The notes below the pieces were generated by a model, which had not been told where the DNA came from, searched no databases, and worked only from the letters and a program-made list of their open reading frames with translations. 64,000 nucleotides of DNA from contig NZ_CP031716.1 in assembly GCF_001696605.3 (NCBI RefSeq), positions 992,001 through 1,056,000 of the forward strand, given 5' to 3'. Within the stretch, counting starts at the first letter, position 1. Each line of letters begins with the position of its first letter. Below, in pieces: positions 1 through 64,000 of the stretch. The position numbers and the translations under genes were made by a program. This DNA is from Acinetobacter wuhouensis (lineage in GTDB: Bacteria > Pseudomonadota > Gammaproteobacteria > Pseudomonadales > Moraxellaceae).

Positions 1-980
1 GAAGTTTCTTAGATCGAAAATTAGCAGCGTTACAGGCTTATTTCGAGTGGATGCCGATTCGTCCAGTTTCAGCCACTGATCACTTGAATATTTATCGTCA
101 ATTTGATTATGGCACATTGGTTCAACTCACCATGCTCGATACGCGTATTTTAGCGCGTGATCAACAGTTGGAATACGCCAACTATATGACAGCGACTGGT
201 TTAGATATTGCAAAATTTCAAGCAGATTTGACCAGTACTACTCGTACACTCATGGGGTATACACAACGTGAATGGTTGCAAAAGAAATTAGCGCAATCTA
301 CTGCAACTTGGAATGTGTTGGGTCAGCAAGTGTTGATGTCAAAAATGTTGATTCCTGCTGAATTGCTTATGTCTTTAGCTGCAATTACCAGTGGAAATGT
401 CACGACTGAAACATTAACAAAAATGAATCAGCAAATTACTGAATTGGTGACATTAAAAGTGCGGATGCAAAAGGGTGATCCTACTTTAACTGCAACTGAG
501 AAAGCACGTATTACGACGGTAGCACCTTATAATTTAGATGCGTGGGATGGTTATTATGCGGAGCGTGAAATTTTGTATGGCACGCTTAAGACCTTGAACA
601 AAAAAGTGGTCGTTTTAGCAGGGGATACTCATAATGCATGGGCTTCTAATTTGCATACGCAAACAGGGGATTTTGTCGGGGTCGAGTTGGCAACCAGTTC
701 GGTGTCTTCACCTGGGATGGAAAAGTATCTTAATATTCCTTTGGCACAGCTACAGCAGTTTGAGTTTGCATTCACAACTTTGATTGATGAATTAAATTAT
801 ACCAATTTAAATCAACGCGGTTATTTGAAAGTAGGTTTTACGGCACAACAGGTTCAAGCTGATTGGATTTTTGTGGATAGTATTAAAGAAAAAACCTATA
901 CCATCGACGCTAATCGTAAACATCAAGTGATATTGAATAATGCTTTGCAGGATGTAAGTACTGTTCAAAAGAGTGCGTAG
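1..980 (+). CDS. PhoD-like alkaline phosphatase/phosphodiesterase, C-terminal part (5' end outside window)
   Basis: The frame is open from the first bases of the window through the stop at 978-980. The residues before the first ATG (ending AYFEWMPIRP) are typical internal sequence of the PhoD family, so the ATG at 51 is not the start. PhoD enzymes are exported, metal-dependent phosphomono/diesterases. The late metal-binding motif is visible as GDTHNAW (about 618-641), preceded by a hydrophobic beta strand (KKVVVLA). About 320 codons of C-terminal region are present; the signal peptide and first metal-binding motifs must lie upstream. A hairpin terminator follows. The substrate cannot be deduced. 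The family call is firm; the physiological role (phosphate scavenging) is inferred from the family. Confidence 0.85.
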   Translation, partial: SFLDRKLAALQAYFEWMPIRPVSATDHLNIYRQFDYGTLVQLTMLDTRILARDQQLEYANYMTATGLDIAKFQADLTSTTRTLMGYTQREWLQKKLAQSTATWNVLGQQVLMSKMLIPAELLMSLAAITSGNVTTETLTKMNQQITELVTLKVRMQKGDPTLTATEKARITTVAPYNLDAWDGYYAEREILYGTLKTLNKKVVVLAGDTHNAWASNLHTQTGDFVGVELATSSVSSPGMEKYLNIPLAQLQQFEFAFTTLIDELNYTNLNQRGYLKVGFTAQQVQADWIFVDSIKEKTYTIDANRKHQVILNNALQDVSTVQKSA

Positions 981-1020
981 TCTTTTTTCTAACACAAGCA
1001 ATGGCTATATAGCGAAGCCA

Positions 1021-1050
1021 GCCAAGATTTAATTTAAGTCTTGGCTTTTT
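1021..1050 (+). terminator. Rho-independent terminator after the PhoD-like gene
   Basis: GCCAAGA (1021-1027) pairs with TCTTGGC (1039-1045) and is followed by TTTTTC. It lies 40 bases after the PhoD-like stop codon and points in the same direction. Confidence 0.75.
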
Positions 1051-1102
1051 CGTTTACGCTATTTTGTTTTTACTATTTGATTTAAATGAATTATTTTAGT
1101 GA

Positions 1103-1969
1103 CTAAGTTTTTAAATGCTGTGCTAAAGAGCCATTATCTCCAAATAATTTTTTACGATACTCAGCTTCAAGTTGTTCTGTTTGCATATTACGCGGATTAA
1201 AATCGTATTGTGTTACTTCAAACATACCTAAGGCTGCTCGAGTCAAAATTCCTAGTCGATTAACACCACCAAAACCTAGATAAAAACAATCATTTAAATC
1301 ACGTAAAGAGAACTTAATATCTTTACGTTTTAAAATTTTATACCAGTGTCCAAATAGAACAGGCGTGAGATGCTTCGTAATCCGTAATAGGGCAATACTT
1401 CTATTCCGTGGCGTATTACCACCCACTGCGGTTAAAACATCATAAGCCACAGATTTGTGCTCAAGCTCTTCTAGTGCATGCCACTCCCAAAGATCACGCT
1501 TTTCTTGCGTGGTTTTTTTCTGAATTAAACCATCTGTCAATAATAATCGTGCAAGGGTTGCAGTAAAGTGCTCCATGACTACTGTCGCAGCCAACTGGTC
1601 TATTTTATTTAACTTTCTAAATTGATCGAGGACACGTTTAGTTTGAGCTTCAATCTCTAAAACTTCGGAAAATTGTGAATCTAATAAATGCTTGTTTAAA
1701 GACTGATGTTCTCGACTATGAAACGCTTCTTGTGCAATAAATGTTTGAATATCTTTGCATAGTTGCTCATCGGAAATTTGATGACGCACATTACGTATAC
1801 TTTCGATAAAGAACATTTCACCAGGTGGAAACATTGCAGATAAAATAACGAATAATGAGGAAACAACAGTATTATCTTCATAATAAAAAGAAAACCTTTC
1901 TTCTTTTCGATGAGAAAGAATGACATTCCTTCGTACCATTTTCTCTATAGGATTATAAATTGTATTCAT
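1103..1969 (-). CDS. Predicted metal-dependent hydrolase (COG3687 / PF10118 type)
   Basis: 288-residue protein with the pattern of the COG3687 'predicted metal-dependent hydrolase' family, which has a ferritin-like all-helical look. Visible motifs are MFPPGEMFFIESIR (about 46-59), QEAFHSREH (80-88), MEHFTA (132-137) and WHALEELEHKSVAYDV (163-178). The regularly spaced Glu and His residues are what one expects for a di-metal centre. There is no signal peptide, so it is probably cytoplasmic; the substrate is unknown for the family. The start ATG at 1969 has an AGG-type ribosome site nine bases upstream. It is transcribed divergently from a TetR-type regulator starting at 2075, the usual arrangement of a regulator and its target. 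That regulator is interrupted by an insertion sequence, so this gene may be deregulated. Confidence 0.8.
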   Translation of the reverse strand: MNTIYNPIEKMVRRNVILSHRKEERFSFYYEDNTVVSSLFVILSAMFPPGEMFFIESIRNVRHQISDEQLCKDIQTFIAQEAFHSREHQSLNKHLLDSQFSEVLEIEAQTKRVLDQFRKLNKIDQLAATVVMEHFTATLARLLLTDGLIQKKTTQEKRDLWEWHALEELEHKSVAYDVLTAVGGNTPRNRSIALLRITKHLTPVLFGHWYKILKRKDIKFSLRDLNDCFYLGFGGVNRLGILTRAALGMFEVTQYDFNPRNMQTEQLEAEYRKKLFGDNGSLAQHLKT

Positions 1970-2623
1970 TGTTTTGACCTTTATCGGCTATATTTGTAAA
2001 GCTGAAAACGATAACTACAATCTATCAATGAATTTAAACGGAAAAAATACGGATTATAAGAGGGAGTTGTGGTAATGGTAACTATAAGAAAACCAAAACA
2101 AAATAGATCAAAGAATACCTATAATTCGATCCTTGGTGCAGGATTTATATCGGTAAAAAAATTTGGAATTGATGATGTAAGTGTACTGAAAGTTTGTGAA
2201 ATTGCAGGAGTGGGTTCTGGTAGTTTTTATGAGTATTTTAAAAACAAAGATGCTCTATTTATTGAAATGCATCAATATTTTATTTCGGAAATGTCTGATT
2301 TATTATTCAAAATTGGACCTGAAATATTTAATTTGGACATTCCTGATGCGATCAGAATGATCTTTGTTCGCATAGGTGAGTTTTTAGCACAAAATGAGAA
2401 TTTATATTTTTATTGGTTGAGTGTATGCGGTAAATACAATACTGAGGAAAGCCAAGTTAAAGCTGTAAAAACGGTGAATATTATGGCAATAGAATATGCA
2501 GTAAAACATCCAGAAGTATTACGTATAAAAAATCTAGAGATGGATCCGTAAATTTGAACAACTCCTATAAGTGATATTCTGCTCCTCAAATGATGTTATA
2601 AACATCAATATATGGAGTATTTT

Positions 2624-2929
2624 ATGGCACGTAGACCAAGAAGAAATCATTCAAATGATTTTAAAGCTAAGGTAGCACTTGCTGCGATTAAAGCAGAAAA
2701 AACACTTGCTGAATTGAGTGCTGAGTTTGATGTTCATCAAAACCAAATTATTGACTGGAAAAATCAATTGATCTCAGCTTCCTCGCAAGCTTTCGATCAA
2801 TCAAAAGCTCCAACAGAACCACCCATCGATCTAAAAAAACTACATGCAAAAATCGGTGAGCAGGCATTAGAAATTGATTTTTTAGAAGGTGTGTTGAAGA
2901 AACTGGGCCGCTTCAACCACAAAAGTTAA
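2624..2929 (+). CDS. IS3-family transposase OrfA (helix-turn-helix subunit)
   Basis: 101 residues from ATG 2624, which has GGAG at 2614-2617; an in-frame ATG at 2612 is less well placed. The N-terminal helix-turn-helix (DFKAKVALAAIKAEKT, then LAELSAEFDVHQNQIIDWK) is followed by a leucine-zipper-like stretch (LHAKIGEQALEIDFLEGVLK), as in IS3 OrfA proteins, which bind the element ends. The frame overlaps the -1 frame of orfB. The heptamer T-TTT-TTA at 2878-2884 is in the correct phase for -1 slippage and could produce the OrfAB fusion transposase. Confidence 0.9.
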   Translation: MARRPRRNHSNDFKAKVALAAIKAEKTLAELSAEFDVHQNQIIDWKNQLISASSQAFDQSKAPTEPPIDLKKLHAKIGEQALEIDFLEGVLKKLGRFNHKS

Positions 2930-3756
2930 TCGACGACTCACTTCAGATTTCAGTATCTAAGCAAGCTAAGCTGCTGAAAGTCTCCCGTGGTTGTTATTAC
3001 TATCGCCCAAAACCTGTGAGTGCATCAGATCTGAAGCTGATGCGATGTATTGATGAATTACATATGCAATATCCTTTTGCAGGCAGTCGTATGATGCGTG
3101 ATTTGTTGAATCGTCAAGGACATCATATAGGACGACGTCATACACGTACTTTAATGAAGAAAATGGGTATTCAGGCGTTATATTGCAAACCAAATTTAAG
3201 CCAGGCTAATCAAGCTCACCGTAAATATCCATATCTGCTCAAAGGGTTGGCTATTCAGCGCAGTAATCAAGTGTGGTCTACGGATATAACGTATATCCCT
3301 ATGGCAAAAGGCTTTGTTTATTTATGTGCTGTGATTGATTGGCATAGCCGCAAGGTACTTGCGCATAGGGTATCGATTAGTATGGAGGTGGATTTTTGTA
3401 TTTCGGCTTTAAATGAAGCGATTGAAAAATATGGTCGACCTGAAATATTTAATACAGACCAAGGCAGCCAGTTTACCAGTGATGCATTTATTGATGTATT
3501 GAAATCAAATGGCATTCAAATCAGTATGGATGGTAAAGGTCGATGGGTAGATAATGTGATGGTTGAACGATTATGGCGGAGCGTTAAATATGAAGAGGTG
3601 TATCTCAAAGCTTATAGCAGTGTCACAGATGCGAAAAAGCAATTAAGTGCATATTTTGAGTTTTATAATTTGAAACGACCTCATTCGAGTCTAGACAAAA
3701 TGACACCAAATGAGTTTTACTATGATCAGCTACCCCAACAAAACAAGGTGGCTTAA
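2884..3756 (+). CDS. IS3-family transposase OrfB (DDE integrase domain)
   Basis: The -1 frame relative to orfA is open from the putative slip site to TAA at 3754-3756. The first ATG in the frame is at 3016, but conserved OrfB sequence (ISVSKQAKLLKVSRGCYYY) lies upstream of it, so production by frameshift is more likely than independent initiation. Counting from the ATG at 3016, the catalytic triad is D90 (STDITYIP), D148 (NTDQGSQFTS) and E184 (VMVERLWRSVKYEE), the DD(35)E spacing of retroviral-type integrases. The end RPHSSLDKMTPNEFY is typical. No internal stop is present. Confidence 0.9.
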   Translation, partial: RRCVEETGPLQPQKLIDDSLQISVSKQAKLLKVSRGCYYYRPKPVSASDLKLMRCIDELHMQYPFAGSRMMRDLLNRQGHHIGRRHTRTLMKKMGIQALYCKPNLSQANQAHRKYPYLLKGLAIQRSNQVWSTDITYIPMAKGFVYLCAVIDWHSRKVLAHRVSISMEVDFCISALNEAIEKYGRPEIFNTDQGSQFTSDAFIDVLKSNGIQISMDGKGRWVDNVMVERLWRSVKYEEVYLKAYSSVTDAKKQLSAYFEFYNLKRPHSSLDKMTPNEFYYDQLPQQNKVA

Positions 3757-4104
3757 CTAGAGCGGAATATCACTTATAAATACGCTTTTAGTTGTTCAAA
3801 CAAGTGGGACCACCTCTATCTCAAATTGATGGTTTATATTTTGATTACATCGAGTATTGCGTTAACTATGAATTTCTTCTCAAGTAAAAATACAGGTTTT
3901 ACTTATGAGGAATTAATTGATTGTTTAATTGATATCACGATGTCTTATATAGAAGATGATCGGAATAAGCTTAAGATTTAATGAACTATAATTAAAACTC
4001 AATCAATATAAAAGCATCAATGTTAAGAATAATCTCCAATGAAAGTACCTTAGGAAATTAGGTTAAGTTGTTGAAAAGTAATATGATGGTTTTATAGTGG
4101 CGCA

Positions 4105-4836
4105 TTATGTAATGCTGTCCATATATTCGTCTAAGTCGATAAATTTATAAGACTTAGACATTTCATTTTCATACTTTAAAAGTTGTAAATGCAGTTCTAA
4201 ATAAGTCGCCAATTGTTTTTGTAAGACTTGGTATTTATCAGAATCCTTTTTTACCCAGTACATTTTAAATTTTGCTTTCTTGGCTTGTTTATACGCCCAA
4301 AAACATGAGCGACGAATCTGTTGTAATTGATAATATTCTGTATCTTTGGTGCTATCCCGAAATAAATTTTCTTTATAAAACTGAACGAAACCAAAGTTCA
4401 TGGCAAAGAAAAATAAAACACCTTGTAAAAGTATGCTCTCAAAAAAATAAATATTGAGCGCTTGGACAATAATGAGCACAGCGAGTTTGAATGGGGTGTT
4501 GTTAAGTTGATGATAAAGATGAGTAGAACTATGTTTTATTTGATTGATAATTAACGGCACAATGATCATAAAAAACAGCATGATGCTTAATGCTGAAATA
4601 CTATTGGCTTGAAATTCATTAAATTGATGAAAATGACTCGCAATATATTTGCCTAAGCTAAAATAAATACTGCAAAAAATCATGACAGCAAGCACCCAAG
4701 GAATAAACTCCTTTGCTTCATCCAAGATGCCTTTGGTTTTAATTTGGCTATAAAATAAAAAGTTACGCTTAAAGGCTTGTGGATATTGTTGTTGAAGTTG
4801 ATTTAAATAGAGAGAAACTTGCTTGTTTTGAATCAT
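4105..4836 (-). CDS. Hypothetical multi-pass membrane protein
   Basis: 243 residues, family not recognised. Hydrophobic segments are visible at roughly residues 46-66 (WVLAVMIFCSIYFSLG), 82-100 (LSIMLFFMIIVPLIIN) and 118-150 (two adjacent segments around LAVLIIVQALNIYFF and FFFAMNFGFV). They are flanked by a charged N-terminal region and a basic cytosolic-looking C-terminal third rich in Lys, Gln and Tyr. Four membrane helices are likely. It stands alone between the interrupted tetR gene and the tRNA pair. The start ATG at 4836 is the first in the frame. No enzymatic motif is visible. Confidence 0.6.
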   Translation of the reverse strand: MIQNKQVSLYLNQLQQQYPQAFKRNFLFYSQIKTKGILDEAKEFIPWVLAVMIFCSIYFSLGKYIASHFHQFNEFQANSISALSIMLFFMIIVPLIINQIKHSSTHLYHQLNNTPFKLAVLIIVQALNIYFFESILLQGVLFFFAMNFGFVQFYKENLFRDSTKDTEYYQLQQIRRSCFWAYKQAKKAKFKMYWVKKDSDKYQVLQKQLATYLELHLQLLKYENEMSKSYKFIDLDEYMDSIT

Positions 4837-4941
4837 ATTGGCTTCGCTTATCTAAATTTTAACTTGAGTTGTCACATCGTTGTAATATTAACATAAAAAA
4901 CCGATATGGAAGCTCTATAGGCTTAAGCATAAAAGTCTAGG

Positions 4942-4966
4942 CATAAAAAAACCTGCATTTAGCAGG
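4942..4966 (-). terminator. Terminator after the tRNA-Cys/tRNA-Leu unit
   Basis: On the minus strand CCTGC-TAAAT-GCAGG is followed by TTTTTT. It lies about 35 bases downstream of tRNA-Leu and closes the minus-strand tRNA transcript. Confidence 0.75.
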
Positions 4967-5000
4967 ATTCTTTATTGCACCACTTTAAGAAGTATTAAAA

Positions 5001-5086
5001 TGGTGCCCGAGGCCAGACTCGAACTGGCACGCTTTGTGGGCGGGGGATTTTAAATCCCCTGTGTCTACCGATTTCACCACTCGGGC
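5001..5086 (-). tRNA. tRNA-Leu (anticodon UAA)
   Basis: 86-nt cloverleaf on the minus strand with encoded CCA. The acceptor starts GCCCGAG, the anticodon arm is GGGGA-TTTAAAA-TCCCC giving anticodon TAA, the long variable arm is typical of class II tRNA-Leu, and the T-arm contains GTTCGAGTC. It is 12 bases downstream of tRNA-Cys and presumably co-transcribed with it. Confidence 0.95.
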
Positions 5087-5098
5087 ATTTTAACAAGA

Positions 5099-5172
5099 TG
5101 GAGGCGGAGGTCGGAATCGAACCGGCGTCCACGGAGTTGCAGTCCGCTGCATGACCACTCTGCCACCCCGCC
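5099..5172 (-). tRNA. tRNA-Cys (anticodon GCA)
   Basis: 74-nt cloverleaf on the minus strand with encoded CCA. The acceptor is GGCGGGG, the anticodon loop reads CTGCAAC (GCA), and the T-loop is GTTCGATTC. It is first in a two-tRNA transcript with tRNA-Leu. Confidence 0.95.
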
Positions 5173-5324
5173 ACGTCTTGTTGATGCGTATATTAGCAAC
5201 CTTTGAAAAAAAAACAATACTAGTTTTCATACGGATGCACATAAATTCGGCATACAGAAGAAAATTGTCTAAATAATCATGTATTATTTGCAAAATTGAT
5301 TCATATCTACTTTGGAGATGTGCC

Positions 5325-6173
5325 GTGGCATTGGTATTAGATGGTCGCGCATTAGCGAAACAAATTGAAGCAGACTTGTTGACTCGTGTTGAAGCTTTAA
5401 AAGCAAAAACAGGTCGTACCCCAATTTTAGCGACTATTTTGGTCGGTGATGATGGTGCATCTGCGACTTATGTACGTATGAAAGGCAATGCTTGCCGTCG
5501 TGTTGGGATGGATTCTTTAAAAGTAGAATTGCCAACTGAAACGACAACTGAACAGCTATTGGCTGAAATTGAAAAATTAAATGCTAATCCTGATGTTCAC
5601 GGTATTCTTTTACAGCATCCAGTTCCTGCGCAAATTGATGAACGTGCTTGTTTTGATGCGATTTCATTGGCTAAAGACGTAGATGGCGTGACTTGTCTTG
5701 GTTTTGGTCGTATGGCGATGGGCGAAGCTGCTTATGGTTCAGCAACTCCAGCGGGTATCATGACCATTCTTAAAGAAAACAACATTGAAATTGCAGGCAA
5801 ACATGCGGTGGTTGTAGGTCGTTCTGCAATTTTAGGTAAACCAATGGCGGCAATGTTGCTTGAAGCGAATGCGACAGTAACGATTTGCCATAGCCGTACT
5901 CAAGATTTAGCAAGCTTTGTCAAACAAGCGGACATCATTGTTGGCGCAGTAGGTAAAGCTGAACTCATCCAAAAAGATTGGATTAAACAAGGTGCAGTAG
6001 TTGTAGATGCTGGTTTCCATCCTCGTGATGGCGGTGGTGTGGGTGATATTCAATTGGTTGGTATTGAAGAAGTTGCTTCTGCATATACACCTGTTCCGGG
6101 TGGTGTAGGTCCAATGACCATTACCACTTTGATTCGTCAGACTGTAGAAGCAGCTGAGAAAGAATTGGGTTAA
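5325..6173 (+). CDS. folD: Bifunctional methylene-THF dehydrogenase / methenyl-THF cyclohydrolase
   Basis: 282 residues, the normal FolD length. The enzyme interconverts 5,10-methylene-, methenyl- and 10-formyl-tetrahydrofolate in the cytosol, supplying one-carbon units for purine and formyl-Met synthesis. The catalytic Lys lies in [12 protein letters not shown] (K53). Other family motifs are LLQHPVP (about 96-101), the NADP-binding [11 protein letters not shown] (163-173) and PGGVGPMT near residue 258. The start is GTG 5325 with GGAG at 5314-5317, eight bases upstream. It is followed by a palindromic intergenic repeat and no clear terminator. Confidence 0.97.
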
Positions 6174-6181
6174 TGCTTTTG

Positions 6182-6262
6182 CTCCTTCTCCTTTGGGGAG
6201 AAGGTTGGGATGAGGGGGTATTAGACCTCTCCCTAACCCTCTCCTGAAAGGAGAGGGGACTC
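6182..6262 (+). repeat. REP-like intergenic inverted repeat
   Basis: Two related half units lie in inverted orientation. The first contains CTTCTCCTTTGGGGAGAAGG followed by TTGGGATGAGGG. The second, read on the opposite strand, contains CCTCTCCTTTCAGGAGAGGG followed by TTAGGGAGAGG. Each half is a small hairpin and together they form a larger cruciform between folD and the next gene. This resembles the widespread gammaproteobacterial 'CCCTCTCC' intergenic palindromes; a role in mRNA stability is inferred only. Confidence 0.7.
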
Positions 6263-6289
6263 TCAATATTAAAATGAATTAAAAAAAAT

Positions 6290-6958
6290 ATGAGCTGTAC
6301 ATTTCAATTGCAAAAAGCCCCGCAACATTTACTCGATGCTTTGCATGATGTTATTCCGCATTGCGAACTGATGGCGCAACAGTTGCCAGAAACGCCTATT
6401 TCCTTGTGGTTAATTCCACCAGTATTTCCAACAGATCGTCTAGATGATGAAGTGATTCGTCGTATTTGGAATGATACGCCGTATTGGATATTCTGTTGGG
6501 CTTCTGGTTTGGCAATGGCGCAATGGTTGTTGGCTGAACCCCATCATGTAAAAAATAAAGTGGTGTTGGACTTTGGTGCAGGTTCAGGTGTGGTTGCAAT
6601 TGCCGCGAAAATGGCGGGTGCGAAGCGTGTCATTTGTTGTGATATAGATCAAGTCAGCTTAGATGCATGTCGTGAAAATGCCTTGCTGAATGATATTGAG
6701 CTTGAATATCTGGATGATCTGTATAAGGCAGAACAGGTTGATGTCCTGCTTGCTGCCGATGTGCTCTATGATCAATGCAATCGTTTTTTCTTAGATGAAT
6801 TTTTAAAATTTTCACCCGAAGTGTGGGTAGCAGATAGTCGTGTGAAAAACTTTAGCCATCCACATTATCAAAAATTAGATGAACGCAGTGCAACGACATG
6901 GCCAGATTTGGATGAAGCCAAAGAGTTTAGAAATGTGAGTTTTTATAAGACGCTATGA
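6290..6958 (+). CDS. Class I SAM-dependent methyltransferase (COG3897-like)
   Basis: 222 residues with a Rossmann-type S-adenosylmethionine site: VVLDFGAGSGVVAIAAKMAG (motif I, about 91-110), CCDIDQ (acidic end of strand 2, about 117-122) and LLAADVLYD (motif IV region). The N-terminal region with TPYWIFCWASGLAMAQWL matches the pattern of the METTL20/NNMT-like group, several of which methylate lysines of proteins such as electron-transfer flavoprotein or ribosomal proteins. The substrate here is not determinable. It begins 116 bases after folD beyond the REP-like repeat. The stop codon is embedded in the loop of its own terminator hairpin. Confidence 0.8.
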   Translation: MSCTFQLQKAPQHLLDALHDVIPHCELMAQQLPETPISLWLIPPVFPTDRLDDEVIRRIWNDTPYWIFCWASGLAMAQWLLAEPHHVKNKVVLDFGAGSGVVAIAAKMAGAKRVICCDIDQVSLDACRENALLNDIELEYLDDLYKAEQVDVLLAADVLYDQCNRFFLDEFLKFSPEVWVADSRVKNFSHPHYQKLDERSATTWPDLDEAKEFRNVSFYKTL

Positions 6959-6972
6959 TCGCGTCTTATTTA
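6945..6972 (+). terminator. Terminator overlapping the methyltransferase stop codon
   Basis: A perfect 9-bp stem ATAAGACGC (6945-6953) / GCGTCTTAT (6961-6969) has a 7-base loop that contains the TGA stop at 6956-6958. A short T-rich tail follows. Confidence 0.65.
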
Positions 6973-7000
6973 TTGGGCTAATCAACGATTTATTCAAAAA

Positions 7001-7426
7001 TTAAGAACAAGTATAACGTACAACATGCAAAGTGCTTGGACGAGTATCTAAAGCTTGACGAGTCGCATAGTTTTCACTGCTATTCGCTGTTTGAGTATTT
7101 GAAAGTCCAAATGAAGTACGGCTATGTCCAAGTTGCACACCAGTTTTACTCTCAGCAACCTGAGGGTTAATAATCTCGTTTACACTCAGTACATTAAGTT
7201 TATAAGTTTTAGTTTCACCGAGTACTTTTTTACACGTACGCTGTAACTTATTGACATCTAAATCAGAATTGGCGCGACCGGATAAAGTATATGCAAGCGT
7301 TGCACTATCGGTTGTTTGATTTTCTATTTGATAACCTGTTACACCGTTATATTGGCGAGGTGTTGTTTGACATGCTGAAAGTGCTAAAACAACTAAACTA
7401 AAGCTTGCTAATGTGATCTTTTTCAT
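7001..7426 (-). CDS. Small predicted lipoprotein of unknown function
   Basis: 141 residues. The N terminus MKKITLASFSLVVLALSAC is a signal peptide with lipobox LSAC (Cys about 19), so the mature protein should be lipid-anchored in the outer membrane. The mature part is polar, Thr/Ser/Asn rich, with two further cysteines (CKK about 76 and the penultimate residue) that could form a disulfide. No domain was recognised. It is convergent with the methyltransferase and shares an intergenic terminator region with the next minus-strand gene upstream. Confidence 0.65.
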   Translation of the reverse strand: MKKITLASFSLVVLALSACQTTPRQYNGVTGYQIENQTTDSATLAYTLSGRANSDLDVNKLQRTCKKVLGETKTYKLNVLSVNEIINPQVAESKTGVQLGHSRTSFGLSNTQTANSSENYATRQALDTRPSTLHVVRYTCS

Positions 7427-7506
7427 CTTTTAAAGTCCTCGCTTTTTGAATACTTTTTAGTATGCCACAGCTTTGAGTTTTAAACGATGCTTGAATTGTT
7501 CAATAA

Positions 7507-7542
7507 AAAAGGCTTTTTCTAAACCTGTAGAAAAAGCCTTTT
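7507..7542. terminator. Bidirectional terminator
   Basis: AAAAGGCTTTTTCT (7507-7520) pairs perfectly with AGAAAAAGCCTTTT (7529-7542) around an 8-base loop. It is placed to stop transcription of the kgtP-like gene on the minus strand. Confidence 0.75.
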
Positions 7543-7555
7543 CATGAATGAGACT

Positions 7556-7648
7556 AGGGTCTGTTGATAATTCGTCTATGTTTGCGACTTTGTGTATTTT
7601 TTAGCTGATACTAGGCGTGAAATACGAAACTTAGTCATTCTAAGTGAG
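7556..7648 (+). repeat. MITE-like repeat, copy A (partial)
   Basis: It starts AGGGTCTGTTGA and shares blocks such as ATTCGTCTATGTTTGCGAC, AGGCGTGAAATACGAAA and TTAGTCATTCTAA with copy B at 16833. Similarity stops near 7648, about 12 bases before the stop codon of the kgtP-like gene. No opposite end is visible, so this is a truncated copy. Confidence 0.7.
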
Positions 7649-7660
7649 TTTTAAACACAC

Positions 7661-8980
7661 TTAATTATCAGTGATTAAACTATGCTTTTTCGTGTCTTTC
7701 ATAAATACATAAGTAATCAGTGAAAGACCAATCATAAAGGTGATGTAGTAGAAAAAGTAATTTTCATGACCTGCATTTTTAAAGCTTAATGCTACAAGTT
7801 CAGCGGTCCCACCAAATAAAGTATTTGCGATTGCATAAGGTAATGCGACACCTAAGGCACGAATATGTGGCGGGAATAATTCAGCTTTTACTACAGCATT
7901 AATTGCAGTATAACCAGTCACAATGACCATCCCACTCATACATAACATGAATGCTGTGGTTGGGCTAGTCGTTGAACCAAGTCCATTAAAAATTGGAATG
8001 GTGAAAAGAACGCCCAAAATACCAAAGGTAATCATGATTGGTTTACGACCAATTTTATCAGAAAGCGCACCTACAGCAGGTTGCAATAACATGAATACGA
8101 AAATTGCAGCAGTTGTAATCTCAGTCGCTGTCGTTTTCTCAAATCCTGAGGTATTCACCAAATATTTTTGTAAATAAGTGGTAAATGTATTGAAGGCTAA
8201 AGTACCACCCGCAGTCAGCATGATGACTGTGAAAGCTTGCTTAGGATATTTGGTAAATAAAGCCAAAGCACCTGATTTTTCACCACCATTCTTTACTTGC
8301 TCTTGAGCTTGTTTTGAAGACTCAGTTTCAACCAAACCGCGACGAATCCAGAACACGACTACTGCTAATAATGCACCGATGAAGAATGGTACACGCCATC
8401 CCCATTCAGAAAGCTGACCTTCGCTTAAAGTACGTTGCAAAATAATCAGTACACACAGTGCAAGTAACTGACCTGAAATCAAGGTCACATATTGGAAGCT
8501 AGAGAAGAAACCACGATGGTTTTTACCCGCCATTTCAGTTAGGTAAGTTGCACTTGCGCCATATTCACCACCAACACTTAAACCTTGCAGTAAACGTGCA
8601 AATAAAAGCAATGCGGGTGCAAGCATACCAACACTTGCATAAGTTGGCGCACAGGCAATAATGAGCGAACCTGCACACATGAGTGAAACAGAGAGGGTTA
8701 AGCCTGATTTACGACCTTTACGGTCTGCGTATATCCCCATGACCCATGCGCCAATCGGGCGCATTAAGAAACCTAAAGCAAACACAGCAGCAGCTTGGAG
8801 GAGTTTTACAGTGTCATCACCATCTGGGAAAAATTGTGGTGCAAAATAAAGCGTGAAAGCCGCGTAGACATACCAGTCGTACCATTCGACTAAGTTACCC
8901 GCAGAGCCACCAAGGATAGATTTGAAACGAGTTTTTCTATCAAGTTGCGACGGCGCAGCCTGAGGAGATGAATTGGACAA
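7661..8980 (-). CDS. kgtP: MFS metabolite:H+ symporter, alpha-ketoglutarate permease-like
   Basis: 439 residues, 12 predicted membrane segments. The sequence closely follows the KgtP pattern of the MHS family: SAGNLVEWYDWYVYAAFTLY near the N terminus, the MFS loop motif YADRKGRKSG after helix 2, RLLQGLSVGGEYGASATYL in helix 4-5, and ALSDKIGRKP between helices 8 and 9. KgtP imports 2-oxoglutarate with protons across the inner membrane; related members carry shikimate, proline/betaine or citrate, so the exact substrate is inferred. It stands alone, with a truncated repeat immediately behind its stop and a bidirectional terminator beyond. Confidence 0.85.
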   Translation of the reverse strand: MSNSSPQAAPSQLDRKTRFKSILGGSAGNLVEWYDWYVYAAFTLYFAPQFFPDGDDTVKLLQAAAVFALGFLMRPIGAWVMGIYADRKGRKSGLTLSVSLMCAGSLIIACAPTYASVGMLAPALLLFARLLQGLSVGGEYGASATYLTEMAGKNHRGFFSSFQYVTLISGQLLALCVLIILQRTLSEGQLSEWGWRVPFFIGALLAVVVFWIRRGLVETESSKQAQEQVKNGGEKSGALALFTKYPKQAFTVIMLTAGGTLAFNTFTTYLQKYLVNTSGFEKTTATEITTAAIFVFMLLQPAVGALSDKIGRKPIMITFGILGVLFTIPIFNGLGSTTSPTTAFMLCMSGMVIVTGYTAINAVVKAELFPPHIRALGVALPYAIANTLFGGTAELVALSFKNAGHENYFFYYITFMIGLSLITYVFMKDTKKHSLITDN

Positions 8981-9395
8981 GACAATTCTCCAAAAGAATA
9001 TGCAAATACGGTCTATTTAATTTTCATTTTTGATGAAAATCTAAGCAGAAAAATCAAACAGAGAGAATTTCAGCAAGTGCTGTGGGGAGATACAAATAAT
9101 TACGGAGACCGTTATACACTTGTCGAAGTGCTGAACTTATTAGACTTTGGTCGTAATACTAGGTTGTGTGTTTTTCATCACATTAAGCCAAGTTTTATGA
9201 TAAATATAATAATTTTTTTAAAACAATAGTTTAATTTAAACTTAATGATATTTTCTAATGTGGATATTCAATTTTACGAACGATTGAAAATGTTTGAATG
9301 TGTGAAAATTACACAAATTTATTCCTTGGATTGATTGCGTATCACAAATTAATTTTGTTGAATGATCATGAGTCATGATATTAATATTGGACAAA

Positions 9396-9418
9396 TGTTC
9401 ATTTTCGAAAATAAAACA
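9396..9418 (+). promoter_or_regulatory. Candidate GlpR operator upstream of glpR
   Basis: A near-palindrome is centred on ATTTTCGAAAAT with outer TGTT and AACA arms, ending 16 bases before the glpR start. The half-site TATTTTCG (minus strand) recurs before glpD. DeoR-type GlpR proteins commonly autoregulate; binding here is inferred from the sequence match and position. Confidence 0.5.
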
Positions 9419-9434
9419 ATAAGGATCAACATTG

Positions 9435-10190
9435 ATGAGTCTAGTGATTCGACAGCAACAAATTCTAGAATTGGTCAAAGAGCGAGGCTATATCAGTATT
9501 GATGAAATTGCACAGACCTTTTCTGTCACACCGCAAACAGTTCGCCGTGACATAAACCAATTGGCAGATGCTGGGTTGTTGCGCCGTTATCATGGGGGCG
9601 CTGCTGTTGATTCGAGTGTAGCAAATACTGAATATAGTATGCGTGTTAGCCATAATTCTGAAGCAAAACAAAAAATTGCAACAGCTATTGCTCAAGATAT
9701 TCCAGATCATGCATCTATCTTTATCAATATCGGGACGACCACAGAGGCAATTGCACATGCATTATTGAACCATCATGGTCTAAAGGTGATTACCAACAAC
9801 TTGAATGTCGCTAAAATTTTGAGTGTTAAAAATGATTTTGAAGTATTGATTGCAAGTGGAAAAGTTCGTCCCGATGGTGGGGTGATAGGGCAAGCGACTT
9901 CTGATTTTTTTAAACAGTTTAAGGTCGATTATGCCTTGATTGGGATTAGTGGCATTGATGAAGAAGGCACACTTTTAGATTTTGATTTTCAGGAAGTTGC
10001 GGTTTCTCAAGAAATTATGGAAGGTGCAAGACACGTATATTTGGCAGCAGATGCCAGTAAATTTGGTCGTCATGCCATGATGCGTTTAGGTCATTTGAAT
10101 GAAATACATCGACTTTATACTGATCAAAAGCCAGCTGATCAATATTTAAAGCAAATCCAAGAGTCGGAATTGAAGTTAGTTATTGTTTAA
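9435..10190 (+). CDS. glpR: DeoR-family repressor, glycerol-3-phosphate regulon type
   Basis: 251 residues from ATG 9435 (AAGGA at 9421-9425; a TTG one codon earlier is also possible). The N-terminal winged helix is typical of DeoR ([20 protein letters not shown], then [20 protein letters not shown]). The C-terminal domain shows the sugar-phosphate sensor pattern ([36 protein letters not shown]). The adjacent glpD on the same strand and a shared operator-like sequence support GlpR: repression of glycerol-3-phosphate use, relieved by glycerol-3-phosphate. The two genes have separate upstream regions (180 bases apart). Confidence 0.88.
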
Positions 10191-10294
10191 GTTAGAAGGA
10201 TGACTAAATGCTGATAGGGATGCTTTTCTGAAAATGTAAAATTGATCACTTTTTAATAGACTTTGTCTAAAATACACTCTATTATTTTTCTAAA

Positions 10295-10320
10295 GTGAAA
10301 ATAAACGAAAATATATTTTC
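10295..10320 (+). promoter_or_regulatory. Candidate GlpR operator / glpD promoter region
   Basis: GTGAAAATAAACGAAAATA is followed by the palindrome GAAAATATATTTTC, 35-60 bases before glpD. The reverse complement contains TATTTTCG, the half-site also present in the palindrome before glpR. The role as a GlpR site is an inference. Confidence 0.45.
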
Positions 10321-10354
10321 ATATTTTAGATCATTCTCGGCTGAATAATAGAAC

Positions 10355-11896
10355 ATGGTGATGTTTATGACACAAAATAATGAACAACAAAATTGTTATG
10401 ACATTGCTGTAATTGGCGGTGGAATTAATGGTGTAGGCATTGCAAATGATGCAGTGGGACGTGGTTTATCTGTGTTTCTTTGTGAAAAAGATGATTTAGC
10501 CAGTCATACATCTTCTGCCAGTAGTAAGTTAATTCATGGTGGTTTACGTTATTTAGAACATAAAGAATTTCGTTTGGTTCGAGAAGCCTTAGCAGAGCGT
10601 GAAGTATTATTGTCAAAAGCGCCACATATCATACGCCCAATGCGTTTTATCATGCCACATCAGCCACATTTACGACCTGCATGGCTCATTCGAACAGGTC
10701 TGTTCTTTTATGATCATTTAGGAAAACGAGAGAAGCTTGCGGGTTCGAATTTAGTTCAATTTGTACCTGAAACCAGTCCATTAAGAGATGAAATTACCCG
10801 TGGTTTTGAATATTCAGACTGTGCTGTGGATGATTCTCGACTGGTTATTCTCAATGCGATGCAAGCACGTGAGCAAGGTGCCCAAATCGTAACGCAAACA
10901 CGTTGTATTTCTGCACAGCGTGAAAATGGTGTATGGACTGTTCAGCTTGAAAATGAGCATGGTCAATATCAAATTCAAGCCAAGGTTTTAGTGAATGCTG
11001 CAGGGCCATGGGTTGCTAAATTTATTAAGCAAGATTTGCAGTTGAAATCACAATATGGCATCCGTTTGATTCAAGGTAGTCATATCATCGTGCCGAGAAT
11101 TTATGAAGGTGATAAAGCCTTTATTATGCAAAATGATGATCAGCGTATTGTTTTTGCAATTCCTTATCTAAATCAATACACCATGATTGGTACGACAGAT
11201 CGTGAATACACAGGTGATCCAAATCAAGTTGAAATTAGCCAAGATGAAATTGATTATTTATTGGATGTGTCAAATGATCATTTTAAAGTGCAATTGAAGC
11301 AAGAGGATATTATTAGTACTTTTTCAGGTGTACGTCCTTTATGTGATGATGAATCGGATAATCCTGCAGCAATTACCCGTGATTATACTTTGGCACTTTC
11401 TCAAGATCATGAAAATGAAGCACCACTGTTGTCAGTTTTCGGTGGAAAATTAACGACCTATCGAAAGTTGGCTGAATCTGCGCTCGATCAGATTAAAAAG
11501 TTTTTCCCAGAGCTTGGAAAGTCTTGGACAGAAAAAGCATTATTACCCGGTGCTGAAAATTTAGATTCAGTTGAAAGTCTTATCGTCGAAATTGAGAATA
11601 AAATTAAAGGGATTGATGCCGAAACAGCTCAACGCTGGGCGCATGCTTTTGGCACAAGAGTTTGGAAGTTTTTAGGTCATGCAACTTCGATCCATGAATT
11701 GGGTCAAGATTTTGGGCATGGTTTGTATGCGCAAGAAGTAGATTACTTAGTCGATCAAGAATGGGTGATGAACAGTCTAGATATTTTAAAACGTCGAACA
11801 AAACTTTATTTAAAATTTGATGAAAATGCAGTTCAAGCGTTGGATGAATATTTGGTCAGTTTGCATGAGAGAAGATTACAGAAGGATGTGGCGTAG
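10355..11896 (+). CDS. glpD: Aerobic glycerol-3-phosphate dehydrogenase
   Basis: 513 residues, matching the usual GlpD length of about 500. It oxidises sn-glycerol-3-phosphate to dihydroxyacetone phosphate at the inner membrane, passing electrons through FAD to ubiquinone. The FAD-binding GGGINGVGIANDAVGRG lies at about 21-37, followed by SSASSKLIHGGLRYLE (typical of GlpD), IGTTDREYTGDP and FGGKLTTYRKLAE. The start is uncertain between ATG 10355 and ATG 10367; the second has GGTGAT seven bases upstream. Its neighbour glpR and the operator-like site upstream point to induction by glycerol-3-phosphate. A strong terminator follows. Confidence 0.95.
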   Translation: MVMFMTQNNEQQNCYDIAVIGGGINGVGIANDAVGRGLSVFLCEKDDLASHTSSASSKLIHGGLRYLEHKEFRLVREALAEREVLLSKAPHIIRPMRFIMPHQPHLRPAWLIRTGLFFYDHLGKREKLAGSNLVQFVPETSPLRDEITRGFEYSDCAVDDSRLVILNAMQAREQGAQIVTQTRCISAQRENGVWTVQLENEHGQYQIQAKVLVNAAGPWVAKFIKQDLQLKSQYGIRLIQGSHIIVPRIYEGDKAFIMQNDDQRIVFAIPYLNQYTMIGTTDREYTGDPNQVEISQDEIDYLLDVSNDHFKVQLKQEDIISTFSGVRPLCDDESDNPAAITRDYTLALSQDHENEAPLLSVFGGKLTTYRKLAESALDQIKKFFPELGKSWTEKALLPGAENLDSVESLIVEIENKIKGIDAETAQRWAHAFGTRVWKFLGHATSIHELGQDFGHGLYAQEVDYLVDQEWVMNSLDILKRRTKLYLKFDENAVQALDEYLVSLHERRLQKDVA

Positions 11897-11911
11897 TTGT
11901 TATCACAAGGG

Positions 11912-11944
11912 AAAAGGTCAGTATTTAAGCTGACCTTTTTTATA
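11912..11944 (+). terminator. Terminator after glpD
   Basis: AAAAGGTCAG (11912-11921) and CTGACCTTTT (11930-11939) form a 10-bp stem followed by TTTATAA. The A-rich left side makes it usable by the convergent minus-strand gene as well. Confidence 0.85.
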
Positions 11945-11953
11945 ATGAACGTA

Positions 11954-12688
11954 TTAAGTCCAATCAAAAGTGAATAAAACTCTTTTGGTTTCAGGTTGGT
12001 AATACATCAAAATATCATCTGCACCACTTGTGCAGTATTGCCATCCTGATGCGCAAGCTATGAAATAGTAACGTCTATCTTGTTTATCATAGACATGTAC
12101 TTCTTCATCATCGGTACGGCGGTTGATAAATTGAAGATTAAAGTACTGATCAAGCGGTGAAATATAATTACTTACGCTAAATTCGCCACCAATCCAATTT
12201 AACAGGATATTGGGATGTTGTTTACGAAATTCTAGGTCAAATTTTAAATGTGATGAAGAAATCATTTCACCAGTTTCTTTAAATTGCGCTTTGACTTTCA
12301 GATAATCTTTATGCATTGCATCACTATGTGGTTGCATTTGCCCAAAACAAATTTCCTGATGGTTTTCATTTTCTAAAATAAAATATTGACGTTGTCCTAA
12401 CCATTGATAATGATTATTTTCATCGAGTTGCAAAATAAACCAATTTTGTCCTGCAAATTCATTGTGATATTCAGGAGTGTAGTCGCCTATATACGAATCG
12501 GCGGGTTCGACTGGATTTACTAGGTGAATCAACCCTTGCCATTTCGGGTTAATTGCAGAGAGGTCAATTGAGACCAGTGGCAACATATGTTTTGCAAGAA
12601 ACATATCAGAGCTTGCAAAGACTTCTTCGTTATCAGGCAAAATGGTTAAATAAGGCTGTGCTGTAGTAATGTTTTGAGTTTGTTTCAT
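11954..12688 (-). CDS. Hypothetical protein, 244 residues
   Basis: No signal peptide or membrane segment is visible. It is rich in aromatic residues and acidic patches, with short beta-like stretches (NWFILQLDENNHYQWLGQRQ, QYFNLQFINRRTDDEEVHVY, RRYYFIACASGWQYC), suggesting a soluble beta-rich cytosolic protein. The family was not recognised. It is separated from pckG by a terminator, so it is transcribed on its own. The start ATG 12688 is the only good candidate in the frame. Confidence 0.55.
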   Translation of the reverse strand: MKQTQNITTAQPYLTILPDNEEVFASSDMFLAKHMLPLVSIDLSAINPKWQGLIHLVNPVEPADSYIGDYTPEYHNEFAGQNWFILQLDENNHYQWLGQRQYFILENENHQEICFGQMQPHSDAMHKDYLKVKAQFKETGEMISSSHLKFDLEFRKQHPNILLNWIGGEFSVSNYISPLDQYFNLQFINRRTDDEEVHVYDKQDRRYYFIACASGWQYCTSGADDILMYYQPETKRVLFTFDWT

Positions 12689-12728
12689 TTCATTGGCTTT
12701 TATTTTTAGTAATAATGATTAAAACATA

Positions 12729-12756
12729 AAAAAGACCGCTGTTCAGCGGTCTTTTT
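12729..12756 (-). terminator. Terminator after pckG
   Basis: A perfect 12-bp stem AAAAAGACCGCT (12729-12740) / AGCGGTCTTTTT (12745-12756) with loop GTTC lies 18 bases beyond the pckG stop codon. It is symmetric enough to act in both directions. Confidence 0.85.
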
Positions 12757-12774
12757 AAACTTAATTAATTAAAA

Positions 12775-14607
12775 TTAAGCAGATTTTTTAACAGCTTCTA
12801 AAAGCTCATCTTGACGAGTTTTAAGCGCTTTAGGTAAACGATCACCTAATTTGTTGAACAATTCAGTATGGCTTTCAAGCTCTTTGATCCACTGATCTTT
12901 GTCTTGTGAAGTTACAAGATCAAACTGTTCTTTAGTGAAATCAGAACCAGTCCAGTTCAATTGTTCAAATGTAGGAACACGACCAATTGGCGTATCTACT
13001 GCCGTTGCACGACCTTCACAACGGTCAATGATCCACTCAAGAACACGCATGTTTTGACCAAAACCAGGCCATACAAAGTTACCTTCAGCATCACGACGGA
13101 ACCAGTTCACGTTGTAGATACCAGGAAGTTTGTTACCAGCAGCTTTTGCTTTTTCAGCAACTTCTTCACCTAGCTCTAACCAGTGAGAGAAGTAGTCAGC
13201 CATGTTGTAACCAGCAAATGGAAGCATCGCAAATGGATCACGACGAACAACACCTTGTTGACCAACAGCCGCAGCAGTTGTTTCAGAACCCATAGTTGCA
13301 GCTTTGTACACGCCATCAACCCAGTCAAATGCTTCTGAGATTAAAGGCACTGTATCTGCACGACGACCACCGAAGATGAACGCAGAAATTGGAACACCTG
13401 CTGGATTTTCCCAGTCAGCATCAATAGAAGGGCATTGACCTGCTGAAACTGTGAAGCGCGCATTTGGATGTGCAGCTTTTTCTTCACCAGTGTGTGGTTG
13501 ACCTTTCCAGTTTGTAAGGTTAGCAGGTACTTCTTTAGAAAGACCTTCCCACCAAACTTCACCGTTGTCAGTTACAGCAACGTTTGTATAGATTACGTCT
13601 TTATGAAGTGTCGCCATACAGTTTGGATTTGTTTTAGTATTTGTACCTGGTGCTACACCGAAGAAACCAGCTTCTGGGTTGATTGCATATAAGCGACCAT
13701 CTTCGCCTGGTTTGATCCAAGCAATATCGTCACCTACAGTTTCGATTTTCCAACCTTCATAACCTGCTGGTGGAATCAACATTGCAAAGTTAGTTTTACC
13801 ACAAGCAGAAGGGAATGCAGCTGCGATGTAGTGTTTTTCGCCTTGTGGATTAGTCACACCAAGGATAAGCATGTGTTCAGCTAACCAACCTTGTTGACGA
13901 CCCATAGAAGAAGCAATACGTAATGCTAGGCATTTTTTACCTAACAAAGCGTTACCGCCGTAACCTGAACCATAAGACCAGATTTCACGAGTTTCTGGAT
14001 AATGAACGATATATTTTTCAGGGTTACACGGCCAAGCAACATCTTTTTGACCAGCTGCAAGTGGAGCGCCTACAGTGTGTACACAAGGGATATAATCGCC
14101 ATCTGTACCAAGTACGTCATAAACGGCTTTACCCATACGAGCCATTTTACGCATGCTTACAGCAACATACGGAGAATCTGTTAATTCGATACCGATGTGA
14201 GCAATATGAGAACCTAAAGGACCCATAGAGAAAGGTACAACATACATTGTACGACCTTCCATAGCGCCATCAAACAAACCGTTAAGGCGAGTACGCATTT
14301 CAGCAGGAGCTTCCCAGTTGTTAGTCGCACCAGCATCTTCTTGTTTTTCAGAACAGATGTATGTACGACCTTCAACACGAGCAACGTCAGACGGATCAGA
14401 ATTCGCTAAATATGAACCAGGGTGTTTTTCTTGGTTCAAAGCTTGCATAGTGCCGTTCGCGATCATCAAGTCGATATAACGTTGATTTTCTTCTTCGCTT
14501 CCGTCACACCATTCAATTTTTGCAGGTTTAGTTAATTTAGCAATTTCTTCAACCCATGCAATGAGCTTGGGATGACGAACGAATTCTGGTGCGTTCACTT
14601 GGGTCAT
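12775..14607 (-). CDS. pckG: Phosphoenolpyruvate carboxykinase (GTP)
   Basis: 610 residues from ATG 14607, which gives the family N terminus [20 protein letters not shown] with AGG upstream. The frame extends 23 codons further upstream, but that extension is not family-like. The enzyme converts oxaloacetate plus GTP to PEP, the entry to gluconeogenesis when the cell grows on organic acids. Visible are the substrate/metal region ([17 protein letters not shown]), the GTP P-loop [12 protein letters not shown] and the following VGDDIAWI metal-binding loop. The length is that of GTP-type, not ATP-type, enzymes. Monocistronic, with a 410-bp upstream region. Confidence 0.96.
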
Positions 14608-15016
14608 GGTGAGGCCTATCTTAAAATATGTACTATTTTGTGTACAAATAACAATCTGAATGAAGTGGTACTCCATCCAAATATAAATATGAAAAAAAAG
14701 TGGCTGTATTAAACCATATATTCATGGAAAAAATAAGACTAAAGCCGTAAAAGATACCAAACGTAATAAAAAGGATAAGTTATTGTTTTTAAATTATTAT
14801 ATGGATAATTTGTCGAATATTTAGCACTATTCACCACAGTTATGTGTGATATTTTAATTGAGAATAATATTTATTAACAGATATTTATAAATCCATTGAG
14901 TGTTTGCTTTATCATTGATTAAATAAATGGTATTAATTCGAATTTTACATAAAGGTGCTTTTATTTGCCTATAAAATCAACGAAATTAGAGTGAATACTT
15001 CAAAATAATCAAGATT
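14608..15016. other. Intergenic region between pckG and the lipid kinase gene
   Basis: 409 AT-rich bases that must hold the divergent promoters of the two genes. A small palindrome TTGTGTACAA lies near 14638, about 30 bases upstream of pckG. No open frame, RNA gene or repeat was recognised. Confidence 0.4.
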
Positions 15017-15955
15017 ATGCGCCCAGATCTTAAACCATTATCGATGATTTACAATGAAAAATCAGGGTTTCATGCAAATGAAAAAGACGATATCTATGAA
15101 AAATTGATGACAATTTGGACATCATATGGCTTTGAAATACAGGTGTTTGACATTGCATCAGAGCAAAATATTCAAACATTAATGCAGAAAATTTATCAAC
15201 GTCATGCTGAATATTCACAACAAGGTGTGATTGTTGCAGCAGGTGGTGATGGTACGCTGAATGCTGTTGCTTCTCAAATGTTGAACCAAGCAATTCCAAT
15301 GGGAATTTTGCCATTAGGCACCTTTAATTATGTGGCACGGGTTTTACATATTCCGCTAGATATTCTCGAAGCAGCAAAAGTCATCGCCACTGGTGAGCCA
15401 CGAGCTTCACATGTGGCATGTATCAATGATCAAATTTATTTAAATAATGCCAGTCTGGGTTTGTATCCTTTATTTATCAAAAAACGTGAGGAATATAATC
15501 GTAAGTTTGGACGCTTTCCTTTAAATGCTTATACCTCCGGTTTAGATGTATTGATCCGAGATCGTAAAGAATTAAAACTAGAGGTTGAAGTTGATGGGCA
15601 AAAGTATCCCGTTAAAACACCTTTGATTTTCTTTGGAAATAACCAATTGCAATTGAAAGAGTTGAAATTGAAAATTTCTAAATGTGCTGAAATTGGTGAA
15701 ATTGCAGGTGTAGTGATTGCCAAAGGGGATAAGCGAACTTTATTTAAAACATTATTTCAAACCATTCGTGGCAAGTTAGAAAATGCATCAGATGTGTATA
15801 GTTTTGGTGCGCAAAAAGTCATTGTCTATTCAAAAAAGCCTAAACTGACCGTTGCAGTCGATGGAGAAATAGTTTCAATGACCACACCATTGTCCTTACA
15901 TGTAGAAAAGAATGCTTTGAAAATCATGGTGCCACATGCTGCTGCATCTGTCTGA
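15017..15955 (+). CDS. Diacylglycerol/lipid kinase family protein (YegS-like)
   Basis: 312 residues with the DAGK catalytic pattern: MIYNEKSG (about 10-17, the family's 'NP.sG' region), AAGGDGTLNAVAS (75-86) and GILPLGTFNYVARVLHIP, the nucleotide-binding GTxN segment. Such proteins phosphorylate lipids or related alcohols at the membrane surface; the substrate is not determinable. The 3' end overlaps the next gene by 20 bases, so the two are translationally coupled. The start at ATG 15017 lacks a strong ribosome site. Confidence 0.82.
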   Translation: MRPDLKPLSMIYNEKSGFHANEKDDIYEKLMTIWTSYGFEIQVFDIASEQNIQTLMQKIYQRHAEYSQQGVIVAAGGDGTLNAVASQMLNQAIPMGILPLGTFNYVARVLHIPLDILEAAKVIATGEPRASHVACINDQIYLNNASLGLYPLFIKKREEYNRKFGRFPLNAYTSGLDVLIRDRKELKLEVEVDGQKYPVKTPLIFFGNNQLQLKELKLKISKCAEIGEIAGVVIAKGDKRTLFKTLFQTIRGKLENASDVYSFGAQKVIVYSKKPKLTVAVDGEIVSMTTPLSLHVEKNALKIMVPHAAASV

Positions 15956-16706
15956 TTTACACTTTGGCACTGAGCGAATTGAGTGTATTCGTGCAATTGA
16001 AAAGTTTTGCACACTACATCAACCAGAAGTTGTTGTGGTGAGTGGTGATTTGACGCAACGTGCTAAATTTAAAGAATTCTTCGCGTGTAAGCAATTTCTT
16101 GAATCTTTAAAAATTCCTTATTTTGTCGTTCCGGGGAATCACGATATTCCACTCTATCATTTGTGGAACAGGGCTTTTCGCCCATTTGGCTTGTATCAGC
16201 TTTTTTTTGGAAGTTTGGAAAGCACTTTATCTACTGAACATTTTTATTTAATCGGTATTAATAGTATTCGTCGTCGCTATCATACGCGGGGTTCTATTTC
16301 AGTTGAACAAATTCAACATGTAAATCAGCAATTAGAAAATGCACCGTTAGATAAGTTTAAAATTATCGTCAGTCATCAGCCTTTTTATACGACCAATGAT
16401 GATCATCATTTAAAAGATTGTCCTGCTTTGGGACAGTTTGCGATTAAAGAATGGGGGCAACACCAGTTATTTGCTCTCTTGCACGGACATTTACATTTGG
16501 TCGCTGTTTATGATTTGAATAAAGAATTTAAATTGAATTTGAATGATCCTGTTTATGAAGTCCATGCGGGTACAGCCATATCGAGCCGCTTGCATAAAAA
16601 TATGCCGAATAGTTTTAACGTGATCCATCATGATGGCACTTTTCAGCACTATTTTTTTGATGAGCAGTTGCAAGAATTTGTTGCTAGAGAATCTTCTCCG
16701 GACTGA
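15936..16706 (+). CDS. Metallophosphoesterase (calcineurin-like)
   Basis: 256 residues with the complete family motif set: SDLHFG (6-11), GDLTQRA (37-43), PGNHD (66-70), SHQPF (146-150) and HGHLH (183-187), which together form a di-metal phosphoesterase site. There is no signal peptide; a cytosolic 3',5'-cyclic-nucleotide or phosphodiester hydrolase is likely, but the substrate is open. It overlaps the lipid-kinase-like gene by 20 bases, so the pair probably acts in one lipid or phosphate process. The start ATG 15936 places the first metal motif almost at the N terminus, as usual for the family. Confidence 0.85.
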   Translation: MLLHLSDLHFGTERIECIRAIEKFCTLHQPEVVVVSGDLTQRAKFKEFFACKQFLESLKIPYFVVPGNHDIPLYHLWNRAFRPFGLYQLFFGSLESTLSTEHFYLIGINSIRRRYHTRGSISVEQIQHVNQQLENAPLDKFKIIVSHQPFYTTNDDHHLKDCPALGQFAIKEWGQHQLFALLHGHLHLVAVYDLNKEFKLNLNDPVYEVHAGTAISSRLHKNMPNSFNVIHHDGTFQHYFFDEQLQEFVARESSPD

Positions 16707-16771
16707 TTTTGATTTGATTTGATGTAATAGAATAAAAAAAACACAAATTTAATAAAAAAAATTGCTTGTTC

Positions 16772-16800
16772 CCCTTGAAGCTATTTTTTCCATCCCCACA
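16772..16800 (+). promoter_or_regulatory. Sigma32-type heat-shock promoter of groES-groEL
   Basis: CCCTTGAAG (16772-16780) and CCCCACA (16794-16800) are separated by 13 bases, a close match to the known sigma32 consensus (CTTGAAA, 13-15 bases, CCCCAT-T). It is the best heat-shock promoter candidate before groES, yet it lies about 360 bases from the groES start because a repeat element sits in between. Confidence 0.72.
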
Positions 16801-16832
16801 AATGTGTCATACAAATATTTTGTCGATGACCA

Positions 16833-17097
16833 AGGGCGTATTGATTATTCGTCTATGTTTGCGACAACGCGTATTTTTGATGATACGAGGCGTGAAATAC
16901 GAAATTTAGTCATTCTAAATGAGTAGTTTACAACGATGTAGCAGTAAAAATACGCTAGTCCCGTAGGGTTGTGGTTAAAATGATCTCAAACTTCGTTATG
17001 AAACTATAAAATGGAACCACCATTCTCTGCGTTTCATGCCTTGTTTGATCTATTTTAACCTACAACGCAAGCCATTTATGAAAGTTCAACACGCCCT
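16833..17097 (+). mobile_element. MITE-like non-autonomous element, copy B, inside the groES leader
   Basis: 265 bp bounded by 12-bp terminal inverted repeats with one mismatch: AGGGCGTATTGA (16833-16844), and TCAACACGCCCT (17086-17097), whose complement is AGGGCGTGTTGA. There is no coding capacity. About 90 bp of the left part match copy A at 7556; a shorter element with similar ends is at 45294. No clear target duplication is seen. It lies between the sigma32 promoter and groES. Confidence 0.65.
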
Positions 17098-17159
17098 AAA
17101 TAAGAAGTCATCTTCACTCAGTAATCAATGACATTTTGACGATGTCTATGGAGTTTAAT

Positions 17160-17450
17160 ATGAGCAACATTCGTCCATTACATGATCGCGTAGTAATTCG
17201 TCGTGTTGAAGAAGAAACTAAAACTGCTGGTGGTATTTTACTTCCTGGTTCTGCAGCGGAAAAACCTGCGCAAGGCATCATCATCGCTGTAGGTAATGGT
17301 CAAGTGACTGATAATGGCGTACGTGCATTAGATGTAAAAGTTGACGATAAAGTATTGTTCGGTACTTATGCAGGTACAACTGTAAAAGTTAACGGCGAAG
17401 AACTTTTAATTATGAAAGAATCTGACATTTTAGCGGTACTAGAAGGTTAA
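17160..17450 (+). CDS. groES: Co-chaperonin GroES
   Basis: 96 residues, the standard GroES length. It is the heptameric lid of the GroEL folding chamber in the cytosol. The sequence begins [19 protein letters not shown], has the mobile loop [16 protein letters not shown] and ends [18 protein letters not shown]. The start ATG 17160 has GGAG at 17150-17153; an upstream in-frame ATG at 17136 is not supported by the family. groEL follows after 99 bases on the same transcript. A sigma32 promoter lies far upstream, separated by a repeat element. Confidence 0.98.
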
Positions 17451-17531
17451 TTCAGACCATTTGATGATTCATTTTCAAATATAAAATTGAATAATCATCG
17501 TAAATATTGAAATCAGATTGTTAAAAATTAA

Positions 17532-19184
<1,653 letters not shown>

Positions 19185-19206
19185 TATCATCTCGATCTCA
19201 GATCAT

Positions 19207-19236
19207 AAAAATCCCCGCATCATGCGGGGATTTTTT
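19207..19236 (+). terminator. Terminator after groEL
   Basis: AAAATCCCCGCAT and ATGCGGGGATTTT form a GC-rich stem followed by TT. It lies about 20 bases after the groEL stop. Confidence 0.9.
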
Positions 19237-19283
19237 ATGGTGTAAATTATGAGTTAATTTGAAAAACATAATATTGAAATCAA

Positions 19284-20054
19284 TCAATCTTTCCTGAAAT
19301 GCTGCGGTGATTCACCTAAATACTTCTTAAACATCGCACTAAAAGCACTGGAACTGTTATAACCTAAAGCAGAAGCAATTTTAGCAATAGATTCACCACG
19401 AGAGAGTTTCCCTAAAGCTAAGGCGATATGCATTTGCTGAACCCATGCCCGATAGTTTAACCCCGTTTCCTTTTGAAAAAGACGAATCAGAGTACGGCTA
19501 CTTGTTCCAATATGGTCTGCCCAAAGATTTAAATCTTTAGGATTATCCGGAGTTTCCATAAGGGCTTCACACATCTGAATTAAACGGACATCTTTGGGCC
19601 ATGGAATCACAATCGGAAAGCTAGAAGCTTGTTTAATTTCATTAAAAATCAATAACTGTAAAGCCTGTTCAATTTCATCAGTTTGTGTGCTTTCATGAAT
19701 GTGAAAATTATCCAATTGATTAAAGCGCAACACCAATTCACGTAAAAGCTTGCTGATTCTTACAATAAAACATTGCTCGCCCAATGAATCAGCAGCTTTT
19801 TTATCAATTAAAACAGTGCTTAATTGTACTTCACTGAGAGATACCACACTGTGCTCAACTTGTGCAGGAATCCATAAAGCACATTGGGGTGGGACGATCC
19901 AAACATGATCATGGGTATACACTCGAATCGCGCCCTCAGATGCATATAACAATTGCGCACGGCTATGTGTATGAGGAGGAATAATGCTGCGATAAGCATG
20001 TTGAGAGCCAAGCCCAATCATAAGTTTATGAGAATATTCAATGTCTGGAATCAT
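19284..20054 (-). CDS. AraC-family transcriptional regulator
   Basis: 256 residues. The N-terminal cupin-like sensor domain has HTHSRAQLLYASEGAIRV (about 28-45) and PPQCALWIPAQVEHSV (55-70). The C-terminal double helix-turn-helix is typical of AraC: LNLWADHIGTSSRTLIRLFQ, and then IAKIASALGYNSSSAFSAMF followed by LGESPQHFRK. It is divergent from an fsr-like efflux gene with a 118-bp gap, so it is the probable local regulator of that pump. The ligand is unknown. Confidence 0.85.
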   Translation of the reverse strand: MIPDIEYSHKLMIGLGSQHAYRSIIPPHTHSRAQLLYASEGAIRVYTHDHVWIVPPQCALWIPAQVEHSVVSLSEVQLSTVLIDKKAADSLGEQCFIVRISKLLRELVLRFNQLDNFHIHESTQTDEIEQALQLLIFNEIKQASSFPIVIPWPKDVRLIQMCEALMETPDNPKDLNLWADHIGTSSRTLIRLFQKETGLNYRAWVQQMHIALALGKLSRGESIAKIASALGYNSSSAFSAMFKKYLGESPQHFRKD

Positions 20055-20172
20055 AAAGACCTCAAATCATAAGACCGTATAAGCTGTGTCACTTATTCGA
20101 TGAATATTGGAACTTGCATGCATAAATGACAAATTAAAATAGCATACTCTTTAAAACTTTAGGGCGAAATTC

Positions 20173-21387
20173 ATGCAAGCCTCTACTCAGTCCTCGATAA
20201 ATCGCTTAGATGATCAAAATAAAAAGCAGACCATGGTGGTTTCAATTATTTGCGCTGTCGCATTTGCACATCTACTCAATGATTTGATCCAAGCATCTTT
20301 ACCCGCAATTTACCCATTACTCAAAACAAATTTTTCTTTGAGTTTTACCCAAGTTGGGCTGATTTCATTGGTCTATCAAATTACAGCATCATTGTTACAA
20401 CCTTGGATTGGCTTATATACAGATAAACATCCGAAACCCTATTTATTACCAATGGGAATGGTTGTGACTTTGTTGGGGATTGGCTTATTGGCAATTGCGC
20501 CGACATTTACAGTGGTATTGATTGCATCTGCTTTAATTGGAATCGGGTCTTCAACATTTCATCCTGAAGCATCTCGGGTCGCTAGATTTGCTTCAGGTGG
20601 AAAGTTTGGTACAGCTCAATCTATTTTTCAAGTTGGCGGAAATTCAGGTTCGGCAATCGGTCCATTATTGGCAGCCATTATTATTGTGCCATATGGGCAA
20701 TATGCGATGGCATGGTTTATGATTTTTGCATTTATCGCCATTTGTATTCTATTTAAAGTCAGTCAGTGGTCAGTTCAATATGCTCAAAAAATTGTCAGCA
20801 GTGCTGCGTCCACAGCATACAAATTACATGGTAGAACTTTAATCCGTGCTTTGGTAGTAATGTCTGTATTGATTTTGGCGAAGTTTACTTATATTGCAAG
20901 CCTAAGTAATTATTATACTTTTTATTTAATTGATAAATTTCATGTTTCATTGCAACACGCACAATTGTATCTTTTTGCATTTTTAGCTGCTGTTGCAGTA
21001 GGTACTTTTGCAGGTGGACCGATTGGAGACAAAATTGGACGTAAAGCCGTTATTTGGATTTCATTTTTAGGTATGGTGCCTTTTGCTTTAATGCTTCCGT
21101 ACGCCAACTTGTTTTGGACGATTGTGTTCGCAATGTTATCAGGATTAATCCTTTCATCTGCTTTTGCTGCCATGGTGGTCTATGCGCAAGAAGCTGTGCC
21201 TGGGCGTGTCGGAATGGTTGCGGGGATGATGTTTGGTTTAATGTTTGGAATCAGTGGAATCGCGGCTTCAGCACTGGGTATGCTTGCAGATCAGCATGGT
21301 ATTCAATGGGTATTTAAATTATGTGCATTTATCCCATTGCTTGGTTTAGCTACAGCTTTACTGCCTAAAACCAATGGAAAAAATTAA
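20173..21387 (+). CDS. fsr: MFS efflux transporter, fosmidomycin-resistance (Fsr) type
   Basis: 404 residues, 12 predicted membrane helices. Family signatures of Fsr are AHLLNDLIQASLPAIYPLL in helix 1, GIGSSTFHPEASRVARFASGG in helices 4-5 and FQVGGNSGSAIGPLLA. The MFS motif PIGDKIGRK follows helix 7. E. coli Fsr exports fosmidomycin; the natural substrate is uncertain. Divergent from the AraC regulator. The start ATG 20173 lies 10 bases after an AGGGCG ribosome site. An imperfect hairpin terminator follows. Confidence 0.88.
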   Translation: MQASTQSSINRLDDQNKKQTMVVSIICAVAFAHLLNDLIQASLPAIYPLLKTNFSLSFTQVGLISLVYQITASLLQPWIGLYTDKHPKPYLLPMGMVVTLLGIGLLAIAPTFTVVLIASALIGIGSSTFHPEASRVARFASGGKFGTAQSIFQVGGNSGSAIGPLLAAIIIVPYGQYAMAWFMIFAFIAICILFKVSQWSVQYAQKIVSSAASTAYKLHGRTLIRALVVMSVLILAKFTYIASLSNYYTFYLIDKFHVSLQHAQLYLFAFLAAVAVGTFAGGPIGDKIGRKAVIWISFLGMVPFALMLPYANLFWTIVFAMLSGLILSSAFAAMVVYAQEAVPGRVGMVAGMMFGLMFGISGIAASALGMLADQHGIQWVFKLCAFIPLLGLATALLPKTNGKN

Positions 21388-21396
21388 ATTTTAAAA

Positions 21397-21440
21397 ATAC
21401 CAGACGGTCATCGTTAAATCTTGATCGTCTTGGTATTATT
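21397..21440 (+). terminator. Hairpin terminator after the fsr-like gene
   Basis: AATACCAGACGGTCA pairs imperfectly with TGATCGTCTTGGTATT around an AT-rich loop, and a T-rich stretch follows. Confidence 0.6.
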
Positions 21441-21653
21441 ATTTATTTAAATATTTTTTATTATTTAATTTAAGTGTTTAATATCGAATATGATTTTTTA
21501 ATTTTTAATGTTAATACTTTTACCAAAAAATAAAATAACTAAATTATATGCTTTTTAATGGTATTTTCTATTTTAAAATGATTATAAATACAGTTGTATT
21601 TACATAAAAAATACAATAGATTGTGGCTATTAATACTTTATTATATTAATACA

Positions 21654-22826
21654 ATGAATTTAATAGATATTTACCATAATGAGCTATGTGATTTAATTTG
21701 TAGAATATCGATTGATAAAGATGGATGGTTAAATTTTTCTAAACGATTGTTGGAAATTTTAGATGCCTCTTATGTTCATATTCAAGCAATCGATCTTCAT
21801 TATAATACTGTGTCTTTTAGTAATGGTCATGGAACCTATCCAAAAGAATATTATGCAAGTACTGAATTAGATTATATACGCTACCCAATCGAAGATGATC
21901 CGCGTTGGGAAAAATTTTTGGATCCCAATAGAAAGGGTTGGTACCAATGTCATACGCATGTGAGTGAAGATTTTGTTCAAAGCTCAGATTTATATCAAAA
22001 AATTTTGCTTCCAGTTGGGCTTAGATATGTTGCAACACATGAACTGATTTGGAATGAAAAATTGTGTGTCTTTTTGAGTATCAGTACAAAGACAGAACGA
22101 AAACCACTCAATCAAACTGAACTTGAATTTTTAGATACTTTATTACCGCATTTAAAGCGTGTTGTGATGTCTCAAAAAAACATATATGAGTATTCTCATG
22201 ATAATATTGTTGGATATAACTTAATAGACCTGCTAAAGCAACCTATCATTTTATTAAATTTGTCAGGACAAGTCGTACATTTAAATCAAAAGGCTAATTT
22301 TTTTCTGCAAAATAATAAGAACATAAAAATTGAAAATAATAAGTTGGTTTTGTCAGCATGTAGTCAAAATCAGTTTATAGATTATCTTTACCAAGTTGAA
22401 AAGACTTTTCGATATAAACCAGAAGAGCTAGATCAATTTAAAAACTCCGTTTTTTTTACCAAAAATTCAAATATTCAATTCGGAATTAATTTGTTAGTTT
22501 CTGAAAAGGAAAAGTCATTTTTTGGGATTCGTCCTCTAATTATGTTGAGCTTTACTGAAAATTTAATTTTAAAAGATGAAAATATTCAGCCTAATAAAAT
22601 CAAGTATGTTTTAGAGCATGAAACTTTAAAATATAAATATAAGCTTTCTAAAAGAGAGATTGAAGTTTGTGAGTGGTTTGTGAATGGTTTAAAGCTCGAG
22701 CAAATTTCAGTACAAATGAATATTACACTCAATTCGGTGCGGACATATTTTAAAAATATTTTCCATAAAATGGAATGTAATTCGCAAGTCGAATTGATGC
22801 AATTGTTGATGAATCTAACTACTTAA
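21654..22826 (+). CDS. LuxR-type (C-terminal HTH) transcriptional regulator
   Basis: 390 residues from ATG 21654; the frame can be extended 20 codons to 21594 but without support. The C-terminal end carries a GerE/LuxR helix-turn-helix (KLSKREIEVCEWFVNGL, then LEQISVQMNITLNSVRTYFK). The N-terminal two thirds look like a PAS/GAF-type sensor (VSFSNGHGTYPKEYYAST; DNIVGYNLIDLLKQPIILLN), but no ligand motif was recognised. There is no response-receiver aspartate pattern. Base composition is more AT-rich than its neighbours. It stands alone between the fsr-like gene and the phosphonate locus, with no obvious target. Confidence 0.75.
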   Translation: MNLIDIYHNELCDLICRISIDKDGWLNFSKRLLEILDASYVHIQAIDLHYNTVSFSNGHGTYPKEYYASTELDYIRYPIEDDPRWEKFLDPNRKGWYQCHTHVSEDFVQSSDLYQKILLPVGLRYVATHELIWNEKLCVFLSISTKTERKPLNQTELEFLDTLLPHLKRVVMSQKNIYEYSHDNIVGYNLIDLLKQPIILLNLSGQVVHLNQKANFFLQNNKNIKIENNKLVLSACSQNQFIDYLYQVEKTFRYKPEELDQFKNSVFFTKNSNIQFGINLLVSEKEKSFFGIRPLIMLSFTENLILKDENIQPNKIKYVLEHETLKYKYKLSKREIEVCEWFVNGLKLEQISVQMNITLNSVRTYFKNIFHKMECNSQVELMQLLMNLTT

Positions 22827-22955
22827 TCATATTGCAGAACAGCAAATAAGAAGAAGATTGAAAAAGACTAACAAAGGAAAATAATAAGTATAAATGTCAT
22901 CGCATCGACTTAATATTTGGGTATATTAGTAGAAATTTTCACAAAATAAATCAGT

Positions 22956-23684
22956 ATGTCTGTCCAAGAAACATCTTCACGTGTTCCTAAATATATTGCG
23001 ATTCGTGATGCCATTGCCCATGAGATCGAATCGGGGCAATGGAGTGCCAATACAAAACTTGCTTCAGAACGTGTGTTGATGGAGCAGTTTGCAACCACAC
23101 GAGTTGCAGTGCGTGAAGCTTTGTTGGCTTTGGAAATGGATGGACTGATTTATCGTTTAGACCGCCGTGGTTGGTTTGTACGTGCACCACGCATTATTTA
23201 TCGTCCACAATCGACCAAAAGTTTTAACCAATATGTAACGGAACAAGGCGGTGTACCAAGTACCGAATTGATTTCTGCGGAATTGGTACAAGCAACGGCT
23301 TGGGATGCAACACATTTAAAAGTGAATGTGGGCGATGACATTTATTCGATGTGGCGACGCCGTAGTATCAATGGTCGCCCTGCGGTGGTTGAACATTTAC
23401 GGATTAATGCGAGTTTATTTCCTGAATTTTTAGAACAAAATTTAGAAGATTCAATCACGATTCTGATGGCAGAACATTATCAACGTCAATTAACCCGTGC
23501 GCATATCAGCCTTTATCCAACTGCTTTGTCGGAGCAACAGGCCAAGGCTTTGCATGTCAATGTCGGCAGTATGGGTTTATATATTTGTCGTACCAATTGT
23601 GACCAAAATGGGGTTATAACCGATGTTGACCAAGAATATTGGTTGCATGATGTGCTTGATTTGCATTTTGAAGCGTCAGAATAA
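22956..23684 (+). CDS. phnR: GntR-family (HutC/UTRA) regulator of the 2-aminoethylphosphonate locus
   Basis: 242 residues. The N-terminal winged helix is of GntR type (PKYIAIRDAIAHEIESGQW, then RVAVREALLALEMDGLIYRL). The UTRA ligand domain begins near residue 90, with GDDIYSMWRRRSINGRPAVV and the final DVDQEYWLHDVLDLHFE. The adjacent AEP transport and catabolic genes and two TGGTTTAAACCA palindromes before them support the role of AEP-responsive regulator; HutC-subfamily regulators typically bind such TGGT-N4-ACCA palindromes. The gene lies 497 bases upstream of the transporter genes with a separate transcript. The ligand is inferred. Confidence 0.8.
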   Translation: MSVQETSSRVPKYIAIRDAIAHEIESGQWSANTKLASERVLMEQFATTRVAVREALLALEMDGLIYRLDRRGWFVRAPRIIYRPQSTKSFNQYVTEQGGVPSTELISAELVQATAWDATHLKVNVGDDIYSMWRRRSINGRPAVVEHLRINASLFPEFLEQNLEDSITILMAEHYQRQLTRAHISLYPTALSEQQAKALHVNVGSMGLYICRTNCDQNGVITDVDQEYWLHDVLDLHFEASE

Positions 23685-23849
23685 AGTAATGTGAGTGTAC
23701 AAAATTTTTTGTAATTTAATTTGGATAAGATTTAGTTGTGACGGAGTCTTACTTCAAAAGTTTTAATTTCAGGATTAGCCACTGCGTCTTGCAATTCGTT
23801 AAAGCAGAGCTTTAACTCGCTCAGGCTCGACCTCCCTTGCGAAATATAT

Positions 23850-23935
23850 TTCTCATTTCGGGAAAATGAGAAGCGAAGCTTCGCAAGAAAGCCATCTTAC
23901 GGACTCAAAATATATTTTGAGGATCCTCATTCGCA
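23850..23935 (+). repeat. Nested-palindrome intergenic element, copy 1
   Basis: Consecutive perfect palindromes or hairpins: TTCTCATTT/AAATGAGAA (23850-23872), GCGAAGCTTCGC (23873-23884) and CTCAAAATATATTTTGAG (23904-23921). An outer AATGAG...CTCATT pairing encloses the latter two. The core ATGAGAAGCGA-GCTTCGCAAGA and the following CATCTT-CGGA also occur at 45114-45151. Confidence 0.65.
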
Positions 23936-24087
23936 AAACTCGTCAACTACCGAATATTGATTAATTATGTCGTAGAAACATTAACTTATAATTCTTGCGC
24001 CATGACTGGCTCATACCTCAAACAGTTGCGAAGGACGTTTCCGCGTATCAAATTTCGAGAGGAATTTAATTAGAAAAACGGATAAAA

Positions 24088-24117
24088 TAATTAATCTGGT
24101 TTAAACCAGATTAATTA
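24088..24117 (+). promoter_or_regulatory. PhnR-type operator before the AEP transporter genes
   Basis: A perfect 30-bp palindrome whose centre is TGGTTTAAACCA (24097-24108). It ends beside a -10-like TAAACT (24116-24121), 74 bases upstream of the binding-protein gene. The same core, followed by a similar sequence ending ACTGT, lies before phnW. Confidence 0.75.
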
Positions 24118-24181
24118 AACTGTCACAAACTTTTGTTGAAATACAGCTTATCAAGAAGCAGCATTCGTTAGGAATGTCACC

Positions 24182-25225
24182 ATGAGCCCGTATTTAAAAC
24201 AGCAGCAAAAGAAGCTCCTCGCAATTGGCACAAGTGTTGTATTGGCTTGCGTCAGTGCCGCATGTACCACATCTTCAACTTCAAACGATGTTAAGCAAAT
24301 CACGGTTTATACCGCCGTTGAAGCTGATCAACTGAAGCGTTATCAATGGGAATTACGCAAAGCGCATCCTGAATTAAAAGTAAAATGGGTGCGTGATTCA
24401 ACAGGTGTGATCACCGCAAAATTATTAGCAGAACAAAAAAATCCACAAGCCGATGTGGTGATGGGCTTGGCATTGACGAGTTTATTGGTCATGGAAAAAA
24501 ATGACTTATTACAGCCATATCGTCCAAAAAATGTCGAACAACTGAAAACTGACTTTTATAGCCAAAAAGACATTCCGACATGGACAGGAATGACCGCTTG
24601 GGAGTCGGCTGTCTGTGTGAATAAAGTAGAACTTGAAAAGAAAAAATTACCAATCCCGCAAACATGGCAAGACCTGACTAAGCCGATTTACAAAGGTTTA
24701 ATCGTGATGCCAAATCCTGCATCGAGTGGTACAGGCTATTTGGATGTTACGGCTTGGATGCAGATTTTTGGTGAAAAGCAAGCTTGGCAATATATGCAGG
24801 CACTCGATCAAAATATTTCTCAATATGTGCATTCAGGTTCGAAGCCTTGCAAGATGGCAGCGCAAGGTGAAACGGTCATCGGCATTTCATTCGGTTATCC
24901 GGGATTTAAACTTAAATCTCGTGGCGCACCTTTAGAAATTGTTTATCCGAAAGAAGGCTTAGGTTGGGAAATGGAAGCCTCGGCAATTGTCAAAGGCACG
25001 AAAAAACGCAGTAGCGCAGAAAAGTTTATTGATTGGACAGTCAGCCAAGCAGCCAATGAGGCTTATGCACAAAACTTCTCAATGGTGGCACATCAAAACG
25101 TCCAAAGTAAAAATGCAGACTTTCCGAAAAATTTGTCACAGCAGTTGGTGAAAAATGATTTTTATTGGGCAGCCGAGCAGCGTGAATCAATTTTAAAACA
25201 ATGGTCAGCACTATTTGAAAAGTAA
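24182..25225 (+). CDS. phnS: 2-aminoethylphosphonate ABC transporter, substrate-binding protein
   Basis: 347 residues, a family-1 type extracellular binding protein (pattern KQITVYTAVEADQLKRYQ, then DVVMGLALTSLL). The N terminus is a signal peptide; a lipobox-like VSAAC (Cys 28) suggests lipid anchoring, but the residue three before Cys is Ser rather than Leu, so ordinary cleavage is possible. It captures AEP in the periplasm and delivers it to the permease at 26538. The AEP assignment comes from the operon with ATPase, permease, phnW and phnX, and from resemblance to the PhnS2-type proteins. First gene of the transporter transcript, behind a perfect operator palindrome. Confidence 0.82.
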   Translation: MSPYLKQQQKKLLAIGTSVVLACVSAACTTSSTSNDVKQITVYTAVEADQLKRYQWELRKAHPELKVKWVRDSTGVITAKLLAEQKNPQADVVMGLALTSLLVMEKNDLLQPYRPKNVEQLKTDFYSQKDIPTWTGMTAWESAVCVNKVELEKKKLPIPQTWQDLTKPIYKGLIVMPNPASSGTGYLDVTAWMQIFGEKQAWQYMQALDQNISQYVHSGSKPCKMAAQGETVIGISFGYPGFKLKSRGAPLEIVYPKEGLGWEMEASAIVKGTKKRSSAEKFIDWTVSQAANEAYAQNFSMVAHQNVQSKNADFPKNLSQQLVKNDFYWAAEQRESILKQWSALFEK

Positions 25226-25320
25226 TGAATCATTCAGAATCAACGATTTAAAACGATTTATTTAAAACAAATGATTTTCAACAAGATATTCCAAATTAAG
25301 CATTAAAAATCAGGTGCAAT

Positions 25321-26544
25321 ATGCAAATTCCATCGCATTTACAAAATAGCAGGACAGGGCAAGTCATGCCAAATTCGGCAGGGCATCTGCTCTCAACCTT
25401 AAGAACATTTAAAATGGCAGAGTCGAAAACCGTACTTGAAGCGATTGATATTCAAAAATCATTTGGTTCAAGTCGGGTGTTGGAACACATCAATCTTGAC
25501 CTCAAAGCAGGTGAGTTTGTCAGCTTTTTAGGTCCATCGGGTTGTGGCAAAACCACCTTGCTACGCATCATTGCAGGGCTTGAACAGCCTGATTATGGCA
25601 AAGTGATTAAGCAAGAGATTGATATTACTCATTTCAATACAGCAAAACGTAAATGTGGCATCGTATTTCAAAACTATGCGCTATTTCCAAATTTAACTGT
25701 TGCAGAAAATATTGCATTTGGCTTGCATAAGAAAGATTGGACTACAGAAGAAATCCAATATCGTGTGGATGAATTATTGCACCTGATTGAATTGCCAAAT
25801 ATTGCAGAAAAATATCCCAATCAATTGTCAGGTGGTCAGCAACAGCGTGTGGCTTTAGCCCGTGCGATTGCGCCAAATCCTGATATTTTACTTTTGGATG
25901 AACCATTATCCGCGTTAGATGCGTTGGTGCGTTTAAATCTGCGTCAGAAAATTCGCAATATTCAACGTCAACTCAATCTGCCTGCGATCATGGTCACACA
26001 TGATCAGGAAGAAGCGTTGAGCATTTCTGATCGTGTTGCGGTGATGAATAAAGGTGTGATTGAGCAACTCGACACGCCACATAATATTTATTACAAACCG
26101 CAAACCCGTTTCGTGGCGCAGTTTATTGGTTCGATGAATTTTATGCAGGCGATGGCAGTCGATGTGCATCATTTGAAGATAGATGAGCAATCACAGATTG
26201 AATTTCCGCATTTAACATTTGGCAAAGATGAACAATTCGAAATCGCTTTTCGCCCTGAAAATGTCAAACTTGTGAATGAAAATCAACCATCGAATGAATA
26301 TTTAAATTTAGCCGTTCGTATTGTCAATACTGAGTTTTTGGGTGCAAAACGCCGTTTATTTTGTGTGATTCAAAATCAAAATGCATCAGATGGCAGTGTT
26401 TCGGATGGCAATGTTTTAGATGAGCATCTTTTACAAGTCGATGTCGATCATCTACAGATGGCGATTGTACAAGATGACATGGTTTTGCAAGTACCAATTC
26501 GTGCTTTGCATGTATTTGATGCACGAGGGCATGCGAGATGTTAA
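25321..26544 (+). CDS. phnT: 2-aminoethylphosphonate ABC transporter, ATP-binding protein
   Basis: 407 residues. The ABC ATPase core has Walker A GPSGCGKTT (about 71-79), Q-loop FQNYALFP, signature LSGGQQQRVALARA and Walker B ILLLDEPLSALD. A C-terminal TOBE-like regulatory region follows (EIAFRPENVKL, then VRIVNTEFLGAKRRLF). The N terminus is about 30 residues longer than usual, with a second start possible at the MAESKTVLEAIDI methionine; ATG 25321 has a good AGGTG. It energises AEP import. The stop overlaps the start of the permease gene by seven bases, so the two are translationally coupled. Confidence 0.85.
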   Translation: MQIPSHLQNSRTGQVMPNSAGHLLSTLRTFKMAESKTVLEAIDIQKSFGSSRVLEHINLDLKAGEFVSFLGPSGCGKTTLLRIIAGLEQPDYGKVIKQEIDITHFNTAKRKCGIVFQNYALFPNLTVAENIAFGLHKKDWTTEEIQYRVDELLHLIELPNIAEKYPNQLSGGQQQRVALARAIAPNPDILLLDEPLSALDALVRLNLRQKIRNIQRQLNLPAIMVTHDQEEALSISDRVAVMNKGVIEQLDTPHNIYYKPQTRFVAQFIGSMNFMQAMAVDVHHLKIDEQSQIEFPHLTFGKDEQFEIAFRPENVKLVNENQPSNEYLNLAVRIVNTEFLGAKRRLFCVIQNQNASDGSVSDGNVLDEHLLQVDVDHLQMAIVQDDMVLQVPIRALHVFDARGHARC

Positions 26545-28253
26545 ATCAATCTGCTGCCGATGCATTATTAAAAACGCAGACAGCGCATCGCTCTCGTTAT
26601 TCATTGCGTTCAAGTGCAGTGTTATTTGTTGCAGCGATTCTATTAACTTTGAGTTTAATCGCACCTTTAATGGTGTTGATGCAAAGCGCATTTTTAAATG
26701 AACAGCATCAATTTGTCGGTTTTGAAAATTTTGCTGCTTATTTTTCCAATCCCGCTTTGATCTCATCCATTTTCAATTCAATGTGGATTGCGATCACGGC
26801 AATGTTGATCACGGTCAGCTTGGCGAGTGTTTATGCATTTGCATTGACCAATTGCAATATTCGAGGCAAAGCTTTCTTTAAAACAGTGGCATTTTTACCG
26901 ATTCTTGCACCTTCGATATTGCCTTCTTTGGCATTGGTGTATTTGTTCGGTCAGCAAGGCGTGTTCAAGGGCATCATGGGCGAGGTGCAGATTTATGGAC
27001 CGCTCGGCATTCTGATTAGTTATTGTTTTTGGCTGTTTCCTGGCATGGTGATGTTAATGATGGGTGCATTTCGTCATATAGATCAACGCTTAATAGAGGC
27101 TTCTCATGCTTTGGGTAAAAATACTTTAGAAACCCATTGGGCGGTGACTTTTCCTGCGATTCGCTACGGTTTAGTCAGTGCCTGTTTGGTGGCATTTACC
27201 TATGTCATTACCGATTTCGGGATTCCCAAAGTGATTGGTGGTTCATTCAATATGATGGCATTAGATGTGTATAAGCAGATTATTGGTCAGCAAAATATGA
27301 ACATGGGCGCGGTGATTTCGATCTTGTTGCTGTGTCCTGCGGTGTTGGCATTTATCTTTGATCGTTATCAAAGTCGTCGTCAGGAACGCTATCAAAATTT
27401 CCAAATTCAGCCTTATCGTCTACGTGCCAATCCTCGTATTGAAAAAGCCTTAACCGTATTTTGTGGGGTGATTTCAGGTGGTATTTTACTGATCATCATC
27501 ACTGCGATTCTTGCTTCATTCATTCGTTATTGGCCTTATGATTTGTCACTGACGTTCAATCATTATCGCTTTGACTATGTCGATGGTGGCAGTTGGGCAA
27601 GCTATTTTAACTCGATCAAATTAGCATTATTCAGCACTGTTTTTGGTACGATTTTAATTTTCATCATTGCCTTATTCAGCGCACGTTTTAAAGCGCATCC
27701 TTTGCTGAAAAGTTATGTACAAGTCTTGGTATTATTGCCTTTGGCTGTGCCGGGATTGGTGTTGGGTATTGCCTATATCTTGTTCTTCAATGCACCGCAA
27801 AACCCTGTGTCTTTGCTGTATGGGACGATGACGCTGTTGGTGATTTCGACCATTATCCATTATTACACTGTGCCACATATGACGCTGACTCATGCGATCC
27901 AACAGATCCCCAATCAACTTGATCATGCAGCGCAAAGTTTGGGGACTTCACATTGGACCATGTTCCGTAAAGTCTATTTGCCTTTAACTTTTCCTGCGCT
28001 GTGTGATGTGTCTGTGTATTTATTTGTCAATGCCATGACCACGGTTTCCGCTGCAATTTTCCTTTACTCACCTGATACCAATTTGGCTTCGGTGGCGGTG
28101 CTGAATATGGACGATGCGGGCGATACCGTGGCTGCGGTTGCCATGAGTATTTTGATTTTACTGACATCATGTGCCGTCAAGTTGTTGCATTGGTTACTGA
28201 CTCGAAAAATGATGACATCAAGCCAACGATGGCGTGAGCAGATTCATTCATAA
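26538..28253 (+). CDS. phnU: 2-aminoethylphosphonate ABC transporter, fused two-domain permease
   Basis: 571 residues, about 12 membrane helices. Two consecutive permease domains are visible, each with an ATPase-contacting EAA-type loop: first IEASHALGKNTLETHWAVTF (about 190), second LDHAAQSLGTSHWTMFRKVY (about 460). Both halves of the channel are thus in one polypeptide, as in the PhnU2-type permeases, rather than separate PhnU and PhnV. The start overlaps phnT. It is followed by a 125-bp gap with a stable stem-loop before the flavin oxidoreductase gene. Confidence 0.83.
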   Translation: MLNQSAADALLKTQTAHRSRYSLRSSAVLFVAAILLTLSLIAPLMVLMQSAFLNEQHQFVGFENFAAYFSNPALISSIFNSMWIAITAMLITVSLASVYAFALTNCNIRGKAFFKTVAFLPILAPSILPSLALVYLFGQQGVFKGIMGEVQIYGPLGILISYCFWLFPGMVMLMMGAFRHIDQRLIEASHALGKNTLETHWAVTFPAIRYGLVSACLVAFTYVITDFGIPKVIGGSFNMMALDVYKQIIGQQNMNMGAVISILLLCPAVLAFIFDRYQSRRQERYQNFQIQPYRLRANPRIEKALTVFCGVISGGILLIIITAILASFIRYWPYDLSLTFNHYRFDYVDGGSWASYFNSIKLALFSTVFGTILIFIIALFSARFKAHPLLKSYVQVLVLLPLAVPGLVLGIAYILFFNAPQNPVSLLYGTMTLLVISTIIHYYTVPHMTLTHAIQQIPNQLDHAAQSLGTSHWTMFRKVYLPLTFPALCDVSVYLFVNAMTTVSAAIFLYSPDTNLASVAVLNMDDAGDTVAAVAMSILILLTSCAVKLLHWLLTRKMMTSSQRWREQIHS

Positions 28254-28318
28254 GCCATTGATAACAGATTGATCATTCAATATTAACTTTTAAATTTTTA
28301 AACCAAATGAATTAAACG

Positions 28319-28357
28319 CTTTTTTCAGGCGCTCGGGATTTTGCATCCTGAAAAAAG
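28319..28357 (+). other. Stem-loop inside the phosphonate operon
   Basis: A perfect 11-bp stem CTTTTTTCAGG (28319-28329) / CCTGAAAAAAG (28347-28357) with a 17-base loop ends 21 bases before the flavin oxidoreductase start. It lacks a long T tract; a partial terminator or mRNA processing site is possible. Confidence 0.6.
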
Positions 28358-28378
28358 TAAATAAGGCGGAAAAGTGGC

Positions 28379-29533
28379 ATGAACACAGCACAATTTGACT
28401 TAATTATTGTCGGTGCAGGCATTTTAGGATTATCCGCTGCAATCCAAGCAGCAGAGCAAGGACTAAAAGTACACGTCTTTGAAAAAGATGCCCAAGCTAT
28501 CGGTGCAACACGCCGTAACTTTGGCATGGTTGGAACATCTACACTCAGCCGTCCCGATGCGAAATGGCGTGAATATGCTTTGGCGACCCGTGAATTTTAT
28601 CAACGAATTCAATCACAAACAGATATTTCATTTCAACAACGCAACGGTTTATATGTGGCAAATACGGAACTTGAATGGCAGGTGTTGAACGAGTTTGCTC
28701 AAGCTGCGCCTGATTATCAGATTCCTGTATCTTTATTATCAAAATCACAACTCTTTGATCAATATACGTATTTAAATCCTGAAACAGCACTTCGTGGTGG
28801 CATGGTATTTCACGAAGATTATTCAGTTGAGCCACATTTAATCGGTCAGCGTTTATTGCAATATGCTGAAAAAATTGGCGTGGAAATTCAGTGCAATGCA
28901 TGCGTGGTACAAACACAGTCAAGCCAAGACATGGCACGTATTCACTTAGCAACAGGGCAAATATTCACGGCAAATAAAGTGTTGATTTGTCATGGTGAAG
29001 TCACGCAATTGCTCTATCCCGATCTCTTACAACAAAAAGGTTTATTGCGTTGTGCTTTGCAAATGGCACTGACTAAACCACTCAACGTGAATCTCAATGC
29101 ATCGATTTATTCAGGCTTGTCGATCTCTCGTTATCCCGCTTTTGAAATTTGCCCAAGCCATCAAGACTTACGTGCTGAATCACAAATCGGTTTGGTTGAA
29201 AAATACGGCATTCATATTTTGATTAAACAAAATCAATTCGGACAAATTATTTTGGGTGATAGCCATGAATATTATCCAATTGAAGATGTACCACAATTTA
29301 ATCAACGTGAAGAAATTAACCAATTTATTTTGCAATATTGCAAAGAAAACATCGGCTTGCAACTCCCTGAAATTGAATCTCGTTGGAATGGTTATTACCT
29401 CACCCATTCAACTGAGTTGGCATGTGTGACGGAAGCTGAACGTAATATTTTCCTCGTTAGTGCAATTGCTGGAAAGGGCATGACCACGGGCGCAGGATTT
29501 ATGAAAGAAATGTTAGAAAATTATATTCTGTAA
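28379..29533 (+). CDS. FAD-dependent oxidoreductase associated with phosphonate loci (TIGR03364 type)
   Basis: 384 residues of the DAO fold (PF01266). The N-terminal dinucleotide motif is VGAGILGLSAAIQAAEQG (about 11-28) with the acidic end VHVFEKDA. RNFGMVG (about 47-53) and a C-terminal SAIAGKGMTTGAGF (FAD pyrophosphate/isoalloxazine contact) follow. The overall pattern fits the flavin oxidoreductases that co-occur with phosphonate genes, proposed to oxidise aminophosphonates other than AEP itself (hydroxylated or N-substituted forms). A glycine/sarcosine oxidase-like reaction releasing an aldehyde and an amine is inferred. It lies between transporter and phnW genes on the same strand; an operator palindrome follows its stop codon. 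Confidence 0.78.
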   Translation: MNTAQFDLIIVGAGILGLSAAIQAAEQGLKVHVFEKDAQAIGATRRNFGMVGTSTLSRPDAKWREYALATREFYQRIQSQTDISFQQRNGLYVANTELEWQVLNEFAQAAPDYQIPVSLLSKSQLFDQYTYLNPETALRGGMVFHEDYSVEPHLIGQRLLQYAEKIGVEIQCNACVVQTQSSQDMARIHLATGQIFTANKVLICHGEVTQLLYPDLLQQKGLLRCALQMALTKPLNVNLNASIYSGLSISRYPAFEICPSHQDLRAESQIGLVEKYGIHILIKQNQFGQIILGDSHEYYPIEDVPQFNQREEINQFILQYCKENIGLQLPEIESRWNGYYLTHSTELACVTEAERNIFLVSAIAGKGMTTGAGFMKEMLENYIL

Positions 29534-29561
29534 TTTGGTTTAAACCAGATTGATTTATACT
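29532..29561 (+). promoter_or_regulatory. PhnR-type operator and promoter before phnW
   Basis: The core TGGTTTAAACCA (29536-29547) is identical to that at 24097. It overlaps a plausible -35 (TTTGGT), and TATACT (29556-29561) makes a good -10 about 16 bases on. It ends 28 bases before the phnW start. Confidence 0.72.
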
Positions 29562-29589
29562 GTACGAAATTGGATAAAGGTTAGGCGAA

Positions 29590-30738
29590 ATGAACGCAAA
29601 AATTGAACTTGAAAATGAAATTGCAAATCAAATGAACAATGAACTTGAAAATAAATACTTATTGCTGACACCGGGACCTTTGTCAACTTCGACAACCGTG
29701 CGCAGTGTGATGCAACGTGATTGGTGTACGTGGGACAAAGAATATAACGCTTTGGTTCAGGATATTCGCAGTCGTTTGGTGGCTATGGCGACAGCACAAC
29801 CTGAGCAATATAGTGCGGTGCTGATGCAGGGCAGTGGCAGTTTTTCTGTTGAATCCGTCTTGGGTTCTGCGATTCCCAAAGATGGCAAAATTTTAATCAT
29901 CAATAACGGAGCTTATGGCGCACGTATGGTGCAAATGGCACGTTGCCTGAACATTGATGTGGTGGAATTACGCTATCCTGAAATGCAAATTCCTCAACTC
30001 GCAGATATTGAAAAAGCGCTTAAAGATGAAAGCATTAGTCATGTGTCGTGTGTGCATTGTGAAACCACCACAGGTTTACTGAATCCAATTCAAGAGATTG
30101 GATGCATTGTCAAAGCGAAAAATAAAGTATGGATCGTCGATGCAATGAGTTCTTTTGGTGGTGTACCAATGGACATTGCAGAATTAGACATAGATTTCCT
30201 GATTTCAAGTGCTAATAAATGCATTCAAGGGGTACCGGGTTTTGGTTTTATTTTGGCAAAACGAGAACAATTACAGGCTTGTAAAGGCTTGGCACGTTCA
30301 GTCAGCTTAGACCTTTATGACCAATGGAACACGATGGAACAGCAGGGTGGTAAATGGCGTTTCACCTCACCAACTCATGTGGTACGTGCATTTTATCAAG
30401 CCTTGCTCGAGTTGGAACAAGAGGGCGGTGTCACTGCACGTTATCAGCGTTATTTGAATAATCAGCAACGCCTAGCTGCAGGAATGCAAGTACTTGGTTT
30501 TGAAATGGTTCTAGATCAAAACACACCACAATCTCCTATTATCACTACATTCCTTTATCCAAATGAAGCCGATTTTAGCTTCCAAGCCTTGTATGAAAAT
30601 CTGAAACAAGCAGGTTTCGTGATTTATCCGGGCAAAGTCACTGATTTGAATTGCTTCCGTATTGGCAATATCGGTGAGGTTTACTTGGATGATATTGAAC
30701 GACTTTTAACAGCGATTGAGCAATATCGTCAGGCTTAA
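29590..30738 (+). CDS. phnW: 2-aminoethylphosphonate--pyruvate transaminase
   Basis: 382 residues. A PLP enzyme converting AEP plus pyruvate to phosphonoacetaldehyde plus alanine. It has [10 protein letters not shown] (about 25-34), [12 protein letters not shown] (156-167), the PLP-contacting DAMSSFGG (184-191) and the Schiff-base Lys in [15 protein letters not shown] (K210). An Asn/Glu-rich N-terminal extension of about 20 residues precedes the family start. It has its own operator/promoter and is followed after 59 bases by phnX, the next step of the pathway. Confidence 0.96.
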
Positions 30739-30797
30739 TTTTATTTTCACAATTTATTTATATATCAATTTAATACACAAACTTTTAGGACAAACTT

Positions 30798-31613
30798 ATG
30801 AACATTTCACATTCAGCATTACAAGCAATTGTTTTCGATTGGGCAGGTACAACAGTTGATTTCGGTTCACGTGCACCAATTTTGGCATTCATGGCGTTAT
30901 TCGCAGATAACAAAGTTGCAATTTCAATTGAAGAAGCACGTGCGCCAATGGGTTTGGAAAAACGTGACCACATCGCAGCTGTGTTAAAAATGCCCCGTGT
31001 TGCAGAGGCATGGAAACAAGCACATGGTGCAGAAGTGACTGTTGCAGACATTGACCGTTTGTATCAAGACTTTATTCCGTATCAATTAAAAACCATTCCA
31101 ACCTGTTCGAAGTTGATTCCAGGTGCATTAGAGGCATTTGCAGATATTCGTGCACGTGGTGCGAAAATTGGCAGTAATACAGGTTATGCGTCGATGATGA
31201 TTGGTCAATTGGTACAAGATGCGGCAGATCAAGGTTATGTACCAGATTGTATTATCACTGCTAGTGATGTGAAACATGGTCGCCCATATCCTGAAATGTT
31301 GTGGAAAAACTTGATTGAACTAGATGTGTCAGATATTAAAACTGTGGTGAAAGTGGATGACACAGTGGTTGGTATTGAAGAAGGTTTAAATGGTGGTTGT
31401 TGGACAGTGGGCTTAGCCGTGAGTGGTAATGAAGTCGGTTTAAGCTTTGAAGAATGGTCTGCACTTTCTGCAACTGAGCAAGCTCGTTTAAAAGAAAAAG
31501 CCTATGCAAAAATGAATGCTTCAGGCGCACATTATGTAATTGATAGTATTGCTGATCTGCCTGCAGTTTTGGATGCGATAGAACAGCGTTTGGCGAATGG
31601 TGAAAAGCCTTAA
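30798..31613 (+). CDS. phnX: Phosphonoacetaldehyde hydrolase (phosphonatase)
   Basis: 271 residues, HAD superfamily. It cleaves the C-P bond of phosphonoacetaldehyde to acetaldehyde and phosphate. The nucleophile lies in FDWAGTTVDFGSRAP (D14; the DWAGTT form is specific to phosphonatase). The Schiff-base Lys is in the cap segment APMGLEKRDHI (K55), the second HAD motif is SNTGY, and the third region is VKVDDTVVGIEEG. Directly downstream of phnW; a hairpin terminator follows. Confidence 0.96.
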   Translation: MNISHSALQAIVFDWAGTTVDFGSRAPILAFMALFADNKVAISIEEARAPMGLEKRDHIAAVLKMPRVAEAWKQAHGAEVTVADIDRLYQDFIPYQLKTIPTCSKLIPGALEAFADIRARGAKIGSNTGYASMMIGQLVQDAADQGYVPDCIITASDVKHGRPYPEMLWKNLIELDVSDIKTVVKVDDTVVGIEEGLNGGCWTVGLAVSGNEVGLSFEEWSALSATEQARLKEKAYAKMNASGAHYVIDSIADLPAVLDAIEQRLANGEKP

Positions 31614-31682
31614 AGGTAGAAGTATTGGCTATTAACTCGCATATTTTGTGGTGTAGCTGATATTCAAATTTACAAGCTCCTG

Positions 31683-31717
31683 ATTATCCATGAGTTATCT
31701 TATGGATAATTTTTTAA
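31683..31717 (+). terminator. Terminator after phnX
   Basis: ATTATCCATGAG (31683-31694) and CTTATGGATAAT (31699-31710) form a 12-bp stem with one G-T pair, followed by TTTTTAA. Confidence 0.8.
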
Positions 31718-31860
31718 TCATTATTATTCCTAAACGCGGATTTAAATTGACCATTTCAATCGGTATTTTTTATATAAATCTTTGAATCATGATGACTTTA
31801 TAAGCAATCATGAAATTAAGATGTATACTCGATTTATATTAAAAGTATTTGGGGTTGAAA

Positions 31861-32064
31861 ATGTCTTCAAAATTTGTGATTCGTTTTGCCTGCGTTTTAT
31901 TGGCGATCTTATTGGTTGTCGGTTTGGGGATACATTTCATGGTTGCACCAGAATTGACTACGATGATTTGGATTTTCACAGTACCATTGATTTTGGCTGT
32001 GCCAATTTTACTTTCAGTGGTCTTAGCAACGGATGATGAGCTTCAGATTCCTGCACATAAATAA
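31861..32064 (+). CDS. Small two-helix membrane protein
   Basis: 67 residues from ATG 31861, with GGGG at 31851-31854 as ribosome site. Two hydrophobic segments (about residues 6-26, FACVLLAILLVVGLGIHFMV, and 35-56, IWIFTVPLILAVPILLSVV) are joined by a short acidic loop and followed by a polar tail. The family was not recognised. Monocistronic with its own terminator, which supports it being a real gene. Confidence 0.65.
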   Translation: MSSKFVIRFACVLLAILLVVGLGIHFMVAPELTTMIWIFTVPLILAVPILLSVVLATDDELQIPAHK

Positions 32065-32084
32065 TGTGAAGATTTAAAATCAAG

Positions 32085-32108
32085 AGCCGTCAGATGACGG
32101 CTTTTTTG
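32085..32108 (+). terminator. Terminator after the small membrane protein gene
   Basis: AGCCGTCA-GA-TGACGGCT is followed by TTTTT, 20 bases after the stop codon. Confidence 0.88.
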
Positions 32109-32164
32109 ATGATGCATGAAGCATATACTTGATTGAATAGAAATATTGCTTATATAAAATATCT

Positions 32165-32539
32165 TTATTTAAAAAGAATAATCACCCAAGTAAAGAAAAT
32201 AATCGCTTGAGCAACAAATTGTGCAGCACTACCCATATCTTTGGCATTTTTAGAAAGGGGATGGCGTTCTAGAGAAACACGATCGACCACTGCTTCAAGT
32301 GCAGAATTAAATAATTCAACAATAATTGCCAATAAACAAACACCAATCATCAACGCTTGTTCAACGTTGCTGATCTCTAAGAAAAACGTAATGGGAATTA
32401 AAATGACGTTAATTAAAACAATTTGGCGAAAAGCTGCTTCATTTTGAAAAGCAGCTTTAAAACCTGCTAAAGAATATCCCGTCGCATTCAGAATACGTTT
32501 AAAACCTGTCGTACCTTTAAAAGGAGAATAGTCACTCAT
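32165..32539 (-). CDS. dgkA: Diacylglycerol kinase (integral membrane type)
   Basis: 124 residues, the normal size of DgkA, a trimeric inner-membrane enzyme phosphorylating diacylglycerol left over from membrane-derived glucan synthesis. The family core is clear: AAFRQ (about 35-39), a helix, then IIVELFNSALEAVVDRVS (about 76-93, with the catalytic and metal-binding Glu residues) and KNAKDMGSAAQFV. Three membrane helices are visible. Monocistronic on the minus strand. Confidence 0.95.
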   Translation of the reverse strand: MSDYSPFKGTTGFKRILNATGYSLAGFKAAFQNEAAFRQIVLINVILIPITFFLEISNVEQALMIGVCLLAIIVELFNSALEAVVDRVSLERHPLSKNAKDMGSAAQFVAQAIIFFTWVIILFK

Positions 32540-32632
32540 AAAATCAAAGCTTTCAAATTTTTGAACAAGTGTACTATTTTAAGCTTAAAAGGACATTAAC
32601 TTTTTACTTATAGCGCTTTAGGTATAGAAAAA

Positions 32633-32675
32633 CAAAGCAATGATTAGATTTTATTCTAAAAATTGCTTTGTTTAT
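32633..32675 (-). terminator. Terminator after the glycerophosphodiesterase gene
   Basis: On the minus strand CAAAGCAAT pairs with ATTGCTTTG and an inner TTAGA pairs with TCTAA; TTTTT follows. It lies 22 bases after the stop. Confidence 0.75.
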
Positions 32676-32691
32676 TGTAATAAGAGATGCT

Positions 32692-33843
32692 TTATTTTAC
32701 AGCAGGATTTGCCTTTAAATAAGCATCTAAACTTTTGCGACCAAGTCCCGGATCATCAGTAAACACACCGTCAACGCCTGCTTTAAAGAACATTTCAAAC
32801 TCTTTGCTTGCACCAGTTTCGCAACGTTTTGAGGCATCTGTTGTTGCAGTGCTACATTTTAAATTATCTGCCAAAAAGTTATTTTCAGGGCGGAAAGTAT
32901 ATGGATGTACTTTCAAATTTACAGCATGAGCATTGCTGACAAATGCGGAAGGAGCAGTATAAGTATCATTAAAAATATAGGGTTTCCAAGGACCTACACC
33001 ATTGGCATATTGAGCAACATTTTTTAAACCATCAGCGGTAGCCATGTCGCCATAGGTGGTTTTAATACCTTGCGCAACATAATCGGCCGGGCTTAGGTTT
33101 TTTTCATCATAAAGTTGAATAATTTTGGCATTTTTCAAAGATTTGTGTAGAGCTAATTGATCTTTAAAATATTTGAGATTGCTCACTTCAAATGACTGTA
33201 AATAGATGGGAGCAATATCTCTGGTATATTTATATTTGGCTAAAGTTTTGAGTACGGGATCTTCTAAGCTTAAATTGATTTTCTGGAAATAGGTTGGGTG
33301 CTTTGTTTCTATATATAAACCGATCACTTTTCCTGTTTTTTGATAATGCTTATCTGCCAGTTCAATAATTTGTTCTAAAGTCGGAATCGAAAATTTATCA
33401 TTATACTGTGTATTTTCAGGACGTAATGCAGGAATACGCTCACGGGCTTTGATTTGATTCAGCTCGCTTAAAGTAAAATCTTCGGTAAACCATCCTGTTA
33501 ACGTTGCACCATCAATGATTTTGGTTTTTTTACGATCTGCAAATTGGCTCAGTGTGCTGACATTGGTGGTACCACTAATTTCATTCTCATGACGTGCAAC
33601 TAAAAATCCATCTTTGGTCGAAACAAGATCTGGTTCTATGAAGTCTGCGCCGTCGTCTATGGCTTTTTGATAACTTTCTAAAGTATGTTCAGGACGCAAT
33701 GCGCTTGCACCGCGATGTCCGACAATGATGATTTTAGGTTCTTTGTATTCAGTTTTCGTCGACGTTGAAAAATCATCATTATCATCATTACAAGCGGTGA
33801 ATAAGGTCGCAAGACTGGTGATGAGCAAGGTTCTTTTTAGCAT
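32692..33843 (-). CDS. glpQ: Glycerophosphodiester phosphodiesterase, predicted lipoprotein
   Basis: 383 residues. The N terminus MLKRTLLITSLATLFTAC carries a lipobox (LFTAC, Cys about 18), followed by an acidic Asp/Asn linker. The GDPD barrel begins IIVGHRGASALRPEHTLES (about 40-58) with the catalytic His and substrate-binding residues, then DFIEPDLVSTKDG (metal-binding Glu and Asp) and ARHENEISGTTNV; VFTDDPG closes the barrel. It hydrolyses deacylated phospholipids to glycerol-3-phosphate and an alcohol in the periplasm, feeding the glpD route. Length and insertions resemble GlpQ rather than cytosolic UgpQ. Confidence 0.92.
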   Translation of the reverse strand: MLKRTLLITSLATLFTACNDDNDDFSTSTKTEYKEPKIIIVGHRGASALRPEHTLESYQKAIDDGADFIEPDLVSTKDGFLVARHENEISGTTNVSTLSQFADRKKTKIIDGATLTGWFTEDFTLSELNQIKARERIPALRPENTQYNDKFSIPTLEQIIELADKHYQKTGKVIGLYIETKHPTYFQKINLSLEDPVLKTLAKYKYTRDIAPIYLQSFEVSNLKYFKDQLALHKSLKNAKIIQLYDEKNLSPADYVAQGIKTTYGDMATADGLKNVAQYANGVGPWKPYIFNDTYTAPSAFVSNAHAVNLKVHPYTFRPENNFLADNLKCSTATTDASKRCETGASKEFEMFFKAGVDGVFTDDPGLGRKSLDAYLKANPAVK

Positions 33844-34116
33844 ATTTTTCTCAAATTATTGTGTCGTTATGAAGATCAATATGAATATGAAAGTTGACAT
33901 TTAGATGACAGCTTGATGAAAAATTAGCAGTGCTTATACGTGTGTAGCGCTTTAAATTTTGAACAAACTTCATAATTTCTTCATAATTAAATGAATAATT
34001 CAGTTTTCTGTTATTTTTTCTTGAGTTTTTAGCTTAAGTCACACAAGATCAATATAAAAGGAATGTAATACTTAGTCCGACATTTTCCTCATTTACTTGA
34101 CACAGAACCTAGTCTG

Positions 34117-37100
34117 ATGCTCTCAAAATTTTTTATTCAACGTCCTATCTTTGCTTGTGTACTTGCTATTATCGTGATGGCATTGGGTATTTTCTCTGTG
34201 CTGAATTTACCTGTAGAACGATACCCAGATATTGCACCACCGCGAATTTCTATTTCTACCACCTATTCAGGGGCAGATGCTGAAACGGTAGAGGAGAGTG
34301 TAACGCAGGTTTTAGAACAACAAATTAAGGGCTTAGATAATTTATTGTATTTCAGTTCGAGTAGCGATTCTTCAGGTCGTGCTCGAATCAGTGTAAGTTT
34401 TGAAAATGGGACAGATCCTGATACAGCACAGGTACAAGTCCAAAATAGTATTAATGGTGTACTTAATCGTTTGCCCGATGATGTGCAACGCCAAGGTGTG
34501 ACCGTGAGTAAATCATTAGGTGATACCTTTATGGTGGTCGGTCTATATGATGAAACAGGTAAAAGTAACAATATTCAACTGGGTGATTATTTAGCAGATC
34601 ATATTGAACAAGAATTGTCACGAATCGAGGGGGTGGGTGAAGTTGATGTTTTCGGTTCTCAATATGCAATGCGTATATGGCTAAATCCAAACCTACTTCG
34701 ACAATATCAATTGATGCCAAGTGATATTCGAGCAGCAATTGAGGCACAAAATACGCAAGTTGCTGCTGGAGGAATTGGGGATTTACCTGTCGCTTCGGAT
34801 CAGTATTTAAATGCGAAAGTTACCGCAGGTTCTCGCCTTAGAACTGTAGATGAATTTAAAAATATTATTGTCAAATCCAACATTGATGGTAGTTATGTCT
34901 ACCTCAAAGATGTCGCTCGAATTGAATTGGGCGCAGAAAATTATCAATCATTTAACACCATTAACGGTTATCCATCTTCGGGTATGGGAATTTCGTTGTC
35001 TTCAGGGGCAAATGCTTTAGCAACATCAGCATTGATTAAGGCTGAATTGGCAAAGGTTTCTGAAAAATTACCCCAAGGTTATAAGATTGTTTATCCACGG
35101 GATAACACGCCATTTGTTCAAGAGTCGATAAAAGAAGTTGTTAAAACCTTATTTGAAGCCATCGCCTTGGTGGTTTTGGTCATGTTCGTGTTTTTACAAA
35201 GTTGGCGAGCAACACTGATTCCAACAATCACTGTACCCATCGTGATTCTCGGAACATTCGCCGTATTGTATGTTTTGGGTATGAGTGTGAATACCCTAAC
35301 GTTATTTGCACTGGTTCTAGCGATTGGTTTATTGGTCGATGATGCGATTGTCGTGGTAGAAAATGTCGAACGATTGATGCATGAACAAGGGTTGACAGCC
35401 AAACAAGCTTCTATTGAATCTATGCAAGAAATGACTGGTGCATTGATTGGGATAACCGTGGTATTAACTGCTGTTTTTATTCCGATGGCATTTTTTGGTG
35501 GTTCTACAGGCGTGATTTATCGTCAATTTTCTATCACCTTAGTGGCAGCAATGATGCTGTCTTTATTCGTAGCTTTGATTTTAACGCCTGCATTGTGCGC
35601 CATTATTTTAAAACCTAATCCTAAACCGATGCGCTGGGCGATTTGGTTTAACAGCAAACTCGACAATTTGAAGCAATCTTATATTGGTTTGATTCAAAAA
35701 ACTTTAAATTTAAAGTGGGTCATTCTCACTATTTTCATGGGTTTAATTGCAATATTTGCATTGATTTATCGTACATTGCCAACCAGTTTTATTCCGAGTG
35801 AAGACCAAGGCATGTTGAGTGTTCAGTTCCGTTTAGCGGATGGAGCACCAATGTCGAGTAGCCAAGTAATTGGTGAAAATATTCGTAAATATTTCTTAGA
35901 AAAAGAAAAGCAAAATGTTGATATTGTTTTGATTCGCTATGGTCGAAACTTCTCAGGAACAGGGCAGAATCTTGGAACTGGTTTTGTGGCATTGAAGCAT
36001 TGGGATGCGCGTGATGATGCTGAAAATTCAGCACAGGCGATTCGTGAACGTGCTATTCAATATTTCAATAAGGAAACCAATGCCAGAATTACCGTAAGTT
36101 TACCTTCTTCTGTGAGTGGTCTAGGGGATACCAATAGCTTAGAGTTTTGGTTGCAGGATATAAATGGTCAAGGTCGTAAATATTTGGATCAACAATTTTC
36201 TACACTCCAAGAAAGTGCCAAGCAATTTAGTCATTTTGAAAATTTAGATAAAAAATCAAATCCAGATAAGTCGAAGCTGAAAATTCATGTAGATCAAAAG
36301 CTTGCTCTAGCAAATGGTTTAACTCAAACTGCGATTAACAATACCCTGTCTACAGCATGGGGGGGAAGTTATGTGAATGACTTTATTGATCGTGGTCGAA
36401 TTAAACGGGTCATGATGCAAGGTGATGCGGAATTTCGTTCTAAACCTGAAGATTTACAATTTTGGACGGTTCGAAATGCGCAGAATCAGATGATACCTTT
36501 CAGTAATTTTGCAACGATCGGATGGGAAGGTGGACCAGATGTTGTTAACCGTTTTCAAGGCTATACGGCTTTGCAAATGCAAGCAGATACAGTGAAGGGC
36601 GCGAGTTCTGGCGCAGCGATGAAAGACATTGAAAATATGGTGAACCAACAAGAGGGCTTGGATGTTGCATGGAGTGGTTTGTCATTTGAAGAACAAAAAT
36701 CCAGTGGTCAGACTTGGTTACTTTATCTCGTATCTATTGGTTTTATATTCTTATGTTTAGCTGCATTATATGAAAGTTGGTCGATTCCAACTGCCGTGAT
36801 TGCTGCAATTCCTTTAGGTATCGGTGGAAATATTATTTTTAGTAAATTGACAGGTTTTCCGAATGATATTTATTTCCAAATCGCGCTCTTAACCACCATC
36901 GGTTTGTCATGTAAAAATGCAATATTAATTGTTGAATTTGCTGCATTGGCACAAGAAAAAGGTATGACGGCGATTCAAGCAGCGATTGATGGTGCAGGGC
37001 TACGTTTACGTCCAATTCTAATGACTTCTTTGGCATTTGGTGCGGGTGTGATTCCACTTGTATTCGCATTTGGTGCAGGTGCTGCCAGTCGTCAAGAAAT

Positions 37101-37224
37101 TGGTGTGAGTGTGCTTGGTGGTGTGATCTTTGGTACGGTATTGGTCTTATTATTTATTCCTTTTATGTATGTGCTGATTCGTTCTATTTTTAAATCTAAA
37201 CAGGCATCCAGTGAAGTTGAATGA
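34117..37224 (+). CDS. RND-family multidrug efflux permease (HAE1 type), no adjacent fusion protein
   Basis: 1035 residues, the standard AcrB/AdeJ length. It is a trimeric inner-membrane pump driven by protons. Characteristic segments: FFIQRPIFACVLAIIVMALG (helix 1), LAIGLLVDDAIVVVENVER (helix 4 with the proton-relay Asp pair), FFGGSTGVIYRQFSITL, TAWGGSYVNDFIDRGRIKRV in the porter domain and a conserved GAGAASRQEIG near helix 11. It differs from the AdeB and AdeJ sequences I know. No membrane-fusion or outer-membrane channel gene lies on either side, so it must borrow partners or is an orphan. The start ATG 34117 lies in a 273-bp upstream gap with no regulator gene. Confidence 0.9.
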   Translation: MLSKFFIQRPIFACVLAIIVMALGIFSVLNLPVERYPDIAPPRISISTTYSGADAETVEESVTQVLEQQIKGLDNLLYFSSSSDSSGRARISVSFENGTDPDTAQVQVQNSINGVLNRLPDDVQRQGVTVSKSLGDTFMVVGLYDETGKSNNIQLGDYLADHIEQELSRIEGVGEVDVFGSQYAMRIWLNPNLLRQYQLMPSDIRAAIEAQNTQVAAGGIGDLPVASDQYLNAKVTAGSRLRTVDEFKNIIVKSNIDGSYVYLKDVARIELGAENYQSFNTINGYPSSGMGISLSSGANALATSALIKAELAKVSEKLPQGYKIVYPRDNTPFVQESIKEVVKTLFEAIALVVLVMFVFLQSWRATLIPTITVPIVILGTFAVLYVLGMSVNTLTLFALVLAIGLLVDDAIVVVENVERLMHEQGLTAKQASIESMQEMTGALIGITVVLTAVFIPMAFFGGSTGVIYRQFSITLVAAMMLSLFVALILTPALCAIILKPNPKPMRWAIWFNSKLDNLKQSYIGLIQKTLNLKWVILTIFMGLIAIFALIYRTLPTSFIPSEDQGMLSVQFRLADGAPMSSSQVIGENIRKYFLEKEKQNVDIVLIRYGRNFSGTGQNLGTGFVALKHWDARDDAENSAQAIRERAIQYFNKETNARITVSLPSSVSGLGDTNSLEFWLQDINGQGRKYLDQQFSTLQESAKQFSHFENLDKKSNPDKSKLKIHVDQKLALANGLTQTAINNTLSTAWGGSYVNDFIDRGRIKRVMMQGDAEFRSKPEDLQFWTVRNAQNQMIPFSNFATIGWEGGPDVVNRFQGYTALQMQADTVKGASSGAAMKDIENMVNQQEGLDVAWSGLSFEEQKSSGQTWLLYLVSIGFIFLCLAALYESWSIPTAVIAAIPLGIGGNIIFSKLTGFPNDIYFQIALLTTIGLSCKNAILIVEFAALAQEKGMTAIQAAIDGAGLRLRPILMTSLAFGAGVIPLVFAFGAGAASRQEIGVSVLGGVIFGTVLVLLFIPFMYVLIRSIFKSKQASSEVE

Positions 37225-37252
37225 AGCACTTTGGAATAATAGGGTTTTAAAA

Positions 37253-37310
37253 TGTCTGTTCGACAGTACAATAGCGGACAGACATTTGAATTGAATCTTT
37301 CATGATTCAA
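37253..37310 (+). terminator. Two hairpins after the RND pump gene
   Basis: TGTCTGTTCG (37253-37262) / CGGACAGACA (37275-37284) is followed by TTTGAA, and then TTGAATC/GATTCAA (37291-37310). The first is a plausible weak terminator. Confidence 0.5.
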
Positions 37311-37383
37311 TCCATAACGAACAAAAATTAAATTTTTGGCTTTTACGTTTTATGTAAATAGCACTTTGATTTTGGATGATTTT

Positions 37384-38718
37384 ATGCAATTTTCTTTGGC
37401 ATTTATAGCAGAAATAGAAAGCGCTATACAGAACCATCAATTTGAACTTATTCAAAATAAAATCAGTCAAATCAATGATGCTGATATTGCGAAATTATTA
37501 TCCAATTTATCTCTAAATGAACAATTGACGCTGATTGAGTATCTCCCTAATGCAGCATATATTTTTGAATTTTTATCGATAGAACAACAATTACAAATTG
37601 CTGAACATTTAAATACGCCATTGCTGGTAAAAATATTGTCTGAGATGCACTCAGATGATCGTACTGATTTGTTTAAACAATTGAATTACAAGCTACAACA
37701 GCAAGTGAGTCAGTATTTAAGCCCAGAAATTCAACAGGATATTTTACAACTCGCCAAGTATCCTGAGGAATCCGCGGGTGCGATCATGAGTTCAGATTAT
37801 GTGGCTTTGCCACCAAATTTGAACATGGTAGAAGCGATTGAACAGATTAGAACGCAAGCCAAAGATCGTGAAACACTTTATTTGATTTATGTGATTGACC
37901 AAGATAAAAAGCTACTCGGTGTAGTTTCATTGCGACAAATCATTCTCGCAGAACCTCAACAGAAAATTGTTGAAATAATGAGTCGTGATTTAATTGTTGG
38001 CTACAGTGATGAAGACCAAGAGAGCATTGCTGAAAAGCTCAGTTATTACGATTTTATCGCCTTGCCGATTGTCGATGAAAATAATCAACTATTGGGGATC
38101 GTGACTTATGATGATGCAATGGATATTGCTAAAGAAGAAGCCACAGAAGACTTTTTAAAATCAAGTGCAATGTCTTCAGGACATGTCAGTATCAAATCTG
38201 CTCCCATTCTATATTTATATCAAAAGCGTGTGTTTTGGTTGGTTATCTTAGTATTTGGTAGCTTGCTCTCAGGTTTTGGAATTGCACATTTTGAAGACAT
38301 TATTTCTGCCAATATCGTGTTGGTTTTTTTCTTGCCTTTATTGGTTGGCAGTGGCGGAAATGCAGGTTCTCAGTCAGCTACTTTGATGGTACGTGCATTA
38401 GCCATCGGAGATGTAGAGCTAAAAGATTGGTTGTATTTGATCGGTCGTGAGAGTTTGGTTGGGCTCTGTTTAGGTGGAACAATGGCGCTTGCAGTTTCAG
38501 TGCTTGGCTATTTCCGAGGAGATGCGATGGTTGCTTTAGTCCTTGCAATCAGCATGATGGGCATTGTACTACTGGGCTGTTTGATTGGTATGAGTTTGCC
38601 TTTTATTCTCAATCGCTTAAAACTCGATCCTGCAAGTGCTTCAGCACCTTTGGTCACATCAATCTGTGATGCAACAGGGGTGATCGTGTATTTGTGTATT
38701 GCTTCGTTGCTTTTATAA
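37384..38718 (+). CDS. mgtE: Magnesium transporter MgtE
   Basis: 444 residues from ATG 37384 (GGAT eight bases upstream); an in-frame TTG at 37336 is less likely. Domain order is typical of MgtE: an N-terminal superhelical domain of about 125 residues, YPEESAGAIMSSDYVALPPN (entry to the CBS pair), two CBS domains to about residue 250, then five membrane helices with LPLLVGSGGNAGSQSATLMV, the conserved pore region. It imports Mg2+ into the cytosol and is gated by Mg2+ binding to the CBS domains. No magnesium riboswitch was recognised upstream. Monocistronic. Confidence 0.94.
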   Translation: MQFSLAFIAEIESAIQNHQFELIQNKISQINDADIAKLLSNLSLNEQLTLIEYLPNAAYIFEFLSIEQQLQIAEHLNTPLLVKILSEMHSDDRTDLFKQLNYKLQQQVSQYLSPEIQQDILQLAKYPEESAGAIMSSDYVALPPNLNMVEAIEQIRTQAKDRETLYLIYVIDQDKKLLGVVSLRQIILAEPQQKIVEIMSRDLIVGYSDEDQESIAEKLSYYDFIALPIVDENNQLLGIVTYDDAMDIAKEEATEDFLKSSAMSSGHVSIKSAPILYLYQKRVFWLVILVFGSLLSGFGIAHFEDIISANIVLVFFLPLLVGSGGNAGSQSATLMVRALAIGDVELKDWLYLIGRESLVGLCLGGTMALAVSVLGYFRGDAMVALVLAISMMGIVLLGCLIGMSLPFILNRLKLDPASASAPLVTSICDATGVIVYLCIASLLL

Positions 38719-38744
38719 ATTTACATATTCAAAACTTTAAAATT

Positions 38745-39191
38745 CTAAAGGATGTCTTTTCTTAAATCTCGACAACTCGGAATTTCTGTATAACGATAGA
38801 CTTTGTAGCCAGCTTGATTCAACATTGCATCACGTTGAGCATCTTGTTGTTCTTTTCCTAGATGTGTAGGGTCATCTAGCTCAATAATCGCGATCACTTC
38901 AAGTTGATGATCTAATAATACAAAATCAGTCACTTTACGATTAAATTTGGATCTGAGTTTGAAGTGTTCTGTATCAATCAATGCGCTAAAAGCAACTTGA
39001 GCAAGTACATGATGTTGCGGGAAAGCTTCATTCAAGCGTAAAAACATTTTCTGCTCAAAAGGGGTAATGACGGGTTTTGCAAAATAGTTTTTATTTCTAA
39101 ATAAATGTTGACCGAAACAGGCAATTAGCAAAGCAAGTGTTGCAATACTACCTATAAAAAGGAATAAAGCCTGATGAGAATCAAAAGACAT
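38745..39191 (-). CDS. Membrane-anchored DUF2726 protein
   Basis: 148 residues. One N-terminal membrane helix (about 9-27, ALFLFIGSIATLALLIACFG) is followed by a soluble DUF2726 domain: TPFEQKMFLRLNEAFPQHHV, then KVTDFVLLDHQLEVIAIIEL and LDDPTHLGKEQQDAQRDAML. The D...E...Q/K arrangement resembles a small nuclease (restriction-endonuclease-like) fold, but activity is not shown for this family. It sits immediately before a tRNA-Asn gene on the same strand. Confidence 0.75.
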   Translation of the reverse strand: MSFDSHQALFLFIGSIATLALLIACFGQHLFRNKNYFAKPVITPFEQKMFLRLNEAFPQHHVLAQVAFSALIDTEHFKLRSKFNRKVTDFVLLDHQLEVIAIIELDDPTHLGKEQQDAQRDAMLNQAGYKVYRYTEIPSCRDLRKDIL

Positions 39192-39216
39192 AAGTAATCA
39201 ACAAAAGATAGGCAAG

Positions 39217-39243
39217 AAAAAACCCACTGCGTAATGAGTGGGC
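39217..39243 (-). terminator. Terminator after the first tRNA-Asn
   Basis: On the minus strand GCCCACT-CATTACGC-AGTGGG is followed by TTTTTT, close behind tRNA-Asn at 39254-39329. A near copy sits behind the other tRNA-Asn pair at 40053. Confidence 0.75.
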
Positions 39244-39253
39244 TTTTAGAATT

Positions 39254-39329
39254 TGGCTCTCCAACCTGGGCTCGAACCAGGGACCTGCGGATTAACAGTC
39301 CGTCGCTCTACCGACTGAGCTATTGGAGA
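39254..39329 (-). tRNA. tRNA-Asn (anticodon GUU), copy 1
   Basis: 76-nt cloverleaf on the minus strand with encoded CCA: acceptor TCTCCAA, anticodon loop CTGTTAA (GTT), T-arm CTGGTTCGAGCCCAG. Identical in sequence to copy 3 at 40171. Confidence 0.96.
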
Positions 39330-39446
39330 ATCTGGAACGCATTTTAGGGATGAATTGGAAGTGGGTCAAGAAAAAATTGTTAAATTGATCATAAAAACGT
39401 ATTATTTGCTAAATATTTGATCATTCATAAAAATAAAAGCATGCTT

Positions 39447-40031
39447 ATGAAAATTCTTCTTCTTCCTTTATTTCTTGTTGCATTTATAAATTCATGCCAA
39501 TGGCGTGCACATCCAGAAGATACTGCATCAAATGATTCTCAAAAAAAGAATCAAACACAGCATGTTGATAAACAGGATATTTGCCGAAAAGTTTTATTTA
39601 CACAATTGATTGATCAGAAAGAGTGGGCGGAGATTTATAAAGTTTTTCCGACACCCAATCAAAAACCATTAAGTACACAAACGATTATTGAGTATATTCA
39701 AGGTGATTTTGAAGTGCATGATTCAATAGGTAAAGGCATTATCGGTGTCCCTTTAGAGGGGAATGCTGTGAATCTCAACTCTCAATATGCGACTGTAACC
39801 AAAGCAGGTGGTAATTACTTGATCACGTTAAAAGATGATCATCTTGAATATTTAATTCGGCAAAACTTTGATGAATTTTCAACGCTACAATTTAAAAGTC
39901 CCTATGACACACAATTTCAAGATTTATGTGCAGACAGCCATATTCGCTATTTAGATACAATTAAACTCGTGTTTTTTCGGAGTGCAGCCAACATTTATAT
40001 GTATGACCTAAAAGAAAGAGGCGATTTATAA
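39447..40031 (+). CDS. Predicted lipoprotein of unknown function
   Basis: 194 residues from ATG 39447 (an ATG at 39441 is equally possible). MKILLLPLFLVAFINSC is a signal peptide with a lipobox-like end (Cys about 17), then a polar linker and a soluble domain with four cysteines including the anchor. The family was not recognised. It lies between two copies of a terminator/tRNA-Asn unit on the opposite strand, as if it were inserted into, or flanked by, a duplication of that unit. Confidence 0.6.
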   Translation: MKILLLPLFLVAFINSCQWRAHPEDTASNDSQKKNQTQHVDKQDICRKVLFTQLIDQKEWAEIYKVFPTPNQKPLSTQTIIEYIQGDFEVHDSIGKGIIGVPLEGNAVNLNSQYATVTKAGGNYLITLKDDHLEYLIRQNFDEFSTLQFKSPYDTQFQDLCADSHIRYLDTIKLVFFRSAANIYMYDLKERGDL

Positions 40032-40052
40032 AGATAAAAATATGCTGATAAA

Positions 40053-40083
40053 AAAAGCCCACTTCGCAATGAGTGGGCTTTTT
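40053..40083. terminator. Bidirectional terminator between the lipoprotein gene and tRNA-Asn copies
   Basis: AAAAGCCCACT (40053-40063) pairs with AGTGGGCTTTT (40072-40082) around an 8-base loop, and A and T runs lie on both sides. It serves the lipoprotein gene on the plus strand and the tRNAs on the minus strand. Confidence 0.85.
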
Positions 40084-40089
40084 AGAATC

Positions 40090-40165
40090 TGGCTCTTCCA
40101 CCTGGGCTCGAACCAGGGACCTGCGGATTAACAGTCCGTCGCTCTACCGACTGAGCTATGGAAGA
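40090..40165 (-). tRNA. tRNA-Asn (anticodon GUU), copy 2 with variant acceptor stem
   Basis: 76 nt with CCA. It is identical to the other copies except in the acceptor stem, TCTTCCA paired with TGGAAGA; both changed positions are compensated on the partner strand, so pairing is maintained. It lies five bases downstream of copy 3 in one transcript. Confidence 0.95.
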
Positions 40166-40170
40166 ATAGA

Positions 40171-40246
40171 TGGCTCTCCAACCTGGGCTCGAACCAGGGA
40201 CCTGCGGATTAACAGTCCGTCGCTCTACCGACTGAGCTATTGGAGA
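40171..40246 (-). tRNA. tRNA-Asn (anticodon GUU), copy 3
   Basis: 76 nt with CCA, acceptor TCTCCAA/TTGGAGA and anticodon GTT. First of a tandem pair with copy 2. Confidence 0.96.
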
Positions 40247-40320
40247 ATCTGAAACGCATTCTATGGATGAAAGTCAAAGTGGTCAAGTATATTTATAACA
40301 AAAAAGCCTTAAATGTTTTT

Positions 40321-40980
40321 TTATTGTCCAGATTTGAAATATTTGCTTATATATTGATTATTTTTAAAATTTTCCAATTCTTTATTTGAGATAAGATGGT
40401 CATAGTGACTACTTCGATCACTGAGTTGTTGAATGGTTTCTATACGCTTTTTAGGTGTCATCCGAGCGATTGCAGTAAAAATTATCGCCATTTCTAAAAT
40501 TTTTTGATTTCTAAATATGAACTGTGAAGCTATGACTTGGTCTTTAACTTGAAAAGTCTTCCTTCTGAACATGTTTGTTTGTGCAATTTCCTCTTTTAAA
40601 TAGAGGGTGAGTTGGTAATCATGTCCCCATTTTATGCCACGGTGTTCTTGCTCGACTTTATTAAAATTGATTGAAGAAATTTGTTTGTAGGGAATACTGA
40701 TATGTACGGTATACATTTGAATTCGGCAATATTCAGGCATGAAGCAGACGCGGGGACGACCATATCTGATAAGTAAGTAAAATAGGTAGAGTCCAAAACA
40801 GAAAAAGAAAACTAGTCCTAATACAGCAAAAATAAATCCGAAGGTTATATAGTCCGATGATTCGATAAATTTAAAGCATCCTATTTGGATTGTGATAATT
40901 GTAGAAAAGAACAGCAATAGTTTGAATGGATTGGCTTTTATGGTGTAAGTCGGGAATGGTTTTTTATTCGGTATAGTCAT
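40321..40980 (-). CDS. Hypothetical membrane protein, tandem paralogue 1
   Basis: 219 residues. Two membrane helices near the N terminus (about 20-38, and 50-70 around FAVLGLVFFFCFGLYLFYLL) are followed by a soluble basic domain with a PR-type turn (YGRPRVCFMPEYCRIQMY), a PH-like beta region and a helical C terminus. It shares architecture and a block IQIGCFKFIESSDYIT with the neighbouring gene (FVCFKFLEFSDYIT), so the two derive from a duplication. Function unknown. Confidence 0.6.
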   Translation of the reverse strand: MTIPNKKPFPTYTIKANPFKLLLFFSTIITIQIGCFKFIESSDYITFGFIFAVLGLVFFFCFGLYLFYLLIRYGRPRVCFMPEYCRIQMYTVHISIPYKQISSINFNKVEQEHRGIKWGHDYQLTLYLKEEIAQTNMFRRKTFQVKDQVIASQFIFRNQKILEMAIIFTAIARMTPKKRIETIQQLSDRSSHYDHLISNKELENFKNNQYISKYFKSGQ

Positions 40981-41097
40981 GATTTAGTTCAAGTATAAAT
41001 GCTTCAATAAAATATTTTAGAAGAACATCAATTTTCAATCTGTAAATAGGTGAATATTGATGAGTTGCTGTGTAAATGTAAAGTACATTGAATTGAT

Positions 41098-41736
41098 TTA
41101 TTTTCGGGCACTAAATTTTTTATTGAGTTTTTGATCGTATGTAAAGTTGGCAATATCTTTCTGATTGAGATAATCGGTGAATTTAAATTGTTTGTTGTTG
41201 AGCTTGTGGAAAATAGCTGGTCTACTTTTGGCTTTATTTTGACAAAGAATATAGAGTAACATCGCAGTTTCAAGAATTTGCTCATTGCTGATCAATAATC
41301 CTTGTTGAACTTGAAATATCGGCTCAGTTGTTGTCCTAGCAAAAATATCAACGACCTGTATAGGGTGAGCACTGTATAGAAATAATTTCCGTTCACGTTC
41401 ATAGGCTGTTACTTGATAATGGGTTTCGTGTCTTTCTAAATTGAAACTCGTCATATCAGCATATTTTATTTTGGTTTTACGGCTATATTGGATGACTTCA
41501 AAATCTTCTAAATTAAAAATAATGCGCGGTGTTCTGTGTTGAATGATCATCCATAACATGTAGATGCTAAAGGGAAATACGATTAAAAGCACAATCACGA
41601 CAATTATGAAAAGGGGCGTGATGTAGTCTGAAAATTCTAGAAATTTAAAACAAACAAATTGTAGTGCAATCATGCACATAAAAATAAAAGCGATACGTCC
41701 AAAACTGGCTTTAATCACGTAGGGTTGTAAAGTCAT
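41098..41736 (-). CDS. Hypothetical membrane protein, tandem paralogue 2
   Basis: 212 residues with the same plan as the gene at 40321: two N-terminal helices (about 14-32 and 43-63, FIIVVIVLLIVFPFSIYMLW), then HRTPRIIFNLEDFEVIQYSRK and a soluble domain ending in a Lys-rich tail. The overall identity to the neighbour is low apart from the first 80 residues, so the duplication is old. The 117-bp gap suggests co-transcription. Function unknown. Confidence 0.6.
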   Translation of the reverse strand: MTLQPYVIKASFGRIAFIFMCMIALQFVCFKFLEFSDYITPLFIIVVIVLLIVFPFSIYMLWMIIQHRTPRIIFNLEDFEVIQYSRKTKIKYADMTSFNLERHETHYQVTAYERERKLFLYSAHPIQVVDIFARTTTEPIFQVQQGLLISNEQILETAMLLYILCQNKAKSRPAIFHKLNNKQFKFTDYLNQKDIANFTYDQKLNKKFSARK

Positions 41737-41785
41737 TGTTATACGATATTCATTTTTATTGGGAAATATTTTTAATATGCTAATA

Positions 41786-41814
41786 AAAAATCGCTCTATA
41801 AAAGAGCGATTTTT
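41786..41814. terminator. Terminator after sodB
   Basis: AAAAATCGCTCT (41786-41797) and AGAGCGATTTTT (41803-41814) form a perfect 12-bp stem with a 5-base loop, about 45 bases after the sodB stop on the minus strand. Confidence 0.85.
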
Positions 41815-41859
41815 GTAAATAATTCAACTGATATTCAGTTGAGTCTTTTCAGACTGAAA

Positions 41860-42486
41860 TTATTTTTCAACGCCAGCAGCTTGACCAGCATATTTAGCAT
41901 TTGCATAGTCCCAGTTTACAAGGCTTTCAAGGAAAGTTTTGATGTAAGCTGGACGTGCATTACGGAAGTCGATGTAGTAAGCGTGTTCCCAAACGTCGAT
42001 TGTTAATACTGCAACTTTACCGTGAGCAAGTGGAGTATCTGCATTTGAAGTTTTAAGGATAGAAAGTTCGCCATTTACTTTGTCAGCAACTAACCAAGCC
42101 CAACCTGAACCGAATTGAGTTGTTGCAGCAGCAGCAAATTCTTCAGCAAATTTTTCATAAGAACCGAAAGCTTCGTCGATTTTAGCAGCCAAAGCGCCAG
42201 TCGCAGCACCACCACCGTTTTTAGCCAAACAGTTCCAGTAGAATGTGTGGTTCCATACTTGAGCCGCGTTATTGAAAACACCTGCTTTAGAAGCATCGCC
42301 AGCAACAGCAACGATGATTTCTTCTAAAGTTTTACCTTCAAGGTCAGTACCTTTGATTAAGTTGTTTAAGTTAACAACATAAGTATTGTGGTGTTTGTCG
42401 TGGTGGAATTCTAAAGTTTCTTTGCTGATGTGAGGAGCAAGATCTTCGTAGCCGTATGGTAGCGCAGGTAAAGTAATGGTTGTCAT
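41860..42486 (-). CDS. sodB: Superoxide dismutase, Fe type
   Basis: 208 residues. It converts superoxide to hydrogen peroxide and oxygen in the cytosol. Metal ligands are visible in order: His in LEFHHDKHHNTYV (about 27), His in AAQVWNHTFYWN (about 79), and Asp and His in IDVWEHAYYIDFRN (about 161 and 165). QFGSGWAWL and the shortness of the helical hairpin favour the iron form over the manganese form. Monocistronic; it begins MTTITLPALPYGYEDLAPHI at ATG 42486 with an AAGGAA-like ribosome site. Confidence 0.95.
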   Translation of the reverse strand: MTTITLPALPYGYEDLAPHISKETLEFHHDKHHNTYVVNLNNLIKGTDLEGKTLEEIIVAVAGDASKAGVFNNAAQVWNHTFYWNCLAKNGGGAATGALAAKIDEAFGSYEKFAEEFAAAATTQFGSGWAWLVADKVNGELSILKTSNADTPLAHGKVAVLTIDVWEHAYYIDFRNARPAYIKTFLESLVNWDYANAKYAGQAAGVEK

Positions 42487-42715
42487 GTTTTAAATTCCTT
42501 GCAATTTGCTGGGTTTTAAAATTAAGTGGCTTTATTGTAATGGATTCTATAAACAATTGTGCAGGATGTTAAATAACAATACACAATTTATTTCGATTAA
42601 TTACGAATAAAGAAATTGTTAAAAATAAAATAACTAATTTCATGACCAATGCTGTTTATTCACATCAACATGTGTACCAAGCATTGGTCATTTAAACTTG
42701 ATTACTGTAGCCGAT

Positions 42716-43474
42716 TTAAATCGGGTTGTTTAATTCAAAATAACTATATTCTATATCGAATTTTTCGGCGATGGCTTGTCCGAGGCGTTGCACACCATAA
42801 CGCTCAGTCGCATGATGACCACATGCATAGTAGTGAACATCTAATTCTTTGGCTTCATAAAAAGTACGTTCGCTGACTTCACCTGAAATATAAGCATCAC
42901 AATTCATTGCCGCAGCTTTGCCAATAAAATCTTGCGCGCCACCCGTACAAAAGCCAACTTTTTGAATTGTTGTTTTTTCGGCAGGTAAATGAATCGCATC
43001 AAAATGTAGTTTTTCAGACACAAAATTTTTGAAAGCTTCAGGTGACATGGCATTTTTTAAATAACCAATATTACCAATCGGATTGCGTTCGCTCGGATCA
43101 AGCGCTTCAATATTTTCTAATTCTAAGATTCTGGCAATTTCAGCGTTATTACCTAAAGTCGGGTGAGAGTCTAAAGGCAGGTGGTAGCCAACTAGAGAAA
43201 TATCATTTTGAATTAAAGCCTTAATTCGTTTACCACGCATTCCTGTAATCGGGTAGGGTTCACCTTTCCAAAAATAACCATGATGAACTAAAAGTAAATC
43301 TGCCTGTTGGGCAATGGCAGCATCTATCGCATCTTGTGAAGCCGTGACAGCACATAGGATTTTTTTGACTTCAGCTTTACCTTCGATTTGTAAACCATTT
43401 GGTGCATAGTCTTTAAATTCGTGTGATTTTAAGGTTTGATCACACCATTGAATAATATCTTTAAGTAAAGCCAT
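42716..43474 (-). CDS. NIF3-family dinuclear metal protein (YbgI-like)
   Basis: 252 residues, the length of E. coli YbgI. Conserved NIF3 positions: FKDYAPNGLQIEG near 20-32, ADLLLVHHGYFWKG (two metal-binding His, about 59-72), LVGYHLPLDSHP (about 94-105) and YYACGHHATERYGV (about 213-226). The family forms hexameric rings with a di-metal site and has been linked to GTP cyclohydrolase-like or hydrolase activity, but the substrate is unsettled. Monocistronic, divergent from the DegS-like protease. Confidence 0.9.
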   Translation of the reverse strand: MALLKDIIQWCDQTLKSHEFKDYAPNGLQIEGKAEVKKILCAVTASQDAIDAAIAQQADLLLVHHGYFWKGEPYPITGMRGKRIKALIQNDISLVGYHLPLDSHPTLGNNAEIARILELENIEALDPSERNPIGNIGYLKNAMSPEAFKNFVSEKLHFDAIHLPAEKTTIQKVGFCTGGAQDFIGKAAAMNCDAYISGEVSERTFYEAKELDVHYYACGHHATERYGVQRLGQAIAEKFDIEYSYFELNNPI

Positions 43475-43644
43475 GAATAACCTTCATTTAAATAATCTTA
43501 TTTAAAACATCAAAACATACTTTGAATTGTAACTAAAGCTGAACAAAACTCTTAAGGATTTTTATGTTTCTTTATTGAATTGCTTTACAATATGTAAATT
43601 GCTTTTGCATCAACGAATTAAAAAATTCTTAGAGGAATAATAAC

Positions 43645-44820
43645 GTGCGGCGTTCATTTACTTGGCTCCCTTGGATTCTACTGATACTGGTCATCATTTG
43701 TTTTGTGGTTTGGCAAAAAATTCAACAACCTAAAGCGCCGATTGCTGCTGATGGTGTGAAAATGCCTGCTGAAAAAGTTGAACCTTTGGTCAATACATCT
43801 CGTACAGGCGGAGTAGTTTCCTATAGTGCCGCAGTAAAAGTGGCTGCACCCGCAGTTGTGAATATTTTTACAACGCAAAAAGTGAAACAAAACCATCCTT
43901 TACTCAATGATCCAGCGTTCCGTGAGTTTTTTGGCAATCAAATTCCAGAACAGAATAAAGGCTCTAATGAAAATAGCTTGGGTTCAGGTGTGATTGTCCG
44001 ACCTGATGGTTATATTTTAACGAATAATCATGTGATTGCTCAGGCAGACCAAATTGTTGTTGCCTTACGTGATGGTCGTCGTGCTGAAGCGAAAGTGATA
44101 GGTACTGACCCTGATACAGATCTTGCGGTGATTAAAATTGAATTGACCGAATTACCTGTTTTGCCATTTAAGTTAAGTGGAAATGAAGTGGGTGATGTTG
44201 TTTTAGCGATTGGTAATCCATTCGGTGTGGGACAAACTGTGACGCAGGGGATTATTTCTGCGACTGGACGTTCTGATTTGGGTATCAATACTTATGAAGA
44301 TTTTATCCAAACGGATGCAGCAATCAATCCAGGCAACTCAGGCGGTGCTTTAATCGATGTTGCAGGAAATCTGATCGGTGTAAATACTGCAATCTTCTCA
44401 CAATCAGGTGGTTCTTTGGGGATTGGTTTTGCCATTCCTGCCAAAATTTGCCAGCAAGTTTTAAACTCGATTTTGAAAGATGGTCGAGTGATCCGTGGTT
44501 GGATGGGGATTAGCTTAGTTCCTCCAACTCAAGAGGATGTTCTACAGCCTCGTCAAGCGGGTGTAGTCGTTGCTGATGTTTTGAAAAAAGGTCCAGCAGC
44601 TGAAGCGGGAATTAAAGTTGGTGATCGCATTGTGAAGGTCAATAATGAAGATATTACATCGACGTCGCATTTGATCAATTATGTTGCATTACAAGCACCA
44701 AATTCAACGATCCAAGTTGAAGTGGTTCGTGGTGAGCAAAAGGTCAATGTCGCTGTCAAAGTCGGTGAGCGTAAGGTACAAAGTACGGATTCTCAATACA
44801 TTCCTTTACCGCAACGCTAA
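43645..44820 (+). CDS. degS: Trypsin-like periplasmic protease with one PDZ domain (DegS/HhoB-like)
   Basis: 391 residues. One N-terminal membrane anchor (about 7-23) and a protease domain with catalytic His129 (TNNHVI), Asp159 (DTDLAVIK) and Ser232 (NPGNSGGAL). A single PDZ domain follows (about 285-375, GVVVADVLKKGPAAEAGIKV). A membrane anchor plus one PDZ is the DegS plan, the site-1 protease that cleaves the anti-sigma factor RseA; substrate in this organism inferred. No rse genes are adjacent. The start is GTG 43645 with AGAGGA at 43631-43636; a good terminator follows the gene. Confidence 0.87.
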   Translation: MRRSFTWLPWILLILVIICFVVWQKIQQPKAPIAADGVKMPAEKVEPLVNTSRTGGVVSYSAAVKVAAPAVVNIFTTQKVKQNHPLLNDPAFREFFGNQIPEQNKGSNENSLGSGVIVRPDGYILTNNHVIAQADQIVVALRDGRRAEAKVIGTDPDTDLAVIKIELTELPVLPFKLSGNEVGDVVLAIGNPFGVGQTVTQGIISATGRSDLGINTYEDFIQTDAAINPGNSGGALIDVAGNLIGVNTAIFSQSGGSLGIGFAIPAKICQQVLNSILKDGRVIRGWMGISLVPPTQEDVLQPRQAGVVVADVLKKGPAAEAGIKVGDRIVKVNNEDITSTSHLINYVALQAPNSTIQVEVVRGEQKVNVAVKVGERKVQSTDSQYIPLPQR

Positions 44821-44838
44821 AAAGCGATTTGAAATTTT

Positions 44839-44865
44839 AAGCCCTGATCATTCAGGGCTTTTTAT
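44839..44865 (+). terminator. Terminator after the DegS-like gene
   Basis: AAGCCCTGA-TCAT-TCAGGGCTT, followed by TTT, 20 bases after the stop. Confidence 0.85.
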
Positions 44866-45107
44866 TGCCATAAAATATTTGTCTTTCCTTATTTAAACCA
44901 TAAAGCTTAGATCAACTGAGTTGTATCGGTATCGATGAGGTGAATGACTGAGTTTGATGGTAATACCATACGATCAAAGTTAGATCATATAAATGAAAGG
45001 TTTGCACAGACTCGACATACATTGAAAAGTTTAAATTGCTTTGTGTATTCGATGCCTCACTTTTGAAGGTTGAGGAATGTATTCCGTAAGGTGACAAAAA
45101 TCCTTTG

Positions 45108-45189
45108 TTGGACATGAGAAGCGAGGCTTCGCAAGATCACCTATCTTCGGAGTATACTCCTCATATCCAACGGCGACATCCATGTCGCC
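45108..45189 (+). repeat. Nested-palindrome intergenic element, copy 2
   Basis: An outer stem GTTGGACATGAG (45108-45119) / CTCATATCCAAC (45159-45170), 11 of 12 paired, encloses GCGAGGCTTCGC and the perfect GGAGTATACTCC (45149-45160). Directly after it comes the perfect 18-bp palindrome GGCGACATCCATGTCGCC (45172-45189). The core ATGAGAAGCGA-GCTTCGCAAGA is shared with copy 1 near 23865. Confidence 0.65.
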
Positions 45190-45293
45190 TCACGATAGCA
45201 TCACTACGTTTAAAGTAATTGGTGCAAAAAAGCAAAAGAGGCTAATTTATATAAAGTTAATTTAACGGATTGGTATAATTTTTGATTTTTATT

Positions 45294-45455
45294 AGGGCGT
45301 GTTGACATTTGCTGTATTAATTTTAATCTCAGATAAAAATCATTTTTAATACCAATAGTTTAGGAATGATATTTTTAATAGAGCACTTACAGTAACCTTA
45401 TGATTTTTTTTATATAAAATTCATGTGGTTACTGTTTTAAATATCAACAAACCCT
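45294..45455 (+). mobile_element. Short MITE-like element (copy C), putative
   Basis: 162 bp between AGGGCGTGTTGA (45294-45305) and TCAACAAACCCT (45444-45455; complement AGGGTTTGTTGA), i.e. inverted ends matching at 10 of 12 positions and related to the ends of copies A and B. The interior does not resemble them. No coding capacity; no certain target duplication. Confidence 0.45.
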
Positions 45456-45645
45456 AGATAAATTAATTCAGCTATTCATTCCATAATAATCAACACAACT
45501 ATCAAAGGAATATTTAAGGAAAGAACGATCAATGTTCTCATTTTTAAATCTATGCCTTACAACAAATCTGTGTGGGTAATTTTGTTCAATTTGTACTGGC
45601 TAAGATATTATGTCGCTTATAAAGATTTTAAGATTGCCATAAAAA

Positions 45646-45669
45646 AAACCAGTGACGAATCACTGGTTT
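45646..45669 (-). terminator. Terminator after the Tim44-like gene
   Basis: AAACCAGTGA-CGAA-TCACTGGTTT, perfect 10-bp stem; the minus strand continues with TTTTT. About 20 bases after the stop. Confidence 0.88.
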
Positions 45670-45689
45670 CTGTTATTTATTGCTAAAAA

Positions 45690-46676
45690 TTAAGCTTGTT
45701 GAATACCTGCAACTAACCAATCTTGGCTAGAACCCGCCGGTTTAACAAAGTGCCAAACTTCAGCAAATGGTGTAGGTTGGCTATTCAGATCTTCACTTAC
45801 AGTACCTGTAAAGCGAACACTTACCACATATTGACCATTTTCAGTTGCGCTATCAGCCACCATTGCATTTAAGTTTGAGAACTCAGCAACGTCTTGATCT
45901 TGATTTTCCATGATGTCGTTATACATAGACTGGTAAAGATCAGGGGTTAAGTAGCGTTGAATTTCTGTAATGTTGCTTGCAGAGTTCATTGACTGAATGT
46001 GGTTGAAACGTTGACGCGCAATACGTAAGAAAGCAGCAGGTTCAGTTCCATCAGGAAGTTGATTACCACTTTGTGTAGATGCTGCGCCAAACGGTGCTTG
46101 TGTCGCTGTACCGCCATTCACTGACTGACCAAAAATATTGGTATTGTCATTTGACGTACGTGCAGTGTTGTTTTGACCAAATGGCGCAGATGTTGGACCT
46201 GAACTATTTGGTGCGTAAGGATTATTACCCGCTAATTTTTTTTTAGCACCGAATTTACGGAACAAGAAGAATGCAGCACCTGCGATCAGGATTAACCAAA
46301 TCCAACTTGGAATGCCACCTTTTTGCTCTTCTTGTTGAGCTGCTTGCTGTTTTGCTAACTCTGCATCATTGGTTTGCGTAGCATTATGATCATCAGCCAT
46401 AGCATTGGCAGCAATTGCACCAACTGCCGCACCAGCAACACCAGCCGCAACCATTTTACCTACACCCGAACCAGACTTTTGTTGACCCGTTTGAGCAGGC
46501 ATTGGCTGTTGAGCAGGCGTAGCTTGTCGCGGTTGAGAATAAGACTGACTTGAACTCGAAGAACGGCTCATGCCATGGCTTTTACCGCCACCTGCACGTT
46601 TTGCTTCAGCGAGCGGTGCTACAGCTAAAGTTGCCATCAAAATACCGGCGATCAAGCCGCGCTGTCGAACTTCCAT
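45690..46676 (-). CDS. Tim44-like domain membrane protein
   Basis: 328 residues. It begins with a signal-like hydrophobic segment (about 8-25), then a long Ser/Gln/Pro-rich low-complexity stretch, an Ala/Gly-rich helix (about 73-92) and one clear membrane helix GIPSWIWLILIAGAAFFLF (about 120-138). A second low-complexity linker (Asn/Thr/Gln/Gly) leads to the Tim44-like alpha/beta domain at the C terminus (about 210-328, FLRIARQRFNHIQSMN ... FAEVWHFVKP). Bacterial Tim44-like proteins are conserved but not assigned a function; a role with membrane or lipid binding is inferred. Monocistronic. Confidence 0.8.
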   Translation of the reverse strand: MEVRQRGLIAGILMATLAVAPLAEAKRAGGGKSHGMSRSSSSSQSYSQPRQATPAQQPMPAQTGQQKSGSGVGKMVAAGVAGAAVGAIAANAMADDHNATQTNDAELAKQQAAQQEEQKGGIPSWIWLILIAGAAFFLFRKFGAKKKLAGNNPYAPNSSGPTSAPFGQNNTARTSNDNTNIFGQSVNGGTATQAPFGAASTQSGNQLPDGTEPAAFLRIARQRFNHIQSMNSASNITEIQRYLTPDLYQSMYNDIMENQDQDVAEFSNLNAMVADSATENGQYVVSVRFTGTVSEDLNSQPTPFAEVWHFVKPAGSSQDWLVAGIQQA

Positions 46677-47135
46677 TGAAATTACCTATTTTAAAATATG
46701 TTTATGAATAGAACAGCATTGTTATGCTATTTCATATCTCTATTTATGCAGTCTTTTACAGAGAATTTCAATGTTTTTGAGATTTATTTGCGCATATATT
46801 CACATAAAAATAACGAATATCTTTTTTGAAACAGAAGCCTTAGCAGCTTTGTATTAATTAATTGAAAATCCTGAAAAAGTATAAATTTAGAGTGTATTTA
46901 TCATATCATTAAATTGATAGCCCTATTTCATGTTTTTGTTTATTAATTCAGCTAAGAATTCTCATGGATTTAATTCGCTTCTAAATGTGTTCTTAATTCA
47001 GCGTTCTAAATATTCGAACAAAAAATATTTTTAAAATAGCCTAAGCAACTCAACGTATTGCTGGTACACAATACGTTTTATCGTGAAAGGTAAACGCGAT
47101 CTAAGATTTGGTGATGTAAAGATAGGTGTTCAACC
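46677..47135. other. Intergenic region between radA and the Tim44-like gene
   Basis: 459 AT-rich bases. AACGTATTG (47052-47060) and CAATACGTT (47069-47077) form a 9-bp hairpin downstream of radA that could act as its terminator, although a T tract on the minus strand is missing. The promoter of the Tim44-like gene must lie near 46680-46760. No gene seen. Confidence 0.45.
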
Positions 47136-48524
47136 TTATCCAACTTCATCACTAAGTTGCATTGCTTCAGTCAACGCTTCGTGTAGGCGTGCTACAGAAA
47201 TGATTTGTACACCTGCGATTGGCTTTTGTGGTGCATTACCACGAGGTACAATGATGTATTTAAATCCATGTTTGATGGCTTCTTTTAAGCGTTCTTGACC
47301 ATTCGGCACAGGGCGTATCTCACCTGATAATCCAACTTCTCCAAAAACAGCCAGCTGTTGTGGTAAAGCCTTGGAACGCAAACTTGACGCACAAGCGAGC
47401 AGGACAGCAAGATCTGAACCTGTCTCAGTAATTTTTAAGCCACCCACGACATTGACATAAACATCTTGTCCAGAAGTTTGTACGCCACCATGACGATGCA
47501 TTACGGCTAATAACATGTTTAAACGGTTTTGTTCTAAACCAAGTGCAACACGCCGTGGTTGTCCATGCGCATCATCCACGAGGGCTTGAACCTCAACCAA
47601 AAGTGGTCGAGTGCCTTCACGGCTGATCATGACAACAGAGCCTGGAATGGCTTCATCATAACGACTGAGGAATATTGCCGAGGGGTTGGCAACTTCTTTT
47701 AGCCCTTTGTCGGTCATACCGAAGACACCGAGTTCATTCACTGCACCAAAACGGTTTTTGACTGCACGGATCATACGATAACGTGAATCAGATTGACCTT
47801 CAAAATACAGTACACAATCGACCATGTGTTCTAAAACACGTGGACCTGCGAGCGAACCTTCTTTGGTGACATGACCGACAATGAATAAAGCTGTACCACT
47901 ATTTTTGGCAAATCGTGTGAGTAGAGCAGCAGATTCACGGATTTGAGAAACACCACCTGGCGCAGATTGTAAAGTTTCGGTATATAAAGTTTGAATAGAA
48001 TCGAGAATTGCAACAGCAGGGCGAAGTTGCGCTAAAGTTTCACAAATACGCTCAACACATGTTTCAGCCATGACTTGTAATTTATCAGTAGGTAAATCTA
48101 AACGATTGGCACGTAAAGCGACTTGAGAAAGTGATTCTTCACCCGTGACATAGAGCGCAGAACTATTGGCAGCCGCCATATGGGTTGCTGTTTGTAGCAG
48201 AATGGTTGATTTACCAATCCCTGGATCACCACCGATCAGAACCACTGAACCTGTCACTAAACCACCACCGAGGACGCGGTCAAATTCACCAATACCTGTA
48301 CCAAGTCGTGTTTCATTTGATACTGTGATTTGATTGAGTAGAGTGACATTGGCAGCTTGTCCCGCATAGCCACCACCCATAGGTTTTGCACGGTGGCTGA
48401 CAACAGGTTCAATTTTAACTTCAGTCAAAGAGTTCCATTCACCACAGTCTGAACATTGACCTGCCCATTTGGAATGGTCTGTACCACATTGTTCACAACG
48501 ATAAACAGTTTTGACTTTAGCCAT
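47136..48524 (-). CDS. radA: DNA repair protein RadA/Sms
   Basis: 462 residues, normal length. A RecA-like ATPase that promotes branch migration during recombination and repair, important for natural transformation in some species. The N-terminal zinc finger has Cys10, 13, 24 and 27 (CEQCGTDHSKWAGQCSDC). Walker A GGDPGIGKST (98-107), the RadA-specific KNRFG loop (about 257) and a C-terminal Lon-like domain ending GEVGLSGEIRPVPNGQERLK are present. Monocistronic. Confidence 0.97.
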   Translation of the reverse strand: MAKVKTVYRCEQCGTDHSKWAGQCSDCGEWNSLTEVKIEPVVSHRAKPMGGGYAGQAANVTLLNQITVSNETRLGTGIGEFDRVLGGGLVTGSVVLIGGDPGIGKSTILLQTATHMAAANSSALYVTGEESLSQVALRANRLDLPTDKLQVMAETCVERICETLAQLRPAVAILDSIQTLYTETLQSAPGGVSQIRESAALLTRFAKNSGTALFIVGHVTKEGSLAGPRVLEHMVDCVLYFEGQSDSRYRMIRAVKNRFGAVNELGVFGMTDKGLKEVANPSAIFLSRYDEAIPGSVVMISREGTRPLLVEVQALVDDAHGQPRRVALGLEQNRLNMLLAVMHRHGGVQTSGQDVYVNVVGGLKITETGSDLAVLLACASSLRSKALPQQLAVFGEVGLSGEIRPVPNGQERLKEAIKHGFKYIIVPRGNAPQKPIAGVQIISVARLHEALTEAMQLSDEVG

Positions 48525-48601
48525 ATGATTAAAAATTCAAGAGTAAGTGAGTGAAATGACTATACATCAATCTAAATTGTAGATGCCAATAATATAAAAA
48601 A

Positions 48602-48622
48602 GGACGACTAATATTGTCGTCC
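48602..48622 (-). terminator. Terminator after the alanine symporter gene
   Basis: GGACGAC-TAATATT-GTCGTCC; on the minus strand it is followed by TTTTTT. About 22 bases after the stop. Confidence 0.85.
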
Positions 48623-48644
48623 CATTTAAAGAAGTTGAATAATT

Positions 48645-50000
48645 TTAGTACAGTTCACCTGATTTACGACGAGCTAGGAAGTCTTTGGTTTCTTTCACAA
48701 TAACACCAGAAAGCAAGAGTAATGCAATCAAGTTTGGAATTGCCATTAAGCCATTAAAGGTATCGGCAAATAACCAGACTAAATCAAGCGTAGCTACTGT
48801 TCCAATAAATACGGTTGCAATATAGATAATGCGGTAGATTAAAACGAATTTTTCGCCCAACAGATACGTCGCACATTTTTCACCATAATAGCACCAACCT
48901 AAAATGGTTGAATATGCGAAGAAAATAATACCAAAGGTGACCACCCATCCTCCAACACCGGGTAATAAGCGATCAAAAATATGCGTAGTGAGGACAGCAC
49001 CTGTTTCAGTACCAAAAGTGTTCCCCGCGACGATGTAGCCCATGACCAAAACAATACCTGTAATTGAACAGACAATGATGGTGTCAATGAATGTCCCTGT
49101 CATTGAAACTAAACCTTGACGTACAGGGTGATCGGTTTTTGCCGCTGCTGCTGCAATTGGCGCAGAACCCATACCCGCTTCATTCGAGAATACACCACGC
49201 GCAACACCGTAACGAATCACCGCACCGATTGCACCACCAGCAACGGCTTGCCCTGTAAATGCATCGACAAAGATCAATTTAAGTGCAGGCAGTACGAGTT
49301 CTAGATTGGTCAAAATAATTGCTAAACCACCTAAAACATAGCCAATCGCCATGATTGGAACGATGAAAGATGATGCTTTAGCAATGGATTTGATTCCCCC
49401 AAGAATAACCAAAGCTGAGAACAGTGTGATAATGACACCTGTAATCCACGTTTCAACACCTAAACTATTCTGCACCGCAAGTGCAACGGTGTTGGACTGT
49501 ACTGAGCTTCCGATTCCGAAAGAAGCAATCGTACCAAACAATGCAAATAGTATCGCGAGCCATTTCCACTTGAGTCCACGTTCAATGTAGTACATTGGAC
49601 CGCCAGATTTTTGCCCATTTTCATTGGTAACACGGTATTTAACAGCTAAAACACCTTCACCATATTTGGTTGCCATGCCCACTAAGGCGGTCATCCACAT
49701 CCAAAAAACTGCACCAGGTCCTCCGAGCACACATGCAGTTGCAACACCGGCAATGTTCCCTGTACCAATCGTTGCTGATAATGCGGTCATTAATGCACTG
49801 AATTGAGAAATATCTCCATCATTAGATTTAGCTTTATCATGTTTGCCAAACACTTGTTTAAAGGCAAAAGGTAAAAGTCTGAATTGTAAAAACATGAGAC
49901 GTAGCGTGAGGAACACACCTGTACCAACAAGGAGTACAAGCATATAAGGTCCCCAGACCCAACCACTTAAGGTTTCCATTAACGATTGAATATTTTGCAT
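48645..50000 (-). CDS. Sodium:alanine/glycine symporter (AGCS family)
   Basis: 451 residues with about 11 membrane helices. AGCS signatures are visible: ALMTALSATIGTGNIAGVATA (about 69-89), PGAVFWMWMTALVGMATKYGE (about 94-114), KSGGPMYYIERGL and the conserved GVARGVFSNEAGMGSAPIAAAAAKTDHP. It imports alanine or glycine with Na+. Which amino acid is preferred cannot be told. Monocistronic with a strong terminator, divergent from another amino-acid permease. Confidence 0.92.
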   Translation of the reverse strand: MQNIQSLMETLSGWVWGPYMLVLLVGTGVFLTLRLMFLQFRLLPFAFKQVFGKHDKAKSNDGDISQFSALMTALSATIGTGNIAGVATACVLGGPGAVFWMWMTALVGMATKYGEGVLAVKYRVTNENGQKSGGPMYYIERGLKWKWLAILFALFGTIASFGIGSSVQSNTVALAVQNSLGVETWITGVIITLFSALVILGGIKSIAKASSFIVPIMAIGYVLGGLAIILTNLELVLPALKLIFVDAFTGQAVAGGAIGAVIRYGVARGVFSNEAGMGSAPIAAAAAKTDHPVRQGLVSMTGTFIDTIIVCSITGIVLVMGYIVAGNTFGTETGAVLTTHIFDRLLPGVGGWVVTFGIIFFAYSTILGWCYYGEKCATYLLGEKFVLIYRIIYIATVFIGTVATLDLVWLFADTFNGLMAIPNLIALLLLSGVIVKETKDFLARRKSGELY

Positions 50001-50412
50001 AGTACCTTCTTTTTATGTTTCCGTTTTGCATACAAGTTGCTGATTAAATAAGCAATTGTTATGCCATCCTTGGGTTTTTGTGATTTTACAAAAATGCCAA
50101 CTTTAAAAAAAAGCTTGCATAATGTTCAGTTTAAATTTTTAGCGCTATTGTTTTTTTCAATCTGTTTCTTTTTTGACATAGATTTAATTGACTTACAAGT
50201 TCTATGTGCAAATTATTAAATTTTTTTTTAATTATTGATTTTTAGTAAAATTAATAAAAACTGACTATTGAACGCCGAAGCTGATGAGAAGTTCAAATAC
50301 ATTAAGCTAGACTTTTGATTTAGATGAATAAACGTACAGTCTGAAAAAAATTTGTATTTTTTGTATAAATTCAGCTAATTTGTGCAGATGAATTGCTTAA
50401 GCTGAACTAAAA
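50001..50412. other. Intergenic region between two divergent amino-acid transporter genes
   Basis: 412 very AT-rich bases with homopolymer runs (for example TTTTTTTTT near 50222). It must hold both promoters. No operator-like palindrome, RNA or open frame was recognised. Confidence 0.4.
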
Positions 50413-51816
50413 ATGTCAAACGGAAATTACTCATCCTCAAATGAAAGTGGGGAACTCGCACGGAGCTTATCAAATCGCCATCTGCAATTGATTGCGATAG
50501 GTGGTGCGATTGGTACAGGATTATTTATGGGTTCAGGCAAGACCATTAGTCTTGCAGGACCATCGATCTTATTTATTTACATGATCATCGGTTTAATGGT
50601 GTTCTTCGTGATGCGCGCGCTTGGCGAATTACTACTTTCAAACTTGCAATATAAATCATTCATTGATTTTTCAACTGATTTGATCGGCCCATGGGCGGGC
50701 TATTTTGTGGGTTGGACCTATTGGTTGTGTTGGATCACCATTGGTATTGCAGATTTATCCGCGATTATTTATTACTTACAGTTCTTTAATAATGGTGTCG
50801 CCTTCACGCCGACTGAAGGGGCAATGATTAGTGTTGCAGCCATTTTCTTTATTATGGGCCTAAACCTTGTAACAGTAAAATTGTTCGGTGAGCTTGAGTT
50901 TTGGTTTGCTTTGATCAAAATTATTGCCATTGTTGTATTGATTTTAGTTGGTCTGTGGATGATCTTTACTGGATTTACTTCAGCATCAACCGGTCAGGTG
51001 GCTTCATTTACCCATCTTTGGGATCATGGTGGGATGTTCCCGAAAGGATTTGAGGGCTTCTTGGCAGGTTTCCAAATTGCAATTTTCGCCTTTGTTGGTG
51101 TTGAATTGGTGGGTACAACGGCTGCTGAAACCAAAGATCCTGAAAAGAATTTACCAAAAGCAGTAAATTCGATTCCAATTCGTATCATTTTCTTCTATGT
51201 ATTGGCACTTGTAATCGTAATGTCAGTAACACCATGGGATACAATTGATCCGAAAGTCAGCCCATTTGTAAACTTATTCAGTCAAGCGGGTATTGCTGCT
51301 GCTGCGATCATCATGAACTTGGTGGTGCTTTCTTCAGTGATGTCTTCGATGAACAGTGGTGTATTCTCTACTAGCCGTATGTTGTTTGGTCTTTCTCGTG
51401 AAGAACAAGGTCCAAAAGCTTTTGGTCTTTTGAATAAACGTGCTGTACCTGCAAATGCCTTGTACTTTTCAGGTGTGTGTTTACTCGGTGGTGCTGCATT
51501 ACAGTACTTTGTACCTGATACGGTAAGAGCATTTACTTTAGCAACGACACTTTCAACGATTCTGTTCATTTTGGTATGGATTATTATTTTATGGAGTTAT
51601 CTGGTGTATTACAAAACACGTCCAGAGCTTCATGCAAAATCGATCTTTAAATTACCAGGTGGCCCGATTACCTGTTATGTCGTGATTGCATTCTTCATTG
51701 GTACCATTGGTATTCTTGCACTTGAGACAGATACGCGTGAATCATTGATGGTTAGCCCGATCTGGTTAATGATCCTTGCAATTGGTTATTTTTGTTTCTA
51801 TAAGAAAAAACAGTAA
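50413..51816 (+). CDS. cycA: Amino-acid permease, CycA-like (D-serine/D-alanine/glycine)
   Basis: 467 residues, 12 membrane helices, APC superfamily amino-acid transporter family. The N-terminal RSLSNRHLQLIAIGGAIGTG (about 18-37) followed by LFMGSGKTISLAGPS is characteristic; FAFVGVELVGTTAAETKDPE (about 225) is the family signature in helix 6. The ordering and sequence are most like CycA, which carries glycine, D-alanine and D-serine with protons; other substrates remain possible. The start ATG 50413 lacks a strong ribosome site. Terminator follows. Confidence 0.85.
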   Translation: MSNGNYSSSNESGELARSLSNRHLQLIAIGGAIGTGLFMGSGKTISLAGPSILFIYMIIGLMVFFVMRALGELLLSNLQYKSFIDFSTDLIGPWAGYFVGWTYWLCWITIGIADLSAIIYYLQFFNNGVAFTPTEGAMISVAAIFFIMGLNLVTVKLFGELEFWFALIKIIAIVVLILVGLWMIFTGFTSASTGQVASFTHLWDHGGMFPKGFEGFLAGFQIAIFAFVGVELVGTTAAETKDPEKNLPKAVNSIPIRIIFFYVLALVIVMSVTPWDTIDPKVSPFVNLFSQAGIAAAAIIMNLVVLSSVMSSMNSGVFSTSRMLFGLSREEQGPKAFGLLNKRAVPANALYFSGVCLLGGAALQYFVPDTVRAFTLATTLSTILFILVWIIILWSYLVYYKTRPELHAKSIFKLPGGPITCYVVIAFFIGTIGILALETDTRESLMVSPIWLMILAIGYFCFYKKKQ

Positions 51817-51842
51817 TTAACCAATTCAGAGATTCTCATAAG

Positions 51843-51872
51843 AAAACGTCAGTGAATTACTGGCGTTTTTTT
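51843..51872 (+). terminator. Terminator after the cycA-like gene
   Basis: AAAACGTCAGT (51844-51854) and ACTGGCGTTTT with one T-G pair, followed by TTTT. Confidence 0.82.
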
Positions 51873-51961
51873 TATTCTCATTTTAATCTTTAACCTTTCT
51901 GCTTTGGTCTATATTTTAGATTCAAGGTATACTGACGAAAATTTTGGAAATAGGTGAACAA

Positions 51962-52204
51962 ATGCGTTTAGCAATTTGTAGCATCACTTTAGTTTTAGCG
52001 AGTACGGGATTGATCGGATGTGGTCAGTCAGGTGAATTGCAGTTAGCCAATAGCCCAGACTATGACAAACGTGCCAAGTATTTGCTCTATTCAAATGAAA
52101 GCAAAACTGCGCAATCGGGTGAAAAGCAAGCTGAGAAAAAAATCACAGATCAGCTTACTTCACCAGATCAAACAGGATCAGCTTCACAAGCGAATTCAAA
52201 CTAA
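51962..52204 (+). CDS. lptM: Small lipoprotein preceding lysA (LptM/YifL-like)
   Basis: 80 residues from ATG 51962, with AGGTGA at 51952-51957. MRLAICSITLVLASTGLIGC is a signal peptide with lipobox LIGC (Cys 20) followed by GQSGELQL, similar to the GC-G-G-L start of mature LptM. The rest is a polar, Gln/Ser/Lys-rich tail. In gammaproteobacteria LptM is commonly encoded just before dapF or lysA, as here, and assists maturation of the LptD outer-membrane protein. The assignment rests on position and the short conserved start; lysA begins 33 bases later. Confidence 0.72.
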   Translation: MRLAICSITLVLASTGLIGCGQSGELQLANSPDYDKRAKYLLYSNESKTAQSGEKQAEKKITDQLTSPDQTGSASQANSN

Positions 52205-52237
52205 ACCTAATTACACTTTCAATGAAAGGATACATTC

Positions 52238-53482
52238 ATGAGTTTTTCCCGCATTAATGGGGTATTGCATGCAGAGCAATGTTCTCTAGATCAACTTGCA
52301 ACGCAATATGGCACACCACTTTATGTTTATTCAAAAGCAACTTTTGAAAAGCATTATTTAGATATGGATAAGGCTTTTAGCTTTATTGATCATCAAATTT
52401 GCTTTGCGGTGAAGTCAAACTCTAACCTTGCGGTATTGAATGTATTGGCAAAATTAGGTTCAGGTTTCGATATCGTAACAGGTGGCGAGCTTGCACGTGT
52501 ACTTGCTGCAGGTGGTGAGCCATCAAAAATTGTATTTTCTGGCTTGGGTAAACAAGAAGCAGATATTCAAAAAGCTTTAGAAGTTGGGATTGCCTGCTTC
52601 AACGTAGAATCTAATGCAGAATTGGATCGCATCCAAAAAGTGGCAGCACAGCTTGGTAAAAAAGCGCCGATTTCTTTGCGTGTAAATCCAGATGTGGATG
52701 CTAAAACTCATCCATATATTTCAACAGGCTTGAAAGAAAATAAATTTGGTATTCCATCAGATTCAGTATTTGAAACTTATCAGTATGCTGCTTCTTTACC
52801 TAACTTAGATGTGGTGGGAATTGACTGTCACATCGGTTCGCAATTGACTGAAACACAGCCTTTTGTTGATGCACTGGATCGCATCATCGCGATGATTGAT
52901 AAACTCAAAGAACTCGGTATCAATCTAAAACACATCGACATCGGCGGTGGTTTAGGTGTGACCTATAAAGATGAAGTACCACCAACAGTTGTTGAATACG
53001 CTGAATCTATGCGTCCTGCTTTAGAAAAATTAGGCTTGAAAGTTTATATGGAGCCAGGTCGTAGTATTTCTGCCAATGCTGGCGTATTAGTGACTAAAGT
53101 TGATTTACTGAAACCAACCAATCATCGTAATTTTGCGATTATTGATGCTGCGATGAATGACATGATTCGCCCATCGTTGTATCAGGCGTGGATGGATATT
53201 CAAGAAGTAAATCCACGTACAGATGTTGAAAAACAGACTTGGGACATCGTGGGTGCAATTTGTGAAACGGGTGACTTCCTTGGTAAAGAGCGTGAGCTTG
53301 CGATCAAAGAAAATGACAATCTTGCACTATTAGGTGCAGGGGCGTATGGTTTTGTGATGAGCTCAAACTATAACAGCCGTGGTCGTGCTGCTGAAGTGAT
53401 GGTTGATGGAGCTCAATCTCATTTAATCCGTAAACGTGAAACGATTGAATCACTTTGGGAAAATGAAAGTTTATTGCCTTAA
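52238..53482 (+). CDS. lysA: Diaminopimelate decarboxylase
   Basis: 414 residues, fold-III PLP enzyme. It decarboxylates meso-diaminopimelate to lysine, the last step of the pathway. Catalytic Lys59 lies in QICFAVKSNSN; SGFDIVTGGELARV, GIDCHIGSQLTE, DIGGGLGV (phosphate-binding glycine loop), EPGRSISANAG and CETGDFLGKER follow in normal order. The start ATG 52238 has AAAGGA upstream. It is followed 13 bases later by dapF, so these adjacent pathway genes are co-transcribed. Confidence 0.97.
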   Translation: MSFSRINGVLHAEQCSLDQLATQYGTPLYVYSKATFEKHYLDMDKAFSFIDHQICFAVKSNSNLAVLNVLAKLGSGFDIVTGGELARVLAAGGEPSKIVFSGLGKQEADIQKALEVGIACFNVESNAELDRIQKVAAQLGKKAPISLRVNPDVDAKTHPYISTGLKENKFGIPSDSVFETYQYAASLPNLDVVGIDCHIGSQLTETQPFVDALDRIIAMIDKLKELGINLKHIDIGGGLGVTYKDEVPPTVVEYAESMRPALEKLGLKVYMEPGRSISANAGVLVTKVDLLKPTNHRNFAIIDAAMNDMIRPSLYQAWMDIQEVNPRTDVEKQTWDIVGAICETGDFLGKERELAIKENDNLALLGAGAYGFVMSSNYNSRGRAAEVMVDGAQSHLIRKRETIESLWENESLLP

Positions 53483-53495
53483 GGAGTCATTTTAG

Positions 53496-54341
53496 ATGTT
53501 ATTAGAATTCACCAAAATGCATGGTCTAGGCAATGACTTCATGGTGGTTGATCTGATCAGTCAGCGTGCTTTTTTTGATGCAATGACTATTCGACGTTTA
53601 GCCGATCGTCATTTTGGTATTGGTTTTGATCAGCTTTTAATTGTTGAACCACCTGATTTTCCAAATGTAGATTTTAAATATCGTATTTTCAATGCAGATG
53701 GTTCGGAAGTAGAGCAGTGTGGTAATGGTGTACGTTGCTTTGCTCGCTTTGTTTATGAACGTCAATTGACTAATAAAAAGCGTTTTAAAGTGCAAACTTG
53801 TGCAGGGATTGTTGAGCCTGAATTGGGTGAAAATGGTTGGGTTCGTGTCAACATGGGACAACCTAAATTTTTACCGAAAGAGATTCCTTTCATTGCTGAA
53901 GAAGCAGATGCCTTGTATGACATTGCGCTCGCCAATGATGAGCAGTTGACCATTGATGTGGTGAATATGGGCAATCCGCATGCTGTGACTGTAGTTCCAG
54001 ATGTGCTGACTGCTGATGTAGCAAAAATTGGTCCACAAGTTGAATCACACGAGCGTTTTCCACAGCGTGTTAATGCAGGCTTTATGCAGATTATTGATGA
54101 AAAGCATGCGCGTTTGCGTGTGTTTGAACGTGGTGTGGGTGAAACGATGGCGTGTGGTACAGGTGCTTGTGCTGCAGCTGTTTCAGGTATGCGCCGTGGT
54201 TTACTGGCGAATAATGTTGAGATTGAACTTGCAGGCGGTAAATTGCAAATTGAATGGAAAGAAGGTGATGTGGTGTGGATGACAGGTCCAACGGCAACGG
54301 TTTATGAAGGTCGTTTAGATCTACGTTATTTCCAAAGTTGA
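53496..54341 (+). CDS. dapF: Diaminopimelate epimerase
   Basis: 281 residues. Converts LL- to meso-diaminopimelate for lysine and peptidoglycan. The two catalytic cysteines are in [20 protein letters not shown] (Cys75) and [13 protein letters not shown] (about Cys218). It begins [19 protein letters not shown] and has PHAVTVVPD in the middle. Spacing to lysA is 13 bases, with AAGGAG at 53481-53486. Closed by a terminator. Confidence 0.97.
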
Positions 54342-54371
54342 TTGATTCAAAATTTTTAGTAATGTTTTTTT

Positions 54372-54400
54372 AAGCCCTGAAATTATTTCGGGGCTTTTTA
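54372..54400 (+). terminator. Terminator after dapF
   Basis: AAGCCCTGAAA and TTTCGGGGCTT pair with one G-T pair, then TTT. Confidence 0.85.
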
Positions 54401-54489
54401 ACATAAAATGATTTCATTTTCAGTTCAACTTTGTTCAAGATAAATATCACAACTTTTAAATGATTTATACAAAAAATAGGACCATAAAA

Positions 54490-54915
54490 ATGGCGATAGA
54501 TCGTATCGATTGGCATGCTGAATCAGCAGAGCAAGCGGGTTTTCCCTATGAAAATGGAGGAACACATATTGGAATTTACCTAGCGTGGATCATCAATAAT
54601 CATTTGGAAGGCGAGTTTCACCAAGAAGAAAGTGAGGATGAGGTCGCACAAGTTTTTGTACGGAAAATGACAGGGCGTAAATTTTTAATTCAGATGTGTG
54701 ATGAAAAGTTTTGCGAAGAGGATTTAAATGAAGAAGGTCTTGCTTTTACCCAAGCCTACTATGAAAGCAATGAATATTTCAAAGACTATGATGCGACTCT
54801 CGTACATGCTAAAGGTTTAGAAAATACCTATGCTGTAGAGGATACGTGGGAAAATTATGATCTTATGGCACCCATTATTAGCGAAAAATATAAACAATGG
54901 CGAGAGAAGCAATAA
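54490..54915 (+). CDS. DUF7832-like small acidic protein
   Basis: 141 residues from ATG 54490, with AGGACC upstream; the frame can start at 54460 but without support. The start MAIDRIDWHAESAEQ followed by ENGGTHIGIYLAWIINNHLEG is characteristic of this small uncharacterised family. Strongly acidic, no membrane segment or signal peptide, so probably cytosolic. Such small acidic soluble proteins occur among immunity proteins, but no toxin gene lies beside it, so no such role is claimed. Lies alone between dapF and convergent genes. Confidence 0.65.
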   Translation: MAIDRIDWHAESAEQAGFPYENGGTHIGIYLAWIINNHLEGEFHQEESEDEVAQVFVRKMTGRKFLIQMCDEKFCEEDLNEEGLAFTQAYYESNEYFKDYDATLVHAKGLENTYAVEDTWENYDLMAPIISEKYKQWREKQ

Positions 54916-54955
54916 ATTGATTATAGTAAAATTCATGATTTAAGGGGAAGCATAA

Positions 54956-55023
54956 AAAAACACAGTTCATAATCATTGAACTGTGTTCGAACAATCATCT
55001 GTCTGGAGTTCAGATAATTGTTC
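54956..55023. terminator. Two consecutive hairpins between convergent genes
   Basis: First: AACACAGTTCA and TGAACTGTGTT (54959-54987), a perfect 11-bp stem, with a T run on the minus strand, so a good terminator for the VOC gene. Second: GAACAAT-C-ATCTG (54989-55001) and CAGAT-A-ATTGTTC (55011-55023), 12 pairs with one mismatch. Confidence 0.8.
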
Positions 55024-55130
55024 ATTAACTGCAAATTACAGCATTGGTGTTTGTATAATTTATAAATGAGGGTCAATCTTGCACTTTCAAGTGGTCTGTG
55101 GGTTAAGCTGCATATTTTGAAAGATTTGGC

Positions 55131-55511
55131 TTATTTCATTGAGTGAATACCAAACATATTTCCCTCAGTGTCAATTGCTAAAACAATATGTCCATGTTCT
55201 CCAATAGACATTTTAGTTCGGTGAATTTTTCCACCAGCGCTTTCTATTCGAACTTGCTCAATTGCGCAATCATCACTGTTAAAATAGACAATTGTGCTGT
55301 TACCACCAGCGAGAACGCCTTCCATTTTGACTAGCGCACCAGTTGCTCCATAAAGTTGCATATCAAAAGGAAAATGTTTCATTTGTATGTCTTGAGAAGA
55401 ATCAGGATTATGAAAATCAGTCAGTTTAATATTCAAAACCGTTTCATAAAATATTCTAGCTCTTTGTAAATCATTGACATAAATCTCAAACCAACAGACT
55501 GGATTTATCAT
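55131..55511 (-). CDS. VOC-superfamily (glyoxalase-like) protein
   Basis: 126 residues from ATG 55511, which has AGGA eight bases upstream; the frame extends upstream to 55565 but the family starts at MINPVCWFEIYVNDLQRARI. Single beta-alpha-beta-beta-beta unit pairs are visible: WFEIYVNDLQRARIFYETVL at the start and IGEHGHIVLAIDTEGNMFGI at the end, as in PhnB/glyoxalase-like small VOC proteins. They bind divalent metal, but the catalytic role here is unknown. Monocistronic, minus strand, upstream of the two hairpins. Confidence 0.82.
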   Translation of the reverse strand: MINPVCWFEIYVNDLQRARIFYETVLNIKLTDFHNPDSSQDIQMKHFPFDMQLYGATGALVKMEGVLAGGNSTIVYFNSDDCAIEQVRIESAGGKIHRTKMSIGEHGHIVLAIDTEGNMFGIHSMK

Positions 55512-55639
55512 TGTGTTGTTCCTCATCTTGATTTTATGATTTGGATAATTTTTAAACTTTATCATGATGAGCTTATGACAAACTTAAGCGACAAAGATAG
55601 ATATTTTGTAAATGTATTTTTGTTTTGTTCAATTTAAAT

Positions 55640-55668
55640 AAAAAAGAACGCCGAAGCGTTCTCTTTTT
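55640..55668 (-). terminator. Terminator after lon
   Basis: AGAACGC-CGAA-GCGTTCT (55645-55662); the minus strand continues with TTTTTT. It lies about 20 bases after the lon stop. Confidence 0.85.
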
Positions 55669-55682
55669 TTTAGTGATTTAGA

Positions 55683-58112
55683 TTAATGGCGTGCAGCTTT
55701 TTTGCCTTCATCTACTGCTTTTACAATCGGTGCTTTAACCAAAGGTTTAGGTTGTTCGATTAGTGCAAGTGGAAGAATCTCATCGATACTCTTCACTGCT
55801 TTAATTTCCAAACCATCTTTGACATTCTGAGGAATTTCAGTCAAGTCACGGACGTTTTCTTGTGGGATAAACACAAGTTTAACACCACCACGATGTGCTG
55901 CTAAAAGTTTCTCTTTCAAGCCACCAATACGCATTGCTCGACCACCTAGACTGGTTTCACCTGTCATTGCAATATCAGGACGAATTGCAATTTTAGTGAA
56001 CGCAGAAACAAGGGCTAAAGTCAGTGCTAAACCAGCCGATGGACCATCTTTTGGAGTTGCACCTTCAGGTAAATGCACATGTACATCAGTTTCTTCAAAA
56101 CGTGATGCTTCGATCCCCAACTCATCTGCACGGGTACGAACAACCGTCATTGCAGCAGTAATTGACTCTTTCATCACGTCACCAAGTGAACCTGTGGTAA
56201 TGAATTTACCTTTACCAGGAACAGCAGCAACTTCAATCGTCAATAACTCGCCACCAACAGATGTCCAAGCCAGGCCATTAACACGACCCACTTGCGCTTC
56301 TTCTTCTGCCATACCGTAGTCAAACTTATGAACACCTAAATAATCTGGCAAGTTCTCAGCAGTCACATCAATATGTAAGTTTTTGGCTTTCTTACTAACA
56401 GACTCTTTCACCACTTTACGTGCAATTTTAGACACTTCACGTTCAAGACTACGTACGCCTGCTTCACGCGTATAACGACGCACGATGTCACGAATTGCTT
56501 CTTCATGCACAGTCAGTTCTTTAGCACGTAAACCATTGTTCTTGATTGCTTTCGGAACAAGGTAACGGTCTGCAATATTGACTTTTTCGTCTTCGGTATA
56601 ACCAGGCAGACGAATCACTTCCATACGATCAAGCAATGCTTCAGGAATATTCATGCTGTTTGCAGTACAGATGAACATCACTTCAGACAAGTCAAGATCA
56701 AGATCTAAATAATGATCATTGAACTTATTGTTCTGTGATGGATCAAGTACTTCAAGCAGAGCAGAAGCTGGATCACCACGGTAGTCCTGTGCCATTTTGT
56801 CAATTTCATCGAGTAAGAACAGTGGGTTCTTCACACCGACTTTTGTCAAAGATTGCACGATCTTACCTGGCATCGCACCGATATAGGTACGACGATGACC
56901 ACGAATTTCCGCTTCATCACGTACACCACCGAGTGCCATACGAACGAATTCACGACCTGTTGCTTTGGCAATGGATTCACCGAGTGAAGTTTTACCTACA
57001 CCTGGAGGACCAACTAGACACAAGATTGGACCACGAAGTTTTTTCACGCGTGATTGAACTGCTAAATATTCAACAATACGCTCTTTTACTTCGTCCAAAC
57101 CATAATGGTCTGCATCTAAAATTTCTTGTGCTTTTGCCAAGTTAATGCTGACTTTGCTCGCTTTATTCCAAGGTGTATCTAAAATCACCTCGATATAGTT
57201 ACGAACTACAGCCGCTTCACTTGAAGCAGGTTGCATTGCTTTGAGTTTACGGAATTCAGCTTCTGCTTTTTTACGCACGTGTTCAGGTAAATCAGCTTCT
57301 GCTAAACGCTTTTCAATTTCAGCAACATCATCTTCCGCACCGCCATTCATGTCGGAAAGTTCACGCTGAATCACTTTCATCTTTTCATTGAGGAAGTATT
57401 CGCGTTGATTCTTTTCCATTTGGCGTTTTACAGAATCATGCAAAGTTTGCTCAATCTGTTGTTCTTCAGACTGTTGTAGCAAATAAGTCATGAGTTCTTG
57501 TAAATGTGCTTCAAACTCATCGTGTTCTAAGAATTTTTGTTTTACATCTATATTCAAAGGTACACGCGTTGCAACGAAGAACAATAATTGCAATAAATCA
57601 TCAATTTTATTGGCAGCAGCAATCAATTCACGTGCATTACGTAATTTTGCTTCTGCGTATTGTGAAAATAAGGCACGCAATTCTTCAACACGTGTTGCTT
57701 GCGTATCTTGATCTACAGATACGGTCATCGGGCTCAATGCGTGTTCAGCAGACAGGTATTCATCATTGTCAATGATTTCAACCAGCTTAGAACGATGTAA
57801 GCCTTCAATTAATACTTTTATGCAGTTTTCATCATTCTCATGATTCACAACTTGTACAATCTTAGCGACAGTACCATATTGATATAAATTGTCGTGATCA
57901 ATTTCTTCTGTAAGCGAATCTTTTTGCGCAACTACAAATACTAAATTGTCACTGTTACGAGCCACATCAACTGCATTAATCGATTTTTCACGACCCACAA
58001 ATAACGCAATTTGCATGTGCGGATAAACCACCACATCACGTAGCGCTAAAAGCGGTAATACACTTGGAACCTGTGGCTCTAAGTTTTCTTGATTCATAAT
58101 AATCTCAGACAT
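55683..58112 (-). CDS. lon: ATP-dependent protease Lon
   Basis: 809 residues from ATG 58112, five bases after GGAG; the frame could start two codons earlier at GTG. Cytosolic hexameric AAA+ serine protease degrading damaged and regulatory proteins. N domain starts at LPLLALRDVVVYPHM; Walker A GPPGVGKTS (about 360); sensor region LFLLDEIDKMAQDYRGDPAS; proteolytic Ser in PEGATPKDGPSAGLAL (about 687) with Lys about 40 residues later (GGLKEKLLAAHRGG). A low-scoring sigma32-like pair, CCCTTGTAA and CACATCA (58158-58184, minus strand, 11 bases apart), lies about 50 bases upstream and could give heat induction; the spacing is short. Confidence 0.97.
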   Translation of the reverse strand: MSEIIMNQENLEPQVPSVLPLLALRDVVVYPHMQIALFVGREKSINAVDVARNSDNLVFVVAQKDSLTEEIDHDNLYQYGTVAKIVQVVNHENDENCIKVLIEGLHRSKLVEIIDNDEYLSAEHALSPMTVSVDQDTQATRVEELRALFSQYAEAKLRNARELIAAANKIDDLLQLLFFVATRVPLNIDVKQKFLEHDEFEAHLQELMTYLLQQSEEQQIEQTLHDSVKRQMEKNQREYFLNEKMKVIQRELSDMNGGAEDDVAEIEKRLAEADLPEHVRKKAEAEFRKLKAMQPASSEAAVVRNYIEVILDTPWNKASKVSINLAKAQEILDADHYGLDEVKERIVEYLAVQSRVKKLRGPILCLVGPPGVGKTSLGESIAKATGREFVRMALGGVRDEAEIRGHRRTYIGAMPGKIVQSLTKVGVKNPLFLLDEIDKMAQDYRGDPASALLEVLDPSQNNKFNDHYLDLDLDLSEVMFICTANSMNIPEALLDRMEVIRLPGYTEDEKVNIADRYLVPKAIKNNGLRAKELTVHEEAIRDIVRRYTREAGVRSLEREVSKIARKVVKESVSKKAKNLHIDVTAENLPDYLGVHKFDYGMAEEEAQVGRVNGLAWTSVGGELLTIEVAAVPGKGKFITTGSLGDVMKESITAAMTVVRTRADELGIEASRFEETDVHVHLPEGATPKDGPSAGLALTLALVSAFTKIAIRPDIAMTGETSLGGRAMRIGGLKEKLLAAHRGGVKLVFIPQENVRDLTEIPQNVKDGLEIKAVKSIDEILPLALIEQPKPLVKAPIVKAVDEGKKAARH

Positions 58113-58247
58113 GGGCACTCCTAATGAGTGACAACGGTGTTGCCATGTTTTTTATAGTGATGTGTATTTATAAAATTACAAGGGCTTTGCTTAATAAAAA
58201 AAATAAAAAAACGCAAATGTATGATTAATAAATGAAGCTAGCGGCAC

Positions 58248-58844
58248 TTATTGACTGAAATGACGCTTAAAATGATAAGTTTTAGACGGTGTGATCAATC
58301 CATCTAAAGCTTGATCCCAAGGGTTGCGCTTTAATTCAATGTCTAATTTTTGAAAATCATGTGCTAAACCGAGCCGATATGGACGATGCAAAGCAGAGGC
58401 GAGTGTACGATCATAAAAACCACCGCCCATGCCCATCCGTGCACCTTTATCATCACAGGCAAGTAAAGGCATAACAACAAGATCTAAAATAGAAATATGT
58501 AATCCTCTACTTGCGATTGGTTCAAGCATGCCTAGTGGATGGCGAGAGAACAAGTGATTATGAAATTGATGTTTTGAAACTCTGACCCACCGCAAGGTTT
58601 TATTCATATTACAAATCAAGGGTAAATAAACTTGTTTACCATGTTGAAAACAAAATTCAATGAGAAGTCGTGTTCTGACTTCACCAAAAGCATCTAGATA
58701 AACCCCCACTTTTTTTGCGTACTGTAACTGTGGATGCTTTAAAAACTGTTTAAAGCATTGCTGCTCAATGTTTCTGTGTTGAAGTGGTGTTAATGATCGT
58801 CTTTGCTTTCTGATCATTTTGCGTAATTCAGTGTTTTGATTCAT
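58248..58844 (-). CDS. 5-formyltetrahydrofolate cyclo-ligase family protein
   Basis: 198 residues from ATG 58844; the frame extends 19 codons further, but the family N terminus is MNQNTELRKMIRKQRRSLTP. It shows KQVYLPLICNM (about 91-101), the substrate and ATP-binding region ending in LACDDKGARMGMGGGFYDRT (family signature GMGGGFYDR, about 148-156). The enzyme uses ATP to convert 5-formyl-THF to methenyl-THF. In many gammaproteobacteria the 6S RNA gene lies just before it; I saw no 6S-like sequence here. The upstream flank is the insertion sequence at 59088. Confidence 0.88.
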   Translation of the reverse strand: MNQNTELRKMIRKQRRSLTPLQHRNIEQQCFKQFLKHPQLQYAKKVGVYLDAFGEVRTRLLIEFCFQHGKQVYLPLICNMNKTLRWVRVSKHQFHNHLFSRHPLGMLEPIASRGLHISILDLVVMPLLACDDKGARMGMGGGFYDRTLASALHRPYRLGLAHDFQKLDIELKRNPWDQALDGLITPSKTYHFKRHFSQ

Positions 58845-58901
58845 AAGGTTTGAAGAAAAATAAAACCATATACAGTATACAGGTGAATAATTCTTTTTCA
58901 T

Positions 58902-59087
58902 GGAAATAAGAAATCAGCTCCCTTTTTTAGCCACTTTTATTGAAAGCTGATGACTACATAACCATTCGATTCTATAGATGTGGTTTAAAATCAACTGGAT
59001 AAAATGTTAACTGTATCGCTATCTTGTTTAAATAATGCCTAAAAATAACTTTGTTTGAATTTAAGATAATACTTTTTAAATTAAATA
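58902..59087. other. Short AT-rich region left of the IS5-type element
   Basis: About 190 bases with no coding potential on either strand, ending abruptly at the IS left end. It may be the upstream region of the cyclo-ligase gene or the remains of the original left flank of the adhesin gene. Confidence 0.4.
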
Positions 59088-60126
59088 GGCTTTGTTGCAC
59101 AAAGCTATTCTTGAGGGCTTCTTTAGCAATATAATTTCCAGATGAAGAAGCCTGCACCTAAAACTTACCGTACAACCAATTGGTCCTCGTATAACCAAGC
59201 TTTAATCAAGCGAGGAAATATTTCAATCTGGTTTGATCCTAAGACGCAATGGTATGCACAACCACAAGGCAAGCAAGGACGAAATCAAACTTATTCCGAT
59301 ACAGCGATTCAATGCTGTTTAATGATCAAATCTCTATTCCGTCTTTCTTTACGTATGGTTACTGGCTTTGTTCAAAGCCTGATTAAACTCTGTGGCTTGA
59401 ATTGGACAGCACCAGATTACTCCACCCTTTGTAGACGACAAAAGCATATTGATATTGCGATAAGCTATCAGAAAAGTCATGATGGGTTACACCTACTTGT
59501 CGACTCTACGGGTTTAAAGTTTTTAGGTGAAGGCGAATGGAAGCGTAAAAAACATCAGCCTGAATACCGTCGGCAATGGCGTAAACTGCATATTGGTATA
59601 GATGCTGAAACACTGCAAATACGTGCCGTTCAGCTTACTACAAATAATGTCAGTGATTCACAAGTACTAGGTGATTTACTGGATCAAATTCCACTAGATG
59701 AGCGAATAGATTCTGTCTATACCGATGGCGCGTACGACACGAAGTGCTGCAGAAAAGTGATTTCAGATCGTCAAGCACATGCAGTAATTCCACCCAGAAA
59801 GAATGCCAAGCCCTGGAAAGATTCTAAAATAAGTTCAATAGAACGAAATGAGTTACTTCAAACGGTTAAACATTTAGGCAGAACCCTATGGAAAAAATGG
59901 TCGGGTTATCACCGTCGTAGTTTGGTGGAAACCAAGATGCATTGCATCAAATTATTAGGAGATAAGCTGACGGCAAGACATTTTCAAAGTCAGGTCAATG
60001 AAATTCATGCGCGTGTGGCAGTTCTGAATAGATTTACGGAATTAGGTAGACCTCACACCCAAGTTGTCACTTAAATTTGAATGGATTGGGGAAAACTCAG
60101 CTTTTGAATGTTTATGCAACAAAGCC
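59088..60126 (+). mobile_element. IS5-family (IS903-group) insertion sequence, 1039 bp
   Basis: Inverted ends: GGCTTTGTTGCACAAA at 59088 and, from the right end at 60126, GGCTTTGTTGCATAAA. This is the IS903-group type of end. Flanking 9-mers AATTAAATA (left) and CCTCCAGGT (right) differ, so the expected 9-bp target duplication is absent. Size and ends resemble the Acinetobacter IS17 element (recalled, not compared). The right end abuts the adhesin repeat frame at once. Confidence 0.9.
59142..60074 (+). CDS. IS5/IS903-group transposase
   Basis: 310 residues, intact. The DDE residues are D121 (HLLVDSTGLK), D195 (SVYTDGAYDT) and E263 (RRSLVETKMHCIK), near the classic IS903 spacing. The N-terminal part (YRTTNWSSYNQALIKRGNIS) and CLMIKSLFRLSLRMVTGFVQ are typical of the group. 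It probably transposes by cut-and-paste, normally making 9-bp duplications. Confidence 0.93.
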   Translation: MKKPAPKTYRTTNWSSYNQALIKRGNISIWFDPKTQWYAQPQGKQGRNQTYSDTAIQCCLMIKSLFRLSLRMVTGFVQSLIKLCGLNWTAPDYSTLCRRQKHIDIAISYQKSHDGLHLLVDSTGLKFLGEGEWKRKKHQPEYRRQWRKLHIGIDAETLQIRAVQLTTNNVSDSQVLGDLLDQIPLDERIDSVYTDGAYDTKCCRKVISDRQAHAVIPPRKNAKPWKDSKISSIERNELLQTVKHLGRTLWKKWSGYHRRSLVETKMHCIKLLGDKLTARHFQSQVNEIHARVAVLNRFTELGRPHTQVVT

Positions 60127-62478
60127 CCTCCAGGTGTAAAAATTGAAATTACTACAGACGGTGATATCAAGGTTACATTTGATCCAGATGTAGATCCAAG
60201 CACGATTGATCCAAATACAGACTTTGTGATCACGGGTGAAGATGGCTTACCATTAAAAGATATAGATGGTAATCTAGTGCCTGCTCCATCATGGACTACA
60301 CCAGATGGTGGTATTACGTGGACAGGTAAAGTACCGCCAAATGTCGATGGTGAAGTCACAGTAAAAGTCCCTGCGAAAGACGCTAATGATAATCCAACTT
60401 ACACTGACAAAACAGGCAATCCAGGTACAGGTAATGATGCTACAGTAGCTGTAGATACAACACCTCCAGGTGTAAAAGTAGAAATCACGCCAAACGGTGA
60501 TATCAAGGTTACATTTGATCCAGATGTAGATCCAAGCACGATTGATCCAAATACAGACTTTGTGATCACGGGCGAAGATGGCTTACCATTAAAAGATATA
60601 GATGGTAATCCAGTGGATGCCCCACAATTTGAAACCACAGATGGTGGTATTACGTGGACAGGTAAAGTACCGCCAAATGTCGAAAGTGAAATTAAGGTAG
60701 AAGTACCAGCAGGCACTTACACAGATAAAGTAGGTAACCCTGGTAAGCTTGGTAACTCAAATATTGGTTCTGATGGTCAGCCAGATCCTGAAGGTGAACC
60801 TGTTTTTGTTGATACAGCTCCTCCAGGTGTAAAAGTAGAAATCACGCCAGATGGTAAGATCACAGTAACTTTTGATCCAGATGTAGATACAAATACAATT
60901 AGTTTGGATGATATTCAGGTCACTTTAACTGATGAAAAAGGTGAGCCAATTCTGGATGATGATGGTCGCCCAGTCACTATTCCATTAATAAGTACAGATG
61001 GTGGCATTATTTGGACAGGCGAAGTACCGCCAAATCTCGATGGTATCGTGAAGGTTGAAGTCCCTGAGAATAGCTACAAAGATAAAACAGGCAACCTTGG
61101 TACAGGTGATGACGCTACAGTAGCTGTGGATACAACACCTCCAGGTGTAAAAATTGAAATTACTACAGACGGTGATATCAAGGTTACATTTGATCCAGAT
61201 GTAGATCCAAGCACGATTGATCCAAATACAGACTTTGTGATCACGGGTGAAGATGGCTTACCATTAAAAGATATAGATGGTAATCTAGTGCCTGCTCCAT
61301 CATGGACTACACCAGATGGTGGTATTACGTGGACAGGTAAAGTACCGCCAAATGTCGATGGTGAAGTCACAGTAAAAGTCCCTGCGAAAGACGCTAATGA
61401 TAATCCAATTTACACTGACAAAACAGGCAATCCAGGTACAGGTAATGATGCTACAGTAGCTGTAGATACAACACCTCCAGGTGTAAAAGTAGAAATCACG
61501 CCAGATGGTAAGATCACAGTCACATTTGATCCAGATGTAGATCCAAGCACGATTGATCCAAATACAGACTTTGTGATCACAGATGGAAATGCTGAACCGT
61601 TAAAAGACAAAAATGGCGATCTAGTGCCTGCTCTATCATGGACTACACCAGATGGTGGTATTACGTGGACAGGTAAGATACCGCCAAATGTTGAAAGTGA
61701 AGTTAAGGTTGAAGTACCAGCAGACAGTTACACAGATAAAGTAGGTAACCCTGGTAAGCTTGGTAATTCAAATATTGATTCTGAAGGTCAGCCAGATCCT
61801 GAAGGTGAACCTGTTTTTGTTGACACAGCTCCTCCGAGTGTGAAGGTTGAAATTGGCACAGACGGTAAGATCACTGTAACTTTTGATCCAGATGTTGATC
61901 CAAGCACGATTGACCCGAATACAGACTTTGTGATCACGGGCGAAGATGGCTTACCATTAAAAGATAAAAATGGTAATCCATTTACTTTAGAAAAAACTGA
62001 TGATCCACTGATTTGGACAGGTAAAGTGCCGCCAAATGTCGATGGTGAAGTCACAGTAAAAGTCCCCGAGAATAGCTACAAAGACAAAACAGGCAACTTG
62101 GGTACAGGTGATGACGCTACAGTACCTGTAGATACAACACCTCCAGGTGTAAAAGTAGAAATCACGCCAGATGGTAAGATCACTGTTACATTTGATCCAG
62201 ATGTGGATACAGATACAATTAGCTTAGATGATATTCAGGTCACTTTAACAGATAAAGAAGGCAAGCCAATTCTTGATAAAGAAGGCAAGCCAGTGACTGT
62301 TCCACCACTGACATCAGCAGATGGTGGTATCACTTGGACAGGTAAAGTACCGCCAAATATTGACGGAAAAGTAAACGTAGAGGTGCCTGCGAAAGATGCA
62401 GATGGAAACCCAACCTACACTGACAAAACAGGCAATCCTGGTACAGGTAATGACGCTACAGTAGCTGTAGATACAACT
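60127..62478 (+). repeat. Seven Ig-like coding repeats with a higher-order period of about 1 kb
   Basis: Module starts (at the PP of the linker): 60127, 60463, 60823, 61138, 61474, 61831, 62140, ending 62478; lengths 112, 120, 105, 112, 119, 103 and 113 residues. Modules 1 and 4 differ by a single base over 336 bp. Modules 2 and 5 share a longer linker (VGNPGKLGNSNI, then PDPEGEPVFVDTAPP). Module 3 resembles 7 in its middle (ISLDDIQVTLTD) and 6 at its end. The order therefore repeats every three modules (1011 and 1002 bp). Confidence 0.9.
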
Positions 62479-64000
62479 CCACCGACAGTGACAGTAGAAA
62501 TCGAACCTGAAACGATTAAAACCGTCATTATTTCAGGTGTCACTTCACTTGAACTTGGTGATATTGTGACAAATGGTCAGATTGTTGAAGATAGTCTAAT
62601 AGACAATGGTGATGGTACTTGGACTGTAAAAGTTAAAGTCAATGGTGATCTAGAGATCAAGGAGATTATAGGTCAGCCAGAGGCGACGACAGAGATTAAA
62701 GACAGCGTTATTGTTTCAAATAATAATGGTACAAATAACTCTACAGTGACATTTAAATTCTCAGAAACACTTAAGGATGGCAGTTTTACAGAGGCAGATA
62801 TTAAAGTCACTGGTGGAACTTTAGTTCCAAATAGCCTGAATTATGATCCAGTTACTGATACTTGGACAGCTGAAATCAAGGTAACACTTGGTCAAGAAGT
62901 TACTGTTGAAGTGAGAGATCAGAGCTATGAAGACCTTGCAGGAAATAAAGGATCAGATGGTCATGATGTCTTAGAAACGATCAAAATCACTAGTGTTAAA
63001 CCGACTGAAGATGGTCAAAGCACAGAAATCACTGTGAAAAGCTCTCAGAAACCAGAAGATATTATTTTAATAGTAGATGGTAAGCCTATCAGTATTGTTG
63101 AATGGATAGACAATGGGGATGGTACATATACCTTTAGAACAGAGGGCGATGTTAAGGGGGATAAAATCACAGCGACTACGACTACAACACCAACTGATGA
63201 TCATCCTGATGGTGAGCAGATCTCAGATACAGTGAGCTTACCATTTGTGAGTATTGACACCATTGCATTTGATGATGTGATCAATAAAGCTGAATGGGAA
63301 GATTTAACCCAAGGTGGTGATACGATTACGATCACAGGGAAGATCAGTAACTCTGATCCAGATACACTGACAGTAACTGTGAATGGGGAGACGTATACCT
63401 ATGATAAAAATCTTACTAATAATACAGTCGCAATCAATGGCGATGGTACATGGTCAATTCAAGTGCCTAAAGATTCAATTAAAGACACCAATCATATTAC
63501 AGCAGTAGCAACAGCTGAAGGTGGTAGATCTATATCGAATACAGCTGAAAGTGATCCAATCCGAGATATTAAGCCACCAACAGTGAAAGTTGTAGTAGAT
63601 GAAGACGGTAACATCACTGTTACATTTGACTCAGATGTAGACCGTGATTCGATTAAACCAGAAACTGACATCGTGATCACGGACAAAAACAGTAATCCAC
63701 TCAAAGATAAAGATGGCAAACTAGTTACGATCAAGCTTGAAGCTTCGGAAGATGGTTTGACTTGGACAGGTAAAGTGCCATCAAATGTTGAAGGTGGTGT
63801 AAAAGTTGAGGTTCCTGCACTAGGTGAGGATGGTAAGCCAACGTATACCGACAAAGCAGGTAACCCAGGTGAACCAAATCGTGGTGAGAATGACATCAAT
63901 ATGGTTCCACCGACAGTGACAGTTATTGTAGATAAAGACGGTAACATCACAGTCACCTTTGATCCGGATGTGGATCCAAGTACGATTGATCCAGAAACTG
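60127..64000 (+). CDS. Giant Ig-like-repeat adhesin (Bap-like), 5'-truncated by the IS, running off the window
   Basis: In plus frame 1 there is no stop from 60127 to 64000 (about 1,291 codons). The frame enters from the IS end (open back to 60046) and has no credible start, so this is the interior of a longer gene. The product is a series of beta-rich Ig-like modules of 103-120 residues joined by DTTPPGVKVEI-type linkers. They share KVTFDPDVDPSTIDPNTDF, GGITWTGKVPPNV and YTDKTGNPGTG, and are highly acidic and Asp/Gly/Pro/Thr-rich, suiting calcium-stabilised surface fibres. From about 62500 on the modules are divergent (GDGTWTVKVKVNGD; GDTITITGKISNSDP; then a return to the first type at 63580). 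Large repeat proteins of this kind in Acinetobacter are type I-secreted biofilm adhesins. With the 5' end cut off it may be a pseudogene unless recombination restores it. Confidence 0.88.

What the first reader, a model, noticed from the sequence alone, without database searches (positions are those of the whole stretch)
60127..64000. About 1,291 codons of uninterrupted Ig-like repeats without a start
The plus frame is open to the end of the window. It is easily missed because it has neither a natural start nor a stop here, while several shorter antisense frames look like genes. Full preservation of the frame despite truncation suggests a recent event or continued use in an IS-fused or phase-variable form.
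Basis: seen in the sequence. Interest (0 to 1): 0.7.

Follow-up and report, generated by a model that had tools for sequence, protein, structure and literature searches.

The report
Giant adhesin beheaded by insertion sequence
An Acinetobacter chromosome carries the long tail of a giant, repeat-built surface adhesin whose start was cut away next to a jumping DNA element, most likely a recent and rather ordinary gene loss.

Summary
The plus frame is open from the right end of an IS5-family element (ISAha3-like, 59088-60126) to the window end and beyond: in the genome it runs to a stop 4,217 bases past the window, 2,717 codons from a TTG inside the IS, Ig-like repeats ending in a type I secretion C-terminal domain (TIGR03661). 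Three relatives keep the same gene order (lon, 5-FCL, 139-aa gene, giant adhesin, adeT); in the one tested, the adhesin starts with a BapA_N domain. Here adhesin start, BapA_N and 139-aa gene are missing. This IS copy has no target duplication, while two of its three identical sister copies have perfect 9-bp ones; a deletion beside the IS explains this best. No detached head was found elsewhere in the genome. The intact frame fits a recent event; nothing found supports phase variation or continued use. No type I secretion genes are adjacent; a set lies far away beside another adhesin. IS damage of Bap and Ata adhesins is already reported in A. baumannii. Side result: in 19 genomes the 5-FCL/adeT interval is empty (6) or holds a Bap-like adhesin (3), a trimeric autotransporter (5) or a metal ATPase (5).

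The parts
55683..58118 (-). lon protease gene, left neighbour
   Evidence: ORF; lon 98% identical in A. guillouiae and 95-97% in the three relatives that keep the adhesin
58248..58901 (-). 5-formyltetrahydrofolate cyclo-ligase (5-FCL) gene, last intact gene left of the IS; name recalled, family matched to relatives by sequence
   Evidence: ORF; found in 57 of 58 genomes
58882..59087 (.). left flank of the IS; no match to the four relatives' stretches compared
   Evidence: L077 match ends at window 58881
59088..60126 (+). IS5-family element, ISAha3-like, 1,039 bp, 16-bp terminal inverted repeats 59088-59103 / 60111-60126 (94%), no target duplication
59142..60074 (+). IS5 transposase, 310 aa, same direction as the adhesin frame
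   Evidence: NF033579 409.7 bits (cut-off 140) and Pfam DDE_Tnp_1_5, DDE_Tnp_1
60064..64000 (+). headless giant adhesin frame (continues to L010:12218, that is 4,217 bases past the window; 2,717 codons from TTG 60064)
60127..62478 (+). seven Ig-like units of 103-119 aa; the IS junction falls exactly on a unit boundary; unit 1 (60127-60462) and unit 4 (61138-61473) are identical at 335 of 336 bases
62479..63573 (+). 365-aa stretch of other Ig-like domains, holding the best Big_12 match (aa 872-969 of the ORF)
63574..64000 (+). second run of units of the first kind, going on past the window

Best explanation
The frame is the headless remainder of a Bap-like giant adhesin of the type I secretion kind. 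An ISAha3-like IS5-family element came to lie at the locus, and a deletion starting at one IS end removed the adhesin's promoter, start codon, N-terminal BapA_N domain and an unknown number of repeats, probably with the small gene that stands beside it in relatives. What is left, about 2,700 codons with the C-terminal secretion signal, is most likely an untranslated pseudogene, young enough to have no stop or frameshift yet. Shown: the open frame, its full length, the repeats, the C-terminal domain, the IS and its missing target duplication, the conserved gene order and the absence of the head. Inferred: deletion as the mechanism, its size, its recency, and the lack of expression.
For: Frame and end; TIGR03661 at aa 2639-2715, 26.7 bits over a cut-off of 17.6. 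Same order lon - 5-FCL - 139-aa gene - adhesin - adeT in G179, G109 and G078; BapA_N at the start of the G179 protein (75.1 bits, cut-off 27; NF033677). Nearest intact protein P0002 also carries PF22783. Four full IS copies identical over 1,039 bp; two have perfect 9-bp target duplications, the window copy and the copy beside gyrA have none. Searching the own genome with the whole remaining protein finds only IS ends besides itself, and its three BapA_N domains belong to other genes. If neutral, an intact frame would survive 0.5% divergence with probability 0.02-0.07 under assumed indel rates.
Against: No close relative holding this gene is available: 10 of 175 genus genomes match the last 372 aa at E <= 1e-20, one being the genome itself, and the closest species seen, A. 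guillouiae, has no adhesin there, so the pre-deletion state is known only from relatives with 37-69% identity over matched parts. A still intact 8-kb frame is also what a used gene would show. The whole-protein search missed a weak C-terminal match that one search found, so a very diverged or repeat-free head could have been missed. The 206 bp left of the IS match nothing that was compared.
Confidence: 0.85

Rival explanations
1. The gene is still used in an IS-fused form. The transposase transcript runs on into the adhesin frame, translation starts at TTG 60064 (overlapping the transposase stop) or GTG 60226, and the product leaves by type I secretion through its C-terminal signal. Without BapA_N it would not be held at the surface and would be released.
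For: Transposase and adhesin frame point the same way, TTG 60064 overlaps the transposase stop at 60072-60074, no plus-strand terminator-like site was found between 58800 and 60700, the C-terminal domain is intact, and the genome has an LssB/HlyD/TolC-type set. N-terminal retention of LapA-type adhesins is described in PMC6890996 (passages).
Against: Promoter-like sites are fewer than in shuffles (3 against 6.3) and neither start has a clear ribosome-binding site by eye. The normal promoter and start are gone. Recency explains the open frame without use.
Confidence: 0.08
2. Assembly artefact: two loci were wrongly joined at one of four identical IS copies, and the true gene has its head.
For: Four identical IS copies and long near-identical repeats (335 of 336) invite misjoins; this copy and one other lack target duplications. 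No reads are available here.
Against: Both sides belong together: lon/5-FCL on the left and adhesin/adeT on the right are neighbours in three relatives. Exchanging flanks between the two copies without duplications does not yield matching 9-mers (flanks, compared by eye). The chromosome is one contig of 3.85 Mb. No detached head was found.
Confidence: 0.05
3. Reversible switch: IS excision or inversion turns the adhesin on and off.
For: Inverted IS copies exist elsewhere on the chromosome.
Against: No target duplication at this copy, no detached head near any other copy or elsewhere.
Confidence: 0.02

Closest known systems
Bap / BLP giant adhesins of Acinetobacter (De Gregorio et al. 2015, PMC4647330, passages read)
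   Same: Arrays of 80-110 aa Ig-like modules, shared N-terminal motif in family members, RTX-type C-terminus for type I secretion, variable and dispensable gene, often split or truncated
   Different: Lies in the 5-FCL/adeT interval, is cut by an ISAha3-like element with a deletion of the 5' part, and lacks the N-terminal motif altogether
IS-damaged bap and ata in A. baumannii NCIMB8209 (PMC7392541, passages read)
   Same: Loss of surface adhesin genes with IS copies at the site
   Different: Other elements (ISAba13, ISAba26), another species, and there bap itself could not be detected whereas here about 8 kb remain open
ata/tpgA locus (PMC6363060, passages read)
   Same: Optional adhesin beside 5-FCL and lon, lost in some lineages
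   Different: ata of A. baumannii stands between lon and 5-FCL; this gene stands on the other side of 5-FCL, though trimeric autotransporters occur there too in five other genomes
LapA-type adhesins with an N-terminal retention module (PMC6890996, passages read)
   Same: C-terminal type I secretion signal; LssB-type exporter in the genome
   Different: The N-terminal part is missing; no LapG-type peptidase (PF06035) in 7 of 7 genomes searched, the own included

Membership tests
Bap-like type I secretion adhesin (BapA_N + Ig-like repeats + TIGR03661) | Ig-like repeat array | tested here: met
   Big_12 106.3 bits (cut-off 27), Big_5 99.9 bits (cut-off 23.6); modelled unit is all-beta apart from one short helical turn, pLDDT 85.3; PDB matches are only suggestive, best E 2.0e-3 to S-layer protein SbsC, none at E <= 1e-3
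Bap-like type I secretion adhesin (BapA_N + Ig-like repeats + TIGR03661) | C-terminal type I secretion target domain | tested here: met
   TIGR03661 26.7 bits, cut-off 17.6, aa 2639-2715 of 2717
Bap-like type I secretion adhesin (BapA_N + Ig-like repeats + TIGR03661) | N-terminal BapA_N domain | tested here: not met
   absent from the remaining frame, present in the syntenic gene of G179; so this is a remnant of such a gene, not a complete member
Bap-like type I secretion adhesin (BapA_N + Ig-like repeats + TIGR03661) | type I secretion machinery available in the genome | tested here: met
   LssB-type ABC 841.5 bits and HlyD 341.9 bits over their cut-offs; TolC-family 210.7 bits, just under its 225.15 cut-off; not adjacent
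Bap-like type I secretion adhesin (BapA_N + Ig-like repeats + TIGR03661) | surface location and adhesion | not testable with these tools
   needs protein work
IS5-family element (ISAha3-like) | DDE transposase and terminal inverted repeats | tested here: met
   NF033579 409.7 bits; 16-bp inverted repeats, 94%; 98.8% identical to copies annotated ISAha3 family on Acinetobacter plasmids
IS5-family element (ISAha3-like) | 9-bp target duplication at the insertion | tested here: not met
   met at two of the four full copies, not at the window copy nor the one beside gyrA; read as later deletion, not as another kind of element

The most novel reading that the evidence does not exclude
The beheaded adhesin is a used gene in a new form: transcribed with the transposase and secreted by its intact C-terminal signal but no longer held at the cell surface, so that an IS-made deletion turned an anchored adhesin into a freely released Ig-repeat polymer.
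Probability: 0.07. Interest if true: 0.55.

Novelty: new member of a known kind. Interest (0 to 1): 0.2.

Why it matters
Little as a mechanism: one more adhesin lost beside an insertion sequence. It matters for annotation, because P0001 (2,663 aa) is held as an ordinary protein although its head is missing. More useful is the neighbourhood: in 19 Acinetobacter genomes the 5-FCL/adeT interval is empty or carries one of three unlike cargoes, among them adhesins of two unrelated secretion types, so it looks like an exchange site for surface structures, next door to the published ata site.

Tried and rejected
Rearrangement instead of deletion: if the head had been carried off by recombination between IS copies, flanks of the two copies without target duplications should match crosswise; they do not (by eye), and the region beside the gyrA copy holds no adhesin head. 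The three BapA_N domains of the genome belong to a complete 4,866-aa adhesin, to a 760-aa repeat protein and to a third adhesin with its own, different repeats.

Species name: named relatives came; the neighbours are nearest to A. guillouiae CIP 63.46, but no call names the window's own species. Plasmid matches say only Acinetobacter. The adhesin stretch has no match in the plasmid collection. A first scan of genome contigs with the C-terminal 372 aa found no relative. No Rfam match at the junction.

LapG-type release: no PF06035 in any of 7 genomes searched, so the LapD/LapG switch was dropped. Fold search of one repeat unit gave only weak matches. Three paper searches gave nothing on this gene; from their listings I opened none.

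Limits of what was looked at: of the 9 non-own hits, seven were fetched (not G072, G149). adeT follows the adhesin directly in 4 of these 7 (G179, G109, G078, G155); G081 has other genes between, G022 and G059 have another neighbour. Upstream regions were fetched for six of the seven (G155's contig begins inside the gene); lon and 5-FCL stand there in three (G179, G109, G078), and not in the stretches held for G081, G022 and G059, where the gene fills them. BapA_N was tested by profile only in G179; G078 has nearly the same first residues by eye; in G109 the listed frame begins further in and was not tested.

Full report
What was claimed and what is there. The finding describes about 1,291 codons of open plus frame, 60127-64000, made of Ig-like repeats without start or stop. 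One search shows the frame (60064..63999, open at the 3' end). It is open from 60046, and shuffled sequence of the same make-up never exceeded 203 stop-free codons in 200 shuffles. The window is C8:992001-1056000 of a genome with a 3.85-Mb main contig. In that contig the frame goes on to L010:12218, 4,217 bases beyond the window, 2,717 codons from TTG 60064.

What it encodes. Pfam finds bacterial Ig-like domains (Big_12, Big_5) above cut-off. The DNA holds tandem arrays with periods of 336, 333 and 291 bases; units of 97-119 aa begin with the same motif; eight of them from the window share 32 invariant columns. A model of one unit is well defined (pLDDT 85.3, pTM 0.75), but its matches to solved structures are weak (best E 2.0e-3, none at 1e-3), so 'Ig-like' rests on the profiles. 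The last 77 residues or so are a type I secretion target domain (TIGR03661, 26.7 bits over 17.6). Unit 1 and unit 4 differ at 1 of 336 bases, a sign of recent duplication inside the gene.

The element at the left. 59088-60126 is a 1,039-bp IS5-family element with 16-bp inverted ends and a transposase of NF033579, 98.8% like copies labelled ISAha3 family on Acinetobacter plasmids. The genome has four full copies, identical in sequence. Two have perfect 9-bp target duplications; the window copy and the one at C8:2672230, beside gyrA, have none. The junction falls exactly at the start of a repeat unit; with six occurrences of that 15-base start in the gene this may be chance or a target preference.

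What is missing. The G179 adhesin begins with BapA_N, and the nearest complete protein in the large collection, P0002 of Acinetobacter sp. YH12145, 4,105 aa, also has it. In the window genome the 139-aa gene, the adhesin start and BapA_N are absent between 5-FCL and the first repeat. By comparison with G179 at least roughly 0.9 kb is gone (my estimate from the coordinates); the true size is unknown because the number of lost repeats is unknown. A search with the whole remaining protein finds only IS ends elsewhere in the genome. That search missed a weak C-terminal match seen, so its reach is limited; but the three BapA_N places found by profile each belong to another gene.

How it came about. 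A simple insertion would leave target duplications and the head on the other side of the IS. Neither is seen. Exchange between IS copies would leave crosswise matching flanks; by eye it did not. A deletion starting at an IS end fits all of this. I cannot tell whether the IS first sat in the adhesin or in front of it; the 206 bp left of it match nothing compared. The identical IS copies and the unbroken 8-kb frame point to a recent event: if neutral, the chance of no stop or frameshift is about 0.45-0.59 at 0.1% divergence and 0.02-0.07 at 0.5%, assuming 5-10 indels per 100 substitutions (stop-making changes are 799 of 24,264).

Does it still work? The transposase runs in the same direction and no plus-strand terminator-like site lies between 58800 and 60700, but promoter-like sites are fewer than in shuffles. 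TTG 60064 overlaps the transposase stop and GTG 60226 lies in the first unit; neither has a clear ribosome-binding site by eye. If it were made, it could leave by type I secretion, and without its N-terminus it might be released, by analogy with LapA, whose N-terminal module holds it in the outer membrane (PMC6890996, passages). The genome has an LssB-type exporter, HlyD and a TolC-family protein (the last just under its cut-off) at C8:3.698-3.703 Mb beside a 1,299-aa adhesin, none of it near this gene. I hold a pseudogene to be much likelier.

Known context. Passages of PMC4647330 describe Bap as a highly variable, dispensable gene, often split or truncated; passages of PMC7392541 report IS copies in place of bap and inside ata in one A. 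baumannii strain; passages of PMC6363060 place ata between lon and 5-FCL and report its joint loss with tpgA. So the kind of event is known; this instance, element and site are, as far as searches show, not described, which is weak evidence because the library is partial.

Side result. The interval is empty (331-739 bp) in 6, holds the Bap-like adhesin with the 139-aa gene in 3, a trimeric autotransporter frame in 5 and a metal ATPase in 5. One member of each filled class was tested by profile; the others were assigned by their first residues or position. The window genome is a twentieth case. A. guillouiae, the closest species by its neighbours (92-98% for most of those aligned, lower for a few, e.g. 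5-FCL 69%), is empty there, so the adhesin was either gained in the window's lineage or lost in the other.

Noticed in passing
5-FCL/adeT interval; L049, L060, L070-L072, L076, L077, L079, L080, L082, L086, L087, L092, L093, L096, L100, L102, L107-L109, L112: The same chromosomal interval is empty or holds one of three unlike cargoes (Bap-like adhesin, trimeric autotransporter with an OmpA/BamE partner, metal P-type ATPase) in 19 Acinetobacter genomes.
   Followed up: partly
L044:5052-5657 (C8:1549051): Another giant adhesin gene of this genome is split: its BapA_N part ends in a stop just after a short run of A, and the repeats go on in another frame. Slippage, true loss or a sequencing error cannot be told apart here.
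   Followed up: no
L006 / L014, C8:2672230-2673268: A second copy of the same IS, beside gyrA, also lacks a target duplication, which suggests another IS-side deletion.
   Followed up: no
L045:2197-16797: A complete 4,866-aa adhesin with BapA_N and dozens of near-identical repeat blocks stands elsewhere in the genome.
   Followed up: no
L055, L057: In these two relatives a trimeric autotransporter partner gene and long adhesin frame lie on the lon side of 5-FCL, as published for ata, whereas in five others the adhesin lies on the adeT side.
   Followed up: no
window 60127-60462 and 61138-61473: Two repeat units are identical at 335 of 336 bases.
   Followed up: yes
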